Source of the DNA: Ureibacillus acetophenoni
Lineage (GTDB): Bacteria; Bacillota; Bacilli; Bacillales_A; Planococcaceae
Length of the DNA: 64,000 bases
Reading direction: 5' to 3'
NCBI RefSeq assembly: GCF_900220965.1
Contig: NZ_OBQC01000010.1
Location: 1 to 64,000 of the forward strand
The translations under genes and the position numbers were made by a program. Under the pieces are notes generated by a model that was not told where the DNA came from, made no database searches, and saw only the letters and a list, made by a program, of their open reading frames with translations. Numbering within the stretch: the first letter of the stretch is position 1; each line of letters opens with the position of its first letter. Shown one piece after another: positions 1 through 64,000 of the stretch.

Positions 1-92
1 GATCCCTCAAAGACGATGAGGTAGATAGGTTCGAGGTGGAAGTGTGGTGACACATGGAGCTGACGAATACTAATCGATCGAGGACTTAACCA
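1..92 (+). rRNA. 23S ribosomal RNA, 3' end (partial)
   Basis: The first ~92 bases match the conserved 3' end of bacterial 23S rRNA: the helix around GAGGTAGATAGGTTCGAGGTG, then GACGAATACTAATCGATCGA and the GGACTTAACC terminus. The 5' part lies outside the window. It is followed by a short spacer and 5S rRNA, the normal order of a Bacillales rrn operon. The exact 3' end is placed by similarity and may be off by a few bases. Confidence 0.95.
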
Positions 93-160
93 AAACAAAC
101 TTGAACGCTTTCAATGTCTTTATCCAGTTTTGAGAGAACGAACTCTCAATTGAATAAGTG

Positions 161-276
161 AAGTGATGATGGCAAAGAGGTCACACCCGTTCCCATACCG
201 AACACGGAAGTTAAGCTCTTTAGCGCCGATGGTAGTTGGGGGCTTCCCCCTGTGAGAGTAGGACGTCGCTTCGCTT
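161..276 (+). rRNA. 5S ribosomal RNA
   Basis: The core is conserved, with the blocks AGGTCACACCCGTTCCCAT, CCGAACACGGAAGTTAAGCT and GAGAGTAGGACGTCGC. The two ends can pair to form helix I. It lies about 70 bases after the 23S end and about 12 bases before the first tRNA. Ends are estimated from helix I pairing. Confidence 0.95.
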
Positions 277-287
277 GTTTTTTTCGT

Positions 288-363
288 GGAGGATTAGCTC
301 AGCTGGGAGAGCACCTGCCTTACAAGCAGGGGGTCGGCGGTTCGAGCCCGTCATCCTCCACCA
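288..363 (+). tRNA. tRNA-Val (anticodon TAC)
   Basis: Complete cloverleaf with a GGAGGAT/ATCCTCC acceptor stem, an anticodon stem CCTGC/GCAGG with loop CTTACAA, and the T-arm GGTTCGA. CCA is encoded. First gene of the post-rRNA cluster of 18 tRNAs. Confidence 0.97.
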
Positions 364-368
364 TATAT

Positions 369-441
<73 letters not shown>

Positions 442-450
442 TCATTACTT

Positions 451-534
451 GGAGGGGTAGCGAAGTGGCTAAACGCGGCGGACTGTAAATCCGCTCCTTC
501 GGGTTCGGCGGTTCGAATCCGTCCCCCTCCACCA
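451..534 (+). tRNA. tRNA-Tyr (anticodon GTA)
   Basis: Class II tRNA with a long variable arm (CTCCTTCGGGTTC region). Anticodon loop CTGTAAA between GCGGA and TCCGC. Acceptor GGAGGGG/CCCCTCC with encoded CCA. Confidence 0.97.
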
Positions 535-540
535 TTTTAT

Positions 541-612
541 GAGCCATTAGCTCAGTGGTAGAGCATCTGACTTTTAATCAGAGGGTCGAAGGTTCAAGTC
601 CTTCATGGCTCA
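541..612 (+). tRNA. tRNA-Lys (anticodon TTT)
   Basis: Acceptor GAGCCAT/ATGGCTC with discriminator A. Anticodon loop CTTTTAA on stem CTGA/TCAG. CCA is not encoded. Confidence 0.97.
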
Positions 613-633
613 TCTTAATAATGAAACATTTAA

Positions 634-715
634 GCGGGTGTGGCGGAATTGGCAGACGCACTAGACTTAGGATCTAGCGCCGCAAGGCGTGGGGGTTCGA
701 CTCCCTTCACCCGCA
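634..715 (+). tRNA. tRNA-Leu (anticodon TAG)
   Basis: Class II tRNA with the variable arm GCGCCGCAAGGCGT. Anticodon loop CTTAGGA on stem CTAGA/TCTAG. Acceptor GCGGGTG/CACCCGC with A; no encoded CCA. Confidence 0.97.
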
Positions 716-732
716 TTAGTTTTAAAACACAT

Positions 733-804
733 GCGGAAGTAGTTCAGTGGTAGAACACCACCTTGCCAAGGTGGGGGTCGCGGGTTCGAACCCCGTCTTC
801 CGCT
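733..804 (+). tRNA. tRNA-Gly (anticodon GCC)
   Basis: Acceptor GCGGAAG/CTTCCGC with discriminator T. Anticodon loop TTGCCAA on stem CCACC/GGTGG. TTCCA follows the stem, so CCA is not encoded directly after the discriminator. Confidence 0.96.
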
Positions 805-812
805 TCCAATGT

Positions 813-901
813 GCCGGGGTGGCGGAACTGGCAGACGCACAGGACTTAAAATCCTGCGGTAGGTGACTACCGTACCGGTTCGATTCCGGTCCTCGGCACC
901 A
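813..901 (+). tRNA. tRNA-Leu (anticodon TAA)
   Basis: Class II tRNA with the variable arm GCGGTAGGTGACTACCGT. Anticodon loop CTTAAAA on stem AGGA/TCCT. Acceptor GCCGGGG/CCTCGGC with encoded CCA. Confidence 0.97.
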
Positions 902-923
902 TTTAAAATAACATATTTATTAT

Positions 924-1000
<77 letters not shown>

Positions 1001-1006
1001 TATTTA

Positions 1007-1083
1007 CGGGAAGTAGCTCAGCTTGGTAGAGCACTTGGTTTGGGACCAAGGGGTCGCAGGTTCGAATCCTGTCTTCCCGACCA
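1007..1083 (+). tRNA. tRNA-Pro (anticodon TGG)
   Basis: Acceptor CGGGAAG/CTTCCCG with A and encoded CCA. Anticodon loop TTTGGGA on stem CTTGG/CCAAG. Confidence 0.97.
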
Positions 1084-1114
1084 TGAAGTTGTATATAATT
1101 GAAATAATTATTAT

Positions 1115-1190
1115 GGGGCCTTAGCTCAGCTGGGAGAGCGCCTGCCTTGCACGCAGGAGGTCAGCGGTTCGATCCCGCTAGGCTCCACCA
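1115..1190 (+). tRNA. tRNA-Ala (anticodon TGC)
   Basis: Acceptor GGGGCCT/AGGCTCC with A and encoded CCA. Anticodon loop CTTGCAC on stem CCTGC/GCAGG. Confidence 0.97.
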
Positions 1191-1199
1191 TATAATAAC

Positions 1200-1290
1200 G
1201 GAGGCGTACCCAAGTGGCTGAAGGGATCGGTCTTGAAAACCGACAGGCGGGTTAAACCGTGCGTGGGTTCAAATCCTACCGCCTCCGCCA
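1200..1290 (+). tRNA. tRNA-Ser (anticodon TGA)
   Basis: Class II tRNA with a long variable arm (AGGCGGGTTAAACCGTGCGT). Anticodon loop CTTGAAA on stem TCGGT/ACCGA. Acceptor GGAGGCG/CGCCTCC with G and encoded CCA. Confidence 0.97.
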
Positions 1291-1320
1291 TTTTTATTAA
1301 ATTTAATATTATTTTATTAT

Positions 1321-1395
<75 letters not shown>

Positions 1396-1398
1396 AAT

Positions 1399-1474
1399 GG
1401 TCCCGTGGTGTAGCGGTTAACATGCCTGCCTGTCACGCAGGAGATCGCCGGTTCGATCCCGGTCGGGACCGCCA
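1399..1474 (+). tRNA. tRNA-Asp (anticodon GTC)
   Basis: Acceptor GGTCCCG/CGGGACC with G and encoded CCA. Anticodon loop CTGTCAC on stem CCTGC/GCAGG. Confidence 0.97.
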
Positions 1475-1491
1475 TTTATATAAAAAATTGT

Positions 1492-1567
1492 GGGTCTGTA
1501 GCTCAGTTGGTAGAGCATTTGACTGAAGCTCAAAGTGTCGGCGGTTCGATTCCGTCCGGACCCACCA
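1492..1567 (+). tRNA. tRNA-Phe (anticodon GAA)
   Basis: Acceptor GGGTCTG/CGGACCC (one G-T pair) with A and encoded CCA. Anticodon loop CTGAAGC on stem TTTGA/TCAAA. Confidence 0.97.
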
Positions 1568-1570
1568 TTT

Positions 1571-1644
1571 GCGGGTGTAGTTTAATGGTAAAACCTCAGC
1601 CTTCCAAGCTGATGTCGTGAGTTCGATTCTCATCACCCGCTCCA
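1571..1644 (+). tRNA. tRNA-Gly (anticodon TCC)
   Basis: Acceptor GCGGGTG/CACCCGC with T and encoded CCA. Anticodon loop CTTCCAA on stem TCAGC/GCTGA. Confidence 0.97.
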
Positions 1645-1657
1645 TACATACATAAGT

Positions 1658-1734
<77 letters not shown>

Positions 1735-1745
1735 TATAAGTTTAT

Positions 1746-1820
1746 TCCGAAGTAGCTCAGTGGTAGAGCAACCGGCTGTTAACCGGTTGGTCGTAGGTTC
1801 GAGTCCTACCTTCGGAGCCA
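1746..1820 (+). tRNA. tRNA-Asn (anticodon GTT)
   Basis: Acceptor TCCGAAG/CTTCGGA with G and encoded CCA. Anticodon loop CTGTTAA on stem ACCGG/CCGGT. Confidence 0.97.
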
Positions 1821-1821
1821 C

Positions 1822-1893
1822 GGCCCGTTGGTCAAGTGGTTAAGACACCGCCCTTTCACGGCGGTAACACGGGTTCGAATCCCGTACGGGTCA
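1822..1893 (+). tRNA. tRNA-Glu (anticodon TTC)
   Basis: Acceptor GGCCCGT/ACGGGTC with A; CCA is not encoded. Anticodon loop CTTTCAC on stem CCGC/GCGG. Last tRNA of the cluster; the terminator starts 6 bases later. Confidence 0.97.
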
Positions 1894-1899
1894 TAAGTA

Positions 1900-1939
1900 A
1901 AAAAACACGACAGCATATCGACTGTCGTGTTTTTTTTAT
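1900..1939 (+). terminator. Rho-independent terminator of the rRNA-tRNA operon
   Basis: The stem AACACGACAG/CTGTCGTGTT encloses a short loop and is followed by a run of T. It ends the rRNA-tRNA transcription unit. Confidence 0.93.
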
Positions 1940-2512
1940 TTAGAGACTACTTAAACTGTCACTAGAACATGAATAACTTGTATCAAGAGATTGGGTTATT
2001 GGAGTTTCAACTAAAAAAGACGATAATCTATACTAATTAAAAATCTAAACTCTAAAAGAAAAGCTTAATTAACCTATCTAAAGGGTTAATTAAGCTTTTT
2101 TATTGTTCTTGAGATTGATTCTACGGGACTAAAAAATCACAAAAATTGTTCTCGAGATCGGTGCTCAAATAACTTTTAGAATATTAATGAATTTGCAGTA
2201 TTACAACTTCTTGTTTTAGTGTTTTTAGAAAGATTAAGAACATTTCACGTTTAGTGTATTTATTTTTAATAATCTACAGTGCAAATCATTGAATATTGTA
2301 GTAATTGTATACATTTTTAGAGTTTTTATCGGCTTAATATTCTCTCGGAGTTTGTTAATGATCTGTAATTAATAGTTATATCAGGGTAATACGAGGGTAA
2401 TAATTTTCCCCTATACTAATCCAAGTGAAAGTCGTTAGGAAGCGATGAAATGATAGAACGAATTATTTCAGTACAGTACTAATTGACAAGTAAATAGAAG
2501 GGAGAATATTAG
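1940..2512. other. 573-base intergenic region
   Basis: No gene is supported here. It holds the first copy of the dispersed TTAATTAA hairpin (2058-2104) and is otherwise very AT-rich. The leader of the downstream GH3 gene lies at its right end, with GGGAGA at 2500-2505 as a plausible ribosome binding site before ATG 2513. Confidence 0.7.
2058..2104. repeat. Dispersed TTAATTAA hairpin repeat, copy 1
   Basis: Inverted repeat AAAAGCTTAATTAACC/GGTTAATTAAGCTTTT followed by T-rich sequence. It is one of five near-identical hairpins in this window (2058, 6732, 8044, 27515, 37474). It looks like a bidirectional terminator, but this copy follows no gene directly, so it may be an inserted repeat. Confidence 0.8.
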
Positions 2513-4963
2513 ATGAAAAAACGCATTAGTTCCATATTTTTGACAGCTACGATTTCTTTAACTTCGTTAGTTCCTGCGAATGCGCTGGCCAATGAAAAAG
2601 CAGAAATCGGTCCATGGATGAACACACAGCTGTCTGCTGAGGAACGTACAGAGTTACTTCTCGATGAGATGACGATGGAACAGAAGATTCAGCAAATCGC
2701 CATCTCGCGCTTTAATGAGAACAACACAGGTGATCCGGTTGTTATCAAAAGGGGCGGTACTAGTAAGTATCAAAACGGAGAATTTGCTCCAGAAGGTACT
2801 CTGCCTGGGTGTGATTGGCAGGATACTGGTCGTCAAATCCGTGGAATTGAGGAATTAGGAATTCCTACAGTCCGTATGACTAACGGTGGTACGGGTGTAA
2901 AAGGTGGATCATGTGGTAATGACCCGCTGGCAACAGGATTGCCATCTACTCCGGCATTAGCCGCAACTTTCGACCGTGAGCTGAACTATGAGGCTGGTCG
3001 AATTCTTGGCGAAGAAACTCGTGCCTTCGCGCATCACGTGTTGCTTGGGCCGGGCATGAACTTAATACGTCACCCGTACGGTGGCCGTAACTATGAATAC
3101 TTTAGTGAGGATCCGTACTTAACGGGTACACTAGCGACTGAGCAAGTCAAAGGTATTCAGGCTCAAGGAGTTCAGGCCCAGCTTAAGCATTTGGCTGGTA
3201 ACGAGCAAGAAACTGAGCGATGGACAATGGGTGTACAAGTTCCATCTCAAGCAATGAACGAGTTGTACATGTTGCCTTTCGAAATGACTGTCAAAGATGC
3301 TGACCCAGCTTCAGTGATGTGTTCATTCCCGGATGTTAACGGTACTTATGCTTGTGATAGCTCTGAATTACTACAAGATGCCCTACGTGGTAACTGGGGA
3401 TTTGATGGTTACGTTATGAGTGACCGTCGTGCAATTCACGACACAGTTGCTGCCATCAAGGCAGGTACGAATGTTGAGTTAGACTGGGCACCACAGTACT
3501 ACACTGAAGAAAAAATCCAGGATGCACTTGATTCTGGTGCAGTAACAGAGGAAGACATTGACAATCTTCTTCGTCCACGCTACATCAAGATGATTGAGTA
3601 CGGACATATGGATGAGCCTTACGATAAATTCATGCCTGAAATTTTCGATCCGATTGCAAACGGTGCAAGCGCACGGAAGATGGCTGAGGAAGGTTCTGTA
3701 CTGTTAAAGAACGATAACTTCCTACCATTGGACGGCGAGCCAGAGACTATAGCACTAATCGGCCTTGAGTGGTTCGGTGAAGAGGCAAAAATGTCTCCAC
3801 GTTCTGTACGAGACAATAACGAGAACGTAAATGCTCCTTACACGGTTACTCCGCAAGAAGGATTAGAAAATGTTATCGAAGAGCTAGGCTACGACACTGA
3901 AGTAACTTATAACGATGGTCGTGACCCAGAGGCTGCTGCTAAGCTTGCTGCTGAGTCTGATGTCGTGTTACTAATGATTGGTGACAACCCACATGAGACT
4001 GTGGACCGCGATACGCTTGGTTTCCCAGCCATCGACCTTGACGAACATAAGGACCGTGAAGACTGGGTAGAGCAGGAACCGCTAATCGATGCAGTTCTAG
4101 AAGCCAATGCGGAGAACACAGCTGTAGTTCTGAAGACTTCTGGTACGGTACTTATGCCTTGGTTGGATGAGGTACCTGCAGTACTTCAAGCTTGGTACCC
4201 AGGTATGGAGGATGGTAATGCAGTAGCAAACCTGCTTTACGGTAAAGTGAATCCTTCTGGTAAATTACCTATGACGTGGGGTGCTACTGAGCGTGAAGCT
4301 GCCTTCGCTACGGAAGAGCAGTTCCCTGGAACTCGTCAAGATACTGGTAAGCCAGGTGGACCAGGCCCTTACGGTGACGGTTCCGATCAGCTAATTGCTA
4401 AATACACAGAGGGTCTAGAAATGGGTTATCGCTGGTACGAGGCAAACGATGTAGAGCCGATTTTCCCATTCGGTTATGGCCTGTCGTACACGACTTTCGA
4501 GTATGAAGACCTTAAAGTTAAGAAAGTCCGTGGTGGCAATGGTAACAACAGCTCGTTGGCTGGTATTGACGTTTCCTTCACGATTACGAACACTGGTGAT
4601 GTTGCTGGTAAGGAGGCAGCACAGGTTTATCTGACTCTACCGAACGAGGCCGGACAGCCTACTAAGCGTCTTGTTAACTTCGAGAAGGTTTACCTTGAGC
4701 CTGGTGAGAGCGAGCGTGTGACTGTGCGTATTAACCATGCTGACTCTAACCATCCGTTCTCTTACTTTATTCCAGAAGAGCCAGACAACCTAGCGAACTG
4801 GGCTGATGGTGAGTGGGCTACTGTTGACGGAAAGTACCGCGTTCACGTTGGTGGTTCCTCTGCAGATACTCCATTGGAAAAGGATGTCCCTCTGAACTTT
4901 AAAGACGGCAAGAACAAGGGAAAAGGAAACAATGGAAAAAATAACGGGAACAACAAATCCTAA
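2513..4963 (+). CDS. Secreted glycoside hydrolase family 3 (beta-glucosidase/beta-xylosidase type)
   Basis: 816 residues. Residues 1-27 form a Sec signal peptide (basic start, hydrophobic core, ANALA cleavage region), so the enzyme is exported. A GH3 N-terminal barrel follows, with RMTNGGTGV near 120 and the LKHLAGNEQ region. The nucleophile region GYVMSDRRAIH is near 299-309, making Asp304 the likely nucleophile; most family members have SDW where this has SDR. The alpha/beta sandwich domain starts near 395 (VLLKNDNFLPL), and a fibronectin III-like domain (GKEAAQVYLTLP) lies near 695-790. The protein ends in a Lys/Asn/Gly-rich tail. It probably releases sugars from plant-type oligosaccharides; the substrate cannot be read from sequence. 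Base composition is clearly GC-richer than flanking genes, suggesting transfer. The next gene is a beta-helix lipoprotein of similar composition. Confidence 0.9.
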   Translation: MKKRISSIFLTATISLTSLVPANALANEKAEIGPWMNTQLSAEERTELLLDEMTMEQKIQQIAISRFNENNTGDPVVIKRGGTSKYQNGEFAPEGTLPGCDWQDTGRQIRGIEELGIPTVRMTNGGTGVKGGSCGNDPLATGLPSTPALAATFDRELNYEAGRILGEETRAFAHHVLLGPGMNLIRHPYGGRNYEYFSEDPYLTGTLATEQVKGIQAQGVQAQLKHLAGNEQETERWTMGVQVPSQAMNELYMLPFEMTVKDADPASVMCSFPDVNGTYACDSSELLQDALRGNWGFDGYVMSDRRAIHDTVAAIKAGTNVELDWAPQYYTEEKIQDALDSGAVTEEDIDNLLRPRYIKMIEYGHMDEPYDKFMPEIFDPIANGASARKMAEEGSVLLKNDNFLPLDGEPETIALIGLEWFGEEAKMSPRSVRDNNENVNAPYTVTPQEGLENVIEELGYDTEVTYNDGRDPEAAAKLAAESDVVLLMIGDNPHETVDRDTLGFPAIDLDEHKDREDWVEQEPLIDAVLEANAENTAVVLKTSGTVLMPWLDEVPAVLQAWYPGMEDGNAVANLLYGKVNPSGKLPMTWGATEREAAFATEEQFPGTRQDTGKPGGPGPYGDGSDQLIAKYTEGLEMGYRWYEANDVEPIFPFGYGLSYTTFEYEDLKVKKVRGGNGNNSSLAGIDVSFTITNTGDVAGKEAAQVYLTLPNEAGQPTKRLVNFEKVYLEPGESERVTVRINHADSNHPFSYFIPEEPDNLANWADGEWATVDGKYRVHVGGSSADTPLEKDVPLNFKDGKNKGKGNNGKNNGNNKS

Positions 4964-5029
4964 TGATAGGCTTCTATCAAGGGGATGATATTGGCGACCC
5001 TATTTAGGTCGTAAGGTATCCCTAATATA

Positions 5030-5075
5030 GTGAGCCCGCGGGCCTCGGCGTGAATCGTTGAGCTCGCGGGCTCAC
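5030..5075. terminator. GC-rich hairpin between GH3 and beta-helix genes
   Basis: GTGAGCCCGCG pairs exactly with CGCGGGCTCAC, with a loop of about 24 bases. It is far GC-richer than anything nearby. No clear T-run follows, so it may attenuate or protect mRNA rather than terminate. Confidence 0.6.
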
Positions 5076-5132
5076 CATTATTCTGGATACTTTTATTGAT
5101 GAGGAAAGTGGGCAAAAAAGACAAAGAAGGAT

Positions 5133-6650
5133 GTGAAAACTTTGATGAAGGGATTCGTTCAGAAAAGAAGACGAGGTCAGACTCAATTTTGGTGGATAGC
5201 CATTGGGCTTGCGGTACTATTATCTGCATGCGCAGTTAAGGGACCTGATCAGTCCGTTGGAAACGATAATGCCGTGGAACCTGCCACGTCCGGTCAAGGC
5301 GACTGGCAGGTTCCGGGTTTGGTGGATCAATCCGGTAAACCGATTGATGTACCGATGCCTATTCCAGCCACGGGCAAGACCCTTGACGTTACGGACTTTG
5401 GGGCAGATCCGAGTCCAGATTCACTTGATGATGCAAAAGCTATTCGGGCAGCATTAGAAGCAGCAGAACCAGGAGATGAGGTCGTACTACCAGCCGGCAC
5501 ATATGACCTGCGCTCTACTGATCCGGCAGACGAGTCGGCAAACATTGTGTTGCGCAACGGCGTGGACTTGCGCGGAGAAGACCAGGAGAGAACGGTGTTG
5601 CTGACCTCCTTTGACGGCGAAGATGACAGTCGGGTAATCCGTGGCTCCGGCGTCCACGATGTCATTGTCGCTGATTTCACTATCACTTCCCGTCACAATG
5701 GTCCACTCGGAGAAAATCCCGACGATGGTAACATGGGTGGAGGTCCGATGTACGGGGTCTACATCGGAACCGACAAAGGACAGCCTAGCTCCCAGGTTCT
5801 GGTGAAGAACCTGAGCATCAGCATGTTCGAACGCCATGGCATCTCTGTCAAAGCTAGCCGGGAAGTGACCCTCTCTGGTAATTACATTAGTGGGGCAACT
5901 GCTGTTGGCCCGGGCGGACAGGGCTACGGCATCGCTATCGAGGGTTCAAGGGATCAACATGATCCAGATGCCATCAACGATTCTAGGCACAACGTTGTCA
6001 TCGACAATACATTTGATGGTAGGCATCTTCGACATGCCATACTACTGCAGTTTCCTACGCATAATAATCTTGTGGCGGACAATACCATTGTCGGTAGTCA
6101 CCTCGATGCCATTGACTTACATGGTGAAGGTGAATATCTGAATGAAATCCGCGACAACACAATCGTTGGTGGTCAGAGGGCGGGCATCGCTCTGGGCAAT
6201 TCCGGAGGTTCTAAGAACAAGCACGACGCCTCAGGATCTGGGAATTGGGTGCATTCCAACACCCTGATAGGAAATCGTCAGGGAATCCTCGTCATACTAG
6301 GAACTCCTGATACTCTCATCGAGAATAACAATATTTTTGCAAGGGAGGATTCAAAGGCTGGCATTGAGGTACGAAATGCGCCGGGCACGAAGTTGCAAAG
6401 GAATCATATCACTGGAGGATCTGACGGGTTCTGGGCAATCCGCCTTAGTGAGGACAGTGGTAATGGCGGACGAGGAAATGGAATCCCTAGAGGCATCCAA
6501 ATAGAGTCCAATGTCATCCGAAACTCCGCCAATGGTATTAGGATTGATGCAGGTGACGACCTTAATGTGGTGGATAATATCGTTAATGAGATCGACGGCG
6601 AGGAGCTAAAAGTGGCCAACGAGGTCAAGGTGAAACAGTTCGCCCAGTAG
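5133..6650 (+). CDS. Right-handed beta-helix lipoprotein (pectate lyase / polysaccharide-degrading type)
   Basis: 505 residues. The N-terminus is basic with a membrane segment ending in LLSAC, a lipobox, so the protein is predicted to be lipid-anchored outside the membrane. From about residue 85 (TLDVTDFGADP) it has the entry motif of pectate-lyase-like proteins. Repeating coils rich in N, G, V and I follow (NNTIVGSHLDAIDL, NNNIFAREDSKAGIEV, SNVIRNSANGIRIDAG), typical of PbH1 repeats and periplasmic copper-binding/NosD-like beta-helices. Pectate lyase, alginate lyase/epimerase or a non-enzymatic binder are all possible. The gene is GC-rich (over 50% in places), like the GH3 gene upstream. The start is uncertain: GTG 5133, TTG 5142 and ATG 5145 all lie near the AAGAAGG at 5124-5130. 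Confidence 0.8.
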   Translation: MKTLMKGFVQKRRRGQTQFWWIAIGLAVLLSACAVKGPDQSVGNDNAVEPATSGQGDWQVPGLVDQSGKPIDVPMPIPATGKTLDVTDFGADPSPDSLDDAKAIRAALEAAEPGDEVVLPAGTYDLRSTDPADESANIVLRNGVDLRGEDQERTVLLTSFDGEDDSRVIRGSGVHDVIVADFTITSRHNGPLGENPDDGNMGGGPMYGVYIGTDKGQPSSQVLVKNLSISMFERHGISVKASREVTLSGNYISGATAVGPGGQGYGIAIEGSRDQHDPDAINDSRHNVVIDNTFDGRHLRHAILLQFPTHNNLVADNTIVGSHLDAIDLHGEGEYLNEIRDNTIVGGQRAGIALGNSGGSKNKHDASGSGNWVHSNTLIGNRQGILVILGTPDTLIENNNIFAREDSKAGIEVRNAPGTKLQRNHITGGSDGFWAIRLSEDSGNGGRGNGIPRGIQIESNVIRNSANGIRIDAGDDLNVVDNIVNEIDGEELKVANEVKVKQFAQ

Positions 6651-6961
6651 GTTTAGTTCTGTAATAAAATATGGTTGAGGCCAAATAAAAACGCCCCGTA
6701 GAATTGGTAAGGATATCATTTTAACTTAGAGAATGCTTAATTAACCTTCCAAAGTTAATTAAGCATTTTTTATTGCTCGAGATCAGTTTTCATGGAAAAA
6801 GAACTTAAAACTAGCAATCTTTTAGAAAAGAAAATTTCAATTAATTTACAAAGTTTTATACACTGTATCAGTTATAATTAAGATAATGTGATGATTTGTA
6901 AGTATTGGAATCATCCATCCAAACAAATTATCCTGCATCCTAAAGAGAATGAGAGATTGCT
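6651..6961. other. 311-base intergenic region
   Basis: Contains hairpin repeat copy 2 (6732-6774) and then AT-rich DNA leading into the diguanylate cyclase gene. No other gene is supported. Confidence 0.7.
6732..6774. repeat. Dispersed TTAATTAA hairpin repeat, copy 2
   Basis: Arms AATGCTTAATTAAC and GTTAATTAAGCATT with a T-run on the right. It follows the beta-helix gene. Both copy 1 and copy 2 are followed by TATTG and a GAGAT/CGAGATC-like sequence, so similarity extends beyond the hairpin. Confidence 0.8.
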
Positions 6962-7966
6962 ATGGTTAGTAATGAATTAATACATAAACGGAATTCCATA
7001 CTACTACTAATAATAAGTATTTTTTATTTTATACATATAACAATCAATATATTGGTTGAAGGTTTGGAAAGTATATTTCCACCATCTTATCTTTTTATCG
7101 TATTGGGTGCGATTCTGACAATCTTCATCTACAAAAGAGTAAACCCAAAGATTACAATGTATATAATCGTCAGCAGTGTGTATATTTATTTTTACTTTTT
7201 ACTAAATGATTCTCCGTACTTGGTAAATTATCTTTTCATGTGGTTAGCTCTACCGCTTTGTGCTATCTATTTAAATTCGCGAGTGGTTGTGTTAGCCGGT
7301 ATTGCTTCATTCGTTCTTACATATTACGCGTTCTTTTACCTTCATGAAGAGTTATTCCCAAATGTCGTTCAGGGAGATTTTATTTTTCTAGTAATGTTTG
7401 GAGTTATGGTTACGAGCTTGCTATTATTTTTTATTCGAAAAATTAATGAGGCAAATGATAAACTCCAGGCACTTGCGTATCTCGATCCTTTAACTGGGGT
7501 GGCGAATCGGTTGTTGCTAAAGGAAAAATTTAATTTTCTAAAGACGACAAAGATCAAATCCATCGCACTCGTGTTCATTGACATGAATGGTTTTAAAACA
7601 GTGAACGATACGTATGGTCATGAAATGGGCGATCAATTGTTGGAGGAAATCGCCTCAAGGTTAAAAAGTGAAGTGAGAGACACAGATTTACTATGCCGTT
7701 TAGGTGGCGATGAATTTGTCATACTATTCTCGAATCTTGACAATGCAAATCTCGACATCGTAAAAAATCGAATCCAGAGTACCCTGGAAACACCAATGTT
7801 CCTAAATCAACAAACAATCAATGTTTCCGCTAGTATAGGAACTTACTACACAACAGATATTTCACAGGCGGTACTAGAAACGATGCTGAAAGAGGCTGAT
7901 AAAGCGATGTATAAGGCGAAGGGGAGAGATTTGAAATACGAAGGTGGGGCAGTTACATTGTCCTAA
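6962..7966 (+). CDS. Membrane-bound diguanylate cyclase (GGDEF)
   Basis: 334 residues. The first ~165 residues form about six hydrophobic helices, an integral membrane sensor of unknown ligand. A GGDEF domain follows from DPLTGVANR (near 175). The active-site loop GGDEF is intact at about 248-252. RDTD lies exactly five residues before it and fits the RxxD inhibitory I-site, so the enzyme should make cyclic di-GMP from two GTP and be product-inhibited. No EAL domain is present. A weak ribosome binding site (GAATGAGAG) precedes ATG 6962. It stands alone between two hairpin repeats. A cyclic di-GMP hydrolase candidate of HD-GYP type lies 16 kb away. Confidence 0.93.
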   Translation: MVSNELIHKRNSILLLIISIFYFIHITINILVEGLESIFPPSYLFIVLGAILTIFIYKRVNPKITMYIIVSSVYIYFYFLLNDSPYLVNYLFMWLALPLCAIYLNSRVVVLAGIASFVLTYYAFFYLHEELFPNVVQGDFIFLVMFGVMVTSLLLFFIRKINEANDKLQALAYLDPLTGVANRLLLKEKFNFLKTTKIKSIALVFIDMNGFKTVNDTYGHEMGDQLLEEIASRLKSEVRDTDLLCRLGGDEFVILFSNLDNANLDIVKNRIQSTLETPMFLNQQTINVSASIGTYYTTDISQAVLETMLKEADKAMYKAKGRDLKYEGGAVTLS

Positions 7967-8043
7967 TTACCAAATTTGTATGAGATATTAGCATGTCCCA
8001 TCTGATAAGTGTAGAAATCATAAATTTTTCGAAAACAAGAATT

Positions 8044-8092
8044 AAAAATGCTTAATTAACCTTTCAAAGGTTTAATTAAGCATTTTTTACTG
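8044..8092. repeat. Dispersed TTAATTAA hairpin repeat, copy 3 (bidirectional terminator)
   Basis: Arms AAAATGCTTAATTAA and TTAATTAAGCATTTT are symmetric, with A-run and T-run flanks. It lies between two convergent genes, so here it is well placed as a bidirectional terminator. Confidence 0.88.
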
Positions 8093-8101
8093 AGCTGACC
8101 T

Positions 8102-9601
8102 TTATTTTGATATCTTATGGAATTCATTCACATAGTTTGCAGCTTGAGCCCCTGAAATCTTTCCAAATACTGCGCCGGACATTAAACCAGAACCTCCAGG
8201 ATAGTTTTTATAGAAGATTCCGCCAACCATTTCTCCAGCTGCGAATAGACCTTTGATTGGTTCTTCATCTTTATTTAATACCTCACCGTTTTTGTTAACA
8301 TGCAGACCACCAAAGGCAAATGTAATACCGCAAGTAACAGGGAAGGCATAGAATGGACCTTGTTCAATTTTCATTGCCCAGTTTGTTTTCGGAGGAGTAA
8401 TTCCTTTTGTTCCTTTTCCATCTTTAACAGAAGGGTTGTATTCACCGTCTTGTACGGCATTGTTATACTCCTCGATTGTTTTAATAAATTGCTCTTTGTT
8501 TACAGGTAATTTTTCTACTAACTCAGCTAGTGTATCCGCTTCATAGAAAGTAGCTTCTTCTAAATTATATTCTTTACGTAGAAGAGGGCGAACTTGAGCA
8601 TCAAAAATTTGATATGCAACATGTCCTGGTTGCTTTAACACTTCGCGTCCATATTTTGCGTACGTATAGTTTCTAAAATCCGCACCTTCATCAACAAAGC
8701 GATTTCCGTCATTATTTAACATAATTCCAAGAGGGTAGGAGTGCTTTTTGAAAATATCGCCTGGTTTTGTAAAGTCTCCAACCTTAGGTGCGTTGAAGTC
8801 TGTACCGATTGAATGGCATCCATCCCATTCACCAAATTTTTGTGCTCCAACTTCAAGTGCCATTTCAATTCCATCACCAGTATTAAATTCTGTTCCTCGA
8901 ACGATCGCAGCTTCCCATTCAGTGCCTAAATATTTTGAACGCAAGTTTTTGTTCGCTTCGAAACTACCACATGCTAACACAACACTTTTTGCTTCAACAG
9001 TGACTTCTTCACCTTGGCGAAGTACTTTAACGCCTGTAATTTGATCATCGTTTACTTGTAGTTTAGTAGCTTGCGATTCATACCAAATATCAATTTCTAA
9101 TTCTTTGGCACGTTTAAATAATTGTTTCATCAAGCCAATACCTTTATCTTTTGTTTTAACCGGAAGTCCACCCCAGAAGTGAATTTTTCCGTCTTGTTTA
9201 AAGGATTGGTTATCATAGTTCAGTTCAAATTCAACCCCATTTTCTCTCATCCAAACAATCGTTTCATAAGATTTTGTAGTTAACTGATTGGCCAATTCAG
9301 GATGACTTTGCCCATCTGTCACTCTCATTAAATCTTCATAATAATCAGAAGCACTATACTCTGGCATTACAATTTTGTCAGCTTCATCATCTTGTAACGC
9401 AGGAATGACTTTTCGAATATCTTTTAGCTCATTATATGCAAAACGAATAGCACCATCTGTAAAATAGGAATTACCACCACTTTTATGTTCGGGACCTTTT
9501 TCAAGTACAAGTACATTAGACCCATTTTCTTTTGCAGAAATGGCAGCACATAAAGCGGCGTTTCCTGCCCCAACAACGACAACATCATAACTTTTAGTCA
9601 T
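8102..9601 (-). CDS. FAD-dependent dehydrogenase, tricarballylate dehydrogenase / fumarate reductase flavoprotein type
   Basis: 499 residues from ATG 9601, chosen because GGAGGAATTG lies just upstream. The N-terminus has the Rossmann dinucleotide motif VVVVGAGNAALCAA and the downstream EKGPEHKSGGNSYFTDGAIR. The C-terminus has ITFAFGGLHVN, GLFAAGEMVGG and YPGGSGLMSGAVFGK, as in the fumarate reductase/succinate dehydrogenase flavoprotein family. TcuA, which oxidises tricarballylate to cis-aconitate, is the closest named type I recognise. Divergence from a LysR gene and proximity to a TctCBA transporter support a role in catabolism of a tricarboxylate or related acid. No TcuB-like iron-sulfur/heme partner is seen nearby, so the electron acceptor is unknown. 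3-ketosteroid dehydrogenase-like or urocanate reductase-like alternatives cannot be excluded. Confidence 0.82.
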   Translation of the reverse strand: MTKSYDVVVVGAGNAALCAAISAKENGSNVLVLEKGPEHKSGGNSYFTDGAIRFAYNELKDIRKVIPALQDDEADKIVMPEYSASDYYEDLMRVTDGQSHPELANQLTTKSYETIVWMRENGVEFELNYDNQSFKQDGKIHFWGGLPVKTKDKGIGLMKQLFKRAKELEIDIWYESQATKLQVNDDQITGVKVLRQGEEVTVEAKSVVLACGSFEANKNLRSKYLGTEWEAAIVRGTEFNTGDGIEMALEVGAQKFGEWDGCHSIGTDFNAPKVGDFTKPGDIFKKHSYPLGIMLNNDGNRFVDEGADFRNYTYAKYGREVLKQPGHVAYQIFDAQVRPLLRKEYNLEEATFYEADTLAELVEKLPVNKEQFIKTIEEYNNAVQDGEYNPSVKDGKGTKGITPPKTNWAMKIEQGPFYAFPVTCGITFAFGGLHVNKNGEVLNKDEEPIKGLFAAGEMVGGIFYKNYPGGSGLMSGAVFGKISGAQAANYVNEFHKISK

Positions 9602-9685
9602 AATCAATTCCTCCACCTATAGTAATATTTACAATATTCTTAAAAATAATATAATTGAAATTAATAAATTAATAAAATACTGAAA

Positions 9686-9714
9686 ATCGATACTCATCGA
9701 TAGAAAATTTCTAT
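9686..9714. promoter_or_regulatory. Palindromic sites between divergent dehydrogenase and LysR genes
   Basis: ATCGAT-N4-ATCGAT (9686-9701) is directly followed by the perfect 15-base palindrome ATAGAAAATTTCTAT (9700-9714). The latter fits the T-N11-A pattern of LysR-family boxes. Its position in the divergent intergenic region suggests autoregulation and control of the dehydrogenase gene. Confidence 0.6.
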
Positions 9715-9736
9715 AACTTGAATGGAGCTACTGCCT

Positions 9737-10597
9737 ATGGATGAAAAGGACTGGCGTATTCTGCAAATGGTTTATGAAGAAAGAAATATTACAAAAGCTG
9801 CGGAACAACTATATATATCACAACCTTCCCTTACTTATCGAATTCAACAACTCGAGCAAGAGCTAGGAGTAAAAATTTTATCGAGAAGAAAAAGAGGAGT
9901 CGATTTTACCGTAGAAGGGGAGTACCTTGTACAATATGCGATTAGTATGCTCCATCGATTAAATGAACTGAAGGACTACTTAGCGAATTTAAATGGAAAA
10001 ATTAAAGGAACGCTACGTCTAGGAGTCTCTCAAACGTATGCACGTTATAAGCTGCCAGTCATTTTGTCAGAGTTTTTAAGTGAATATCCTGAGGTGGATA
10101 TTAAACTTAAATCTGGTTTTAGTTATGAAGTCATTCAAATGATTAATAAGGAAGAAACGAATATTGGAATTGTACGGGATACTTATGACTGGAAGGGACC
10201 GAAAATCTTACTAGACAAAGAAAAAATTTATATTGTTTCAAAAGAAGAGATTGAGCTAAGTGATTTGCCTAACTTAAGAAGAATTCATTACAATACAGAT
10301 CTTTCACTCAAGAACGTCATTGATACGTGGTGGAAAGGAACGTTTGAAGCCCCACCAAAAATTACGATGGAAGTGGATTTAATAGATACATGCCGAGAGA
10401 TGGTGGAAAATGGGTTAGGGTATGCCTTTTTACCGGAAATTTGTTTAAAAGGCTATGAACATTTAAAAAAATATGAGCTTACTTTAGAAGGGCAACAGCT
10501 GGTTAGAAATACCTGGTTAATATTCAATGAACATTCTTTGGATCTTTCAGTAGTAAAAGCCTTTATTAAATTTATGAAAAATGATGATTGTATTTAA
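9737..10597 (+). CDS. LysR family transcriptional regulator
   Basis: 286 residues from ATG 9737. GGAG at 9724-9727 gives correct spacing to this start and not to the ATG at 9722. The N-terminal winged helix-turn-helix is clear (NITKAAEQLYISQPSLTYRI, then QQLEQELGVKI). A periplasmic-binding-protein-like effector domain fills the rest (LRLGVSQTYARYKLPVIL, VENGLGYAFLPEIC). It is transcribed away from the FAD dehydrogenase, the classic layout for a LysR activator of the divergent gene. The expected ligand is the dehydrogenase substrate or a tricarboxylate; this is inferred from context. The two-component genes start about 45 bases downstream, so cotranscription is possible. Confidence 0.92.
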   Translation: MDEKDWRILQMVYEERNITKAAEQLYISQPSLTYRIQQLEQELGVKILSRRKRGVDFTVEGEYLVQYAISMLHRLNELKDYLANLNGKIKGTLRLGVSQTYARYKLPVILSEFLSEYPEVDIKLKSGFSYEVIQMINKEETNIGIVRDTYDWKGPKILLDKEKIYIVSKEEIELSDLPNLRRIHYNTDLSLKNVIDTWWKGTFEAPPKITMEVDLIDTCREMVENGLGYAFLPEICLKGYEHLKKYELTLEGQQLVRNTWLIFNEHSLDLSVVKAFIKFMKNDDCI

Positions 10598-10641
10598 AAT
10601 AGCTTGGATCAACTAAAACATCTGTGCCAGGGAGAAGGATG

Positions 10642-12237
10642 ATGAAAAAATCCCGATTTGTAACATTAAAAGTAAAAATACTCGGTTTAGTAATTCTATT
10701 AATTAGTCTCATTATTGCTTCATTAACTTTGATGTTTATCTATATACAACTAAATGAAGATAAAGTAAAAGCAGAGAAACTATCTTTACAAACAGCAAAA
10801 GCCCTATCATACATGCCTGCACTCCACGAAAGCTATCAATTAAATCGGGACAATAAAAGTCTGGATCAATTCATAGAACATGTAAAGTCTGAGGTTGAAC
10901 CAATGACATTCTTTATTCAAAACCGAGATGGTTCAATTTTGGCATGGTCAGATGATAAGGATAGAAATCGAACATTCAACATAGAAGAAAGTAGTAATGC
11001 TTTAATTTTTGGAAGTTATTATGTGATCCAAACGAAGGAAGACGATAAAACCTTTATAAAAGCAGTTGCCCCTATAAAGGTTGATTATGGAGATTACTAT
11101 AAAATCGAAGGAGCAGTTGTCGTACTATTTGATTTAGCTAATCTCTACTCATCCATTTGGGATTCCGTTAAGAAAGTGCTAAATGTGTCTTTGATTACTT
11201 TACTAATTGGAATTATTGGTAGTTATCTACTTTCAAACAGTATTCGTAAGGACACGTTAAATTTAGAACCCTATGAAATTGCTACAATGTTCAGAGAGAG
11301 AAATGCAATTTTGCAGTCCGTAAAGGAAGGAATTCTAGCAGTAGATAAGGATGGATGGATTACAATGATGAATTCATCGGCCCATTATTTATTAGATATC
11401 GAAAACCAAGCAGAGGGCATGAAACTTTCAAATGTCATAGAATCGAACGAATTACTAGAGATCATTAGTAGCAACGAAAAGTCTGTAAATGTTGAAATGC
11501 AATACAATGAGAAAATAATGATCATTAATACACAGCCGATAGTAGAAGATGGAATGAGGATTGGTACTGTTGCTTCTTTTCGTGACAGAACAGAAATTAA
11601 ACATATGATTGATGCACTATCCGAAGTAAAACAATACTCGGATGATTTAAGAGCCCAATCCCATGAATATTCCAATAAACTCTATGCGATTTTAGGGCTT
11701 CTTCAACTGAATAAAAAAGAAGAGGCAATTGAATTAATTAAAAGTGAAACACAATTATATACAATCAATGAAGATTTAATATTTACAAAGATTCAAGATG
11801 AAAGAGTACAAGCAATCTTATTGGGGAAAATTGCTCAGGCATCTGAAAAGAAAATTGAGTTTGTTATTGATGAAGAAAGCACACTTACTCAAATACCTCA
11901 AGAGATCCCAACATCTTCCCTTATTGTCATTTTAGGGAATCTCATCAACAATGCCTTTGATGCTGTGAAAGAGAAAGATGAAAAAAAGGTGAGCTTCTTC
12001 GTTACTGATATTGGGAATGATATTATTTTTGAAGTGTATGACAACGGTAAAGGGATTCAAAAAGAAATTGAACATCAAATTTTTCAAAAGGGTCTTTCAT
12101 CAAAAGGTAAAAATAGAGGATTTGGTCTTTTTAACGTAAAGATAGAAGTTGAATCACTGAAGGGGTTTATTGAATATAGCAGTGAATTGCAAAAGGGGAC
12201 TGTTTTCACAGTGTATTTACCAAAAGGGGAGAGTTGA
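10642..12237 (+). CDS. Sensor histidine kinase, CitA/DcuS (CitS) type
   Basis: 531 residues from ATG 10642, which sits 7 bases after GGAG. The layout is a transmembrane helix (about 12-32), an extracytoplasmic sensor region (about 33-180), a second membrane helix, a PAS domain (about 215-310) and a kinase core. The phosphoacceptor is in the SHEYSNKLYAILG motif characteristic of the CitA/DcuS (SpoOB-like) group. The ATPase boxes are LINNAFDAV (N), DNGKGI (G1) and RGFGLFNV (G2). Known members sense citrate or C4-dicarboxylates outside the cell. Together with the adjacent response regulator and the TctCBA transporter this suggests induction of uptake by an extracellular tricarboxylate; the ligand is inferred. 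Confidence 0.92.
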   Translation: MKKSRFVTLKVKILGLVILLISLIIASLTLMFIYIQLNEDKVKAEKLSLQTAKALSYMPALHESYQLNRDNKSLDQFIEHVKSEVEPMTFFIQNRDGSILAWSDDKDRNRTFNIEESSNALIFGSYYVIQTKEDDKTFIKAVAPIKVDYGDYYKIEGAVVVLFDLANLYSSIWDSVKKVLNVSLITLLIGIIGSYLLSNSIRKDTLNLEPYEIATMFRERNAILQSVKEGILAVDKDGWITMMNSSAHYLLDIENQAEGMKLSNVIESNELLEIISSNEKSVNVEMQYNEKIMIINTQPIVEDGMRIGTVASFRDRTEIKHMIDALSEVKQYSDDLRAQSHEYSNKLYAILGLLQLNKKEEAIELIKSETQLYTINEDLIFTKIQDERVQAILLGKIAQASEKKIEFVIDEESTLTQIPQEIPTSSLIVILGNLINNAFDAVKEKDEKKVSFFVTDIGNDIIFEVYDNGKGIQKEIEHQIFQKGLSSKGKNRGFGLFNVKIEVESLKGFIEYSSELQKGTVFTVYLPKGES

Positions 12238-12241
12238 TGTA

Positions 12242-12943
12242 GTGGATATAATTAATGTATTAATAGCAGAGGATGATTTCAGAATTGCTCAAATTCACGA
12301 AGAGTATCTATCCCAAATAAAAGGGATGAATGTAATAGGAAAAGCACTAAATGCAAAAGAAACAATGAAACTACTTAGTAATCAACCTGTAGATTTATTA
12401 CTATTAGATATTTATATGCCTGATCAATTAGGGATTGAGTTATTAAGCGAAATAAGGGGGAAATTCCCGATGCTTGATGTAATACTCATAACTGCTGCAA
12501 AAGATATGGAATATTTAAAAAAGGCTTTAAAATTCGGAGTGGCTTTTTATCTTATTAAACCTGTTCCAATGGAAGTTTTTATAAATACAATTGAAAAATA
12601 TAAAAAAAATAGACAAGTATTGAATTCTGTAACAGAGATCAATCAAAATGTTATTGATTATTTTTTTACAGTTGAAAATAAAGGGAAGCAAAAAGTGGAT
12701 TTTCCTTCTGGTATCGATTATTTAACCTTAGAAAAGGTAAGGAATATACTCAAAAATGGAGAAGGTGGGTTAACTGCAGATAAAGTCGGTGAAATGATGG
12801 GAGCTTCTAGAACAACTGCAAGAAGGTATTTAGAGTATTTAGTAAGTATTGATCATGCATATGTTGAACAAGCGTACGGAGTAGTTGGGCGTCCAGAAAG
12901 GAATTATTTCTATAAGGAATTACAAAAGGAAAGGTATCTATAA
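12242..12943 (+). CDS. Response regulator, CitB/DcuR/CitT family
   Basis: 233 residues from GTG 12242, 4 bases after the kinase stop; GGGGAGAG lies 8 bases upstream. The receiver has the acidic pair AEDD, phospho-Asp in LLLLDIYMPD, LITAAKD and LIKPV. The C-terminal DNA-binding region has a helix-turn-helix in LTADKVGEMMGASRTTARRY, as in CitT/DctR/MalR regulators. Partner of the upstream kinase. The tctCBA-like genes immediately downstream are the obvious target. A hairpin overlapping its stop codon separates the two transcription units. Confidence 0.92.
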   Translation: MDIINVLIAEDDFRIAQIHEEYLSQIKGMNVIGKALNAKETMKLLSNQPVDLLLLDIYMPDQLGIELLSEIRGKFPMLDVILITAAKDMEYLKKALKFGVAFYLIKPVPMEVFINTIEKYKKNRQVLNSVTEINQNVIDYFFTVENKGKQKVDFPSGIDYLTLEKVRNILKNGEGGLTADKVGEMMGASRTTARRYLEYLVSIDHAYVEQAYGVVGRPERNYFYKELQKERYL

Positions 12944-12957
12944 TCCTTTCCTTTTTA
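12924..12957 (+). terminator. Terminator overlapping the end of the response regulator gene
   Basis: AAAAGGAAAGG pairs with CCTTTCCTTTT around a 10-base loop that includes the stop codon, followed by T-rich sequence. It separates the regulators from the transporter genes. Confidence 0.8.
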
Positions 12958-13046
12958 TATTTACATTGACTAAAAATCGCATGTGAATTAGTTAACATAT
13001 GAACAAAATGAACAATATTACCAAAATGTTTATAAAAAACAAATTT

Positions 13047-13061
13047 TAGAAAACGTTTACA
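13047..13061. promoter_or_regulatory. Candidate cre (CcpA) site upstream of tctC
   Basis: TAGAAAACGTTTACA matches the cre consensus WTGNAANCGNWNNCW with one mismatch. It lies about 57 bases before the transporter start, which fits catabolite control of uptake. Confidence 0.6.
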
Positions 13062-13117
13062 CAATATCTATTCTAAATTTATTATAAATTCAGAATAATT
13101 AAAAGGGAGTGGGGATC

Positions 13118-14104
13118 GTGAAAAAAAGGGGATTTTTACTAATACTCGGTTTGGTATTACTATTGTCTGCTTGTGGAACTACGAAAAATTCGTCTGGAGG
13201 TTCTGCATATCCAAACAAACATATTGAAATTGTAGCACCAGCATCGCCTGGGGGAGGCTGGGATTTAACAGCACGTTCGGTTCAAAAAATTTTGAAGGAT
13301 AATGAGCTTGTACAGAATAATATAAACGTAATTAATAAGCCTGGAGGCGGCGGTGAAGTTGGTTGGAACTATTTAAATACAAAAGATAGCCATTACTTAG
13401 CTGTTAATTCAAGCTTACTTTTAACTAATAATTTACTAGGTCAAAGTAAATTAACGCACCAAGACTTTACACCTTTAGCGACTTTAGCAACAGAATGGCA
13501 AGCAATCGCCGTATCGGTGGATTCGCCATATCAAAATATTAATGAGTTATTTGAACAAATAAAGAAAGACCCAACATCTGTAAAAATCGGGGTAGGTCCT
13601 GGACTAGGGAACGATGACCATTTGTCTTTTGTACAAGCAACTGGCATGAAAGACATTCAAGCAAAAGATCTGAATTTCCTTGTATATGATGGTGGAGGTG
13701 GGGATGTTGTTACAGCGCTTTTAGGGAAACACGTAGATGCAGTGACGACTTCATTATCAGAAGTGAAAGAGCATCATCTTGCAGGAAAAGTAAAAATTTT
13801 AGCAGTTTCATCTGATGAAAGATTAGAAGAGCTAGAAGATGTACCAACATTGCAAGAAGAAGGGTTGGACATGGTGTTCCCACACTGGAGAGGAATTATG
13901 GGACCACCTAATATGACAGAAGAAGAAATTCAGTATTGGGATGAAAAATTATCAAAAATGGTAGAGTCTGAGGAATGGAAGCAACTACTTGAAAATAATG
14001 ATTGGGATTCATTCTATCAAACTAGTGAAGAAACTCGATTGTTTATGGCTGAACAAGAGAAGTTGTACAAAGAATTAATCGATCAATCTGGATTAGTTCA
14101 GTAA
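13118..14104 (+). CDS. tctC: Tripartite tricarboxylate transporter substrate-binding lipoprotein (TctC)
   Basis: 328 residues from GTG 13118, with AAAGGGAG correctly spaced upstream; the GTG at 13109 is too close to it. A signal peptide with lipobox LLSACG gives a lipid-anchored extracellular binding protein. The Bug/TctC fold is recognised from YPNKHIEIVAPASPGGGWD at the mature N-terminus, INVINKPGGGGEVGWNY, and LLGKHVDAVTTSLSEVKEH. It captures a carboxylate (citrate, tricarballylate or similar) for TctBA. First gene of tctCBA with gaps of only 13-16 bases; a cre-like site and the two-component genes lie upstream. Confidence 0.93.
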   Translation: MKKRGFLLILGLVLLLSACGTTKNSSGGSAYPNKHIEIVAPASPGGGWDLTARSVQKILKDNELVQNNINVINKPGGGGEVGWNYLNTKDSHYLAVNSSLLLTNNLLGQSKLTHQDFTPLATLATEWQAIAVSVDSPYQNINELFEQIKKDPTSVKIGVGPGLGNDDHLSFVQATGMKDIQAKDLNFLVYDGGGGDVVTALLGKHVDAVTTSLSEVKEHHLAGKVKILAVSSDERLEELEDVPTLQEEGLDMVFPHWRGIMGPPNMTEEEIQYWDEKLSKMVESEEWKQLLENNDWDSFYQTSEETRLFMAEQEKLYKELIDQSGLVQ

Positions 14105-14117
14105 AGGAGCGATGTTG

Positions 14118-14567
14118 ATGAAATGGATCAAAATCGGGATGCCCGTATTAATGATTTTGATAAGCTTAACTTTTTTAATTGGCTCTTTTGCTATTCCAAA
14201 AGCCACACTTGGTAATCCGAATGGTCCTTCGTATTTTCCGATTGGGTTAAGTGTCCTTATGCTCGTCTTAAGCATCGTTTATTTGTTCAATGAACTGAAG
14301 ACTCTTAAGGCATTTCATGAGGGCATTAAGGATTTAATGGACAAAAAAACACTGCGTCTAATCGGGTTTACAATCATACTAGGAGTTATTTACGCTAACA
14401 TTTTTGAAAGAGTAGGATTTTTTGTTTCTACTCTTCTATTTCTAGGGGTACTTTTATTCTATTTAAATGGAATGAAAAAATGGCTTATTAACATCGTAGT
14501 ATCTATTAGTTTTTCATTTATTACTTGGTACGGCTTTAGTCAATTATTAGGAGTAAGTTTACCGTAG
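14118..14567 (+). CDS. tctB: Tripartite tricarboxylate transporter small membrane subunit (TctB)
   Basis: 149 residues. ATG 14118 is preferred over ATG 14112 because AAAGGAG sits 8 bases before it. Four hydrophobic helices are visible, including the N-terminal GMPVLMILISLTFLIGSF and two in the C-terminal half. The motif NPNGPSYFPIGLSVLML after the first helix is typical of TctB. It pairs with the large subunit TctA to form the membrane part of the transporter. Confidence 0.9.
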   Translation: MKWIKIGMPVLMILISLTFLIGSFAIPKATLGNPNGPSYFPIGLSVLMLVLSIVYLFNELKTLKAFHEGIKDLMDKKTLRLIGFTIILGVIYANIFERVGFFVSTLLFLGVLLFYLNGMKKWLINIVVSISFSFITWYGFSQLLGVSLP

Positions 14568-14583
14568 AACAAGGGGGAATAGT

Positions 14584-16077
14584 ATGGAAGGGTTTATGGA
14601 AGGACTTTTGACCGCTATTGAGCCGATTAATCTTTTCTGGATTGTTCTCGGTGGTTTTTTAGGAACGGTGGTAGGGATGCTTCCAGGATTAGGGCCAGCA
14701 ACAGCAGTTGCCGTCCTAATCCCTGTGACATTCGGAATGGATCCAACGAGTGCCATTATTTTGATGGCAGCTATTTATTATGGAGCGATGTACGGAGGGT
14801 CTAGGAGTTCGATATTATTAAATACACCAGGAGACGGTTCGGCAATTGCTGCGACATTTGACGGTTATCCAATGGCGCAAAAGGGGCAAGCTGGACAAGC
14901 AATGGCAATTTCGGCTGTCGCATCATTTATTGGGGGGATTATCGCAACGTTTGGCTTTATATTCTTAGCACAACCGTTAGCGAATTTTGCATTAAAATTT
15001 GGTCCAGCCGAGTATTTCCTATTGATGTTATTAACACTTTCAGCGATTGTATCACTTTCGATCGGTAAGATGATAAAAGGGTTTATCGCTATGTGTTTAG
15101 GTCTTTTACTAAGTACTGTTGGGATAGACCCGCAAACAGGAATTCATCGTTTTACATTGGACAATCCCCATTTAAGTGAAGGAATTGATTTTCTAATAGT
15201 TATCATTGGGGTCTATGCAATAGGTGAAGTATTTTATAACTTCTTAACGATTAATAAAGAAAAGAAATCGCAAGACAAGAAAAGCAATATGGGGAAAGTT
15301 TGGTTTTCTAAAGAACAATGGAAAAGGTCAAAGTGGCCAATATTACGAAGTGCGCCATTAGGCTTTATTGTCGGGGTTCTTCCTGGTGCTGGCGGATCCA
15401 TTGCATCGATGATTAGTTACTCAACGGAAAAGCAAATATCAAAAAAACCAGATGAATTCGGAAAAGGAGCAGTTGAGGGGCTTGCAGCACCTGAATCTGC
15501 GAATAACGCTGCTTCAGTTGGGGCAATGATTCCGTTATTGACAATGGGGATTCCTGGATCAGGAACGACGGCTGTTATGCTTGGTGCTCTCATCATGCTA
15601 GGTGTCAGACCAGGTCCAATGTTATTTGAAAATGACCCAGGAATGATTTGGGGTCTCATTAACAGTATGTTTATTGGGAATATTGTATTAGTGATCATTA
15701 ATATCCTTTTAGTGGGACTGCTCGTGAAAGTTTTGAAAACACCTGCCAAGGTACTTTATCCATTAATTATCATGTTAGCCTTTATTGGGACTTATACATT
15801 AAGTTACAGTACGGTTGATTTTTATCTATTATTGATTTTTGGTGTAATAGGACTATTAATGAAGGTAATGGATTTCCCAATTGCTCCACTTGTATTAGCA
15901 CTAATAGTTGGAGCAGATATGGAACAAAATTTCCGGATGGCACTAGTATCGTCTAATGGTAGTGTAAGTATTTTCTTCTCTTCGTGGATTTCTGTTGTAT
16001 TGCTGATTTTAACAGTTTTATCCCTATTCTACCCATTAATAATGAAACTGTTTTTGAATAAAAAAAGTGCAAACTAA
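14584..16077 (+). CDS. tctA: Tripartite tricarboxylate transporter large membrane subunit (TctA)
   Basis: 497 residues, mostly transmembrane (about 11-12 helices). Family hallmarks are LGTVVGMLPGLGPATAVA near the N-terminus, the repeat-like GFIVGVLPGAGGSIASM in the middle, and EGLAAPESANNAASVGAMIP, MGIPGSGTTAVMLGAL. It is the channel-forming, ion-coupled subunit. AAGGGGG precedes the start, 17 bases after tctB. A terminator at 16119-16149 ends the operon. Confidence 0.95.
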   Translation: MEGFMEGLLTAIEPINLFWIVLGGFLGTVVGMLPGLGPATAVAVLIPVTFGMDPTSAIILMAAIYYGAMYGGSRSSILLNTPGDGSAIAATFDGYPMAQKGQAGQAMAISAVASFIGGIIATFGFIFLAQPLANFALKFGPAEYFLLMLLTLSAIVSLSIGKMIKGFIAMCLGLLLSTVGIDPQTGIHRFTLDNPHLSEGIDFLIVIIGVYAIGEVFYNFLTINKEKKSQDKKSNMGKVWFSKEQWKRSKWPILRSAPLGFIVGVLPGAGGSIASMISYSTEKQISKKPDEFGKGAVEGLAAPESANNAASVGAMIPLLTMGIPGSGTTAVMLGALIMLGVRPGPMLFENDPGMIWGLINSMFIGNIVLVIINILLVGLLVKVLKTPAKVLYPLIIMLAFIGTYTLSYSTVDFYLLLIFGVIGLLMKVMDFPIAPLVLALIVGADMEQNFRMALVSSNGSVSIFFSSWISVVLLILTVLSLFYPLIMKLFLNKKSAN

Positions 16078-16118
16078 ATAGTTTAAGATATTGTCCATTT
16101 GGTTGAAAAATAGAAGTG

Positions 16119-16149
16119 GAAAAGGATGTGCATTGTGCGCATCCTTTTT
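16119..16149 (+). terminator. Terminator after tctCBA
   Basis: GAAAAGGATGTGC and GCGCATCCTTTTT form a strong stem with T-run. Confidence 0.88.
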
Positions 16150-16268
16150 CATTTACACAATTTATTAGAAAATGGTTAATGTACATAATATTTAAAACTT
16201 TATCGTATTCCGATTTATTCCGTGTGTTAAAATAACTGCTAAAGAGAAAAAGGGAGATAAAAACGACC

Positions 16269-17489
16269 ATGATTAATAGAGAAAGACTAGCAAAACATAT
16301 CGAAGAACTTAGTCAGTTTGGAATGCAATCATCAGGTGGCATAAATCGTTTTTCATTTACTGAGGAAGAGGCGAAAGCGAACGAATACATCGAAAAACTT
16401 ATGGAGGAAGCTGGGTTATCTGTTTCCTTTGATGCGGTTGGAAATGTGATTGGTGAACGTCAAGGAACAGAAGAAAAGGCACCAATTATGATTGGTTCGC
16501 ACATTGATACGGTTCCACATGGTGGGAAATTTGATGGAGCCCTTGGGGTACTTGCGGCAATTGAAGTGGCACAAAGCTTAAAAGATCAAGGTATTCAGCT
16601 AAAATCACCTCTTAAAATCGTCTCATTTAAAGACGAAGAAGGAACACGTTTTGGGTTTGGATTACTCGGAAGTCGTGCGATGACAGGTATATTAAAAGAG
16701 GAAGAACTTGAGGGAAGAGATGATCAAGGGATTACCCTCAAAGAGGCTATGACTCAAAATGGATATGACCCTGAAAAAATAGGTGAAGCAAAAGTTCGCG
16801 AAGTAGCCGCTTATCTTGAACTACATATTGAACAAGGAAAAGTATTAGAAAGTGAAAATGTACCGGTTGGGATTGTAACGGGAATTGCTGGTCCAAGTTG
16901 GAAGGAAATTACTGTAAGAGGCCTTAGTGAGCATGCGGGGGCAACACCGATGCCAATTCGTCAAGATGCTCTAGTTGCTGCGAGTGAAATGATTTTAAAT
17001 ATCGAACAGATTGCGTTTAAATACAAGGATGCAGTAGCAACGGTAGGAAAATTACAAGTTAAACCGAATGGTGTTAACGTAATCCCTGGTGAAGTTACAT
17101 TTTCGCTAGATGTTCGTGATCTTGATAATGAGCGTTGTGCAAAGATTGTGAATGAAATTAGTGAAATGATCCAAGAAGTTTCCCAAAAACGTAATGTGGA
17201 GTCTGAGATTGTCGAATTGCAAACAGTATCTTCTGTGCAAGCAGATGCAGCTATGCAAGCAACTATTAAAGAAGCCGTTGTTTCCAAAGGAATTAAACCG
17301 ATTTCCCTTGTTAGTGGGGCCGGACATGATGCCATGAACTTAGCAAGAATTTGCCCAATGGGTATGATCTTTGTTCGTTCAAAAGATGGCATTAGCCACA
17401 ATCCATTAGAATATTCTTCAATAGATGATTGTGAAATTGCTACAAATGTTTTATTTGATACATTAGTACGTTTGGACCAATCTATATAA
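16269..17489 (+). CDS. M20 family amidase/hydantoinase (allantoate amidohydrolase or N-carbamoyl-L-amino acid hydrolase type)
   Basis: 406 residues. Two-metal M20 motifs are present: GSHIDTVPHGGKFDGALGV (metal His and Asp), FKDEEGTRFGFGLLGSRAMTG (acidic metal ligand and base) and LELHIEQGKVLE. The dimerisation domain has GLSEHAGATPMPIRQDAL, and the C-terminal metal His is in SGAGHDAMNLAR. The length is normal. This subfamily hydrolyses carbamoyl or ureido groups from allantoate, ureidoglycolate, N-carbamoyl amino acids or beta-ureidopropionate, and substrate cannot be assigned. It is a single gene with its own promoter region and a terminator after it, and no purine-catabolism neighbours are present. 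Confidence 0.9.
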   Translation: MINRERLAKHIEELSQFGMQSSGGINRFSFTEEEAKANEYIEKLMEEAGLSVSFDAVGNVIGERQGTEEKAPIMIGSHIDTVPHGGKFDGALGVLAAIEVAQSLKDQGIQLKSPLKIVSFKDEEGTRFGFGLLGSRAMTGILKEEELEGRDDQGITLKEAMTQNGYDPEKIGEAKVREVAAYLELHIEQGKVLESENVPVGIVTGIAGPSWKEITVRGLSEHAGATPMPIRQDALVAASEMILNIEQIAFKYKDAVATVGKLQVKPNGVNVIPGEVTFSLDVRDLDNERCAKIVNEISEMIQEVSQKRNVESEIVELQTVSSVQADAAMQATIKEAVVSKGIKPISLVSGAGHDAMNLARICPMGMIFVRSKDGISHNPLEYSSIDDCEIATNVLFDTLVRLDQSI

Positions 17490-17527
17490 ATGTAATATCT
17501 TTAGCAAATTCATATAAATGCGATATT

Positions 17528-17586
17528 GAGACAGGCATCCTGGCCGAACTGAACTTTCGTGGGCAAGGAGCCTGTCTCTCTGCGTC
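17528..17586 (+). terminator. Terminator after the M20 amidase gene
   Basis: GAGACAGGC pairs with GCCTGTCTC across a ~33-base loop that contains further pairing (CTGGCC region), followed by TCTGCGTCTTTTAT. Confidence 0.75.
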
Positions 17587-17774
17587 TTTTATTATGTTAT
17601 AGGACTGATATACCAGTATAACAATATTTAGGAGAATTAAATAATTATATCCATCGAGAATCCGAATTAAAGTAAATTTCAGAATAAAATCATTATTTAA
17701 AAAAACTATATTGACAAACTGATTTAATATTATTAAAATTAGAAACAATTAAATTTTACAAAATTTAATAGATT

Positions 17775-17871
17775 CTTATCAAGAGAGACGGAGGGACAGG
17801 CCCACTGAAGTCTCGGCAGCAGCTTTATGCCAGTGCCAAATCCTGCAAGTAATTCACTTGAAAGATAAGAA
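17775..17871 (+). ncRNA. SAM-I riboswitch (S-box) controlling metNIQ
   Basis: Conserved S-box elements occur in order: CTTATCAAGAGAGACGGAGG, GGACAGGCCC, GAAGTCTCGGCAGC, TGCCAGTGCCAAATCCTGCA and the closing P1 strand GAAAGATAAG. The P1 arms CTTATC and GATAAG pair. A terminator hairpin follows at 17891-17924, so this should switch transcription off when S-adenosylmethionine is high. The gene controlled is the methionine importer directly downstream. Confidence 0.97.
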
Positions 17872-17890
17872 TGAGAGCCATTGCAATCTT

Positions 17891-17924
17891 TCATTTCTTA
17901 GCTTCTAAGAAATGATTTTTTTTT
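17891..17924 (+). terminator. Riboswitch expression-platform terminator
   Basis: CATTTCTTAG pairs with CTAAGAAATG, followed by nine T bases. It sits between the SAM-I aptamer and metN, as expected for SAM-dependent premature termination. Confidence 0.92.
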
Positions 17925-17958
17925 GGGAATCAGCGGTTTTGAGAAAGAAGGGATAAAA

Positions 17959-18984
17959 ATGATAGAGTTTTTAGATGTTTCTAAAACTTTTAAAATAGCT
18001 AAACGTGAAGTTCATGCTGTTAGAAATGTATCACTAACAGTAAACAAAGGCGATATTTTCGGTGTCATTGGTTTTAGTGGCGCAGGGAAGAGTACATTAT
18101 TAAGGCTCGTAAACTTACTAGAGGCCCCAACCTCTGGAATGGTCAAAATTAACGATACAGATTTAGCTTCACTGTCTGCGAAAGATTTACGTCAATTAAG
18201 ACGTAGAATTGGGATGATTTTTCAAAACTTTAATTTATTCTCATCACGTACTGTCGCAGGAAATGTAGCATATCCTCTGAAGTTAGAAGGCGTTCCTAAG
18301 GCTGAAATCGAACGTCGTACAGCAGAACTATTAGAATTTGTTGGTTTATCAGATAAGGCGAAAAACTTCCCGGAGCAATTATCAGGTGGACAAAAGCAAC
18401 GGGTTGGGATTGCACGTGCATTAGCAACGAATCCGGAAATTTTGATATGTGATGAAGCAACATCTGCGCTGGATCCTGAAACGACAGCGGATATTTTAAA
18501 GCTATTAAAGCGGGTAAACAAAGAATTAGGTATTACAGTTCTATTGATTACACACGAAATGAATGTAATTACAACGATTTGTAATCGCGTTGCAGTAATG
18601 GAAAATGGTGAAGTAATTGAATTAGGGGATGTGCTTGATGTGTTTACAAAACCTGAACATCCTACGACACAACGCTTCATTGAGTCGGTTAACAAAGATT
18701 TACCTTCTGCAGAACTACTAAAAGAGTGGCATGCTGCAGGTGATAAACATATATACCAAGTTACATATACAGGTGGCGCTACTAACCAACCATTATTATC
18801 GCAGGTGACTCAAAAATACGATGTTCATTTCAATATTGTTTATGGTTCAGTTCGTGAAATCCAAGGAAATTTGTTGGGGAACTTAGTTTTATCGTTTAAA
18901 GGAGATCAAGATAAAGTATCTAAAGCAATTCAAGAACTACAAGCAATTGTTGACATTAAGGAGGTTATCTTAGATGAAAGTTGA
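17959..18984 (+). CDS. metN: Methionine ABC transporter ATP-binding protein
   Basis: 341 residues from ATG 17959 (AGAAGGGAT upstream); an upstream in-frame ATG at 17923 lies in the terminator T-run and is rejected. Walker A GFSGAGKST, Q-loop IFQNFNLF, signature LSGGQKQRVG, Walker B LICDEATSALDP and switch His TH are all intact. The C-terminal ~85 residues form a NIL domain, the methionine-sensing regulatory domain of MetN. It overlaps metI by 11 bases. The SAM riboswitch upstream confirms a methionine role. Confidence 0.96.
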   Translation: MIEFLDVSKTFKIAKREVHAVRNVSLTVNKGDIFGVIGFSGAGKSTLLRLVNLLEAPTSGMVKINDTDLASLSAKDLRQLRRRIGMIFQNFNLFSSRTVAGNVAYPLKLEGVPKAEIERRTAELLEFVGLSDKAKNFPEQLSGGQKQRVGIARALATNPEILICDEATSALDPETTADILKLLKRVNKELGITVLLITHEMNVITTICNRVAVMENGEVIELGDVLDVFTKPEHPTTQRFIESVNKDLPSAELLKEWHAAGDKHIYQVTYTGGATNQPLLSQVTQKYDVHFNIVYGSVREIQGNLLGNLVLSFKGDQDKVSKAIQELQAIVDIKEVILDES

Positions 18985-19636
18985 TTGGAGTACCTTTTAC
19001 CAGCACATTATTGAGGCGACTGGTGAAACAATCTACATGGTGACCCTTACGCTAATTTTTGGTTCTATTTTCGGTATAACGGTTGGCTTGGCGCTATTCG
19101 TTACACGTCAAAATAATATATTAGAAAACAGATGGATTTTTGGTATTTTGAACTTCATCATTAATATCATTCGTCCAATCCCATTCATTGTATTTCTAGT
19201 ATTCTTAATGCCTGTGACACGTACAGTTATGGGAACAACGATTGGGACAGGGGCAGCCATATTCCCAATGGCCATTATGGCTACATTTAGTGTTGCACGT
19301 ATCGTGGAGCAAAACTTAATGAGTATCGATCCGGGAGTAATTGAAGCATCAAAGGCGATGGGAGCTAGCCCACTACAAATTATTTTCACTGTGTTAATTC
19401 CAGAGGCACTTGGACCTTTAGTGCTAGGGTTAACATTCGTATCAATTGGCTTAATCGACTTCTCGGCTGTGGCTGGTTATGTTGGTGGCGGTGGTTTAGG
19501 CCAAGTAGCCATTACATATGGTTATCAAAGGTTCGATACGAGCGTCATGATTGTAACAGTTGTTATATTAATTATTTTAGTACAAATTGCACAATGGATA
19601 GGCAATACAATTGCAAAAAAACTAATGAGACGATAG
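18974..19636 (+). CDS. metI: Methionine ABC transporter permease
   Basis: 220 residues with five to six transmembrane helices. The binding-protein-dependent transport motif is visible in EASKAMGASPLQIIFTVLIP (EAA loop contacting MetN). FSAVAGYVGGGGLGQVAI near the C-terminus is typical of MetI. GGAGGTTATCTTAG precedes the start inside the end of metN. Confidence 0.95.
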   Translation: MKVDWSTFYQHIIEATGETIYMVTLTLIFGSIFGITVGLALFVTRQNNILENRWIFGILNFIINIIRPIPFIVFLVFLMPVTRTVMGTTIGTGAAIFPMAIMATFSVARIVEQNLMSIDPGVIEASKAMGASPLQIIFTVLIPEALGPLVLGLTFVSIGLIDFSAVAGYVGGGGLGQVAITYGYQRFDTSVMIVTVVILIILVQIAQWIGNTIAKKLMRR

Positions 19637-19648
19637 GAGTAAATAAAA

Positions 19649-20518
19649 GTGAAAAAATTACTATTATTAGCTTTAACAGCACTTGCTGCACTTGCTTTAG
19701 CTGCATGTGGCGGTAATGAAAATTCAGAAGGATCAGATAAAGTAATTAAAATTGGTGTAAACGGAGCAGACGGAGCTCAATGGCCAGTAATGGTTGAATT
19801 AGCTAAAAAAGAGGGAATCACGTTAGAAGTAGTAGAGTTTACTGATTATATTTTGCCGAACAAAGCATTGGCAGCTGGTGATATCGACTTAAATGCATTC
19901 CAAACAATTTCATTTTTCTCTAACTTTGTTAATGAGTCTGGTGAAGATTTAGTTCCAATTAGTACAACTGTATTTGCACCATTAGGGGTTTATTCAGACA
20001 AAATTACTTCTATAGACGATTTACAAAAAGGCGATAAAGTTGCTATTCCTAATGATGCATCAACTCTTCCACGTGCGTTAAATTTATTGCAAGAGGCAGG
20101 AGTGCTTGAACTAAGTGATGATTTTGGTATTACTGGAGATGAAACGAAAATTACGTCAAATCCACTTGAACTTGAAATTATCCCAATGGAACCACAACAA
20201 ACAGCACGTGTACTACCTGATGTAACAATTTCATTAATAAACAATGGTATTGCAGCACAAGCAGGCTTAACACCAACTACTGATGCAATTTACTACGAAA
20301 ATTCAGAGTCAGAAACGGTTGAACCATATATTAACATTATGGCAGCACGAGCAGAAGAAGCAGATAATGAAGATTACTTGAAAATCGCTGAACTTTATCA
20401 TACACCAGAAGTAGAAGAGGCGATTAAAGAAGAGTTTAAAGGTAGTCAAATTATCATCCGTAAAACAGCAGAAGAAACAGCAACAATGTTTGAAAATATG
20501 CTGAAATATTATAAATAA
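19649..20518 (+). CDS. metQ: Methionine-binding lipoprotein (NlpA family)
   Basis: 289 residues from GTG 19649 (AGGAG at 19636-19640). Signal peptide with lipobox ALAACG. The MetQ/NlpA family is recognised from KIGVNGADGAQWPVMVELAKK, VEFTDYILPNKALAAGDIDL and NAFQTISF. It is the extracellular methionine receptor of MetNI. A strong terminator follows. Confidence 0.95.
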   Translation: MKKLLLLALTALAALALAACGGNENSEGSDKVIKIGVNGADGAQWPVMVELAKKEGITLEVVEFTDYILPNKALAAGDIDLNAFQTISFFSNFVNESGEDLVPISTTVFAPLGVYSDKITSIDDLQKGDKVAIPNDASTLPRALNLLQEAGVLELSDDFGITGDETKITSNPLELEIIPMEPQQTARVLPDVTISLINNGIAAQAGLTPTTDAIYYENSESETVEPYINIMAARAEEADNEDYLKIAELYHTPEVEEAIKEEFKGSQIIIRKTAEETATMFENMLKYYK

Positions 20519-20564
20519 GGTATCAAATAGATAACTATAAACATTGTTCCATTTAAAAGAGATT

Positions 20565-20609
20565 AAAATAACCCATCTGAGCTCACAACGCTCGGATGGG
20601 TTATTTTTA
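20565..20609 (+). terminator. Terminator after metNIQ (AACCCATC type)
   Basis: AAAATAACCCATC and GATGGGTTATTTTT form a strong stem with T-run. The AACCCATC/GATGGGTT core recurs at 28645, 41037 and 46078, and in shortened form at 25490. Confidence 0.92.
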
Positions 20610-20653
20610 TTTGAAGTAGAGATAGATCCCTGGAACAAAAATCAATATTACTA

Positions 20654-20693
20654 AAACACTATTTTTCGCCTTGAGAAAAATGGTGTTTTTCAT
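20654..20693. terminator. AACACYATTTTTC hairpin, copy 1
   Basis: AAAACACTATTTTTC pairs with GAAAAATGGTGTTTTT. A near-identical hairpin lies at 23409-23447, after the second peptidase gene, so the two flank the M14 gene pair. Confidence 0.75.
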
Positions 20694-20994
20694 TTTGTCC
20701 CAGATATTTATATTTACAATGAATTTCACTAAGTTAAATAGGGGGATAAATTCGAGTCATATACTAAACAGGTTCTCTAACTATGTGAGTGACTTTTACT
20801 CTATGCAAACATGCGATAAAAATCGAAAAAGTAAGTAAATGAATATACTTAGAAACTATTAAGTTATAACAATTTCCCCAAATTAAAAGAATATAAATTG
20901 ATAGATTCCCTCTATATACCATTAAAGTAATAATAGATATTCTAAATATGCAAACTATTTTAATAATTTCGAAAAAAGAAAACGGAGGGGTCTT

Positions 20995-22017
20995 ATGAAA
21001 AAGAAAGTAGTAGCACTATCATTAACTGGATTATTAGCATTGGGAGCTGTCACGCCAGTATTACCTGCCTATGCTGTAGGTGAAGGACCTAACTATGGTG
21101 GAAATGAATCGATTCAAACTGCTAATCTTTATACTTACGATGAAATGGTAAAGTTCCTTAAAACGCAAGATGCTAAGCAAGACGCTATGCAACTTGAGGT
21201 AATTGGTCAAACGGTAAAAGGTCGAGATATCCACCTAGCAAAATATATTTCAGACCCAAGCAACCCAACGATTCTATTTTTAACACAACAGCACGGGAAT
21301 GAACAATTAACTACAGAAGGTGCATTAGAATTCATCAAACATCTTGGTACAGGTAAAACAAAGGGCGTACTTGATAATGTCAATATTCTTATTTTACCAA
21401 TGTTGAATGCAGATGGTGCGATGGGGGATGTAGATTTTTCTCTTGAAGATTATATAGCAGACGGGGGACGTCATTTAACACGTTACAATGCAGTAGGAGC
21501 GGACTTAAATCGTGATCACGTTGCTAAAGTGCATCCTGAAACAAAAGCCCTTCATGAAAATGTTTTACAAAAGTATGATATTGATTACATGATCGATTTA
21601 CATCATCAAGGTACTCAATCTAGACGTGATGGGAAATTAGTATCAGGTTCGATGCTTTATCCAACAAATAGTAATGTGAAACCAGAAGTATTAGAGAAAT
21701 CGAAAAAACTAGGGGCAGTTGTATTTAATGCTGTTGATTCTACTGGATGGGGACATATAGCAAAATATAATGGCGGTAGTGGTGAGAATATTGGCCGAAA
21801 TGGTGCCGCAGTTCAATACGATATTTCCACATTACTTTTCGAAATGCGCGGAATGTCTGATCACGAAGGTGAGTGGGCAATCATTGGTCAAAAGAGTAAT
21901 GGTTACTTAATCAAACAAACGATTACGACACTTGATGCTGCAGTTCGAGCAATAGCGGATGGTTCAATTGAAACTGTTGATACTAGTTTCTGGGATACAT
22001 TAGAAACGCAAAGATAA
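20995..22017 (+). CDS. Secreted M14 family zinc carboxypeptidase
   Basis: 340 residues with a signal peptide (about 1-27, ending PAYA). Metallocarboxypeptidase signature: zinc ligands in QQHGNEQ (HxxE, near 99-102) and IDLHHQG (near 203), and catalytic Glu in LLFEMRG (near 283). ADLNRDH near the middle is the substrate-binding Asn-Arg region. It should cleave C-terminal residues from peptides or murein peptides outside the cell. A second M14 gene follows 52 bases later and shares layout, so the pair probably arose by an old duplication. Confidence 0.9.
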   Translation: MKKKVVALSLTGLLALGAVTPVLPAYAVGEGPNYGGNESIQTANLYTYDEMVKFLKTQDAKQDAMQLEVIGQTVKGRDIHLAKYISDPSNPTILFLTQQHGNEQLTTEGALEFIKHLGTGKTKGVLDNVNILILPMLNADGAMGDVDFSLEDYIADGGRHLTRYNAVGADLNRDHVAKVHPETKALHENVLQKYDIDYMIDLHHQGTQSRRDGKLVSGSMLYPTNSNVKPEVLEKSKKLGAVVFNAVDSTGWGHIAKYNGGSGENIGRNGAAVQYDISTLLFEMRGMSDHEGEWAIIGQKSNGYLIKQTITTLDAAVRAIADGSIETVDTSFWDTLETQR

Positions 22018-22069
22018 TGAGAGCATTTTTATAGGTTGCTAGATTTGGACAATCATATGGAGGGATTTC

Positions 22070-23380
22070 ATGAAAAAGAAGTTTTCAACGGTCATTTTAC
22101 CAGCGGCATTGGCACTCACATTAGGAGTTTCTTCTGCCGCTTTTGCAACACCGCAGTCTACACCTAACGGACCATACATCGAAGACAATCAAAACAATTC
22201 TTTAGCAAGTTTTATGTCAAACGAGGACTTAGCAAAGAAACTACAAAACCTTGAAAAGTCTGCTAATGGGAAGATGAAGCTTGAAATTGCTGGCTATTCC
22301 AATCTTGCACCAGATGGATATCAAACGGAAGCGGACAAGGGTGAACCAATCTATTTAGTTAAGTTTGGTGATAACGATCCGAATAAGAAGCGTATTCTAA
22401 TTACCGCTCAAATTCATGGAAATGAGCAAATTGGTGCGGAAGCTGCGATCGATCTGATTCAGAAGCTTTCATCAAATGGGCAGGAAGTTAATGAGATTTT
22501 AGATAAAGTATCAATCTGGATCATGCCACGCATTAACCCAGAAGGCGCAGATAATTTATACGAAGGTAAGTGGTATCCGACTCGCTATACGCACCAGACT
22601 TGGCTGCCTGAAAACATTGGGTTACCAGCGGATACAGTTGCCCCTTGGTACTACAATAAAGATGGTAGTGAAAGAGCGCAAAATAATGAAGGCCGCGTAG
22701 TTTACGGAATTCCAGGGTATGATCAGAACAGGGATTACAATCCGAATCTAGATTTTAGAGTAGAGAATCATAATCTCGACGAAGTTGCTTCATTCCTAAA
22801 CTCGAGAACGACGAATAACAGTAGATATGGTGGCTTCTATGTAACAGCAGAAGCACGAACGGTTACAAGTGTATTCCAAGAGTTCCAACCGGATGTCTTT
22901 GTAGATGTTCATCACCGCGGTTTCAACACAGTATCTGATGAGGATAATCGCTCTGTGCCTGTCCAATTTGCAGCAGTAGTAGCTGAGCCATATACAGATC
23001 CATTTACAGGGAAGCAGTATGAAGTAGATGAAGATGTACTTACGCTTGCAAAACAAGTAAATGCTCTATCAGCACTTACTCTACAAAAGGGAAATTCACA
23101 TTTTGGCGCTGTTCAAAAATATCCTAATGTGAATTTACCTGGTACTGCTCTTGGTGCGTTCGCTCTAAACGACACGTCGATTATGCTAATTGAAATTAAA
23201 GGTCAAAGTCAGACGCTAGGACAAAAGCAGTCTGGTATGTTAAAAGAAACAGTTACTCAGCCTTTAATGGCCGTTTTCAAAGGTCTGGCTGATGGCTCAA
23301 TACACGAAGTCGATACAAAAGTATACGATGAAATTCCAGAGAGTGCCAACCCAATCAAAGACCCTACTTCAAGGAATTAA
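22070..23380 (+). CDS. Secreted M14 family zinc carboxypeptidase, second copy
   Basis: 436 residues. Signal peptide ends near SSAAFA. Zinc ligands lie in QIHGNEQ (near 114-117) and DVHHRG (near 280), with catalytic Glu in LIEIKGQS (near 374); DQNRDYN is the substrate-binding motif. It is about 95 residues longer than its neighbour because of inserts between the HxxE and Asn-Arg motifs. GGAGGGATTTC precedes the start. Both enzymes end with the same style of C-terminus (ADGSI-E/HEVDT), supporting common origin. A role in nutrient peptide or wall peptide trimming is inferred. Confidence 0.88.
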   Translation: MKKKFSTVILPAALALTLGVSSAAFATPQSTPNGPYIEDNQNNSLASFMSNEDLAKKLQNLEKSANGKMKLEIAGYSNLAPDGYQTEADKGEPIYLVKFGDNDPNKKRILITAQIHGNEQIGAEAAIDLIQKLSSNGQEVNEILDKVSIWIMPRINPEGADNLYEGKWYPTRYTHQTWLPENIGLPADTVAPWYYNKDGSERAQNNEGRVVYGIPGYDQNRDYNPNLDFRVENHNLDEVASFLNSRTTNNSRYGGFYVTAEARTVTSVFQEFQPDVFVDVHHRGFNTVSDEDNRSVPVQFAAVVAEPYTDPFTGKQYEVDEDVLTLAKQVNALSALTLQKGNSHFGAVQKYPNVNLPGTALGAFALNDTSIMLIEIKGQSQTLGQKQSGMLKETVTQPLMAVFKGLADGSIHEVDTKVYDEIPESANPIKDPTSRN

Positions 23381-23865
23381 GAATGGAAAATAGAATAGGT
23401 TAAAATCGAAAACACCATTTTTCACTAGTTGAAAAATGGTGCTTTTGTGTGGAATCAATTTTCGTTACAGGGGTTGTTTCAGGGTACAGCCTCAGCCATC
23501 CTTTCTACATAATCAATAGTTAGTGTGTAAATCTACTATAGTAACCAAAACGTAAAATTAATATAGTTTGAACATAAGATTAGAAAATTGAAATAGTTAT
23601 TTTTTCACTTTAATAGTATATAATTTAGGATAAATGTATTAAGTGTAAATTCGAAATATTTATAAATATAAAATAAATAGATTGAAAAAATCTACAAAAT
23701 TGCTGAAATTATAGAAGAACAATATTTTGAAGTTTCATTATTAACATATTTATCAACGTTCACGTGAATACTAATCGTTTTGCAATCTAAGTGTTTATTA
23801 AACTAACACACTACTAGTAAATAGATAAAACGAAAACTATAATATTTGGAAAAAGAGGTACACAT
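23381..23865. other. 485-base intergenic region
   Basis: After the terminator at 23409-23447 the DNA is very AT-rich with no ORF I can support. The last ~100 bases must hold the promoter of the cupin/HD-GYP gene, but I cannot pick -35/-10 boxes with confidence. Confidence 0.6.
23409..23447. terminator. Terminator after the M14 pair (AACACYATTTTTC hairpin, copy 2)
   Basis: AAAACACCATTTTTC pairs with GAAAAATGGTGCTTTTG. Same stem type as 20654-20693. Confidence 0.8.
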
Positions 23866-24795
23866 ATGCTAGATAACTTTGGTTTACGATTCTTAGCTGC
23901 AGGACAGGCTTTGGAAGTAGTATCCACTGATGGCATGGACGTTGCATTACTTTCTTCTTATGATGGTACGGAAATTATTCATCACCGGCTTAGAGCTGAA
24001 AGTAGTTGGGCAATAGGACCATCAGAGGGGTGGACTGGTTCAGAATTTATTTTCCTATTAGCAGGAGAAATGAGTGTCAAAGTAAAAGATAATATTAGGA
24101 TCTTAAAAGCAGGCGATTCACTTAATGCAAGTTTGCTAACACATGACTGCTTTTTTCAGGCCAACGAAGAGACCGAATTTCTGTATGTTACATCGCAGCC
24201 GGTTTTTTATCATTATAGTAATGTTCTGCAGGGGATGCGAGAATTGGCCATTCAAGTGGAAGAAAAGGATGGCTACACGGCGGACCATTGTAAACGCATT
24301 TTGCAATTATCCATGACAATCGGGGAGCGGATGAAGCTTAATTCCACTGAACTCTATCAACTTAATTTAGGCTCATTTCTACATGACATCGGGAAGGTCA
24401 AAGTTCCCGAAAATGTCTTGAATAAGCCAGGAAAACTAACTTCAGAAGAGTGGGAAGTCATGAAAATGCACCCTACTTACGGAAAAGAAGTCTTAGAGGA
24501 AGCTAATTTTCCTTTCTTAGAAGTTGCTGCTATCGTGGAACAACATCATGAACGATTTAATGGAACTGGCTATCCGAAAGGGCTTCAAGGCGAGGAAATT
24601 TCCGTCGCTGCTGCCATAGTTTCTGTTGTAGATTCCTTTGATGCGATGACGACAGATCGAGTTTATCGAAAAGCACTTACACATGAGGAGGCAACTGCCG
24701 AAATCTTGAAAGGAAGAGGGACGCTCTATCATCCCGAGGTAGTGGACCATTTTATTGCTATTCTTAGTGATGTTAAAGGAGGTGAAATTAGATGA
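23866..24795 (+). CDS. Cupin-like plus HD-GYP domain protein (putative cyclic di-GMP phosphodiesterase)
   Basis: 309 residues, no signal peptide or membrane helices. The first ~115 residues look like a cupin beta-barrel (GWTGSEFIFLLAGEMSVKV, ILKAGDSLNASL). From about 130 on there is an HD-GYP domain, with HD metal motif LHDIGKVKVP near 172 and HHERFNGTGYPKGL near 227, both intact. HD-GYP enzymes hydrolyse cyclic di-GMP; the cupin part may sense a small molecule or metal. AAAGAGG precedes ATG 23866. Its stop overlaps the start of a small secreted protein gene by 4 bases (ATGA), so they are translationally coupled. Confidence 0.87.
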   Translation: MLDNFGLRFLAAGQALEVVSTDGMDVALLSSYDGTEIIHHRLRAESSWAIGPSEGWTGSEFIFLLAGEMSVKVKDNIRILKAGDSLNASLLTHDCFFQANEETEFLYVTSQPVFYHYSNVLQGMRELAIQVEEKDGYTADHCKRILQLSMTIGERMKLNSTELYQLNLGSFLHDIGKVKVPENVLNKPGKLTSEEWEVMKMHPTYGKEVLEEANFPFLEVAAIVEQHHERFNGTGYPKGLQGEEISVAAAIVSVVDSFDAMTTDRVYRKALTHEEATAEILKGRGTLYHPEVVDHFIAILSDVKGGEIR

Positions 24796-25100
24796 AAAAG
24801 TTTACGATTGGTATTATTTCTACGATATTGCTTACATTTGCTTTTGCTGGTACTGCAGGCGCTGCCTATGATTCTAGTGGAGACATTCACATTAACCTAA
24901 ATTCAAATCTCCTGCCTACATTCTCTGGTGAAACAGCAACAACTACTTTCGAATTACAAGAGAGCCTGCACAACACACTTACAAATACTACGGGTGTAGA
25001 AGTAGATCACTCATATATTTGGATAGGCATCAACGGTGTTAATATTCTTGCGATCGATCCACCGAAGCCTACTTACAATTTTCCTGTAGTAAAGAAATGA
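24792..25100 (+). CDS. Small secreted protein of unknown function
   Basis: 102 residues. Clear signal peptide (KKFTIGIISTILLTFAFAG, cleavage near GAA-AYD) leaving a mature domain of about 76 residues with many Thr, Asn and Ile residues and no cysteine. I do not recognise the family. It is coupled to the HD-GYP gene by an ATGA overlap with GGAGGTG upstream, so both products are made together; output from the HD-GYP protein acting outside the cell is one idea, without direct evidence. Confidence 0.75.
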   Translation: MKKFTIGIISTILLTFAFAGTAGAAYDSSGDIHINLNSNLLPTFSGETATTTFELQESLHNTLTNTTGVEVDHSYIWIGINGVNILAIDPPKPTYNFPVVKK

Positions 25101-25204
25101 TCTTGAGAGACAATCGAGGGTAAGTCACGGACGGGAAAAATATATTGGGATAATATAAGTCAAGTAATCTTTCCCGGCATGTGGACTTACAAAGTGTAGA
25201 CCTA

Positions 25205-25240
25205 AACCTTCTAGCAATCATTGCTATGAAGGTTTTTTTT
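25205..25240 (+). terminator. Terminator after the HD-GYP operon
   Basis: AACCTTCTAGCAA pairs with TTGCTATGAAGGTT with eight T bases after it. Confidence 0.9.
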
Positions 25241-25338
25241 GATGTTTTTTGTAAAGAAATAAAATGAGATTACATATAGCTTGCAAAAATGCGAATTAGC
25301 TAAAATCCTTGGCTACGGGCAAACTATTGGAGCCATTC

Positions 25339-25527
25339 TTGTTCAAACTTAGAATCCTTGTATAGTAATTGTATAGTAAAGGAAGAAATAGCGTAATGTT
25401 AAAAAGACTACCTGATGCGCTAACATTAAGTAGTCAAACATAGAAGTCGATTCCTTCAAGGGGGACTGGCTACAGTGGTATGTATGTGCCCCATCTGAGC
25501 GGCTAACTCAAGGATGGGTTATTTTTT
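25339..25527 (+). ncRNA. Putative antitoxin RNA of type I toxin locus, copy 1
   Basis: Promoter-like TTGTTC-N16-TATAGT at 25339-25366 starts a transcript that overlaps the 3' end of the toxin gene on the other strand. An internal hairpin GACTACCTGATG/CATTAAGTAGTC is shared with copy 2 at 40960-40989; the one base change in the stem keeps pairing as G-U. The 3' hairpin CCCATC/GATGGG is shorter than in copy 2, so termination may be weaker. Confidence 0.6.
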
Positions 25528-25602
25528 ATGCTTTGATGAAAGTATTGATACAATTAACGCTGCGGATGCTACTGCAAACATTAATGCCTCATATACAGTC
25601 AT
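25519..25602 (-). CDS. Small hydrophobic toxin, Hol_Tox-like (type I toxin), copy 1
   Basis: 27 residues beginning MTVYEALMFAVASAALI, one membrane helix, then a Lys/His tail (SSKHKK). It matches the holin-like toxin pattern MTVxEALM of Firmicutes and is closely similar to the peptide at 41071-41154. Such peptides insert in the membrane and are held off by an antisense RNA. The ribosome binding site is weak (GGTGTG), and the leader carries about 50 bases more than copy 2, including a GC-rich inverted repeat. This copy may therefore be less active. Confidence 0.72.
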   Translation of the reverse strand: MTVYEALMFAVASAALIVSILSSKHKK

Positions 25603-25903
25603 TTGCATCACACCGGGCCTGCAGGATGCAGGTCATGCAGACGTTGCCATAGGACGTGGTGCTCTTAGTCTGTCTTCCTATTAAGGGGAGTGAGCCAACC
25701 ACCCTTGAGTTATCAAACTATTACAACTAATTTACAGCACGTATGTCGTATTTATATATCCCAATTATACTCCTAATTGAAAAATAGAGTAAGCTTACTT
25801 TTTTTATAGGAAGAGGAGAATCGGAGCCTTTAAAGAATACATAATAATAGAAATCAAAGGAATGAGTATGAGTCACTTTACAATAGTGCATCATCAACGC
25901 TTC

Positions 25904-26551
25904 CTAAGCTTTAATATGTGATAAGTAAAGTTCTTTCATAATCTCTAATTGTCGCTTCGGGCTAACCTCTAAATCGTAATAGTTAACTAATTTCATAAGG
26001 GCTAACTTTCTAGAGAATAATCCAAAACTATTGATGAATGTTATCAAGGTTTCCTTTATATTTATATCCTTACGAATAGATCCATCGAGTTCTCCTTCTT
26101 GCATGATGCTTAACATCAAAACATAGATTTCTTCTCTCACTTCGTCATATAGTTCGATATCTTCCAAGCTTTGCGCTGATGTAGCTACATAATTTTCAAA
26201 TGCATCAATAAACCTCGAAGAATTGATGGAGGGTTGGGTAACACTCTCCTCTAGGTAATCAAATATCTTACTAAACTTTTCATACGCATTGATTGGCTCA
26301 TCGGCAATTCGTTGAAATTGGAAAAGTTCTTCATCCATGATTGAGGTTGCAACTGCGACAATCAATTTGTCCTTTTTTGGAAAGTATCGAAATAAGGTAG
26401 CGATGCCAATTCCTTCTTCATCAGCAATTGCTTGCATTTTGACGTTTTCTAATCCAAAGTTTGCAAATAATCCTTCAGCAGTATTGACAATACTTTGGTA
26501 ACGTTTGTTTCTATTTTTTTCTCTTAATCCAGTTTTGTTGGAAAGGTCCAT
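25904..26551 (-). CDS. TetR/AcrR family transcriptional repressor
   Basis: 215 residues from ATG 26551 (AAAGGAG upstream). N-terminal TetR helix-turn-helix: RYQSIVNTAEGLFANFGLEN, then IADEEGIGIATLFRYFPKKD. The C-terminal ligand domain is all helical and specific to this protein. It is divergent from a short-chain dehydrogenase gene, and a perfect 25-base palindrome (26636-26660) lies between them. It most likely represses the dehydrogenase and itself, relieved by an unknown ligand. Confidence 0.92.
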   Translation of the reverse strand: MDLSNKTGLREKNRNKRYQSIVNTAEGLFANFGLENVKMQAIADEEGIGIATLFRYFPKKDKLIVAVATSIMDEELFQFQRIADEPINAYEKFSKIFDYLEESVTQPSINSSRFIDAFENYVATSAQSLEDIELYDEVREEIYVLMLSIMQEGELDGSIRKDINIKETLITFINSFGLFSRKLALMKLVNYYDLEVSPKRQLEIMKELYLSHIKA

Positions 26552-26635
26552 AATAATCTCCTTTGGTTAAAACTATTTCTAGTCATACATGATCTATTTA
26601 TTTTGCAATTATATCAAACTTCAATTACAATTTGA

Positions 26636-26660
26636 GTAATGATAGTTAAACTATCATTAC
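26636..26660. promoter_or_regulatory. Palindromic TetR-type operator
   Basis: GTAATGATAGTT-A-AACTATCATTAC is a perfect 25-base inverted repeat in the divergent region between the TetR and SDR genes, the typical form and place of a TetR-family operator. Confidence 0.8.
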
Positions 26661-26759
26661 TTTATCTGGATGAAGTAGTGGTAACCAATTTTATACTGTT
26701 AAACATTTACGGGAATGATGATTAGGAATCAATCCCGATTAGAATGGGGAGGAATTATT

Positions 26760-27494
26760 ATGGGTCGATTAGACAATAAGGTTGCAGTAATTACTGGTGG
26801 CGCACAAGGAATGGGAGCGTCTCACGTAAGACTTTTTGTAAAAGAAGGTGCAAAAGTAGTTTTCACGGATATCAATGAAGAAGGTGGAAACGCTTTAGCA
26901 AATGAACTAGGTGCAAACGTTAAATTTGTGAAGCAAGATGTAACCAATGCTGATGACTGGGCTAATGTAATTGCTGAGGCAGAAAATGCTTTTGGTCCCA
27001 TTAATATATTAGTAAACAATGCTGGGATCAGTATGAGTGTTCCACTAATGGAAATGACAGAACAACAATATCGCAAAATCGTTGATATTAACCAAGTATC
27101 TGTATTCTTAGGCATGAAAGCGGTAGTTCCTTCCATGCAAAAAGCAGGAAATGGTTCAATTATTAATATCTCATCTATAAATGGACTTGTTGGTGGTGCA
27201 ATAGGCTACACAGACACAAAATTCGCTGTACGTGGAATTACAAAAGCAGCAGCGCTTCAACTCGGTGCATTAGGAATTCGTGTTAACTCTGTACATCCTG
27301 GTGTAATCGAAACGCCAATGGTTACACAAGGTGATGCAGTAGAACAAATAAAAGAGTTTGCAAAACACATTCCATATCAACGTATAGCACAACCTGAAGA
27401 AGTATCTAATATGGTACTATTCCTTGCGTCTGATGAATCTAGCTATTCAACAGGTTCTGAATTTGTCGTTGACGGTGGATTAACAGCAATGTAA
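26760..27494 (+). CDS. Short-chain dehydrogenase/reductase (SDR)
   Basis: 244 residues from ATG 26760 (GGGGAGG upstream). Classical SDR motifs: cofactor loop TGGAQGMGASH, NNAG (VNNAGIS near 84), active-site Ser in INISSINGL, and Tyr-x-x-x-Lys in GYTDTKFAV. The C-terminal SSYSTGSEFVVDGGLTAM is typical of 3-alpha/20-beta-hydroxysteroid or glucose dehydrogenase-like SDRs. The substrate is unknown; it is probably induced by the ligand of the adjacent TetR protein. Hairpin repeat copy 4 acts as its terminator. Confidence 0.93.
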   Translation: MGRLDNKVAVITGGAQGMGASHVRLFVKEGAKVVFTDINEEGGNALANELGANVKFVKQDVTNADDWANVIAEAENAFGPINILVNNAGISMSVPLMEMTEQQYRKIVDINQVSVFLGMKAVVPSMQKAGNGSIINISSINGLVGGAIGYTDTKFAVRGITKAAALQLGALGIRVNSVHPGVIETPMVTQGDAVEQIKEFAKHIPYQRIAQPEEVSNMVLFLASDESSYSTGSEFVVDGGLTAM

Positions 27495-27514
27495 TGGAAA
27501 GCCGTAATTTATAG

Positions 27515-27562
27515 TAAAAATGCTTAATTAACCTTCTAAAGGTTTAATTAAGCATTTTTATT
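27515..27562. repeat. Dispersed TTAATTAA hairpin repeat, copy 4
   Basis: AAAAATGCTTAATTAACC pairs with GGTTTAATTAAGCATTTTT. It follows the SDR gene and probably terminates it. Confidence 0.88.
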
Positions 27563-27746
27563 TCGCTAAAATTCGCTTGTAAGGTAGGTGATTACCGATC
27601 GAAAGTGAGATTAGAAATTACATAGAAGTAATAATGCCCGCAGTTTAGAAAATTTGCACGGTGTAGTGAAATCGTCGTTTCAAATCTATCAACCTTTGAA
27701 TATATTGTCATAAAGAAATAGATATTTTCTATTAGAGGGGATGGCA

Positions 27747-28601
27747 ATGTATAAAAAAGTAGCCGTAGCAATTATTCATGGTATGGGAAATCAAAAAGAA
27801 GGGTTTGCAAACGAAACGATTGCCAAGATTACTAAAATATTCACTGAAAAAATGAAGCATCTTGTGGAAGATCCTGCTTCCCAACTTGTCATTCAACCGG
27901 TTCTGTGGGCCACAGTGTTTAGAGATAGTGAGGAAAATCTGTTTAATAAACTGGTTCGGGATAATCAATTAAATTATCAAGGACTAAGGAGTTTCCTCAT
28001 CAATTATTTAGGTGATGCAATTGCTTATCAACCTGTGGAGACGGCAAAGCATAATTATGAGAAAGTACATGAGAAAATAGGGGAAGGTCTGAACAACCTT
28101 TCTAAAAAGGCTGGAGAAAATGCACCATTATGTGTCATTGCACATAGTTTAGGATCGGTAATGGCAATTAATTATTTTTATGATTTACAATTTAAACGAC
28201 ATGAAGTCACTTCAATCATTAACAATTCTTCCCCTTTGGAAAAAGGCGATACGTTAACCTTATTCTATACAATGGGTACATCCCTCCCATTATGGAGTTT
28301 ACGATATACAAACTTTAACCGTCCGATTCACATTCCTTCAAAAAACCTCCAAAACTACTATCCCGGATTACATGGAGAATGGCTCAACTTTTACAGCAAA
28401 AATGATGTGTTAGGTTTTCCACTAAAGCCTGTAAATGAAAACTATCATGCCGCTGTTGACGAAGATCGAGTAGTAATGGTAGGTAACTTCTTAACAAGTT
28501 GGAACCCATTATGCCATACAGCCTATCTAACTGATATGCGAGTAATTGAACCAATCGTGGATGGTTTAGTGCGTACGTGGAGACAGATTAATCATTTGTA
28601 A
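27747..28601 (+). CDS. Alpha/beta hydrolase of unknown substrate
   Basis: 284 residues from ATG 27747 (AGAGGGG 6 bases upstream; the ATG at 27741 is too close). An early strand VAVAIIHGMGNQKEGF carries the oxyanion-type HGMG, and the nucleophile elbow is CVIAHSLGSVMAINYF. The C-terminal part has candidate Asp and His residues (CHTAYLTD). No signal peptide, so cytoplasmic. It resembles the uncharacterised lipase/esterase-like proteins that start with IHGMGxQ. No operon partners. Confidence 0.72.
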   Translation: MYKKVAVAIIHGMGNQKEGFANETIAKITKIFTEKMKHLVEDPASQLVIQPVLWATVFRDSEENLFNKLVRDNQLNYQGLRSFLINYLGDAIAYQPVETAKHNYEKVHEKIGEGLNNLSKKAGENAPLCVIAHSLGSVMAINYFYDLQFKRHEVTSIINNSSPLEKGDTLTLFYTMGTSLPLWSLRYTNFNRPIHIPSKNLQNYYPGLHGEWLNFYSKNDVLGFPLKPVNENYHAAVDEDRVVMVGNFLTSWNPLCHTAYLTDMRVIEPIVDGLVRTWRQINHL

Positions 28602-28644
28602 TTAGGGATTAACCATACTTAAACAGGGGGATTGGTTCATAATT

Positions 28645-28692
28645 AGGATTAACCCATCAGAGCGACGAACTCAAAGGTGGGTTAATCTTTAT
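28645..28692. terminator. AACCCATC-type hairpin with toxin-tail remnant
   Basis: GATTAACCCATC and GGTGGGTTAATC form the stem. On the minus strand 28682-28720 encodes ITFSILSSVNKD followed by a stop, similar to the toxin C-terminus (VSILSSKHKK) of copy 1. No start codon or membrane helix remains, so this is a decayed copy of the type I toxin locus reduced mostly to its terminator. Confidence 0.6.
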
Positions 28693-28860
28693 TTACTGAC
28701 GAAAGTATTGAGAAAGTAATTCATAGATTTTCTTGAATTTATTATACTCCGCAAATTTCTAGTAAGTTTATACTGTTTTTAGATGAATTATCATTTATCT
28801 AGTTCCCTAATAGGAAGGCGATGTTATGGTTAAGTTTGAATGTTCCTAGGGGGATAGATA

Positions 28861-29757
28861 ATGAATAAATTTTCAAATGAAACGAATGAATTTTTTACCA
28901 ATAAACATGAATTATATTATGAGACGATAACAAACCATGCTCATAAAGAATGGATCGTCTTGTTCCACGGTTTAGGTGGAAATTGCTCGATATTTTATAA
29001 ACAAATTCCAACCTTAAAAGAACAATATAATCTACTTTTAATTGACTTACCTGGACATGGAGAGTCGAGTAATTTACCTAGTGAAGAAGCAAATACATTA
29101 TATGCAACAAGTAAACTAGTAATTGATATTTTAGATAAAGAGAATATTGAATCTGCACATTTTGTAGGAGTCTCATCAGGTACAATTTTGATGCAGTATT
29201 TAGCCATGCATTTTCCTAATAGAATACAATCGATGGTATTAGCAGGTGCATCTGGTAAATGGCGTAAGTGGGGAGAGATACTCGGCAAAACAACGTTGGC
29301 AAAAGGAATACGAAATTTACTTCCATATAAATTGCCCTACGTGACCTTCGCATATATATTGATGCCAAAAGTTAATCACAAAAAATCTAGAGGGATTTTT
29401 ATCAGAGAGGCCAATAAACTGAGCAAACAATCTTACCTTCGATGGGCTTTTGTTATAAGAGACTCGTACAAGATCTATAATGAGCTGAGTAAATTGACTA
29501 ATGAAATTCCGAAACTCTATATATGTGGAAATGAGGATCATATGTTTATAGACGGAATTAAATCTCACGTTCAAAATGAAAAAAATTCAAATTTATACAT
29601 AATTGATAAGTGTGGGCACGTATGTAACATAGAAAAACCATTAGAATTCAATCAACTTACTTTAGATTTCATAAAAAATCAATCTACTCAACTACCATCA
29701 GTTAGAGAAGAAAAAATAAAAATCCACTCGGGTACTTCTATTAAAAAAGTTTCCTAA
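28861..29757 (+). CDS. Alpha/beta hydrolase
   Basis: 298 residues. Alpha/beta hydrolase fold with VLFHGLGGNCSIF, the GHGES strand-turn (IDLPGHGESSN) and nucleophile elbow HFVGVSSGTILM. Candidate acid in YICGNEDHMF and base His in DKCGHVCNIEKP complete a catalytic triad. No signal peptide. GGGGGAT lies about 8 bases before ATG 28861. Esterase, lactonase or thioesterase roles are possible; context gives no clue. Confidence 0.85.
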   Translation: MNKFSNETNEFFTNKHELYYETITNHAHKEWIVLFHGLGGNCSIFYKQIPTLKEQYNLLLIDLPGHGESSNLPSEEANTLYATSKLVIDILDKENIESAHFVGVSSGTILMQYLAMHFPNRIQSMVLAGASGKWRKWGEILGKTTLAKGIRNLLPYKLPYVTFAYILMPKVNHKKSRGIFIREANKLSKQSYLRWAFVIRDSYKIYNELSKLTNEIPKLYICGNEDHMFIDGIKSHVQNEKNSNLYIIDKCGHVCNIEKPLEFNQLTLDFIKNQSTQLPSVREEKIKIHSGTSIKKVS

Positions 29758-29806
29758 ATGTGGGTTCTAATTCTCTAATCATAGTTGAGGTTGGTTATTA
29801 TCGAAA

Positions 29807-29993
29807 ATAAGCGGAGAAATTCCCTTTAAATCAAAAACTACCTCTATTTCTTTTAAAATAAAGGTAGTTTTTCCGCTTATTTTATTTAAATCGGTGGATT
29901 TTGCCTTTTTTTGAACTGTTAAGGGTAAATTTTCCCCTTATTTTTGCTTTTTAAGCGTCGGTTATGACCGTTAAGCGTAAAATCTCCCCTTAT
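29807..29993. repeat. Cluster of three 23-base TTAAGSGTAAATTYTCCCCTTAT repeats
   Basis: One inverted unit at 29807-29829 and two direct units at 29919-29941 and 29971-29993 share TTAAGSGTAAATTYTCCSCTTAT. A strong hairpin (AAAACTACCTCTATTT / AAATAAAGGTAGTTTT, about 29834-29874) lies between the first and second units and can act as a bidirectional terminator between the hydrolase and the ABC operon. Confidence 0.65.
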
Positions 29994-30013
29994 TTATCAG
30001 ATATCCCAATCAG

Positions 30014-30781
30014 TTACACACTTGATTTACGACTAGTAGCCAGGTATAGGAAAAGGGCTGTAAGAATGACAGTAGTGATAAGTGGGAGCAACAATGGTCC
30101 TTCAATATCCCCAGCCATGAATAGGGAAGCTGCGGCATTCGTTAGTTGGGCTGGGCTCCATTCCATCCATTTTTCGAAAAGTGATGTTAAAAGTGATAAT
30201 AAAATACTCAAAACAAGCGTAAATGCGGCCACAAATCCGCTGCTTTTCAAAAAGCTGCTAAGAAAAACAGTGAATGTAACTATAAACAATATCCAGATGA
30301 AATAGATAAGGGTACCCTTAACCATATCTATAAATGGAAAATCGCCGATTAATAATACTGTGTAATACCATGAAGCTAGCATGCCTAGGAATACTGATCC
30401 TGCACTAAGTAGAACAACACTCATCCATTTAGAGGTAATATACGATGGATAGCTAACAGGCTTTACTAGAATTGCTTTGATCATTCCGCTTCTCCGTTCA
30501 GAAGAAACGATCCCCATAAAAGCAAGAACAAGAACGAGAACCCCAATCTGGTTAAACTGTCCCATAGTTTGTGTTAAGACTTCTCCGCTTGTAGGCATTG
30601 GAATTTGGATGATGGACCCTTCTGGGAGGTTACTTGCGTTTTTCAAGATTTCGGGCATATAGTAGCTTGTGATCGGCTGCATAAGTCCGAACAATACAAA
30701 TATAAGTGGGATCCAGATGATTTTATAATTGAGGGTCATCTCAAGCCATTCTTTTCGATGAAGAACGAACCACTTTTTCAT
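30014..30781 (-). CDS. ABC transporter permease (ABC-2 / NosY-like)
   Basis: 255 residues with six transmembrane helices and an N-terminal cytosolic stretch (WFVLHRKEWLEMTLNYKI) typical of ABC-2-type exporters. The large loop after helix 1 lies outside. Its start overlaps the stop of the ATP-binding gene by 4 bases. With that protein it forms a two-subunit exporter; substrate unknown, possibly a peptide, antibiotic or lipid. Confidence 0.87.
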   Translation of the reverse strand: MKKWFVLHRKEWLEMTLNYKIIWIPLIFVLFGLMQPITSYYMPEILKNASNLPEGSIIQIPMPTSGEVLTQTMGQFNQIGVLVLVLAFMGIVSSERRSGMIKAILVKPVSYPSYITSKWMSVVLLSAGSVFLGMLASWYYTVLLIGDFPFIDMVKGTLIYFIWILFIVTFTVFLSSFLKSSGFVAAFTLVLSILLSLLTSLFEKWMEWSPAQLTNAAASLFMAGDIEGPLLLPLITTVILTALFLYLATSRKSSV

Positions 30782-31683
30782 CTTCCCACCACCTCCATGA
30801 ACAGGCCTTCAAGACTTGTTTGTCCTACCGTGAAGCTTGTAATTGGCAGCTGCTTTTCGTTTATTTCAGCTAGAAGTTGAGTTCTTGCCTCGGCAACACT
30901 TTTTACATAAATTTCAACCTTATCATTCGCTGAAATCACTTTTGAAACAACATCCCAACTTTCAATGCTCCCAGCCCACGCATCTAGATTTTCATCCGCT
31001 GCGATGACAATAACATCTTCCTGATGCTTTCGGCGTAGCTCCGATAGGGACCCCGATACGGCAAGTTCACCTTTATGAATCATAATGACATCATCACAAA
31101 CTTCCTCAGCATCATGAAGGATATGAGTCGAAAACAGAATCGTCGTCGTTTCTTTCAATAATTTCATCAATTCAAGGATTTCCCTACGTCCAACAGGGTC
31201 AAGTGCCGAAACCGGCTCATCCAGCATGAGCAATTTTGGTTCATGAATCAGTGCCTGTGCAATTCCGAGACGTTGCTTCATCCCTCCTGAAAACCCACCG
31301 ATCTTACGCTTTTTAGCATCGGCAATGCCTAAAAGTTCAAGTAACTCATCAGCACGGGCCATCGCCTTGGCCTTAGACATTCCAGAAAGCTCACCCATTA
31401 ACACGAGGTATTCCATAGCATTCATCCAAGAGAAAAAAACAGGGTACTGTGGCAGGTAGCCTATATCTTCCCGGAAATCCTTTTTTTCAACACCTAAAAA
31501 GGATACCGAACCCTTTGTTGGTTTTTGCAAACTTGCGAGCATTTCTAACGTAGTAGTCTTTCCTGCGCCGTTTGCACCAAGCAACGCGACACAGTGACCT
31601 TCCTCGATTGAAAAAGATAAATCATTAACGGCCACATGTTTTCCAAATGACTTCGTTAAGGATTGTACTTCCATCAGCTTCAT
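30778..31683 (-). CDS. ABC transporter ATP-binding protein
   Basis: 301 residues from ATG 31683 (AGGTG upstream; a TTG extension to 31701 is less likely). Walker A LLGANGAGKTTT, signature FSGGMKQRLG, Walker B LLMLDEPVSALDP and H-loop STHIL are intact. A C-terminal ~90-residue extension is typical of CcmA/NatA/YhaQ-type exporter ATPases. Middle gene of a three-gene minus-strand operon. Confidence 0.93.
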   Translation of the reverse strand: MKLMEVQSLTKSFGKHVAVNDLSFSIEEGHCVALLGANGAGKTTTLEMLASLQKPTKGSVSFLGVEKKDFREDIGYLPQYPVFFSWMNAMEYLVLMGELSGMSKAKAMARADELLELLGIADAKKRKIGGFSGGMKQRLGIAQALIHEPKLLMLDEPVSALDPVGRREILELMKLLKETTTILFSTHILHDAEEVCDDVIMIHKGELAVSGSLSELRRKHQEDVIVIAADENLDAWAGSIESWDVVSKVISANDKVEIYVKSVAEARTQLLAEINEKQLPITSFTVGQTSLEGLFMEVVGR

Positions 31684-31713
31684 CCATCCCACACCTTTCA
31701 AGGAAACATTTAT

Positions 31714-31920
31714 CTAATCACGCTTTTTCCCAATGACAAAATACAAAATCGGACCAAAAGTAGCGATTAACAGAACAATCAGTACCCACATCCATTTAGG
31801 TCCATTCGTTTTCTCAGTTTTCACAAGATCAAACAAAGCAATAATTAATAAAATCGCCTGAATGACAATGAGCGGAGCGAGCAAAGCCCAGTTAATTTCA
31901 AAGTTGAAGTTCAATATCAT
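31714..31920 (-). CDS. Small membrane protein, PLDc_N (cardiolipin-synthase N-terminal) type
   Basis: 68 residues with two transmembrane helices. The spacing ALFDLVKTEKTNGPKWMW, then FGPILYFVIGKK, is the signature of the PLDc_N family found alone or in front of cardiolipin synthases. First gene of the ABC exporter operon, with AAGGGGGT upstream; such small proteins often accompany YxlF/YxlG-like ABC exporters. Confidence 0.85.
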   Translation of the reverse strand: MILNFNFEINWALLAPLIVIQAILLIIALFDLVKTEKTNGPKWMWVLIVLLIATFGPILYFVIGKKRD

Positions 31921-31947
31921 TACCCCCTTATTAACATACCTATGTTT

Positions 31948-31991
31948 GTTATATGCTTAGTATAACAGATTTGTTCTATGTTTACTATAAC
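31948..31991. promoter_or_regulatory. Tandem operator-like repeats upstream of the ABC exporter operon
   Basis: GTTATATGCTTAGTATAAC (31948-31966) and GTTCTATGTTTACTATAAC (31973-31991) are two copies of a GTTATA-N7-TATAAC inverted repeat with a 25-base period, placed 28-71 bases before the first start codon. They look like paired sites for a dimeric regulator that is not encoded in this window next to the operon. Confidence 0.6.
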
Positions 31992-32105
31992 AAAAATATT
32001 GAGATGTAAATAAAATAAAAACCAACCCACATTAATTTCGGTGAACCGTACCACAAAGAGCGGAAACTGAGCTTGATAATCAGTGGTTAGATTAGTTAAA
32101 CATTG

Positions 32106-32138
32106 AAAAAGCCTCTGGTATTCACCAAAGGCTTTTTT
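32106..32138. terminator. Bidirectional terminator
   Basis: AAAAAGCCTCTGGT pairs with ACCAAAGGCTTTTT (one mismatch). It lies between the M20 deacylase end and the ABC operon promoter region. Confidence 0.8.
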
Positions 32139-32189
32139 CATCTTTTAATTTAGTTTATGATTAGAAAATTGTTCTTTGAAGATGGTTAA

Positions 32190-33347
32190 TTACGCATTCA
32201 CAGCAAGTTGAATCATCAGTTCTATACCCGCTGGAATCGCAGCTTCATCTAAATCGAATTTGGGGTGATGGTGTGGGTACGCGCTGATTTCGCTTTTCAT
32301 CCCGACATGAATGAATGCTCCTATTTTTTCCCTCAAGTAGAAACCAAAATCTTCTGCCCCAAGTACAGGTTCAATTAATGAAAAGACTTCTTTGCCAAAG
32401 GTTTTCTCGATAATTCCTCTTGCAACGTCACAAGCTTCTGGGTGATTGTATAGTGGGGGAGTTCCCTCGATTAACTTTAAATGTCCTTTTGCATCAAAGC
32501 TTTCACAAATGGACTCCGTTAACTTAGCTGTTCTTTGAAGCATTATATCGGCACCTTCTTGCGTTAAGGCTCTTATTGTTCCTGAAAGTATCACTTTTTC
32601 AGGAATAACATTGTAGGACATGCCTGTTTGAAATCCAGTAATTGAAATCACGCCACCGTGTATAGGATTTAAATTACGACTAACAATCGACTGTAATCCT
32701 TGTATAAGGTGACTTGAAATATAAATAGGATCCACCGTTTCATGTGGGTTACCAGCATGACCACCTTTACCTTCAATAACAATATCAAAGTCGTCACTTG
32801 AAGCCATGAAAGGCCCTACTGAAAACCCAATTTTGCCTAAGGGAATATTGGACATATAATGAATACCGTAAACGGCATCAACATCATCTAATACACCTTC
32901 TTTTACAAGTTGTTGTGCCCCGCTTGGTGACATTTCTTCAGAGCTTTGGAAAATAAGAACAATGTTGTTTTTTACTAAATGTGCATTTTCACTCATCCAC
33001 TTGGCAGCTGCAAGTAAAGTAGCAGTATGACCATCGTGACCGCATGCATGCATGACGCCAGAAACTGTTGAAGTATAGGGCTTGTCTCCTTCTTCAATAA
33101 CGGGAAGAGCATCCATATCTGCTCGCAAAGCGATCGTTTTTTCACCATCTGTTCCTTTAAAATATGCGATAACGTTAGGCTCTGAGAATTTTTCCATTAT
33201 TGGAATCCCGAATTCACCTAATTTTTCCTTCACGTAAGCCGCTGTTTTATATTCTTGTCCCGACAATTCGGGGTACATATGAAAATGTCTGCGTTGTTTA
33301 ATCGACCAATCAATTAGCTGTTGGTCAACGTAGTGTAATTGAAACAT
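32190..33347 (-). CDS. M20D family amidohydrolase (N-acyl-amino acid / N-acetyl-diaminopimelate deacylase type)
   Basis: 385 residues from ATG 33347 (GGAGG upstream). Family motifs: RRHFHMYPELSGQEYKTA at the N-terminus, metal ligands in MHACGHDGHTATLL, SSEEMSPSGAQ, GKGGHAGNPHETVDP in the dimerisation domain, and GAEDFGFYLREK at the C-terminus. These enzymes remove acyl groups from N-acyl amino acids, with peptidoglycan-derived or dipeptide substrates also known. The gene lies 12 bases after a YfcC-type transporter gene, so the pair probably imports and deacylates or hydrolyses one substrate. Confidence 0.92.
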   Translation of the reverse strand: MFQLHYVDQQLIDWSIKQRRHFHMYPELSGQEYKTAAYVKEKLGEFGIPIMEKFSEPNVIAYFKGTDGEKTIALRADMDALPVIEEGDKPYTSTVSGVMHACGHDGHTATLLAAAKWMSENAHLVKNNIVLIFQSSEEMSPSGAQQLVKEGVLDDVDAVYGIHYMSNIPLGKIGFSVGPFMASSDDFDIVIEGKGGHAGNPHETVDPIYISSHLIQGLQSIVSRNLNPIHGGVISITGFQTGMSYNVIPEKVILSGTIRALTQEGADIMLQRTAKLTESICESFDAKGHLKLIEGTPPLYNHPEACDVARGIIEKTFGKEVFSLIEPVLGAEDFGFYLREKIGAFIHVGMKSEISAYPHHHPKFDLDEAAIPAGIELMIQLAVNA

Positions 33348-33359
33348 AAAGTACCTCCA

Positions 33360-34769
33360 CTAAAATGGGCCATATTGAATGGCTTGTGCAATAATTAAAA
33401 ATATAATACTAATAATGATTTGGATAATGATAAATGGCATAACCCACTTAATCCATTTTGTAAAAGGAATTCCAGCAACAGCTAGTCCTGCAAGTAAGAC
33501 ACCTGAAGTAGGGAATAGGGAATTCGAAATACCATCTCCAAGTTGATAAGCAAGTACAGTTGTTTGTCTTGTTATGCCAACAAGATCAGCTAATGGTGCC
33601 ATAATGGGCATTGTAAGTGCTGCTTGTCCACTTCCAGACGGCACAAGGAAATTTAGGAAAAGTTGTAAAAAGAACATTCCGATGGCAGTAAAAAAAGGTG
33701 ATAGTTGACTAAGTAAAGTAGAGGCAGAGAAAAGAATCGTATCGATTAATTTTCCATCTTGAATAACGACGAGAATGGCTTGAGCAAAACCAATGATTAA
33801 AGCTCCTCCAACTAAATCTTTTGCTCCATCAATAAAACTATCCGCAATTTGGCTTGGGGATAACTTTCCTACAATCCCAAACAAAATACCAAATAATAAA
33901 AACAATCCTGCTATTTCAGTAATATACCATCCATATTTGATCACACCAAAAATTAAAGCAACAAAGTTTAGTAAGAATAATATTAATATGATTTTATGAC
34001 GGAAAGTTAAAATGACATCTGTGTTTATTTTAGCTTCGTCTTCATTTGTAAAGTGACCTAAAAATCTTATGCTTGGATTGGCTTTAACTTTTTTCGCGTA
34101 TCGCCATACGTATAGTACGGCAGCTAAATACAATACAAAAAAGAGCGCGATTCTTAAGCCAATGCCAGAGAATGTAGGCAATTCTGCAATGCTTTGTGCA
34201 ACTCCGACAGTAAACGGATTGAGAACTGCAGCCATAAATCCAACCCCAGCACCTAATGAAACAATTGCATATCCAACAATAGCATCCAACTTTAACGATA
34301 CAGCTAATGGTGCAATGATGGCAATATAGACAATCGTTTCTTCAGCCAATCCCATTAAAGCCCCGGCTACGGCAAAAAAGAGCATAAGCACAGGAATTAG
34401 CAGTAATTCTCTATTTCCTAATTTCTTTGTGATTGTAATGATAAAAGCATCGAGGGCACCTGTAAATTTTAAAATTCCAAATGCTCCTCCAACAATTAAA
34501 ACGAAGAATATGATGCCCGCTCCATTGATCATCCCAATATGAATATTACTAAAAATATCTAAAAATCCAACAGGTGACGATTCTGTATATTGAAACGAAC
34601 CTGGTACGACTAAAGTTCGACCATTTTCTTCAATTCGCTCATACTCACCTGCAGGTAAAAAATGTGTGAGGGCTGCCGCAATAACAATAATAGAAAATAG
34701 TAAAACAAACGCGTTTATGTTAAGAACTCTTTTGTTCTTACTTGTCTCTTTTGTCTGTTCGTGATTCAT
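33360..34769 (-). CDS. YfcC family membrane transporter (DcuC superfamily)
   Basis: 469 residues with about 12 transmembrane helices. Family features: VLLFSIIVIAAALTHFLPAG followed by an exposed loop (EYERIEENGRTLVVPGSF), GLAEETIVYIAIIAPLAV, and FLVPSGSGQAALTMPIMAPL. The YfcC group contains basic amino acid and peptide-like carriers. Cotranscribed with the M20 deacylase, which suggests uptake of an acylated amino acid or dipeptide. AAAGGAG precedes ATG 34769. Confidence 0.88.
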   Translation of the reverse strand: MNHEQTKETSKNKRVLNINAFVLLFSIIVIAAALTHFLPAGEYERIEENGRTLVVPGSFQYTESSPVGFLDIFSNIHIGMINGAGIIFFVLIVGGAFGILKFTGALDAFIITITKKLGNRELLLIPVLMLFFAVAGALMGLAEETIVYIAIIAPLAVSLKLDAIVGYAIVSLGAGVGFMAAVLNPFTVGVAQSIAELPTFSGIGLRIALFFVLYLAAVLYVWRYAKKVKANPSIRFLGHFTNEDEAKINTDVILTFRHKIILILFLLNFVALIFGVIKYGWYITEIAGLFLLFGILFGIVGKLSPSQIADSFIDGAKDLVGGALIIGFAQAILVVIQDGKLIDTILFSASTLLSQLSPFFTAIGMFFLQLFLNFLVPSGSGQAALTMPIMAPLADLVGITRQTTVLAYQLGDGISNSLFPTSGVLLAGLAVAGIPFTKWIKWVMPFIIIQIIISIIFLIIAQAIQYGPF

Positions 34770-35184
34770 ATATATAAACTCCTTTATGTCTAATCTAAGA
34801 TGAGTTGAATATTTATGCAGTTTATTTTAATTTATATTCAAATAATATTCAATGATAATTTTGATATTTTTTTGATTGTTATAAAAAACCACTAAGAACG
34901 TTCATTAGCAACGTTCTAGATTACTAATAAGGTGTAGTTCTAAGTGATAAATAGTCTTCCAAACCATACATATAACCATTTTGGAATAACAATTATAACG
35001 AGAAAAGTATATGAAATAGTGTCAAATTTATGTCATAATCGCTTAGGTATAGTTCTTATGAAAACGTTTACAAATCATCGATGGAACTAACAAAATGAAT
35101 AGTAGATTGAGCAATAATTGAATTAAGGTTATAGGGGAAAACAGTATACATCTTAGATTATGCAACAAGATATGGAGGTTTTTT
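34770..35184. other. 415-base divergent intergenic region
   Basis: Lies between the YfcC operon (minus) and the GntP-type permease (plus). It contains the perfect cre site at 35058-35072 and the inverted repeat AGAACGTTCATTAGCAACGTTCT (34897-34919). No gene is supported. Confidence 0.65.
35058..35072. promoter_or_regulatory. cre (CcpA) site upstream of the GntP-type permease
   Basis: ATGAAAACGTTTACA matches the cre consensus WTGNAANCGNWNNCW at every defined position. It lies about 112 bases before ATG 35185, consistent with catabolite control. Confidence 0.72.
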
Positions 35185-36477
35185 ATGGTAGCACTTAGCG
35201 GTTTAGGAATTCTATTAGGGTTTATTTTCCTTATGATAGGTTCCTGGAAAAAGATAAATTTATTAATTGTCACATTAATTACTAGTGCAATTATTGCTGT
35301 TTTTAGTGGATTAGATATTGCTGAAACATGGACAGGTCCATATATGTCAGGATTCACTAGTTTTGCTAGTCAGTATTTATTATTGTTTGTAATTGGAGCA
35401 ATGTTTGGAAAAATTATGGAAGATAGTGGTGCTGGTTGGAGGTTAGCAAATGTTGTTGCAACGAAAGCCGGAGACAAATGGTCCATACCAGCATTAGTTG
35501 CCATAACAATGATCTTATTGTATGGCGGTGTAAGTATTTTCGTTATTGTGTTCTTTATCTTACCAATAGGTAAAAGTTTGTTCCAAAAACTACGTATACC
35601 TTGGTCTTATTTCCCAGGTATCGCCTTAATTGGTACAATCCCTCCTGTAGGTATGTTACCAGGCTCATTACAAGTACTAAATATTATCCCAACAACCTAT
35701 TTTGGTACAGACCTAATGGCAGGTGCAGGAGTAGGGATAGTGGCAACGATCGTATATCTCTTAGGTGCAGCATTATTTGTAAAGATTTTATTAAAAAATG
35801 CGGACCAACATTTTGATATTAAAGAATTCCAAAGTATTAGTGCAAATGATATTGACGAGGAAGCTTTAGCAAAAAAAGCACCTAATGCGATTCTATCTGT
35901 TATACCTATTTTAACAGCCTTACTATTAATAAATATATTCAAAATGGATATCGTGATGGGACTTCTAGTCGCTAGTATAGTTGGGCTACTGCTATTCTGG
36001 AAATCATTAAATAATATTAGCACTACAGTAAGTAAAGGAGTAGAAAATGGTATTTTACCGTTAATCTATGTTTCGGTAGTAGTTGGTGTAGCAAAAGTTG
36101 TTGAAACTGTTCCTTTCTTTGAAGTGATGAAGACTACGTTATTAGAATTACAAATAAACGGTATGTTGAAAATTATGTCAACTGTATCCGTCGTATCTGC
36201 AATGACAGGTTCTTCTTCGGGAAGTTTAACGATGATCACTAATTTATTTGGTTCGGAATTCTTATCTTGGGGATATGATCCTGAATTAATTCATAGATTG
36301 ATGGCTACAACTGCAATAGGCTTTGACTCAATGCCGTGGAACTCTGTAATTGTAGTTATGTTCACATTAAGCGGAGTTGCGTATGCAAAGGGCTATAAAC
36401 ACGCGTTTGTAACTTCTGTTTTATTACCAATAATAGCGGCCTTTTCAATCTTATTAGTTGCACCATTCTTTTATTAA
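35185..36477 (+). CDS. GntP family permease (organic acid/proton symporter)
   Basis: 430 residues, about 12 transmembrane helices, TGGAGG upstream. The pattern of the gluconate:H+ symporter family is visible: LGILLGFIFLMIGSWKKINL, LLFVIGAMFGKIMEDSGAGW, GIALIGTIPPVGMLPGSLQ and, near the C-terminus, AMTGSSSGSLTMITNLFG. Known members carry gluconate, fructuronate, serine or hydroxybutyrate. The cre site upstream fits a carbon-source role. A terminator separates it from deoD, so a shared nucleoside role is not implied. Confidence 0.83.
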   Translation: MVALSGLGILLGFIFLMIGSWKKINLLIVTLITSAIIAVFSGLDIAETWTGPYMSGFTSFASQYLLLFVIGAMFGKIMEDSGAGWRLANVVATKAGDKWSIPALVAITMILLYGGVSIFVIVFFILPIGKSLFQKLRIPWSYFPGIALIGTIPPVGMLPGSLQVLNIIPTTYFGTDLMAGAGVGIVATIVYLLGAALFVKILLKNADQHFDIKEFQSISANDIDEEALAKKAPNAILSVIPILTALLLINIFKMDIVMGLLVASIVGLLLFWKSLNNISTTVSKGVENGILPLIYVSVVVGVAKVVETVPFFEVMKTTLLELQINGMLKIMSTVSVVSAMTGSSSGSLTMITNLFGSEFLSWGYDPELIHRLMATTAIGFDSMPWNSVIVVMFTLSGVAYAKGYKHAFVTSVLLPIIAAFSILLVAPFFY

Positions 36478-36503
36478 TTAGATACTCTGACCTTAGGGCT
36501 TTT

Positions 36504-36541
36504 CAAGGTGTTGGAAATGAACTCCAACGCCTTGATTTTTT
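36504..36541 (+). terminator. Terminator after the GntP-type permease
   Basis: CAAGGTGTTGGA pairs with TCCAACGCCTTG (one mismatch), followed by TTTTTT. Confidence 0.88.
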
Positions 36542-36658
36542 ACATTAACAATACAAGAAAATAAATCGAATAAATGAATTCCCCTTAAAAATAGAAAAAA
36601 AACTCGATTACAAAAGGTACAGTTTGACAATAATTTAAGATATTAAGGAGAGAATCAG

Positions 36659-37378
36659 ATGAAAAACAATGAATTAAAAGAAACACCACATATTAAGCCA
36701 AATGGAGTAGAAATAGCAGAAACGATTCTATTGCCAGGCGATCCACTTCGTGCAAAGTTTATTGCTGAAAACTATTTAGAAAATCCAGTTCTTTTTAATG
36801 AAGTCAGAGGGATGCTGGGATACACAGGAGAATATAAAGGAAAGAAAGTTTCTGTTATGGGTACCGGTATGGGGACACCAAGCATGGCGATTTATTCGTG
36901 GGAACTCATTAATGTTTTTGGAGTTAAAAATTTAATTCGTATAGGTTCATGTGGAGCTATGCAAAAAGATATTAAGTTATATGACATTATTTTTGCAATG
37001 GGCGCAGCAACCAATTCAAATTTTGCCCATCAATTTGAACTTCCAGGTCAATTTCCAATTACCGCATCGTTTGAATTATTAGAGAAAGCTAAAAAAGTAG
37101 CGGATGAAAAAAATCACAAGGTGCATGTAGGAAATGTACTATGTAGTGATGTTTTCTACAATGCTGATGTAACTGCAACAGAAAAGTGGGCGAAAATGGG
37201 AATACTAGCAGAAGAAATGGAAACGACAAGTTTATATTTAAATGCTGCAAGTAGCGGAGCAAAAGCATTAACCATTCTAACAGTAAGTGACCATATGATT
37301 ACACATGAACAAACAACACAAGAGGAAAGACAGACTTCATTTACAAAGATGATCGATATAGCTTTAGAGTTAGTATAA
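36659..37378 (+). CDS. deoD: Purine-nucleoside phosphorylase, DeoD type
   Basis: 239 residues, hexameric-type PNP length. Motifs: LPGDPLRAKFIAENYL (phosphate-binding), VMGTGMGTPSMAIY, IRIGSCGAMQKDI, and EEMETTSLYLNA with catalytic SDHM near the C-terminus. It splits purine nucleosides with phosphate into base and ribose-1-phosphate in the cytoplasm. AAGGAGAG precedes ATG 36659. It stands alone here, without deoC or pdp. Confidence 0.96.
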   Translation: MKNNELKETPHIKPNGVEIAETILLPGDPLRAKFIAENYLENPVLFNEVRGMLGYTGEYKGKKVSVMGTGMGTPSMAIYSWELINVFGVKNLIRIGSCGAMQKDIKLYDIIFAMGAATNSNFAHQFELPGQFPITASFELLEKAKKVADEKNHKVHVGNVLCSDVFYNADVTATEKWAKMGILAEEMETTSLYLNAASSGAKALTILTVSDHMITHEQTTQEERQTSFTKMIDIALELV

Positions 37379-37473
37379 GTAGGGAGTCTAAAAGCAACAT
37401 TAACCCTTACTGTTTAGAAATTATACGCAAGGGCCAACCAAAACCGCCTTTTGACTGATAATCCAATATGCTT

Positions 37474-37519
37474 GATTATGCTTAATTAACCAACCAAGGT
37501 TTAATTAAGCATTTTTTTA
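37474..37519. repeat. Dispersed TTAATTAA hairpin repeat, copy 5
   Basis: ATTATGCTTAATTAACC and GGTTTAATTAAGCATTTTTTT form the stem after deoD; probably its terminator. Confidence 0.85.
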
Positions 37520-37557
37520 TTCCCCAAATCAACCCTAAATTGTGTGTAAATTGTGTG

Positions 37558-37604
37558 TGTACCTGGTACCGAAAAAATTCAGAATTGTTTCTGTACCTGG
37601 CACC
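37558..37604. repeat. GTACCTGGYACC repeat pair with AGAATTGTTT spacer
   Basis: TGTACCTGGTACC and TGTACCTGGCACC are direct copies around AATTCAGAATTGTTTC, and each unit is itself nearly palindromic. From memory, similar GGTGCCAGGCAC/AATTCTG elements are scattered in Bacillaceae genomes as short REP-like repeats. Confidence 0.6.
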
Positions 37605-37695
37605 ATAAAAATTTTTTCATCCACGATGTCTCTTTTTTTCCTTTTTCAAACTATTTAAATGTATGAAGACATTATTTCAAAAGGGAGAGATGAAG

Positions 37696-38103
37696 TTGGA
37701 ATACCAAGATGTATTTGTTGTTACTACCTATCGATTAGGGGAGATGTATCAGTGCCCTGCGGAAACGTTGATTTGGAATTTCCTCGAACACGAAGATGAA
37801 TTTGTTGAAGGAGTTCATTTTTATCAATTAACGGCTGAGGAACTTGAATTTTTAGAAGCACAGTTTCCGTATGAATTTGTTGAATGTAGTTCTCCGTATT
37901 TATGGACGTTCGAAGGAATGTACAAGCATGCAGAATTACTATCTGGGCTTGAAGCTTGGAAGGCGTATGTGAATTTAGTTTACTACCATTTTAGTGAATC
38001 AGAAGAACTGAAAGAGGCCGTCCACATACTTGAAAATGTAACGAAACAATTAGAGGCTCTTTATATTTACCGTATTTGTGAAAAGGAGTGGAATGCACAA
38101 TGA
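37696..38103 (+). CDS. ORF6N-type phage-like DNA-binding protein
   Basis: 135 residues if TTG 37696 is used (GGGAG 8 bases upstream); ATG 37690 is also in frame but too close to it. The N-terminus FVVTTYRLGEMYQCPAETLI, then WNFLEHEDEFVEGVHFYQL, resembles the ORF6N/KilA-type domain of phage antirepressors. The C-terminal part is helical and unrecognised. Its stop overlaps the next gene's start (ATGA), so it belongs to the replication module that follows. It could be a regulator of that module. Identification by eye only. Confidence 0.65.
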   Translation: MEYQDVFVVTTYRLGEMYQCPAETLIWNFLEHEDEFVEGVHFYQLTAEELEFLEAQFPYEFVECSSPYLWTFEGMYKHAELLSGLEAWKAYVNLVYYHFSESEELKEAVHILENVTKQLEALYIYRICEKEWNAQ

Positions 38104-39011
38104 AAGACAAACTACTAATCCCTGAAGCACCTTTACAAACGTTGCCTACACTTGTTTTGAAACTTGGTCTTAAAGAAGCACTAATTCTACAACAGCTCCA
38201 TTACCGTCTTTTGAGTTCACCATATGAAAGAGATGGTTATACATGGTACAAACATACGTACACCGACTGGCAGAAGCAGTTACCGTTCTATTCGGAACGA
38301 TCGATTAGTCGAGCGATTCTCAACTTAGAAAACGACAAAATTATCGTTTCAACCCAAGAATACAATCCATATAAACTCATAAAAACGAAATGGTATCGAA
38401 TCGATTACGAGAATCTTTACCGCGTACTTGGGGTTGAATATGACCCGAAAAGCCAAAAGATAATTAATTTTAACCCAAAAGAACTATTCCCGTATTACGC
38501 TGTTGATGTAGATGGCATTCACGATTCATTAAATGATTCTGCCAATAACCCGCAAATTGGCAGTACCACTAACACGGGAGAAACGTCGGGTACATGTCAA
38601 ACTTTGTTTACGCAGGATGACACAGATGGTGCATCTATAAAAGAAGAATTAAAAGAAGAATATAAAAAAGATATTGTCGTGAAGAATCACGACGTTGCGG
38701 CTGAAATCATTCAGTACTTAAACAAAAAAACAAATCGTAACTACCGATTGAATAGTCACTCAACCAGAAGGTTTATCAATGGCCGATTTAATGACGGTTA
38801 TAAGTTTGAGGACTTTATAAGTGTCATTGATTTCAAAGTAAAACAATGGTTACACGATCCAAAAATGAAAAGCTTCTTACGACCAAGCACATTATTTAAC
38901 CCTACAAACTTTGAAAACTACTTAGTTGAGTCACAACAAACTCCAATAAAGCGGAAAAGACGTGAAGTGAAACCAGTTGAATTGGATTTCACGTTAGGCG
39001 AGGAAGATTAA
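38100..39011 (+). CDS. Phage-type replisome organiser (conserved phage C-terminal domain)
   Basis: 303 residues from ATG 38100 (AAGGAG upstream). The N-terminal half (KLGLKEALILQQLHYRLL, WQKQLPFYSERSISRAIL) is a winged-helix domain like replication initiators. The C-terminal ~80 residues (EIIQYLNKKTNRNYR, then INGRFNDGYKFEDFISVID, KPSTLFNPTNFENYL-like) match the phage C-terminal domain seen in DnaD-like helicase-loading proteins. A central low-complexity Asp/Asn/Lys/Glu linker joins them. Directly followed by a DnaB-like helicase, the expected partner. Confidence 0.8.
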   Translation: MKDKLLIPEAPLQTLPTLVLKLGLKEALILQQLHYRLLSSPYERDGYTWYKHTYTDWQKQLPFYSERSISRAILNLENDKIIVSTQEYNPYKLIKTKWYRIDYENLYRVLGVEYDPKSQKIINFNPKELFPYYAVDVDGIHDSLNDSANNPQIGSTTNTGETSGTCQTLFTQDDTDGASIKEELKEEYKKDIVVKNHDVAAEIIQYLNKKTNRNYRLNSHSTRRFINGRFNDGYKFEDFISVIDFKVKQWLHDPKMKSFLRPSTLFNPTNFENYLVESQQTPIKRKRREVKPVELDFTLGEED

Positions 39012-39030
39012 ACGTTTGGAGGTAGAACAA

Positions 39031-40368
39031 ATGGCTAATCAACTAAACTACGAACTCATGGAAAGAAGCTTACTAGGAACAATGTTAGTTGAAAACTTCT
39101 TGATTCTAGATGCAGATTTAACACCAGATATGTTTCAATCACAGGTGCATCGCTCTATTTTCAGAGCGATGCAGCACTTGGCATACCAGGATAAACCGGT
39201 TGACTACATAACGATTTTGACAATGGTGGATCCAAAAGAGACAGGGGGAGCACCATATTTAGCAAATCTACAAAACTTCGCTGACTCAGAGAAATTCGAC
39301 TCCTATTACGAAATGTTCTTGGACGCTTGGCGGGAAAGGGAAAAACAGAAATTATTATTCCATGCTCAAAGCGGGAACTGGTCCATCGAAGATATACAAA
39401 AGGCATTGGACCAGCTCCAAACGAACACCACAAGAATAGACACAAGCATCACAAATGATTTAGTAGCCATGTACGAACTTCCAGAAAAGCCAATGGAACA
39501 AATCCCTGCAGTTCCAACGAAAATAAAACAGCTCGACCGCATGTTAGTCGGATTTAGAAACGGGGAACTTACCATCGTAGCAGGAAGGCCCTCCATGGGG
39601 AAAACAGATGTCATGAACTACTTTGCCTATACCGCGGGAATAGCAGGATTCCTCCCCATCGTATTCTCACTCGAAATGGACCGCACGATGCTCATCCATC
39701 GCCTCGTAGCAACGACAGGGAAAATGAACCGATTAAGAATGCGAGACCCCTACAAATACTTCTCAGAAAAACAAAAGGAAAACTGGGTACATACGCTCAC
39801 AGAAGTAGATAAAACAAAAATCCATATCGATGACCGTGCTGGACTAACTGTTAATCAAATACGTGCACAAGCAAGAAGCATTATCCGAACTAATCCAGAG
39901 CGAAAACCAATTATCTTTATAGATTACTTACAGATTATTTTTTCAAACGATACGCGCGGAGGAAATCAAACCTACATGATTGGCCAAATCAGCTCGGAAC
40001 TAAAAAGAATGGCAAAAGAATTTAACTGTCCAGTCGTTTGCCTCGCCCAACTCAACCGAGGCGTCGAATCCCGCCAAAACAAACGCCCACTCATGAGCGA
40101 CCTCCGGGATTCCGGCAATATAGAACAAGACGCAGATGTCGTTATCCTGTTGTATCGGGATTCTTATTACGCGGAATTGAAAGAGAATGCGAATGAAGAG
40201 TACGAGTATGAGAGTGAGGAAGCTGATACGCAAGCGTATGTGGATAAAAGGGGAAATGAACCACTGGAACTCATTGTCGCTAAGAATCGAAATGGTCCGA
40301 CAGGGAGTGTTATTGTGAATTATCGCAAAACTACTGGGCAGATCACGGATCGAGTTGTTGGGAAGTAG
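39031..40368 (+). CDS. DnaB-like replicative helicase (phage-type)
   Basis: 445 residues from ATG 39031 (TTTGGAGG upstream). N-terminal helical DnaB domain (ERSLLGTMLVENFLILDADL) and RecA-like C-terminal domain with Walker A VAGRPSMGKTD (near 185), Walker B PIIFIDYLQIIF, and RDSGNIEQDADVVILLYRDS. This is the family of hexameric 5'-3' helicases. The host dnaB is usually elsewhere (with rplI) and longer in its N-domain, so this copy most likely belongs to the phage-derived module, loaded by the preceding protein. Confidence 0.88.
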   Translation: MANQLNYELMERSLLGTMLVENFLILDADLTPDMFQSQVHRSIFRAMQHLAYQDKPVDYITILTMVDPKETGGAPYLANLQNFADSEKFDSYYEMFLDAWREREKQKLLFHAQSGNWSIEDIQKALDQLQTNTTRIDTSITNDLVAMYELPEKPMEQIPAVPTKIKQLDRMLVGFRNGELTIVAGRPSMGKTDVMNYFAYTAGIAGFLPIVFSLEMDRTMLIHRLVATTGKMNRLRMRDPYKYFSEKQKENWVHTLTEVDKTKIHIDDRAGLTVNQIRAQARSIIRTNPERKPIIFIDYLQIIFSNDTRGGNQTYMIGQISSELKRMAKEFNCPVVCLAQLNRGVESRQNKRPLMSDLRDSGNIEQDADVVILLYRDSYYAELKENANEEYEYESEEADTQAYVDKRGNEPLELIVAKNRNGPTGSVIVNYRKTTGQITDRVVGK

Positions 40369-40424
40369 GGGAGAGTCGCGAACCCTAGTGATTCTGGAGA
40401 AAAAAAGTTGAATAGGAGAGTAGC

Positions 40425-40886
40425 ATGAGCTTGCACGCAAATATAAAGGCGTTATATGAAGACGCCATTCTTTATGACGAGCCATATACAGCGCATCTCA
40501 TTTACTACCTTCAGAAAAAAGAGAAAATCAATTTACAAGATCCGGTCAGCAAACTCGATGAAATAATACTTACGGACGAAGAGGAACTAGAGTTTAAGAA
40601 TTTAAGAATAAAAGACGTGCTCAACATGCGGCCAGTGAAGATCTACGCCATTCAATGTAGCGAACGTTCTTATGCATTCTATCTAGCTGAAAATGCGCTG
40701 GATGCGAGGGAACTTCATTACAGGATTTATGGGCGGTGGGTGAATAAGGTGTACAGTTGTTATAATCAAATGATTGATGACTCACTGTATTTTCCTGAGA
40801 TGAAGCAGTATAAGAGTTTTCGGGAGTTGATAAAGGGGGCTAGGGAGTTTCCTTGCTTTGTGGGGGAGGTATATCGTAAAGGATAA
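40425..40886 (+). CDS. Hypothetical protein of the replication module
   Basis: 153 residues, acidic and basic mixed, no signal peptide or membrane helix. I do not recognise the family. AATAGGAG precedes ATG 40425 and the gene is 56 bases after the helicase gene, so it is probably the last gene of the module. The sequence YAIQCSERSYAFYLAENALD followed by ARELHYRIYGRW hints at a small alpha/beta fold. Confidence 0.7.
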   Translation: MSLHANIKALYEDAILYDEPYTAHLIYYLQKKEKINLQDPVSKLDEIILTDEEELEFKNLRIKDVLNMRPVKIYAIQCSERSYAFYLAENALDARELHYRIYGRWVNKVYSCYNQMIDDSLYFPEMKQYKSFRELIKGAREFPCFVGEVYRKG

Positions 40887-40902
40887 ACTATAGGAGCCAT
40901 TC

Positions 40903-40931
40903 TTGTTCAAACCATAAAATTCTTGTATAAT
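40903..40931 (+). promoter_or_regulatory. Promoter of the antitoxin RNA, copy 2
   Basis: TTGTTC-N17-TATAAT gives a consensus -10 and ideal spacing. The transcription start would be near 40938. The corresponding region of copy 1 (25339-25366) has TTGTTC-N16-TATAGT. Confidence 0.75.
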
Positions 40932-40937
40932 AAAGGA

Positions 40938-41079
40938 AAAAATAGCGTAATGTAAAAAAGACTACCTGATGTTCTAGCATCAAGTAGTCAACATAATAGT
41001 CGGTCCCGTCAAGGGGATTGGCCGAATAAGGTATAATAACCCATCCTAGGCTCTCAAACTCAAGGATGGGTTATTTTTT
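40938..41079 (+). ncRNA. Putative antitoxin RNA of type I toxin locus, copy 2
   Basis: About 140 bases from the TATAAT promoter to the terminator hairpin ATAACCCATCC/GGATGGGTTAT with T-run (41037-41080). It contains the hairpin GACTACCTGATG/CATCAAGTAGTC, conserved in copy 1. Its 3' end overlaps the 3' end of the toxin gene on the opposite strand, as in the BsrG/SR4 and TxpA/RatA pairs, so it probably represses the toxin by antisense pairing. Confidence 0.68.
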
Positions 41080-41080
41080 A
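41037..41080 (+). terminator. AACCCATC-type terminator of the antitoxin RNA
   Basis: ATAACCCATCC pairs with GGATGGGTTAT; the loop CTCTCAAACTC follows a short AGG and six T bases come after the stem. Confidence 0.85.
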
Positions 41081-41154
41081 TAGTTAAAAGACAGGATTAA
41101 TAGTACTAATGTGGTAAAAGCAATTGCTAGCATTAGTGCTTCAAATACTGTCAT
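41071..41154 (-). CDS. Small hydrophobic toxin, Hol_Tox-like (type I toxin), copy 2
   Basis: 27 residues beginning MTVFEALMLAIAFTTLVLL, one membrane helix and a short basic tail (FNYKK). The ribosome binding site is strong (GGGGGTGAGACC before ATG 41154). It belongs to the family of small holin-like toxins of Firmicutes with the MTVxEALM start. Expression would insert the peptide in the membrane and stop growth unless the antisense RNA is present. It is a paralogue of the copy at 25519-25602, and the full flanks are also duplicated. Confidence 0.8.
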   Translation of the reverse strand: MTVFEALMLAIAFTTLVLLILSFNYKK

Positions 41155-41372
41155 GGTCTCACCCCCATTCTAAATAGAGGAGTGAGCCAACCACCCTTGA
41201 GTTACCAAACTATTACAAATAAATTGTAGCACATACGTTCGTTTTTATGAATCCCAACTATATGATCAATTGTAAAATAGAGTAAAGCAACTATTTTCCA
41301 ATTTAGAAAGGGAGAATCGGCTCTTTTAAAGAATAGAAAATTATAGAAATCAATTAACAAGGAATGATCCCT

Positions 41373-41975
41373 TTGACAAATCAATCTACTAACAAAACAA
41401 TAAATTATTATAATCAGAACGCATCAGCATTTACTTCAGACACCGTTGCAGTAGACTTCGATGAAAAGCAAAATGTTCTCCTAAAATACCTTGAACCAGA
41501 TGTACATATTCTAGATTTCGGCTGTGGTTCAGGGCGCGATAGCAAAGCCTTTCTCCAAAAAGGCTATAAAGTGACTGCCATAGATGGATCCAGTGAATTG
41601 TGTAAGATTGCGAGTGAGTATATTGGTCAAGAAGTGCAATGTATGAAGTTTCATGAGCTAAATGAAGTGGAAGCCTTTGATGCAGTGTGGGCATGCGCAT
41701 CTATTCTACATGTTCCGTCGACCGATTTACCTCAAGTGATTGGAAATATAGAAAGGGCACTAAAGCCAGGCGGTTATTTCTATGTTTCCTTTAAACATGG
41801 GGACTTCGAGGGGGAACGAAACGGAAGATACTTTACGAATCAAACGGAACAGAGTTTAGAAGAGTTGTTGGAGCCTTTTACACAACTGGAATTGTTGGAA
41901 ACATCCGTCACACCTGATGTTAGAGTAGGGCGCGGAGATGAAATGTGGTTGAATGGGATTGTGAGAAAGAGATAG
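41373..41975 (+). CDS. SAM-dependent methyltransferase (class I, small molecule type)
   Basis: 200 residues from TTG 41373 (AAGGA 9 bases upstream); an ATG at 41364 would extend it by three residues but touches the binding site. SAM-binding motif I is ILDFGCGSGRDSKAF, followed by VTAIDGSSELCKIA (motif II acidic) and AVWACASILHVP (motif IV). The C-terminal GGYFYVSFKHGDFEGERNG is typical of UbiE/tellurite-resistance-like methyltransferases. Substrate unknown. It stands between the toxin module and the defence island. Confidence 0.88.
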   Translation: MTNQSTNKTINYYNQNASAFTSDTVAVDFDEKQNVLLKYLEPDVHILDFGCGSGRDSKAFLQKGYKVTAIDGSSELCKIASEYIGQEVQCMKFHELNEVEAFDAVWACASILHVPSTDLPQVIGNIERALKPGGYFYVSFKHGDFEGERNGRYFTNQTEQSLEELLEPFTQLELLETSVTPDVRVGRGDEMWLNGIVRKR

Positions 41976-41984
41976 GAATGGTTG

Positions 41985-42012
41985 AAGAACGCAGATTGAC
42001 TGCGTTCTCTTT
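41985..42012 (+). terminator. Terminator after the methyltransferase gene
   Basis: AGAACGCAG pairs with CTGCGTTCT, followed by CTTTG. Confidence 0.75.
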
Positions 42013-42106
42013 GCTACCAAGTTAAATTTACACCTAAATGTAAAAGTTATCCACTGAAAATCACCATTTAATCTTAAAAACTAAGTTCTTGATTACCGAA
42101 ATTTAG

Positions 42107-42170
42107 ATACGACATATTCAAAATTATGTGCAATTGCGCTTAATTCTGGATATGTCGTATGCCTTTTTCG
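42107..42170. other. Long hairpin with nested palindrome
   Basis: ATACGACATAT (42107-42117) pairs exactly with ATATGTCGTAT (42150-42160). The 32-base loop itself contains the imperfect palindrome AATTATGTGCAATTGCGCTTAATT. GCCTTTTTC follows, so it may terminate the methyltransferase transcript; the nested structure is unusual for a simple terminator. Confidence 0.55.
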
Positions 42171-42250
42171 CCAGTTGAGGGATTTCAAAATTTCAACAGT
42201 GGCTTAAGTTTTAAGAGTTTAACTTTATCATTATCCCTTTTTTTAAAAAC

Positions 42251-43162
42251 TTAACTTAAAGCAAATCTCCAACCATAATTTCGAACTGTTATACCATCTT
42301 TTTCAGCACTGATAATTTCATCTTCAAATGAGGGGGATATCCCATTACCAACCAATATTCCTTTGACAGTATGATAATTTAATTCCTTTTCGCAAAGCTT
42401 CATATAATGTTTAATTTGTTTCAAAGCATTCCGATCGATGGGACCTTTTTTAATTTCTACTACAATATATTCGTCGTTTTTTTCATTTTTAAGTAACAAA
42501 TCAAGACGAGATTCATCTGAAAAGATATGCTGGGATTTTACTAATATGTAGTTAGGATCTAAGATTGATGGGTTGTTAGCAATATACTTTTCAATGTCTC
42601 TCTCTAATAACTGGAAAACTTCTTCAGAAGAAAGAATGTTTTCTGTTAATCTCCCTTTTTGTTCATTTATTTTAATTAAATCCAAAAGATAGTCTATATC
42701 TGCGCTATTCAGTTCCTTCCAAGTACGAAGTGAAGAAGAAATTGCAGCTAGTAAAGATTGACAAGGATTAAGATTTGCTGGTTTAGATAGTTTACTTAGT
42801 AAATCAGGTGTAATTTCCAAAGGAACTTGAAGCACTTTTGAGAATATTGGGTTTCCAAATGCAATACATTCATTTTCAGTTAGTTTTCCTATGTCCTTTT
42901 TTAGATGTGGGTTGTCATATTTATTAGATATTAATTGATTTTTCTTTGCATCACTTACAAACATTACTTCTTCAACTACGTAATAAGCCGTTATATATCG
43001 TTTGTTAAAAATTGTTTTATGAAAGAATAAGTAATCTCCCTTATTTACCTTTAATAGATTTACTGTATTCCCACCAGATTCTCCATATGTGAATTCATTC
43101 AGCATCGGGTCTTCATGACCAAAGTTCTTATCTGCATCTTTATATCCTATTAAATAATTCAA
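42251..43162 (-). CDS. Putative modification-dependent nuclease: EVE/Nmad-like reader plus NucS/DUF91-type nuclease
   Basis: 303 residues if TTG 43162 is used (TGGAG 8 bases upstream); GTG 43171 extends it by three. The N-terminal ~130 residues (GGNTVNLLKVNKGDYLFFHK, then RYITAYYVVEEVMF, KDIGKLTENECIAFGNPIF) resemble EVE/nucleotide-modification-associated domains that read modified bases. The C-terminal half is a NucS/DUF91 PD-(D/E)XK nuclease, with DIEKYIANNPSIL, RLDLLLKN (catalytic Asp) and EYIVVEIKKG (Glu-x-Lys). Fusion of a reader to this nuclease suggests cutting of modified phage DNA. It is a single gene at the left edge of the defence island, and its reading direction differs from the next genes. 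Confidence 0.72.
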   Translation of the reverse strand: MNYLIGYKDADKNFGHEDPMLNEFTYGESGGNTVNLLKVNKGDYLFFHKTIFNKRYITAYYVVEEVMFVSDAKKNQLISNKYDNPHLKKDIGKLTENECIAFGNPIFSKVLQVPLEITPDLLSKLSKPANLNPCQSLLAAISSSLRTWKELNSADIDYLLDLIKINEQKGRLTENILSSEEVFQLLERDIEKYIANNPSILDPNYILVKSQHIFSDESRLDLLLKNEKNDEYIVVEIKKGPIDRNALKQIKHYMKLCEKELNYHTVKGILVGNGISPSFEDEIISAEKDGITVRNYGWRFALS

Positions 43163-43367
43163 TTTCAACACTCCATTTGTGCAATTTTACTTTGTTAATT
43201 AATAGATTTCTGTTATTCGATTAAGGATTGAAGTAGTAGTTTACCCTTAAATTATATTGTAGAATTTTGGCGAATTTTCAGATAGTACACCATGCTTTTA
43301 TATTATATAATTGGAATATAAATGTAAAACTAACACCTTTGGATCTATTAGAAAGGAGCGGAACTAT

Positions 43368-44144
43368 ATGGAGTTACTCATAATTATTGTAGTTGTTATG
43401 GTTGTTGCAATGACCATACTCAGAGTAAAATTCCCAGCCATCAAAGGTGCGGTAGGTGAACGTTTTGTTAATAAAAAGCTAAGTGAGCTTGGTACAAGCT
43501 ACAGAGTATTTCATGATCTATATCTCCCAAATGACAAGGGTGGAACAACACAAGTCGATCACATTGTTACATCCATCTATGGCGTTTTCGTCATTGAAAC
43601 CAAACATTACGACGGCTGGATACTTGGATCAGAAAATCAAAAATACTGGACCCAAGTCATCTATAAACGGAAAGAGAAATTTTACAATCCCATCTGGCAA
43701 AACTATGGCCACATCCAAGCTTTAAAAAAATACATAGACAAAGAAGATTTTGAACCTATCCACTCCATCATCGCATTTTCATCACAATCTACCTTCAAAT
43801 TCAAAGAAGACTTTAAATCAGCTAGAGTCATCCAATTCCCACAACTACTAAAAGTCATCAAAGAATGGAATGAAATCAAAATAAGTGAATTTGAGTTGAA
43901 ACAAATCAATAGAGCACTTGAGAACTTAATCATTGAAGATAAGAAAGAAAAGAAGCATCTACAAAAACAACATGTCCAATCATTGAAAACCAATCTGAAA
44001 GATCAAAGAGTGAAAGAAGCCGAGAGTATAAAGCAAAATCGTTGCCCGAAATGTGGAGGTGAGTTGTCTCTTAAGAAGGGGAAGTATGGTTCGTTTTATG
44101 GGTGTGGTAGTTATCCGAAGTGTAGGCTAACGAGAGAAATATAA
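43368..44144 (+). CDS. Membrane-anchored NERD nuclease-like protein with topoisomerase zinc ribbon
   Basis: 258 residues from ATG 43368 (GAAAGGAGCGG upstream). An N-terminal membrane helix (LLIIIVVVMVVAMTI) is followed by a NERD domain: KGAVGERFVNKKL, TQVDHIVTSIYGVFVIETKH with Asp and Glu-x-Lys as candidate nuclease residues. A coiled, Lys-rich linker leads to a C-terminal four-Cys zinc ribbon CPKCGGEL / YGCGSYPKC of the type found at the end of topoisomerase I. This architecture is common as a standalone protein in Firmicutes; a DNA-processing or plasmid/phage-related role is presumed. Confidence 0.87.
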   Translation: MELLIIIVVVMVVAMTILRVKFPAIKGAVGERFVNKKLSELGTSYRVFHDLYLPNDKGGTTQVDHIVTSIYGVFVIETKHYDGWILGSENQKYWTQVIYKRKEKFYNPIWQNYGHIQALKKYIDKEDFEPIHSIIAFSSQSTFKFKEDFKSARVIQFPQLLKVIKEWNEIKISEFELKQINRALENLIIEDKKEKKHLQKQHVQSLKTNLKDQRVKEAESIKQNRCPKCGGELSLKKGKYGSFYGCGSYPKCRLTREI

Positions 44145-44348
44145 AAATACTTAAGAAATTCACAATACTAAAACCATCTTAATAAAATTCAACCAATAGT
44201 TATCACGGCTATGTTTTGATGAATAGATAATAGATGGTTATTTGGCCATATCCAATGAAATAATTTTAATTATTCTGTATATTTAAATTAGGGATATTTA
44301 CCCATCGAATATAATATTTATAAAACTATAGAAAGGGGAATGTGATAA

Positions 44349-46004
44349 ATGTACGAAGTAGAAATCAAGCATGATGGGCTAAACAAATATAGGGTTATAA
44401 AGGGATCCGATTTATATGTAGTGAATCAAAAAGCAGAAATGCAAATGAGAACTTGGGATGAAATGTGGAAAAAAAAGCAAGAGCAAGAAAGAAAAAAACA
44501 ATATCAACAAAAAGCTGCTAAAGAAAAAGAAGAGAAAAAGGCTTTAGCTGATCAATTGACAAACGAAGCTATTGAACAAATTGAACAAATTGAAAAAATA
44601 TTAAAATATACTTTAGAAATAGATGACAAAATTGATTGGGACTCACTCAAAGATAAATCTAAATTTAGTAAGCCAAAACCGAAGAAAGTTGAGTTACTGC
44701 AAATTCCAACTGAGCCTAACAAAAATGATATTAGATATCAGCCAAAGCTAGGATTAATTGACAAGTTAATCTCATCTAAAAAAGATAAGAAGATTGATGC
44801 ATCAAACAAATTATATCAACAGGATTATGAACAATGGGAAAGAGAAAAATTAAAAATTGAAAGTTTAAATGAAGAAAACAATAAAAAATACGAGGATAAA
44901 TTGAAGAAATGGAAAGAGGCAGAGAAAAAATTTCTTAAAGAACAAAAGGAAAAAAATGAGGCAATTGAAACTCAAAAAGAGAGTTACTTAAGAGGTGTTC
45001 CCTCTTCAATAATTGAGTATTGTGATATGGTCTTATCCAATTCCAATTACCCAGAAAGTTTTCCAAAAGAATATGATTTAGACTATAACGAGCTTAATAA
45101 AACATTGATTGTTGATTATTTATTACCTGCTCCCGAACAAGTTCCGAGTCTGAAAGAAGTAAAGTATGTTCAATCAAAAGATGAATTTAAAGAGAATCAT
45201 CTATCGGAATCAGCATTTAATAAAATGTATGATAATTTACTATATCAAATTACATTAAGAACAATTCATGAATTATATGAAGCAGATGATATTAATTCTA
45301 TTGATTCTGTTGTATTTAACGGGTGGGTAAAATCAATTGATAAGGGCACTGGAAAAGAAATAACTGCCTGTATATTATCTATTCAAACCGTAAAGTCAGA
45401 ATACGAAGAAATAAATTTAGCATTGGTAGACCCAAAAGTTTGTTTTAAAAATCTAAAGGGAGTTGGAAGTAGCAAACTTCATAGTCTTGCACCGATAGCA
45501 CCAATAATTAAGATTAATAAGGAAGATGATAGATTTGTATCCTCATATGATGTAGCGGAGACATTAGATGAATCAACAAACCTAGCAGCAATGGACTGGC
45601 AAGATTTCGAACACTTAATAAGGGAATTGTTTGAAAAGGAATTTAACCAATCAGGCGGAGAGGTTAAAATCACACAAGCAAGTAAAGATGGAGGAGTTGA
45701 TGCAGTTGCATTTGATCCTGATCCTATAAGAGGTGGAAAAATAGTAATTCAAGCAAAACGATATACGAATGTAGTAGGCGTATCAGCAGTCCGTGATTTG
45801 TATGGTACGGTAATGAATGAAGGTGCTACAAAAGGGATTTTAGTATCAACTGCAGACTATGGACCAGATGCATATAATTTTGCGAAAGACAAACCTTTAA
45901 CACTATTGAATGGAAATAATCTTCTTCACTTGTTACAAAAACATGGGCATAAAGCTAAAATAGATCTAAAAGAGGCTAAAAAAATACTTAAGGAGAATCA
46001 GTAG
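44349..46004 (+). CDS. Mrr-type restriction endonuclease with long coiled-coil N-terminus
   Basis: 551 residues, AAAGGGG upstream. Residues ~30-220 are Lys/Glu/Gln-rich and largely coiled coil (RTWDEMWKKKQEQERKKQYQ, QYEQWEREKLKIESLNEENN-like). A middle domain (~220-400) is unrecognised. The last ~130 residues are an Mrr_cat PD-(D/E)XK domain: MDWQDFEHLIRELFEKEF, SKDGGVDAVAF (catalytic Asp, near 447) and KIVIQAKRYT (Gln-Ala-Lys, near 467). Mrr proteins cut methylated or foreign DNA. The coiled coil may mediate oligomerisation or sensing. Stand-alone gene. Confidence 0.87.
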   Translation: MYEVEIKHDGLNKYRVIKGSDLYVVNQKAEMQMRTWDEMWKKKQEQERKKQYQQKAAKEKEEKKALADQLTNEAIEQIEQIEKILKYTLEIDDKIDWDSLKDKSKFSKPKPKKVELLQIPTEPNKNDIRYQPKLGLIDKLISSKKDKKIDASNKLYQQDYEQWEREKLKIESLNEENNKKYEDKLKKWKEAEKKFLKEQKEKNEAIETQKESYLRGVPSSIIEYCDMVLSNSNYPESFPKEYDLDYNELNKTLIVDYLLPAPEQVPSLKEVKYVQSKDEFKENHLSESAFNKMYDNLLYQITLRTIHELYEADDINSIDSVVFNGWVKSIDKGTGKEITACILSIQTVKSEYEEINLALVDPKVCFKNLKGVGSSKLHSLAPIAPIIKINKEDDRFVSSYDVAETLDESTNLAAMDWQDFEHLIRELFEKEFNQSGGEVKITQASKDGGVDAVAFDPDPIRGGKIVIQAKRYTNVVGVSAVRDLYGTVMNEGATKGILVSTADYGPDAYNFAKDKPLTLLNGNNLLHLLQKHGHKAKIDLKEAKKILKENQ

Positions 46005-46077
46005 TTATATCATACTTATAATTATTGTATTTTGAAGGAGTATTAGCCTACTTAATAAAATTGCCTAAAGCATAAAC

Positions 46078-46120
46078 AGACCCATCGAGCATTCAACTCA
46101 ATGATGGGTTATTTTTTATC
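46078..46120 (+). terminator. AACCCATC-type hairpin with toxin-tail remnant
   Basis: ACCCATC pairs with GATGGGT, with TTATTTTTTAT after it. The minus strand at 46109-46132 reads IVSSMDKK then stop, similar to the toxin tail IVSILSSKHKK, so this seems a second decayed toxin copy. It terminates the Mrr gene. Confidence 0.6.
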
Positions 46121-46224
46121 CATTGAGGAAACAATTCATTCAATCAAAAGATGCTGTAAATGCTAAGATGTATAAAAATGAAAGAACACCTTATAGATTA
46201 ATGATAGAAACGGAGCAAAATAAG

Positions 46225-48027
46225 ATGGATATTCGAGACTTATTTGAATTGGAAAATGATACTGTTTTTCAACAACTTAATCAGCATGTGAATTCATTTA
46301 ATGTACTAAAGATATTAAAACTGGAAAACCATGAAATACGTCATTCCAATATATTATCTTGGTTGTTAAATCCAAAAGAAAACCACAGTCTGCGTGATTA
46401 CTTTTTACGTAAAGTAGTGGAGCATCTAATTTTAATAGATGAAAACAGTAGCAATCCTCAATATGAAAAAGTTAGTGAAGTACTTAACTATTCTCTAATG
46501 GATAGCCATGTCTATCGAGAAGTAAAAACAAATATGAACCGTTTTATTGATTTACTCATTGTAAATGAACAACTAAAAACGGTTTTTCTGATTGAGAATA
46601 AATTATATTCCACTGAGTCTGAAAATCAATTAGATGATTATTTGGATTATATTCAACATTCATTTGAGGAGTATACAGTAATCCCGATTTATTTAACGCT
46701 TGATGGTGAAGAGCCTTCGAACTCACAATATTTTATCCTTACATATGAGCGAATTGAATCTATATTAAATACAGTTCTTATGCTATATAAAGATCAATTA
46801 AATGATAATGTCCATAAATTTATTGAAGACTACGACCAGGTACTAAAAGAAAGATTTTATCCAAATCAGAATCAGATATTACAAGCCATCGACATCTATC
46901 GCAATCATAAACAAACGATTGATGTACTCTTTGAAGAAACGTCTACTTCTTACAAGGAACTGAAGTTTGAATCAGGATACCACTTTGAATTTATAACGAA
47001 ATATAAAAATACAATTAATTATATTTTTAAACATGGTCAAAATATTTTAGCTTATAGTTTCGAAAATTTTATCAACCAACAATTTAATGATGAGGTCCTG
47101 TATAAAGCACATCCAACACTACCTTACTTATTACCACCCGAATGGGAAGCTATTAGCAACATTCATATAAAAGATCCGTATTATTGGTTTGGAAAAGGCT
47201 TAGTGGTCTGGTTTGAACAAACAAAAGATAGTCGTTTACGGATGATTGCTGAAATTGGTCCAATAGAATATTCAGCTCGACTTTCAATAATCGAACAATT
47301 AGAAGGAGTAGGATTATCGTTTAAGAAAAGTTCTAAACTAGAAAAAGCAAAGTATACACGATTTTTTTCGAAAAAGATTGATGTGAATAAGTGGGATGAT
47401 ATGGATGAACTGGTACAAGCGATGTCAGAATTATATAATTCATCGGAATTTACCTTAATACGAATACAAATGGCTGCCATCTTGAATGGTTGGTTACCAG
47501 TTACCGATGAAAAGATAAACCCTGAAGTAAAAGATAATTTTAACCAATCATGGATTTCTCAAATACAAAATGCATTCAAAAGATGGATGGAAGCTAAAAA
47601 TATCCCTGAATCAAATTACCGAGTGTCATCAAAACATCTCTCGTTTAAAATTCCGCTGTTTGATTTGTACAAAGAAAAATTGGGCGAAACAAGAGAGAAC
47701 TGGTGGTGGGATAATGGACCAATGCTATTTTGGATGGAAATAAGACCTGATACACTCTACTTTACGTTAGAAATTGGGCCGATTGAAGTTGACAAAAGGG
47801 TTTTACTAATGGAGAACCTACAGGAACAAGGGATAAAGTTTAGGAAAACAGGGCTCACACAAGAAGCTAAATATAATCGAATACACACTGAAACCGTTTC
47901 TATACAAGGTTTAAATGAAGCAGAGTTACAAAATACCTCTGATAATTTATACAACAATAAAAATCTGCAGGAAATCTTACAAAAGCTAAAAGTAGTTTAT
48001 GATGAGATGGTTAGTAAGTTAGATTAA
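46225..48027 (+). CDS. PD-(D/E)XK nuclease family protein with duplicated C-terminal domain
   Basis: 600 residues from ATG 46225 (CGGAGC upstream). A longer frame from TTG 46123 starts inside the preceding terminator and is rejected. The N-terminal ~280 residues match the PDDEXK_4 group: FNVLKILKLENHEIRHSNIL, then SWLLNPKENHSLRDYFL, catalytic Asp in NRFIDLLIVNE (near 106) and Glu-Asn-Lys in FLIENKLYS (near 123). The C-terminal half contains two copies of one domain: AEIGPIEYSARLSIIEQLEG ... KLEKAKYTR and LEIGPIEVDKRVLLMENLQE ... LTQEAKYNR. This family is usual in defence islands; its partner, if any, is unclear. Confidence 0.8.
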   Translation: MDIRDLFELENDTVFQQLNQHVNSFNVLKILKLENHEIRHSNILSWLLNPKENHSLRDYFLRKVVEHLILIDENSSNPQYEKVSEVLNYSLMDSHVYREVKTNMNRFIDLLIVNEQLKTVFLIENKLYSTESENQLDDYLDYIQHSFEEYTVIPIYLTLDGEEPSNSQYFILTYERIESILNTVLMLYKDQLNDNVHKFIEDYDQVLKERFYPNQNQILQAIDIYRNHKQTIDVLFEETSTSYKELKFESGYHFEFITKYKNTINYIFKHGQNILAYSFENFINQQFNDEVLYKAHPTLPYLLPPEWEAISNIHIKDPYYWFGKGLVVWFEQTKDSRLRMIAEIGPIEYSARLSIIEQLEGVGLSFKKSSKLEKAKYTRFFSKKIDVNKWDDMDELVQAMSELYNSSEFTLIRIQMAAILNGWLPVTDEKINPEVKDNFNQSWISQIQNAFKRWMEAKNIPESNYRVSSKHLSFKIPLFDLYKEKLGETRENWWWDNGPMLFWMEIRPDTLYFTLEIGPIEVDKRVLLMENLQEQGIKFRKTGLTQEAKYNRIHTETVSIQGLNEAELQNTSDNLYNNKNLQEILQKLKVVYDEMVSKLD

Positions 48028-48234
48028 TAATGTTGATTGTTTTGAAAGATATTAGTTCTATTCTCCAACACTAAAAAATATGATTATAGTAATTGTTGAA
48101 GCCCTAAGCCTCTGGGCTATAAAAAATCAGCAGTTCAATCACCTCTAAATTAAGCACACGAATATGAGAGTGTAACTCTCGACAAAAAATTAAAGAGGCT
48201 TTTTGTGCCTAATAAAATTATGAGGTGATAAGCT

Positions 48235-48483
48235 ATGAAAAGTAAAAAAGCTTTTTATGCAAAAGAAATAGCAAAAATAATTGGAAATGGTTGCACTGGT
48301 ATTATGGTAGGTCGTTTAGCAAATGAATTGAACATAAAAACGACAAAGTATGGAATTTGGGTTCAAGATGCTGTCACTAAATATGGTAGAACCCGCCATT
48401 ATTCTACTTTTAAATATTACCGTAATGCTATCAAGATTCTCAAAAAGGCATTTCTAGAGCGAAAAGGACTCGAAATTTCATAA
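48235..48483 (+). CDS. Small basic phage-like protein
   Basis: 82 residues, GAGGTG upstream. Very basic. VGRLANELNIKTTKYGIWVQ resembles a helix-turn-helix region from the end of phage antirepressors, with a basic C-terminus (YYRNAIKILKKAFLERKG) suited to DNA binding. Family not recognised with certainty. A clean terminator follows, so it is a single-gene unit just before the GHKL operon and might regulate it. Confidence 0.65.
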   Translation: MKSKKAFYAKEIAKIIGNGCTGIMVGRLANELNIKTTKYGIWVQDAVTKYGRTRHYSTFKYYRNAIKILKKAFLERKGLEIS

Positions 48484-48485
48484 CA

Positions 48486-48517
48486 CAAAAAAGTGGCCAT
48501 TAGTGCCACTTTTTTTG
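48486..48517 (+). terminator. Terminator after the small basic protein gene
   Basis: AAAAGTGGC pairs with GCCACTTTT, loop CATTAGT, then T-run. Confidence 0.92.
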
Positions 48518-48709
48518 TATGTTTTTATATTAGTTATTCAGAATAGGCTATTCTTTTAAACATTTTCTATCTCCTACCCATTCCTCTCAATCATTTTCCC
48601 TGCATCTTTTCCCATCCCACCCTTTTTTCCACCAACCAACATAAGATCCAAACCTGTTATAATATTACAATAGACATAGTACGATAGGTATATAGGAAAG
48701 GGGATTGGC

Positions 48710-50641
48710 ATGCAATCATATTGGAATTTCCCGGCGGCGGCTGGTGGGACGATTAATTCCATCAATAATGCGGGGATTGAGACGTTTAAAGGAAATGAAT
48801 TGGATTCGTTGACGCGTGAGATTTGTCAGAACTCACTGGATGCGATTAAAGATGAATCGAAACCGGTAGTGGTTGAGTTCAAAAGTTTTAAACTCCAACG
48901 AAATCAATTTCCACAACGCGCGGAATTATTAGAAGCATTCAACAAATGTGAAACAACTTGGAAAGGTAAAAATCCAAAATCCGAACAGTTTATTGATCAA
49001 GCAAAATACATATTAAATGAACAGGAAATACCATTCCTACGAATTAGCGATTTTAATACAAAAGGATTAGAAGGAGCGCAAACAGGGGAACTTGGTTCGC
49101 CGTGGAGCTCACTTGTAAGAGAAGCTGGATCTTCAAACAAGGGAGACAGCTCTGGAGGTAGCTTCGGTATCGGGAAGTCCGCACCTTTTGCGAACTCAAA
49201 ACTACGGATTTTATTCTACTCATCACAAGACTTATCAGACTACCAATCTCACATTGGTGTGGCAAACATTATGTCATTTGAAAAGCAGCCTGGCCAAATT
49301 ACATTGGGAACGGGTTATTTTACAAACAATGAAAACTCAAATGCGATACCAGGTCTTATCAATTTAGACCCAGGGTTCAACCGTGAAGAAACGGGAACTG
49401 ACATTTTCGTGTCAGCTTTCGAACCGAAAGATATGAACTGGGTGGAAGCGATTCGCAACTCAGTGATTTACAACTTCTTCATCACAATTTGGCAAAACAA
49501 GCTTGTCGTAAAAGTGGATGATGAGGTTATTTCGCATGAAAACATCGGCTCATTTATTGCGCAGCTTGATGATACGAATGAAGATTATCGTCATGTGAAG
49601 AATTACTTTAGATTGCTAACTTCCGAGGATAGTATTCAAATTCCGTATCCAGCGAAGTCTTATAAAAAGATTGGTAAGTTCGAAGAGGGGGAAGCGACTC
49701 TATTCATCATGAAGGGTGAAGACCTGAATCGCCGTGTGTTAATGACACGTAAAGCAGGGATGCGTCTATTTGAACAAAATCGCATTAGTGGTAGTATTTC
49801 ATTTACAGGGATTCTCATTATCACTGGTAAGCACATGAACCAAGTGTTCAAGAAGATGGAAAACCCTGCTCATACTCTTTGGGAGCCGAGCCGATTTGAA
49901 GAAGCTCCGAAAGAAGCAGATACGGCCTTTAAAGATTTACGCAGATTCGTTCGCGAAACAGTGCAGCAAACATTCCAGGCTGAAACAACGGATACAATGG
50001 ATGCCTTTGGATTAAGCGACTTCCTACCTGACACGACGACAGTGGATGGTGAAGGGGACGATAAAAAAGAATCTCTTACACTGAAAATCAAATCTATTGC
50101 CCAAAAGAAAAAAGAAAAGCCTAAGAAGAAATTGAAGAAAAAACAACGAAATGAAGAATTTGAAGATACTCTTGCCGATGCAGGGATTATTCCTGAGGGC
50201 GATCAAGCCGGCCATTCCGATGAAGAGCGTGAAGAAGGTCTTGGCCTAGGGGGCGGAACTGGCAATACTCACGGCGAACAAGGTCCTTCGGATGAAGGAA
50301 CTGGTGGAGCGCAAGAAGGTAAAGGAGAAAAAGAAAAAAATAAACCAATCGATGTGGAAAAACGTTACGTGTGCCTGCAAAAGAATGAAGGGCTGTATCG
50401 CGTAAACATCAAACCTGAGAAGAAATTTGAAAAAGGAAAACTAGAATTCAAAGTATCAGGTGAGCAAAGTGATTATATCTTGCCAATCCTTGATGTTCAA
50501 TCACCAGACATCCAAGTGATAAGTATTGATAAAAATGTAGTACGTTTTATCAACTTAACAGGTAAGAAACTAAAAAATATTAAAGTAAAAGTAGACTACG
50601 AGCAATACTGCGTGATGGAGGTGGACCTATATGAAATTTAA
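48710..50641 (+). CDS. GHKL ATPase (MORC/MutL-like) of a putative defence unit
   Basis: 643 residues, GAAAGGGGATTGGC before ATG 48710. The N-terminal ATPase is of GHKL type: N-box REICQNSLDAIKD (Glu and Asn near 33-40), G1-like LRISDFNTKGLEG, and glycine loop SSGGSFGIGKSAPF (near 145-157). This lays out like the (para)MORC/MutL ATPases known from bacterial restriction-modification neighbourhoods. Residues ~450-545 are low complexity (Lys-rich PKKKLKKKQRNEE, then Gly/Glu-rich GLGLGGGTGNTHGEQG), probably a flexible linker. The last ~95 residues look like a beta-rich domain. It overlaps the next gene by 11 bases. ATP-driven clamp formation on DNA is a guess from the family. Confidence 0.78.
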   Translation: MQSYWNFPAAAGGTINSINNAGIETFKGNELDSLTREICQNSLDAIKDESKPVVVEFKSFKLQRNQFPQRAELLEAFNKCETTWKGKNPKSEQFIDQAKYILNEQEIPFLRISDFNTKGLEGAQTGELGSPWSSLVREAGSSNKGDSSGGSFGIGKSAPFANSKLRILFYSSQDLSDYQSHIGVANIMSFEKQPGQITLGTGYFTNNENSNAIPGLINLDPGFNREETGTDIFVSAFEPKDMNWVEAIRNSVIYNFFITIWQNKLVVKVDDEVISHENIGSFIAQLDDTNEDYRHVKNYFRLLTSEDSIQIPYPAKSYKKIGKFEEGEATLFIMKGEDLNRRVLMTRKAGMRLFEQNRISGSISFTGILIITGKHMNQVFKKMENPAHTLWEPSRFEEAPKEADTAFKDLRRFVRETVQQTFQAETTDTMDAFGLSDFLPDTTTVDGEGDDKKESLTLKIKSIAQKKKEKPKKKLKKKQRNEEFEDTLADAGIIPEGDQAGHSDEEREEGLGLGGGTGNTHGEQGPSDEGTGGAQEGKGEKEKNKPIDVEKRYVCLQKNEGLYRVNIKPEKKFEKGKLEFKVSGEQSDYILPILDVQSPDIQVISIDKNVVRFINLTGKKLKNIKVKVDYEQYCVMEVDLYEI

Positions 50642-51476
50642 TAATTCATTCCCATACCCAGTGCTCTCAGTAGAGAACGACGATTATATTGGCTCGAAGT
50701 TTGAAACAACAGTTGAAGCACAGAAAACATTTGGTCAACTGTATATCAATTTAAACTGTAATCTTCAAGACAGTAAGATTGCTAGCCTTATAAATGAAGG
50801 GAAAGCTAAATACGCTTTACATGTAGAGTGTCCGCAAACAAGTTTCCGTAAAATCTATCAATCGGAAGAAACAAAAATTGTGGCAGCCATTCCTGAGAAC
50901 CTGTTGCGCGGAAAAATCGATGTACATCCATTTATCTTGGCCAACGAAACAATTGAAGGATATACCAATCCAAAACTAAATGACTTCTACAACGGTACAT
51001 CCATCACATATGAGAAGGGAAATATTCTAGCTCTTGGCGAAGCAGTAGAGGTCACTCTATTTGAAGAAGACTTAGAATCTCAAAACTTGCCTTCAATCGT
51101 AACAATTCGTCGTTCAGAAAGCGCGAAAGAACTGGTCGTATACCTAAACTCACCACAAATAATAATTGAGTTACCAAAAGCGATTTACGATCAATACGCA
51201 ATCAATGCAGGTTCTAGACTAAAGGAAACGATCCTATCAATTGTGATTCTACCAAGTCTAGTAGAAGTGTTCTATACATTGAAAGAAGATAGCGCGGACT
51301 ACAGCGAATACAAATGGTACCAAGTCCTTGAGCAAATCTTCAAAAAGAACAACATTCCATTAACGCAAGTCATTGATGGAACAATTCCAGTTCTTCGTGC
51401 TGCTCAAATGGTTCTACAAAACCCATTAGAAAAAGCATTCAACGAAATCCAAAAACTAAACGAAGGGATGGAATAA
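50631..51476 (+). CDS. Unknown protein, second gene of the GHKL ATPase unit
   Basis: 281 residues, no signal peptide. GGAGGTGG lies just before its start inside the end of the ATPase gene, so translation is coupled. I do not recognise the family. The N-terminal half appears beta-rich (PYPVLSVENDDYIGSKFETT, LYINLNCNLQD), the C-terminal part helical (SRLKETILSIVILPSLVEVF). The fixed association with the GHKL ATPase and the following protein suggests one complex. Confidence 0.72.
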   Translation: MKFNNSFPYPVLSVENDDYIGSKFETTVEAQKTFGQLYINLNCNLQDSKIASLINEGKAKYALHVECPQTSFRKIYQSEETKIVAAIPENLLRGKIDVHPFILANETIEGYTNPKLNDFYNGTSITYEKGNILALGEAVEVTLFEEDLESQNLPSIVTIRRSESAKELVVYLNSPQIIIELPKAIYDQYAINAGSRLKETILSIVILPSLVEVFYTLKEDSADYSEYKWYQVLEQIFKKNNIPLTQVIDGTIPVLRAAQMVLQNPLEKAFNEIQKLNEGME

Positions 51477-51479
51477 TCA

Positions 51480-52262
51480 ATGAAAATCCAATTTTTATCT
51501 GAAGACGCCTTACAAGACCTTCGTGTAAACTTCGAAACCTATAAAGAGCACTACTATAAACGGGATGATGCTTGGTTTGATGAGTATTTTGGCCAGGAAG
51601 GGCGACTGCTAGAGTCGAAAATTGAGTTTGAGAAGCCTGAACTACATAAGGGTGAAGATTACTTAGTCAGTGATTATGAAAATGTGAAGATCATCTATGA
51701 ATCATTGAAAGGTCTACCTGTTTCTTTAGCAACTCAAGAAAAGCTCTGGTCTGGCATTGCCCATGTGTACTTCCGTGATTACATCTTTTATCGAATTGAA
51801 AAAGACATCGAAAAGAAAAACGATACACGTATCAAATCGGCGATGTTCTTTGAAAACGGCGCGAAACGTTCATTGTTCGTTCATGCATTAGCACGCCTCT
51901 GGTGGGTAGGGTACATGACATATGACGAGAACAATCAAGAAAATCCGTACTGGCTAACAGAATTCTTCTGCTCAGCTGACTTCTCAGCACGTTGTGTCGT
52001 GTTCTTTTCAAGTAACTTCACGTCAAATCGTGCGATTACGAAAGGGATATTGCGTGCTTTGATTGGGCTGCGGGATGAGGGTGTTACTATTAAACGTGAT
52101 CATTTTGTTGAATCGACAAAGTTTCTAAACATTTCTGGTGGAGCGATGGTGCTTGATCTACTAGAAGAGGATGAAGTGAAAGAGATAGTAGAAAAAAGGG
52201 TTAGAAAGGTATTTAGGATTCAGGATTATGTCTTACAAGAATTAATAAGTAATAACTATTGA
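51480..52262 (+). CDS. DUF6339-like protein, third gene of the GHKL ATPase unit
   Basis: 260 residues, starting 3 bases after the previous stop. Mostly helical. FFENGAKRSLFVHALARLWW and FCSADFSARCVVFFSSNFTS are its most distinctive stretches and recall the uncharacterised DUF6339 family (recalled from memory, not searched). The Arg/His/Trp-rich segment could be an active or binding surface. A hairpin at 52317-52341 follows, so the trio forms one transcription unit separate from the helicase operon. Confidence 0.68.
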   Translation: MKIQFLSEDALQDLRVNFETYKEHYYKRDDAWFDEYFGQEGRLLESKIEFEKPELHKGEDYLVSDYENVKIIYESLKGLPVSLATQEKLWSGIAHVYFRDYIFYRIEKDIEKKNDTRIKSAMFFENGAKRSLFVHALARLWWVGYMTYDENNQENPYWLTEFFCSADFSARCVVFFSSNFTSNRAITKGILRALIGLRDEGVTIKRDHFVESTKFLNISGGAMVLDLLEEDEVKEIVEKRVRKVFRIQDYVLQELISNNY

Positions 52263-52647
52263 TAGTTATAAAATTGAACGTAATTTTAATAGCAGATGCT
52301 ATAGTTTATTCTAAAGGAGACTGTTTTCAGAAACAGTCTCTTAAATTTTAAGGTTTGCTAAATGTATTATCTTATTAATCTCCAAAATTTTTGAAATAAT
52401 TTTTGAACTAATCAGTATATTTCATCTAACCCTACAACTGTTAATTACTACAATATGAGAATTTGATAGAATAATATTGCGTAGTATTTAATATGAGTTT
52501 TTATATATGCAAAAATTTATTGTCAATCCGTTTCTTATAGTTAAAAAGTTCCATTTAAAAAGTTCTTATTATGGTAAAATGAACATAGGTTATGTGAGAT
52601 TATGGTAGATTAATATATAAATTATACTTCTTTTGGAGTGATCTTTT
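52263..52647. other. 385-base intergenic region between the two defence units
   Basis: Contains the hairpin GAGACTGTTTT/AAACAGTCTC (52317-52341), then AT-rich DNA. TTAAAAAGTTC occurs twice 14 bases apart (52541-52551, 52555-52565), followed by ATGGTAAAATGA, the likely promoter/operator zone of the helicase operon. TTTTGGAGTG lies before ATG 52648. No gene seen. Confidence 0.6.
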
Positions 52648-54570
52648 ATGAAAATTGTCCCTAATAATTATGAAACATCTAATGTTCTCGGTCTAACATC
52701 AAATGAGCTTGCATTAGTTAATCGACTTACAAAATTTAATTTAAATTCGACTGTTCTTCTCAAGCTTCAACCTGTAAACAATGTTAAATTAGATTTTTGT
52801 TTAATAGATAATCAAATTGGATTAGTTTTAATTATTACAGTATCACCTAATGTAGATAATTATGAGCAAATCGTTAATGTCTATAAAAATATAATAATCA
52901 AACAATATATAAGTCAAATAGAAACGAAGCTTTCAAGTTTTAGGACGTTATATGAGGGTGGAATAAAATTCCCAATAGGAATACTATTTTACTTTCAAGG
53001 AACTAATAAAGATTCCTTTCCTACTTCTAATTTTGTCGATAATTATTTTTTATTTGAAAATGATTTCAATAAATGGAGTAATGATGATGATCTAAAAGGT
53101 AAGCTAAAAAAATCCATTCTAAATGAATTTAGTCATTTTCAGGGTTTTACAGATGCTCAATTAGAAAATATTAAATTAGCAATATGTCCAGAGTATACTA
53201 TTCCAAAATTCATTGAAGTAGATGATAGTTTCGATAATTCGAATATGTATAAGGAGTTTAAATTACAAAAAAATAGGAAACTAGATCGCCAACTAAAAAC
53301 ACTTGATCTAACTGAAGATCAGATCAATATGGTTAACGGTATTGAATATGGACATGAATTACTACTAGCAGGCGCGGGTAGTGGTAAAACAGTGTTGTTG
53401 ACTGCAAGAGCTTTTAGGGTTGCGAAAGCATTTCCGGATAAAAATATATTAATAACGTGTTATAATGCCCCGTTATCTGAAAGTGTTAATTTATTTATTA
53501 ATACTTCAGGAATGCGCTTAAGAAATTTGAAAAATAGAACATTCCATGGTTTATTAATTGATCTACTAGAGACTAATGGTATTCCTTGTCATAGAACAGG
53601 TGATGATACTTATTTTGATAAGCTATTTGAAACAGCTCAAAAAGCTTTGGATGAAGGTAAAATTAAAGACAAATTCTATGGAATATTTATAGATGAAATA
53701 CAAGATTTTAAACCAGAATGGTATCGGTTTTTGACTAAGTTAATAGAAAACAAGAATGAGTATTTCATTAATATCTGCGGGGATAAAACACAAGATATTA
53801 GAGGGATAATTAATGAAAGTGGTGAACCATGGAAAGAGGTAAAAGGGATTAATTTCGATGGAAATAAGAAAATCCTAAAGACAAATTTCCGATATACAAC
53901 CAGATTGAATAATTTTATTATTGCATTTGGTATAGGTAGCAAAAAGGATTTAAAGAAATATGATATAAATAATTTTGATGATGAGGAGCTATTTATTAGG
54001 TCGAAAACTCACTTTAATGAAAAAGGTGAGTACCCTGTTATCTATAAAGTAGATAAATATGATGAGGAAATTCATAAAGTAATAGAGTGTTTAAATGATT
54101 TGCATTACAACAAGAAAATTCCTCTATCTGAAATTGCTATTTTATATCCAAATAGGAAAAATGATCTTAAGAAATATTACCCTTACCATTATTTAATTAA
54201 AGCTTTAGAAGATAATAAAATCAGTTATACAGATTTAGGTGACAACATTTCTAATTATTATGATAGAACAGGTGTAGTGATTTCTACAATTCACAAATCT
54301 AAAGGTCTAGATTTTCAAGCGATAATTCTTTTTGGTTTAAATGGATTATTTCCTTCTAAAATAACTAGAAATTCTTCTACAGACATAAAAAATGAATATC
54401 AAAAAAATATGAATCTTATTTATACTGCGATTACACGTCCATCTAAATATCTATCAGTTGTTAATTTAGATAGAGAGGATAACCCTTATATTAAGCTTAT
54501 TGATGATACACCAGTGATGATCCAAAAGTTGAATAAGATTAGAAAAATTAAAAAAAGGAGTGAGAATTAA
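52648..54570 (+). CDS. SF1 (UvrD/Rep-type) helicase, first gene of the DISARM-like operon
   Basis: 640 residues, TTTTGGAGTG upstream. Residues ~220-640 carry the SF1A helicase motifs: Q-motif/Walker A LLLAGAGSGKTVL (near 241), Ia ILITCYNAPL, Walker B FIDEIQDF (near 348), IV KTNFRYT, V STIHKSKGLDFQ (near 546) and VI IYTAITRPSKY (near 591). The first ~200 residues look like a NERD/PD-(D/E)XK nuclease fold (LDFCLIDNQIGLVLIITV), but Ile and Val stand where a catalytic Glu-x-Lys is expected, so the domain is probably inactive. The stop overlaps the DrmA-like gene (TAATG). It occupies the place of DrmE or DrmD in DISARM; whether it is a divergent DrmE needs a profile search. Confidence 0.83.
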   Translation: MKIVPNNYETSNVLGLTSNELALVNRLTKFNLNSTVLLKLQPVNNVKLDFCLIDNQIGLVLIITVSPNVDNYEQIVNVYKNIIIKQYISQIETKLSSFRTLYEGGIKFPIGILFYFQGTNKDSFPTSNFVDNYFLFENDFNKWSNDDDLKGKLKKSILNEFSHFQGFTDAQLENIKLAICPEYTIPKFIEVDDSFDNSNMYKEFKLQKNRKLDRQLKTLDLTEDQINMVNGIEYGHELLLAGAGSGKTVLLTARAFRVAKAFPDKNILITCYNAPLSESVNLFINTSGMRLRNLKNRTFHGLLIDLLETNGIPCHRTGDDTYFDKLFETAQKALDEGKIKDKFYGIFIDEIQDFKPEWYRFLTKLIENKNEYFINICGDKTQDIRGIINESGEPWKEVKGINFDGNKKILKTNFRYTTRLNNFIIAFGIGSKKDLKKYDINNFDDEELFIRSKTHFNEKGEYPVIYKVDKYDEEIHKVIECLNDLHYNKKIPLSEIAILYPNRKNDLKKYYPYHYLIKALEDNKISYTDLGDNISNYYDRTGVVISTIHKSKGLDFQAIILFGLNGLFPSKITRNSSTDIKNEYQKNMNLIYTAITRPSKYLSVVNLDREDNPYIKLIDDTPVMIQKLNKIRKIKKRSEN

Positions 54571-57500
54571 TGCTGGTCATGCAAAAAGTAGATGAAAAGA
54601 AAGAATACGAAGCCAGGGTAGCCTTAGTAAATCATCTCCAAAGTTACTTGTCAGATAGAATAAGTGGAAAATCTATCACTAGACTTAATGATGGTTCACA
54701 CCCAGAAGATTTATTTTTTATTGGTAGATTATCAGGAAATAAAGCAGATTTAAATAATAAATTCAGTCAATCTGAGCCTAAACAAATTGGATTAACTTTT
54801 AGAATCTCCAAAAAGAACTTAGTTAAAGAAACTATTGTTGTTAAAATTTCAAGTGATTATTACGTTAAAGTAAATCCAACATACGAAGAACAATGTGAAC
54901 ATTATATCAATGAATTCAATAATAGGTATCCAGACAACAAAGTTGAGACATTCAAAGAATTAATCGATAATGTCACTCAATTTCCTTCATATTCTTGCGA
55001 TGTAATTCAAGTGTTCAATAAAGTTCACCTAGATAACTTTGATTTTGAACTTAATTTAAAATCAATTTGTGGTGAGGGTTATTCCGGAAAAAAATACTTA
55101 AATGACGTTAGAGATCAAATTTTAACATTACTTGATAATAAAATAGATGAAATTTCAAATAGATATGGAAAAATCAATGATCAAGTAACATTTAATGATT
55201 TGAAATCGAAAGAGACATGGTTAGACTTTATTAAACGTACTGCAAAAAGACCATTTGTCCAAAATTGGGATTGCAAAATATTGGCGGAAATTAAAGAAGA
55301 AAATGACCAATACTGTAGAGTTATGATTTCTTTTATTAATAATACAGAGGATATAAAAAAGGAACGAGATATTGTTAATACATTTTTCAATACTTCTTTA
55401 ACAGTTGAATTGTTGAAAACAATGGTAGAACCCATTGAATTAAAGGCATTAAAGGATGATTATAAGTACAACAAGACACAAATAGCGCTAGGTAAGAATT
55501 GTAGTGTAGAGGATATAAGCCCTAGCAAAGAAAAAATCACAAAAGTAAAAACTAGTAGTCTTCCTATCTATAAACAGTATCGATTAAAAACAGACGATGA
55601 TAAGTTTAAAGCCGAATTTCAAAAGTTAATAGATAATCCAATAAAGGTACTGAAGAGTTTACAAAAATTAATGGAAACTGAAATCGAAAATTGGATTAAC
55701 GATAAAAATATTAAGTTACATAGTGATGCGGCGATTAAACAGTTTAATGCTGAAATAGATGGATTTAAAAACGAAATAAAAAGATTTACCAATGGGATTT
55801 CTGTTCTTGAAAATTATCCAGATTTAGCTTTAAGACCATTTAAGTTAATGAATGAGACGTTTAAAAATTCATCTAAGGGTTACAAGAGCTGGAGATTATT
55901 CCAGATTGTTTTCATCGTCTCAATGATACCAGATATTGTTAGTAGAGAAATTGGAGAAATAAAACCACTAGCACAATATGAAAAAGTTGATCTAATTTAT
56001 TTTCCAACAGGTGGAGGTAAAACTGAAACATACTTGGGTACAGTAATCTTTAATATGTTTTTTGATCGAATTCGAGGTAAAAATGCCGGAACAACTGCTC
56101 TAATTAAATTCCCCCTCAGATTACTTTCATTACAACAACTTCAACGTGCAACAGATATTACTGCACAAGCAGAGTTGATTAGAAGAAACCAAAGTGATAT
56201 GAAGGGTACCGAGCCGTTTACAGTTGGATATTTTGTTGGAAGTGGTAACACTCCTAACAAACTTTATGATTCTGATAGAAAAGAAGATATGATACCTTCT
56301 ATTCAGGCGATGAGTGAACAAGAACGTATTGATAAATTTCTAGTTATTGACCGTTGTCCATTTTGCCAAAGTGATAAAATTTCGATTGACGTTTTAGTTA
56401 ATGAAAGAAGATTAGTGCATGTATGTAAAAATGAAAACTGTAATGAAGGAATTTTACCATTATATATTATTGACCGAGAAGTATATCGTTATTTACCAAC
56501 GTTTATAGTCAGTACACTTGATAAATCTGCATTAATAGGAATGCAAAGAAACTTTAGAAATATATTTGGAAACTTCCATAAAAAATGCTTACTCCATGGT
56601 TATACTAGCCAAGGTAAATGTTTGGAATCAGAAGGGGATATGTGTAAGTTTGCTGATGAGGCTCTTGAAAATGTTGAGATTTATGATGCGAGTCCAAGTT
56701 TAATAATACAAGACGAATTGCACTTAGTAAGAGAATCTCTTGGAGCTTTTAATGCTCACTATGAAACATTTATTAACTATTTTTTAAGTGAATTTTCATC
56801 ACTTAAAAGACCAATTAAATTTATTGCAGCTACTGCAACAATTTCTGATTATGAGCAACAAGTTTATCATTTGTATCATAAGGAGGCTATTAGATTCCCT
56901 GCTCCATCGCCTTATATAGATAAAAGCTTTTATGCCTACACTGATTATGAGGATCTGAATAGAGTCATTGTTGGAATTGCACCGTATGGGAAAACACCAG
57001 TTTATAGTATTTTAGATGTTATTCAATACTATAGAGAAGAGTTACACAGACTATGGCACAATGAAGACTCAAGAATAAGCATTAATAATATGCCAGATCT
57101 ATCTAGTGAACAATACAAAAGGGTCTTAAAAGATTATTGGGTAATCCTTGAGTATAACCAGATTAAAAATGAAGGAATGCAGATAGTAAACTCAATAGGA
57201 TCAATGATTAACGAAAGATTAAAAAGTCAAGGTATTTCAGATCAGAATGTAAAAACGATGACAGGTGACGATACCTTTAAAGATGTAAGAGAGATTTTAT
57301 CCGAAGTTGAACGACCAACGGGTGAAAAATCTGAAATTGACTTAATCGCAGCAACTAGTATGATTTCTCACGGGGTCGATGCTGACACATTTAACTTTAT
57401 GATTTTCTTCGGAGTACCAAAAAATACTGCTGAATATATTCAAGCCTACTCACGCGCAGGTAGAAAGTATCCAGCACTAGTCTTGATGGTATTTAATTCA

Positions 57501-58004
57501 AATAGAGAAAAGGATTCAAGTTATAATCAACATTTTGTAAAGTTTAATGAATATAAAGATCTATTAGTTGAGCCCGTCCCGATAAATAGGTGGGCAAATA
57601 ATGCTGTTGAAAAAACTCTTCCTGGATTATTATCAGCCCTAATGTTAAATCATTATGATTATCATCTATCAAAAGAAGGTTATAAGATTTATATGTTATC
57701 AGGGTTTCAAGAAGCTATTAGAGCAGATAAATTACCAAATCATGAAGAACTATCAGATATTTTATGTAGTGCTTATGGAGCAGATAAGGACACTTTCGGT
57801 GCTTTATATAAGGAAAAAATCGCTCAATTAACACAGAGAATTATTAAAGGATTAATGTCAGAAGAAGTAAATGAACGAAATGATTACTTTATAACAAATG
57901 CATTAAGTAAAATAGGCTTTCCGGTAATGAGAAGTTTGAGAGATACTGACACACCTTTAGATATAATAATGGAAGATCCAGATGCAGAATTAATGAGAAA
58001 GTAA
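54570..58004 (+). CDS. drmA: DrmA-like SF2 helicase
   Basis: 1144 residues, AAAGGAG upstream, coupled to the preceding helicase gene by TAATG. The long N-terminal region (~1-470) is specific to the family. SF2 motifs: Walker A YFPTGGGKTETYLG (near 475), DELH box IIQDELHLVRESLG (near 712), III FIAATATISDYEQ (near 752), V SMISHGVDADTFN and VI AYSRAGRK (near 960). Cysteine pairs CPFCQ (near 595) and CKNENC (near 618) form a zinc finger. The layout and the following DUF1998 protein match DrmA of DISARM. DrmA and DrmB form the conserved DISARM core, which loads on phage DNA ends. Acting with the SF1 helicase here is inferred. Confidence 0.85.
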   Translation: MLVMQKVDEKKEYEARVALVNHLQSYLSDRISGKSITRLNDGSHPEDLFFIGRLSGNKADLNNKFSQSEPKQIGLTFRISKKNLVKETIVVKISSDYYVKVNPTYEEQCEHYINEFNNRYPDNKVETFKELIDNVTQFPSYSCDVIQVFNKVHLDNFDFELNLKSICGEGYSGKKYLNDVRDQILTLLDNKIDEISNRYGKINDQVTFNDLKSKETWLDFIKRTAKRPFVQNWDCKILAEIKEENDQYCRVMISFINNTEDIKKERDIVNTFFNTSLTVELLKTMVEPIELKALKDDYKYNKTQIALGKNCSVEDISPSKEKITKVKTSSLPIYKQYRLKTDDDKFKAEFQKLIDNPIKVLKSLQKLMETEIENWINDKNIKLHSDAAIKQFNAEIDGFKNEIKRFTNGISVLENYPDLALRPFKLMNETFKNSSKGYKSWRLFQIVFIVSMIPDIVSREIGEIKPLAQYEKVDLIYFPTGGGKTETYLGTVIFNMFFDRIRGKNAGTTALIKFPLRLLSLQQLQRATDITAQAELIRRNQSDMKGTEPFTVGYFVGSGNTPNKLYDSDRKEDMIPSIQAMSEQERIDKFLVIDRCPFCQSDKISIDVLVNERRLVHVCKNENCNEGILPLYIIDREVYRYLPTFIVSTLDKSALIGMQRNFRNIFGNFHKKCLLHGYTSQGKCLESEGDMCKFADEALENVEIYDASPSLIIQDELHLVRESLGAFNAHYETFINYFLSEFSSLKRPIKFIAATATISDYEQQVYHLYHKEAIRFPAPSPYIDKSFYAYTDYEDLNRVIVGIAPYGKTPVYSILDVIQYYREELHRLWHNEDSRISINNMPDLSSEQYKRVLKDYWVILEYNQIKNEGMQIVNSIGSMINERLKSQGISDQNVKTMTGDDTFKDVREILSEVERPTGEKSEIDLIAATSMISHGVDADTFNFMIFFGVPKNTAEYIQAYSRAGRKYPALVLMVFNSNREKDSSYNQHFVKFNEYKDLLVEPVPINRWANNAVEKTLPGLLSALMLNHYDYHLSKEGYKIYMLSGFQEAIRADKLPNHEELSDILCSAYGADKDTFGALYKEKIAQLTQRIIKGLMSEEVNERNDYFITNALSKIGFPVMRSLRDTDTPLDIIMEDPDAELMRK

Positions 58005-58024
58005 TGAAAACCGGGAGGATCAAG

Positions 58025-59926
58025 ATGGCAAAAATTACAATGTCTAGAGGAATACTTCAGTCACTTTTTAGATATCTTCCTGAGAATTGGATTGATTTTG
58101 ATTCGGGAAATGGAGTTGCTAAAGTAACAAAGTGGGATTCTAGACCATTACATGGAATAAATAAAAAAAGACTAATAAAAAGAATAGAGAATGAAATAAA
58201 AGTTTTTTCTAATAAAAGTGGCTTTTTAGATACTCTATCTGAAGAAGATTACGAGATAATGGAACCCAAATATATCTACGTTGAAGCAAATCCATTAACA
58301 TTCTACTGCAAAAGATGTAAAAGTGGTTATTCTTATCAAAATGTAGAACAAATGAAAAAGAAAACTAAAAGTAAGTATTGCTGTGAAAAATGCTCAGGTA
58401 AACTACAGCAATTTGATCTGATGTATGCTTGTGAATGTGGATGGGCTGGTCCTATTCAAATCTCCCCATGTGGAAATAAAGAGCATGGTTTTAAACATAT
58501 GAAATTTAAAGATCATAAAGAGTTAAGTAAAAGAAGATGGATATGTAACGAATGTGGACAAGAAAAACCTTTAATCAAATTCTGTCCTGATTGCAAAACT
58601 AGATTAATGCTTTCACCATTTAGACAATCTGATGTTTATATTCCAAAAACATTAGCAATGATTGATCTAATTCGATCAGACCAAACCACTACTCATGTAT
58701 TCAAACAGGACCCAGAAGAAAGATACTTAGAAAAGGAGTATGTACAAAAATTAATACATGCAAATTATCTAGGAATATCTGATCTTGAGGAAGTTAGGAA
58801 AATTATTAATCAAGTTGAAGAAGAAAGAGATAATAAAGACTTTGAAACCTTATTAAATGAAAAGATAGCTGAATTTATTAGTTATGGTATGGATGAGGAT
58901 TCAGCCAGAACATTCGCGAAAAACGCATTGAAAGTTAATAATCCTGATAATAAATTAGATGAAATTGAGTCAAAGGTAAATTCTTTTATTCATACAACAT
59001 CAGAACAACTATATCAAAATTCTTTAAATTTATTAGAATATCATGCAGTTAAGAATAGTAAGTCTGTTTCAACAATTGAAGACGCGATCGAAAAGGCTAA
59101 AATATTATCTTCTTCATCTAAACCTGATGAATTTAGAGAGGTAGTTAAGAGACAGGGATTCATTAATGTGCAGGCGTGTTCTGGTGTACCAATGTTATTC
59201 TCATCCTATGGATACGTTAGAAGAAACTCTAGTCCAACTAAGGTAAAATTAAGAGGTTTTCCAAAAGATAGGGAGTTAGAAAACACTTCAAAAAAACCTA
59301 TATACGGTACAAAATTAGAAACTGAGGGAATTTTGTTTGAATTTGATAGAAAGAGAATTATAGAGTGGTTATTACAAAATAAAATTATCAATAGAGATGC
59401 ATTCAATGTACCAGAAGACCTTAATGATGATCAAGCTCTTAAGGCCTGGTTCCTAACACATATAAATCCTAATGTTATTAACAGACATGAAGAAATAGAT
59501 GAACAATACAAGGTGACTAAGCATGTATATACCTTAATCCATACAATTTCACATCTATTGATGAAAAAAGCAGCTGAATTATGTGGTTTAGGCATCGACT
59601 CCATCTCAGAATATATATTCCCTGCAATACCGTCAGTATTTATTTATTGTCATAATGCTCAAGGGTTTAAATTGGGGGCAATGTTTAATTTGTATGAAGC
59701 GTTTTTAGATAAATGGCTAATAAATAGTTTGGAAAATGCAGACAATTGCCTTTATGATCCAATTTGTATAGAAGATAAAGGCGCTTGTTTAGGATGTATA
59801 AACATTAACGAAATTTCCTGTGAACATTTTAATAAAGATCTAAATCGAGCTTATCTTATCGGAAACATTTATGATGATAATAAGAGAGTTTATGGTTACT
59901 GGGAGTATGAATTAGAGAAAAACTAG
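58025..59926 (+). CDS. drmB: DrmB-like DUF1998 protein
   Basis: 633 residues from ATG 58025 (GGGAGG upstream); the frame opens 21 bases earlier without a good binding site. N-terminal zinc-binding region with CKRCKSGYSY, CCEKCSGK, CECGWAG, CNECGQEKP and CPDCKTR (near 95-200). The C-terminus is a DUF1998 domain: HTISHLLMKKAAELCGLGID (near 504), CLYDPICIEDKGACLGCINI (near 575) and FNKDLNRAYLIG. This is the standard DrmB layout, placed 20 bases after the DrmA-like gene. DrmB is the partner of DrmA in DISARM. The operon ends here; no PLD-type DrmC gene follows. Confidence 0.85.
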   Translation: MAKITMSRGILQSLFRYLPENWIDFDSGNGVAKVTKWDSRPLHGINKKRLIKRIENEIKVFSNKSGFLDTLSEEDYEIMEPKYIYVEANPLTFYCKRCKSGYSYQNVEQMKKKTKSKYCCEKCSGKLQQFDLMYACECGWAGPIQISPCGNKEHGFKHMKFKDHKELSKRRWICNECGQEKPLIKFCPDCKTRLMLSPFRQSDVYIPKTLAMIDLIRSDQTTTHVFKQDPEERYLEKEYVQKLIHANYLGISDLEEVRKIINQVEEERDNKDFETLLNEKIAEFISYGMDEDSARTFAKNALKVNNPDNKLDEIESKVNSFIHTTSEQLYQNSLNLLEYHAVKNSKSVSTIEDAIEKAKILSSSSKPDEFREVVKRQGFINVQACSGVPMLFSSYGYVRRNSSPTKVKLRGFPKDRELENTSKKPIYGTKLETEGILFEFDRKRIIEWLLQNKIINRDAFNVPEDLNDDQALKAWFLTHINPNVINRHEEIDEQYKVTKHVYTLIHTISHLLMKKAAELCGLGIDSISEYIFPAIPSVFIYCHNAQGFKLGAMFNLYEAFLDKWLINSLENADNCLYDPICIEDKGACLGCININEISCEHFNKDLNRAYLIGNIYDDNKRVYGYWEYELEKN

Positions 59927-60059
59927 TATAAGGAATTTGAATTTGGTTACAAGATGACTTGGTTTTTTCTGAGTCATCTTTTTCATCAGGAGTAGAGTAC
60001 CTAGAATGTATATAAATAGAGAAGGATATTGAACCGTTATAAAGAAGAGGGGAATAATA

Positions 60060-60091
60060 AAAATACTAAGCTTTAGCTTAGTATTTTTTTA
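60060..60091. terminator. Terminator after the DISARM-like operon
   Basis: AAATACTAAGC pairs with GCTTAGTATTT, loop TTTA, then T-run. It also lies beyond the end of the minus-strand endonuclease gene and may serve both directions. Confidence 0.85.
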
Positions 60092-60135
60092 GTACTGATA
60101 ATTAACTATCCATAGACCTATAATGTCTAGTTGTG

Positions 60136-61038
60136 TTATTTTAACGATAATAACTCATATCTATTCCATTTATATTCGTTATCATTGTCTATTTGCATAT
60201 CATTAAAATTTATTCTTAGTTTTTCTCTTTGTTGATTTATCCTATTATCCTTATATACTTTGGTTAATTGCTTTTTTACTTCCTTTTTGGTTTCATCTAA
60301 ACTATTTGCATTGAATAATAACCAATCGTGTAAAAGATAATTGTTATTAGAATCTTGTTGATAACTTTGATCAAATATGGCTTTTTCTGTAGAATTTAAA
60401 GTATTATAAAGGTTAGTATATTCTACATTATCCAAGGTAGTAAAGAAAGGTCTAATCATTGTCCTACCGGCCTGTACAAAATCTAAACCTAACTCGTCAC
60501 GCATTAAACCATTTGGAATTGAACAAAGGTATAGTTCAAAGTTCCGTAAAGAATCTATACCACTATCTAAGTTATATACTAGTTTTACAATGTAAGTTAG
60601 TGTATATAATTCTCCATATAATTGATGGTCATATACAGTGGGTAAATTAGATTTAAAAGGGGTACCTAGATAGTCAATTGGATCAATTGAAGCATATGAC
60701 GTTTGATTCTTTCCTAAATCTACCTTGTGTCCTATAGCATCTTGATCGGTATCAAGTGTAGATTTACAATCTATATGTATTACGGCTTTTGGTGTAAGAA
60801 ATGAACTGTCCGAACTTGCTGGGTGAGAGAAAATCTCCCAATCAGTGTTGTTACTGATAATAGTTTGAACAACTCTTTCCATAACATCTGCTACAGCAGA
60901 TTTCCCTGAATATGTTTCTTCAATATCATTAAAGAGGAATTGTGAGGTAAGATTTTTAAAGAAGGTAGTTCCGTTACTTTCTAGTATTTCTTTGAGTTTA
61001 AAATAATAGTATTTTTCTAGATTATTTAGCTGCTCCAT
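60136..61038 (-). CDS. Putative type II restriction endonuclease (PD-(D/E)XK), copy A
   Basis: 300 residues from ATG 61038 (AAAGGAG upstream). Candidate active site: Asp78 in SSDSSF, then AVIHIDCKST with Asp90-Cys-Lys92, which fits PD-(D/E)XK spacing. The region after it (LGKNQTSYASIDPIDYLGTP, FKSNLPTVYDHQ, CSIPNGLMRDELG) aligns by eye with the product of 62619-63380, so the two are homologues. Between them lies a 5-methylcytosine methyltransferase gene on the same strand, the usual neighbour of a restriction enzyme. Specificity unknown. Confidence 0.75.
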   Translation of the reverse strand: MEQLNNLEKYYYFKLKEILESNGTTFFKNLTSQFLFNDIEETYSGKSAVADVMERVVQTIISNNTDWEIFSHPASSDSSFLTPKAVIHIDCKSTLDTDQDAIGHKVDLGKNQTSYASIDPIDYLGTPFKSNLPTVYDHQLYGELYTLTYIVKLVYNLDSGIDSLRNFELYLCSIPNGLMRDELGLDFVQAGRTMIRPFFTTLDNVEYTNLYNTLNSTEKAIFDQSYQQDSNNNYLLHDWLLFNANSLDETKKEVKKQLTKVYKDNRINQQREKLRINFNDMQIDNDNEYKWNRYELLSLK

Positions 61039-61096
61039 GTAATTCTCCTTTAAGAAATATTTACATATACATTAACATTACTTCCAAATAAATACA

Positions 61097-61127
61097 ATAA
61101 GCTCTCGCCGTAAGACGAGAGCTTATA
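61097..61127 (-). terminator. Terminator after the methyltransferase gene
   Basis: ATAAGCTCTCG pairs with CGAGAGCTTAT (loop CCGTAAGA region). It lies 3 bases past the methyltransferase stop, so the methyltransferase and endonuclease A may be separate transcripts or linked by readthrough. Confidence 0.8.
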
Positions 61128-61129
61128 AT

Positions 61130-62383
61130 TTATACAGTCACCAATTCTACAGTTTCTATTTGTTCAACAATCTTCGTTGCAATTTTCTCTGCCAATAATA
61201 CTGGAACAGCATTCCCAATTTGTCTATACATTGAGTTTAAACTTCCTGTAAAAATAAAATCATTTGGAAACGATTGTAGAATTGCGCATTCACGTGCAGA
61301 TAATCTACGTTGGCGATTCACATGGATTTCAGGAGAAGTTGCAGTTATTGTATCACTTGGTCGATCCCAGTTTGTTATACGTAGTGATTGTTCAAATTTA
61401 ATTTCTTTTTCAACAAATGTAGTAACAACCTCATCGTATTTATCGTCGAAACCAAGAAGCCTTTTTAATTCCCACCAATCTGATGGTTTAGGAATGCTTC
61501 CTGATTTATTATCTTTTCTAAACCAATGGCCGGCAGTATGTCTATAACCAAAATGTTCATCAATTCTTTTAGTTGACCAACCTGATTTGCTACGCCAGTA
61601 TTTTAAGTAATCACAAATTTCAGCTTGATCTACTTCATATTTTCTTCCAAAGAAAGTGTCGTGAACTGTAGTAGAAGCGATATGATTATATATTTTTTCG
61701 CCATTAACTAGTACATATTCACTCGTTTTACCATTTTGAATTTCAACGTCAGCTAAGTAGCCAATAGCTTCTTCGACGGTAATATGGGGTAAAAGTTCTT
61801 TTTCGAATGAAAATAAATCTGTAGTTTTTGATAAATCTGCATGTGTTGGCTCTGGGAAAATATTTTCTGCTCCAATACGATTTCCGATAATGATAACACG
61901 TTCTCTAGCCTGAGGTACTCCGTAATCTGCAGCATTAAGTAATTTATATTCTACTTTATAACCAATCTTTTTAAAGTCTTCAATAATCATCTCAATAACT
62001 TTTCCACCAGCCATGGAAATTAGACCTTTTACATTCTCTGCTACAAAAAATTTTGGTTGTTTATCATTAATAATTCTAAGCATTTCGAGATATAAAAAAT
62101 TTCTCTCGTCTTTCATGCTTCTATTATTATTTGCAACACTGAATCCTTGGCAGGGGAATCCGCCAATAATAACGTCCACTTCTTTTGGAGTCCCAGGAAT
62201 ATCTTTTGAATCTACAGTTTTTATATCAACTAGATCTATATGATCTCCAATATTCTTTCTATATGTGTTTACAGCATCTTTATTAAAATCACAGGCCCAT
62301 AAGATATCAAATCCGGCTTTCTTAAATCCTAAATCCATACCTCCGGCTCCAGAAAATAGTGTGATAAGTGTTTTTTGTGGCAT
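61130..62383 (-). CDS. DNA (cytosine-5) methyltransferase
   Basis: 417 residues from ATG 62383 (AAAGGGTG upstream). All key motifs are present: I TLFSGAGGMDLGF, IV GGFPCQGFSVAN with catalytic Cys78, VI FVAENVKGL, VIII QARERVIIIG, IX RRLSARECAILQSFP and X YRQIGNAVPVLLAEKI. The target recognition region between VIII and IX contains HFGYRHTAGHWFRKDNKSG, seen in several type II m5C enzymes. It would protect host DNA from the flanking endonucleases. It could also supply the DrmMII role for the DISARM-like genes; both are inferences. Confidence 0.95.
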   Translation of the reverse strand: MPQKTLITLFSGAGGMDLGFKKAGFDILWACDFNKDAVNTYRKNIGDHIDLVDIKTVDSKDIPGTPKEVDVIIGGFPCQGFSVANNNRSMKDERNFLYLEMLRIINDKQPKFFVAENVKGLISMAGGKVIEMIIEDFKKIGYKVEYKLLNAADYGVPQARERVIIIGNRIGAENIFPEPTHADLSKTTDLFSFEKELLPHITVEEAIGYLADVEIQNGKTSEYVLVNGEKIYNHIASTTVHDTFFGRKYEVDQAEICDYLKYWRSKSGWSTKRIDEHFGYRHTAGHWFRKDNKSGSIPKPSDWWELKRLLGFDDKYDEVVTTFVEKEIKFEQSLRITNWDRPSDTITATSPEIHVNRQRRLSARECAILQSFPNDFIFTGSLNSMYRQIGNAVPVLLAEKIATKIVEQIETVELVTV

Positions 62384-62557
62384 ATTTATTCACCCTTTTC
62401 TATTTACTTTTCTATAATACATTAATTTGACCGCAAATGCAACATAGGCAAACTGAGATTATGATAAGTAAAATGTTAACTGAAAAACACTAGGCGGGAA
62501 CGTTTGTTCTTATTTTACAACTAAATCAGTAAATTTTCAACTTATTTAAATAGATAA

Positions 62558-62608
62558 TAAAACCCGTTATGGATACAACTGAATTGTATCTTAATCGGGT
62601 TTTTTAAC
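62558..62608. terminator. Terminator between endonuclease B and methyltransferase genes
   Basis: AAAACCCGTTATGGATACAA pairs with TTGTATCTTAATCGGGTTTT (two mismatches), flanked by A- and T-runs, so it can work in either direction. It lies just after the stop of endonuclease B. Confidence 0.88.
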
Positions 62609-62618
62609 AAATACAAAA

Positions 62619-63380
62619 TTATATTTTCTTTGTATAAAGAATGTTATCCGGACCGACTAATTCTTTAATATGTTTAATCTTATTATTAATATCCTCAGGC
62701 ATGTTTTCATTCCAAAGAATTATCTTTAAGCGACTTTGATTATTCAGAAGCTTAAACTGATGACATTTTGTATAATTAAAACGAATTTTACCAGGATTTT
62801 TACCTGCCACTAAAGGTTCGTCATTATATACATCTTTTAGAATTCCATTTGGCATACAAGTTAAATGAATCATATGAATATCGCCAGATTTATCGTATAA
62901 AATACATATAAAATAAGTAAAACAAGGTTTTAAAGTACCATCTGTTTTTCTGTATATAGGTGGTAGGTTACCTTTATAGGGACGATCCTCTTTCCCTCTT
63001 ACTTTAATAAAACCTTCATAACTGTTTTGATTATCACCAACGAAAATATTTTTAGTAATATCTCCAATATTATCTGTTGTTACTGTTTTAATATCTATGT
63101 GTACATAAGCATTATAAGTTTCAAAGAACATATCAGATCCAATAGGGGATGAGTTTGGCTGTCCGAATTGGTTGAATAACCAATAAAATATTCGTTCAGA
63201 TCCTACAGCGAAATCGGAAGTCTCTTGTCCTAAATATTGTTCCCACTGATTGCGTATTTCCTCTTTAGTGCTAAACCCATCTAACATTTTTTCCAGGTCA
63301 ATACTCAAGACGTGGTATATTTGTTTTAAATACTCATTTTCCCAGAATTCAATGTATTCTGGTGAATTAATTTCAAACAT
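62619..63380 (-). CDS. Putative type II restriction endonuclease (PD-(D/E)XK), copy B
   Basis: 253 residues from ATG 63380 (TTGGAGG upstream). Candidate active site: Asp83 in GSDMFFET, then AYVHIDIKTVT with Asp96-Ile-Lys98. VGDNQNSYEGFIKV, YKGNLPPIYRKTDG and MIHLTCMPNGILKDVYND align with the corresponding blocks of copy A, so the two are diverged homologues. It is about 47 residues shorter, mainly in the C-terminal part. Upstream of the methyltransferase gene, from which a terminator separates it. It may recognise the same site as copy A or a different one. Confidence 0.75.
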   Translation of the reverse strand: MFEINSPEYIEFWENEYLKQIYHVLSIDLEKMLDGFSTKEEIRNQWEQYLGQETSDFAVGSERIFYWLFNQFGQPNSSPIGSDMFFETYNAYVHIDIKTVTTDNIGDITKNIFVGDNQNSYEGFIKVRGKEDRPYKGNLPPIYRKTDGTLKPCFTYFICILYDKSGDIHMIHLTCMPNGILKDVYNDEPLVAGKNPGKIRFNYTKCHQFKLLNNQSRLKIILWNENMPEDINNKIKHIKELVGPDNILYTKKI

Positions 63381-63527
63381 ATATCTACCTCCAAATTAAC
63401 ACTATATTAAATAATAGTATCATAAAAGAGTTCTATTGAGGGTTGTTGGCAATATTTTAAATAGTGGGGAAGTATCCTTTTTTCCCCTAATAAAATAGAA
63501 ATGAAATGCAAAAGGGGATGAATTTTA

Positions 63528-64000
63528 ATGGCATATAGCTCTGAGGTAGGTAATGTAAATGTTGATGTACTTAAGGAGAAATTAAAGGTAGATAGAAAAG
63601 GTGCAGAAGTTGTTTTTCAAAATGAAGAGTTATTTATAATTTCCCCTTCAATACAAAATGGATCTAACTGGTTTGATTTAAGGAAAATTAATATAGAGAG
63701 ATTCTATAACAGCAAAAAAAAGGGCCTTTTATTGCTTCGTCATAATACCTACTTTCTAATTGCAGACCTAAATGACTTTACTACTCAAATGATGAGAAAA
63801 GAAGATATGAAATCTACATCAACAGGAGGAGATCATTGGAAATTTAATATAATTTCAATTGGTGATTTTTTTACAGTTTTTAATCTTAGTAATAAAAACG
63901 TTTTATATAGCATGAAATATTCAAATGTAGAAAATTTGAAAAAAGATGTTGATAAGTTTATAAAATCTATTAGTGCATATTCTGGTGAAGTTGATAGTGA
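63528..64000 (+). CDS. Hypothetical protein, runs off the window
   Basis: At least 157 residues, open to the window end; AAAGGGGATG lies upstream of ATG 63528. No signal peptide or membrane segment in the visible part. I do not recognise the family. The visible sequence alternates short beta-like stretches (EVVFQNEELFIISPS, KKGLLLLRHNTYFLIADLND) and is Lys/Asn/Ser-rich like neighbouring defence genes. It starts divergently from endonuclease B and may be another gene of the island. Confidence 0.65.
   Translation, partial: MAYSSEVGNVNVDVLKEKLKVDRKGAEVVFQNEELFIISPSIQNGSNWFDLRKINIERFYNSKKKGLLLLRHNTYFLIADLNDFTTQMMRKEDMKSTSTGGDHWKFNIISIGDFFTVFNLSNKNVLYSMKYSNVENLKKDVDKFIKSISAYSGEVDS

Follow-up and report, generated by a model that had tools for sequence, protein, structure and literature searches.

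How DISARM destroys phage DNA is an open question, because its nuclease DrmC is dispensable according to PMC9142583. A natural DrmA-DrmB operon with one added motor, in a genome in which no DrmC-like protein was found, would offer a minimal three-protein system for testing phage-DNA destruction, and the locus described here raises the question of whether it is such an operon, part of something larger, or something other than defence. It lies in the window, by which we mean the whole 64,000-nucleotide stretch of Ureibacillus acetophenoni contig NZ_OBQC01000010.1 that was analysed. We read the trio as a compact DISARM-family operon, likely anti-phage, that joins DrmA-DrmB to an SF1 helicase of the UvrD type, placed where class 2 loci have DrmE, and for which no DrmC-like nuclease gene was found, a reading that we hold to be slightly better than an even call.

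The initial annotation described the three genes as tightly coupled, and the coordinates bear this out (Table 1). The SF1 stop and DrmA start overlap in TAATG (54568-54572), and 20 bases separate the end of DrmA from the likely DrmB start, an ATG preceded by GGGAGGA; the Neobacillus homologue begins at that residue too. All three reading frames and their motifs are intact. Hairpins flank the trio, the upstream one separating it from PDC-M33 genes, which have no relative beside the other fetched loci at E<=1e-3 and are thus not indicated as partners, although an annotated DUF6339 protein is present in the Halomicrobium DISARM locus; a consensus terminator scan flagged none of the three hairpins. 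Defence-type genes neighbour the trio (PADLOC, Pfam).

Table 1. Coordinates of the trio, its motifs and the flanking hairpins in the window.
Feature	Position	Strand	Remarks
SF1 helicase gene	52648..54570	+	640 aa; UvrD/GajB-like, degenerate NERD-like N-terminal domain
NERD-like domain, SF1 residues 1-190	52648..53217	+	hhalign to NERD-helicases; column counts; AF2 model
SF1 Walker A GAGSGKT, residues 242-248	53371..53391	+	
DrmA-like gene	54570..58004	+	1144 aa; SF2, YprA-family helicase
DrmA Walker A PTGGGKT, residues 479-485	56004..56024	+	
DrmA DELH box, residues 715-718	56712..56723	+	
DrmB-like gene	58025..59926	+	633 aa; DUF1998/MZB zinc protein; ORF open from 58004
DUF1998-type cysteine cluster C575, C581, C588, C591 (+ C599)	59747..59821	+	
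12-pair hairpin, interval between PDC-M33 genes and trio	52315..52342	+	terminator-like, weak T run; z -3.8
Hairpin then T run, likely terminator	59951..59980	+	25 bases 3' of drmB; z -4.0
13-pair hairpin with T/A runs, possible two-way terminator	60059..60088	.	between convergent genes; z -4.3

The two core proteins are as first described, a DrmA-like SF2 helicase with a DELH box and a DrmB-like DUF1998 zinc protein. DrmA matches the PADLOC DrmA profile at 638 bits and, besides the motifs in Table 1, carries QAYSRAGR at residue 958; its predicted structure is a far better match to the solved DISARM DrmA than to MrfA. DrmB scores 233 bits against the PADLOC DrmB profile and matches the DrmB of 7s9v at E 2e-7, and its cysteines 575, 581, 588 and 591 are invariant in 39/39 aligned relatives, which we chose from 101 found. 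The Pfam DUF1998 model gave no match to this DrmB at E 0.1 or better, but PF09369, which we take to be DUF1998/MZB, is present in 7 of the 101 relatives. Both NCBIfam DISARM models fall far under their cut-offs (DrmAS 400 of 950, DrmB 84 of 240), such that models with high cut-offs miss the SF1-DrmA-DrmB branch. Class 1 DISARM, represented by Serratia DrmAB (7s9v/7s9w), shares with the window proteins the DrmA fold across 957 residues and the DUF1998 end of DrmB. However, the window DrmA appears to lack the domain before Serratia residue 130, because the structural alignment begins at that residue, and the model has a loop of ~15 residues, by its inferred placement, where class 1 has a 57-residue trigger loop. 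No DrmD or DrmMI was seen in the window.

The first gene of the trio was annotated as a UvrD/Rep-type helicase with a nuclease-like N terminus, of which the helicase assignment stands and the N terminus proves NERD-related but devoid of the catalytic E-x-K. UvrD_C (57 bits) and UvrD-helicase (44 bits) are both above their Pfam cut-offs, and the motor motifs GAGSGKT 242, DEIQDF 349, GDKTQ 378 and SKGLDF 551 are intact. The protein is a member of a NERD-UvrD family: among the closest known systems are PADLOC C3a187 'NERD+UvrD' and DRT-associated NERD-helicases, with a profile match over nearly its full length (E 2e-43) and hhalign to NERD-helicases at 99.9. Unlike these proteins, the SF1 is coupled to DrmA-DrmB and has lost the catalytic E-x-K: D49 is kept, but I63 and V65 stand where the catalytic E and K would be, and the N-terminal end is therefore, as judged from its sequence, probably dead. 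An active NERD nuclease was rejected, as the three regex hits among 47 fall outside the catalytic columns, and so was an ordinary UvrD/PcrA (NCBIfam PcrA 51 of 911 bits). GajB of Gabija has the same UvrD-like SF1 fold, and its profiles match at E 1.5e-20, but no GajA was listed beside the SF1 among the 10 proteins scanned, and the NERD-like N-terminal domain is an addition. Helicase activity is not to be assumed for the SF1, because PMC10681800 reports that no unwinding by its relative GajB was observed in vitro.

Had the SF1 been a DrmE, the locus would be an ordinary class 2 DISARM. No DrmE family is among the best 25 of 27 PADLOC matches at E<=1 (the other two have E of at least 0.0027), and an hhalign comparison with seven proteins of the DrmE or DrmE-like kind yielded a probability of 0.3, where 100 is certain; the identification with DrmE was rejected. 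The PADLOC rule for type II DISARM names DrmA, DrmB, DrmC, DrmE and DrmMII, of which the locus has DrmA and DrmB and lacks DrmC and DrmE. The trio is thus a new DISARM-family variant and falls outside DISARM as PADLOC defines it, in keeping with the proposal of an unnamed variant or related system in which an SF1 helicase replaces DrmE or DrmC. The claim that no PLD gene is visible also held. No HxKx4D motif occurs in stop-to-stop frames of >=60 aa between 40000 and 64000 in the window, and a genome-wide PLD profile search, which as a control recognised 8/8 DrmC-type proteins above its cut-off, found no DrmC-like nuclease. PLDc_2 occurs in the genome solely in two proteins, one of 492 aa with two domains and one of 728 aa, which by their size look like housekeeping enzymes, and an overlooked DrmC, whether close to the trio or farther off in the genome, was therefore rejected. 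Taken alone, the absence of DrmC is weak evidence, because PMC9142583 reports that DISARM can do without it and that its operons often lack it. Neither DrmD nor DrmMI is among the families listed for the 10 proteins scanned at 46-63 kb (the best 25 families in the case of the SF1 and the C5 methyltransferase), nor do these 10 include a YprA helicase fused to DUF1998, which is here a separate gene, or a matching methyltransferase (PADLOC, Pfam). The TALON set (ARMADA-like YprA helicase, NERD nuclease, TPR-CSD, TBP) is likewise not present, with no TPR-CSD or TBP in 20 window proteins (Pfam).

The protein searches covered 120 of 279 SF1 matches and 120 of 2184 DrmA matches. Among the DrmA loci read, the four that score nearest to the clade of the window (Neobacillus, one further genome and two viral contigs; DrmA >1000 bits, a cut set post hoc) all have an SF1 upstream and all lack DrmC, and DrmA-led searches found trio loci without using the SF1. 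The expectation that the trio is conserved is borne out for the association, which was read directly in five loci, window included, and not for the exact order: SF1-DrmA-DrmB is found in 3/5, with one extra gene between SF1 and DrmA in the other two. On contigs of equal size, 11 SF1/DrmA pairs were found against 0.19 expected, namely the window, Neobacillus and nine further. Identities for SF1/DrmA/DrmB are 62/77/80 in Neobacillus, 30/38/38 in L058, 30/38/37 in L091 and 31/34/29 in L059, the SF1 values of the last three covering part of the protein, and each of the three also has a match in a protein named Bacillus pinisoli (P0014, P0230, P0135). The SF1 and DrmA locus profiles include the window and Neobacillus, and those for DrmE were built from L021-L024 and seven split loci; some matches hold by construction, because the profiles were scored on the loci from which they were built.

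DrmA is patchy, with matches at E<=1e-20 in 12/151 relatives' genomes, full-length in the genome itself and in parts, at 27-39% identity, in the other 11. The SF1 family also occurs without the trio, in 8/261 genomes of the family at E<=1e-40, own excluded; neither DrmA nor DrmB lies beside the SF1 in the seven of these eight loci that were read (24-29% identity to the nearest reference). Among 398 genomes of the phylum, with few candidates scored per genome, only the genome itself matched at E<=1e-60. DrmA was not found in phage records at E<=1e-5, and a scan of viral contigs for a single DrmE found none. For G152, order and class are represented by one genome each.

Class 2 DISARM (DrmE-DrmA-DrmB-DrmC-DrmMII) is like the trio in that drmA and drmB are adjacent and a partner gene lies directly upstream of drmA, and the labelled DrmA that stand closest in the tree belong to it; the trio differs in having an SF1 for DrmE, no DrmC and no assigned DrmMII. 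ARMADA type II (Bell et al. 2025, PMC12458937) also has both a YprA-type and a GajB-like SF1 helicase. However, its YprA helicase carries DUF1998 and a Vsr nuclease, its SF1 comes last and has a RelE-like domain, and BrxHII-like and PglX-like genes are present. According to PMC11090510, a DISARM-like system with an McrBC association is to be described in a paper of its own, and that system may overlap the present trio; no paper describing an SF1-DrmA-DrmB trio was found in the open-licence literature.

A rather unlikely alternative is that the trio forms one module within a larger system, requiring nearby genes for cutting and self-marking. Candidates would be the NERD zinc-ribbon protein at 43311-44144, 8.5 kb upstream and outside the operon, or the C5 methyltransferase at 61130-62383, 1.2 kb downstream. 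In relatives, the operon does include further genes (GHKL ATPases, DrmD, NERD-helicases or weak radical SAM matches), the Neobacillus relative carries a DrmD-like gene, its genome has a full-length NERD-helicase ~45 kb from the trio, and C5 methyltransferases (E<1e-30) occur in eight other DrmA loci. However, terminator-like hairpins stand on both sides of the trio, and the methyltransferase is on the opposite strand, scores 344 bits as a type II MTase against 225 bits as DrmMII (PADLOC), and has REase-like neighbours. No relative of it was found even at E<=1e-3 in the Neobacillus, L058, L059 and L091 loci, on which ground the adjacent R-M genes were rejected as a conserved part of the trio.

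That the trio is a class 2 DISARM in decay, bereft of DrmC, DrmE and methyltransferase and lying beside an unrelated SF1 gene, is highly improbable. Among the DrmE-labelled DrmA rows, the nearest come from haloarchaeal class 2 loci that have both DrmE and DrmC, as decay would have it, but the SF1 gene, coupled to drmA, is also kept in distant relatives, the three frames and their motifs are intact, and conserved trios are found without remnants of DrmE or DrmC. UvrD-family helicases include repair members, a point in favour of an MrfAB-like DNA-repair operon rather than defence, which we nonetheless consider improbable. Repair members are also reported among YprA-family helicases in PMC12458937.

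If the trio is a DISARM-family operon, a bolder proposal, tentative and somewhat short of probable, is that it represents a third type of immunity in the family, a nuclease-free two-motor machine in which a dead-NERD SF1 replaced DrmE and DrmC beside DrmA-DrmB, in a family with an exchangeable slot before drmA (DrmE, split DrmE, SF1, SF2 or MzaA-like). On our main reading of the trio, DrmA-DrmB would load onto phage DNA where single strands or overhangs are exposed, as in the solved Serratia DrmAB, and the dead NERD domain may serve as a DNA- or protein-docking module that guides the SF1 motor. The motor and DrmAB would then unwind and clear phage replication intermediates, such that two motors, themselves lacking a nuclease, could block phage DNA. 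Degradation, if any, would fall to host nucleases or, in fuller relatives, to the NERD nuclease-helicase 3' of drmB; a NERD nuclease-helicase with intact E-V-K is found directly 3' of drmB in 3/4 relatives.

These arrangements suggest that DrmAB is a core recruiting exchangeable partners, which would help account for the diversity among DISARM-type loci; if the slot before drmA is exchangeable, the means of sensing or destroying phage DNA would depend on the partner. In other loci, drmA is preceded by DrmE, by a DrmE-like pair of split genes, by another helicase or by an MzaA-like gene. DrmE-labelled and SF1-labelled DrmA fall in separate parts of the DrmA tree, in which many branches are long and 134/161 rows are unlabelled.

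The tight coupling reported by the initial annotation is found in the sequence: the gene for the SF1 helicase (UvrD/GajB-like, with a degenerate NERD-like N-terminus) overlaps drmA in a TAATG common to both, with AAAGGAG ahead, and a 20-base gap follows drmA. The most likely start of drmB, judged from the sequence, is an ATG at the end of this gap with GGGAGGA ahead, and the Neobacillus sp. Marseille-Q6967 drmB starts at the same position. Because hairpins lie on both sides of the trio, it is probably a transcription unit of its own; none of the three hairpins was flagged by a simple consensus scan.

Genes of the SF1-DrmA-DrmB trio and flanking hairpins
Feature	Position	Strand	Remarks
Hairpin before trio	52315-52342		weak T run; folding energy better than shuffles
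SF1 helicase	52648-54570	+	640 aa, ORF calling
DrmA	54570-58004	+	1144 aa, ORF calling
DrmB	58004-59926 (open frame)	+	likely start ATG 58025
Hairpin after trio	59951-59980		T run; folding energy better than shuffles
Hairpin after trio	60059-60088		T runs; folding energy better than shuffles

Genome scans with a DrmA profile (E<=1e-100) gave 4/398 (phylum), 1/1 twice, 1/26, 3/113 and 6/398 (class), counts that include the own genome and repeats, and a scan of viral contigs gave 19 loci; among named genomes, Neobacillus sp. Marseille-Q6967 was the single close relative that the DrmA-led scan turned up. The trio is rare: at E<=1e-60, with a few candidates scored per genome, the SF1 family was confined to the own genome among 398 of the phylum. 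Of 261 genomes in the family, 8 besides the own one carry an SF1 relative that stands alone (E<=1e-40), and neither DrmA nor DrmB lay beside SF1 in the seven loci read from these eight. Besides the window's own, 46 DrmA loci were annotated with SF1, DrmA, DrmB and DrmE profiles, 44 of which hold a DrmA-matching ORF, some partial (L069 and L070 appear to be the same locus twice). The initial annotation had looked to conservation of the exact gene order, and this stands in part: an SF1 gene lies upstream in the window and in all four loci with DrmA above 1000 bits (L020 of Neobacillus, L058, L059 and L091), but L058 and L091 carry an extra gene of ~355 aa between SF1 and DrmA. The remaining 40 of the 44 gave no SF1-family match above 91 bits. 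The 1000-bit cut was chosen after the scores were known, and L059 (1015) scores near L093 (985, without SF1); in the DrmA tree, L059 falls within the SF1 part and L093 outside.

Identities of SF1/DrmA/DrmB to the window's proteins (62/77/80 in Neobacillus, 30/38/38 in L058, 30/38/37 in L091 and 31/34/29% in L059, the last three SF1 values covering part of the protein) fall in step, the pattern expected under joint inheritance. L058 and L059 were also recovered, as the same contigs (L027 and L028), by an SF1-led scan. In a protein database, comparison of 63 x 120 clusters yielded 11 SF1/DrmA pairs whose longest contigs are of identical size, the window and Neobacillus being two of them, against a chance expectation of 0.19 and a maximum of 3 in 2000 jittered sets. 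Cluster P0014, a protein named Bacillus pinisoli, was left out of the pairing for want of a recorded contig size; Bacillus pinisoli proteins match SF1, DrmA and DrmB, two of them on contigs of identical size.

The position before drmA is variously occupied in other loci. DrmE is found there in L021, L022, L092 and L096 (PADLOC, E<1e-4), with weak matches in L023 and L094, and is probably split into genes of ~320 and ~500 aa in seven more DISARM-like loci of same-class genomes (L043-L047, L049 and L050), none of which has a PLD-motif gene behind drmB; the ~500-aa gene of L044, the one locus of the seven tested, gave a DrmE_C match below cut-off. UvrD/GajB-like proteins occur in L063 and L066, NERD-helicases in L048 and L062, a ResIII SF2 helicase in L040 (10088-11812), which the genes of L041-L042 resemble in size, and a type III Res-like protein in L060 (5651-8317). 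The proteins of L081 (11619-13076) and L093 (10781-12004) match only the C-terminal part of MzaA, and that of L074 matched no profile. All 15 SF1-labelled rows of the 161-row DrmA tree fall inside one 120-row part (support 84, rising to 99 once two more rows join), a grouping limited by long branches and 134 unlabelled rows, L096 among the latter since its DrmE identity came later. The haloarchaeal DrmE-labelled DrmA rows lie just outside this part and the split-DrmE rows far outside.

The Neobacillus locus combines features of class 1 and class 2 DISARM: two genes immediately before its trio (the pair at L020 207-7918) encode an SNF2 helicase that is DrmD-like and a TmtA-like, sacsin-like protein of 1500 aa, whose end appears HNH-like by eye only. 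Around SF1-DrmA-DrmB in L058 (4316-19387) and L091 (3631-18704) an eight-gene operon is conserved, in the order GHKL ATPase, SF1, ~355-aa protein (a weak FapA match in L058), DrmA, DrmB, NERD-helicase, radical SAM (match below cut-off) and second GHKL ATPase.

The initial annotation saw no gene for a PLD nuclease such as DrmC, and this is borne out. The PLD motif HxKx4D is absent from all stop-to-stop frames of at least 60 aa at 40-64 kb of the window, and across the genome, which is 100% complete in 39 contigs, the Pfam profile PLDc_2 matches only two proteins, one of 492 aa carrying two domains and one of 728 aa, which we take, on size, to be cardiolipin synthase and polyphosphate kinase; the same profile detects 8/8 DrmC-position proteins of other loci over cut-off. 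A PLD-motif ORF lies directly 3' of drmB in 12/44 DrmA loci, leaving out that of L042, 0.4 kb past drmB; the 12 include all four clear-DrmE loci and none of the SF1 loci. In its place, L058, L059 and L091 have a NERD-helicase with intact EVK. Searched with the helicase alignment, the own genome gave matches confined to the helicase part; a separate NERD zinc-ribbon protein is encoded at 43311-44144 of the window, and in Neobacillus a full-length NERD-helicase is encoded ~45 kb away from the trio. DrmC is reported to be dispensable and often missing from DISARM, and recruitment of other PLD nucleases has been proposed (PMC9142583); the own genome is without an obvious PLD candidate for recruitment.

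A search of open-licence papers found no description of the trio. A published division of YprA helicases (PMC12458937) recognises repair branches as well as DISARM, Dpd, Druantia, ARMADA, BRIGADE and TALON; UvrD and SF1 occur once each in that main text, and the one helicase of this kind noted there is the GajB-like ArmD. PADLOC requires DrmA, B, C, E and MII for type II DISARM (PMC9252829), and the window locus would therefore not be called.

By sequence or model, the trio comprises two motors with intact motifs and a DUF1998 zinc protein, and no intact nuclease motif was recognised within the operon. By analogy with Serratia DrmAB, DrmAB would load where DNA exposes a single strand and translocate by ATP hydrolysis, thereby blocking replication and transcription, as hypothesized by the authors of PMC9142583. 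We further propose here that SF1 may be a second motor working with DrmAB, that its dead NERD domain may dock DNA or protein, and that host nucleases would carry out the degradation. Since no unwinding by GajB was seen in vitro (PMC10681800), SF1 could instead be an ATP-driven sensor.

The trio sits in a dense defence island (42251-63380), with NucS-like, NERD zinc-ribbon, Mrr, PDDEXK_4/PDC-S26 and PDC-M33A/B/C genes and a type II R-M-like cluster. In the latter (60136-63380, - strand), a C5 methyltransferase lies between a weak BglI-like protein and an unclassified 300-aa protein with an 'HIDCK' stretch, possibly a restriction enzyme that no family model covers. Three genes 2.6 kb beyond DrmC in the class 2 DISARM locus of a Halomicrobium plasmid (L021, 17969-21510), one annotated as DUF6339 and two as hypothetical, are reminiscent of the PDC-M33 trio; none matched it by tblastn at E<=1e-3. 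At 38088-40368, a phage-like pair, a Phg_2220_C protein and a DnaB replicative helicase, is probably a prophage remnant next to the island.
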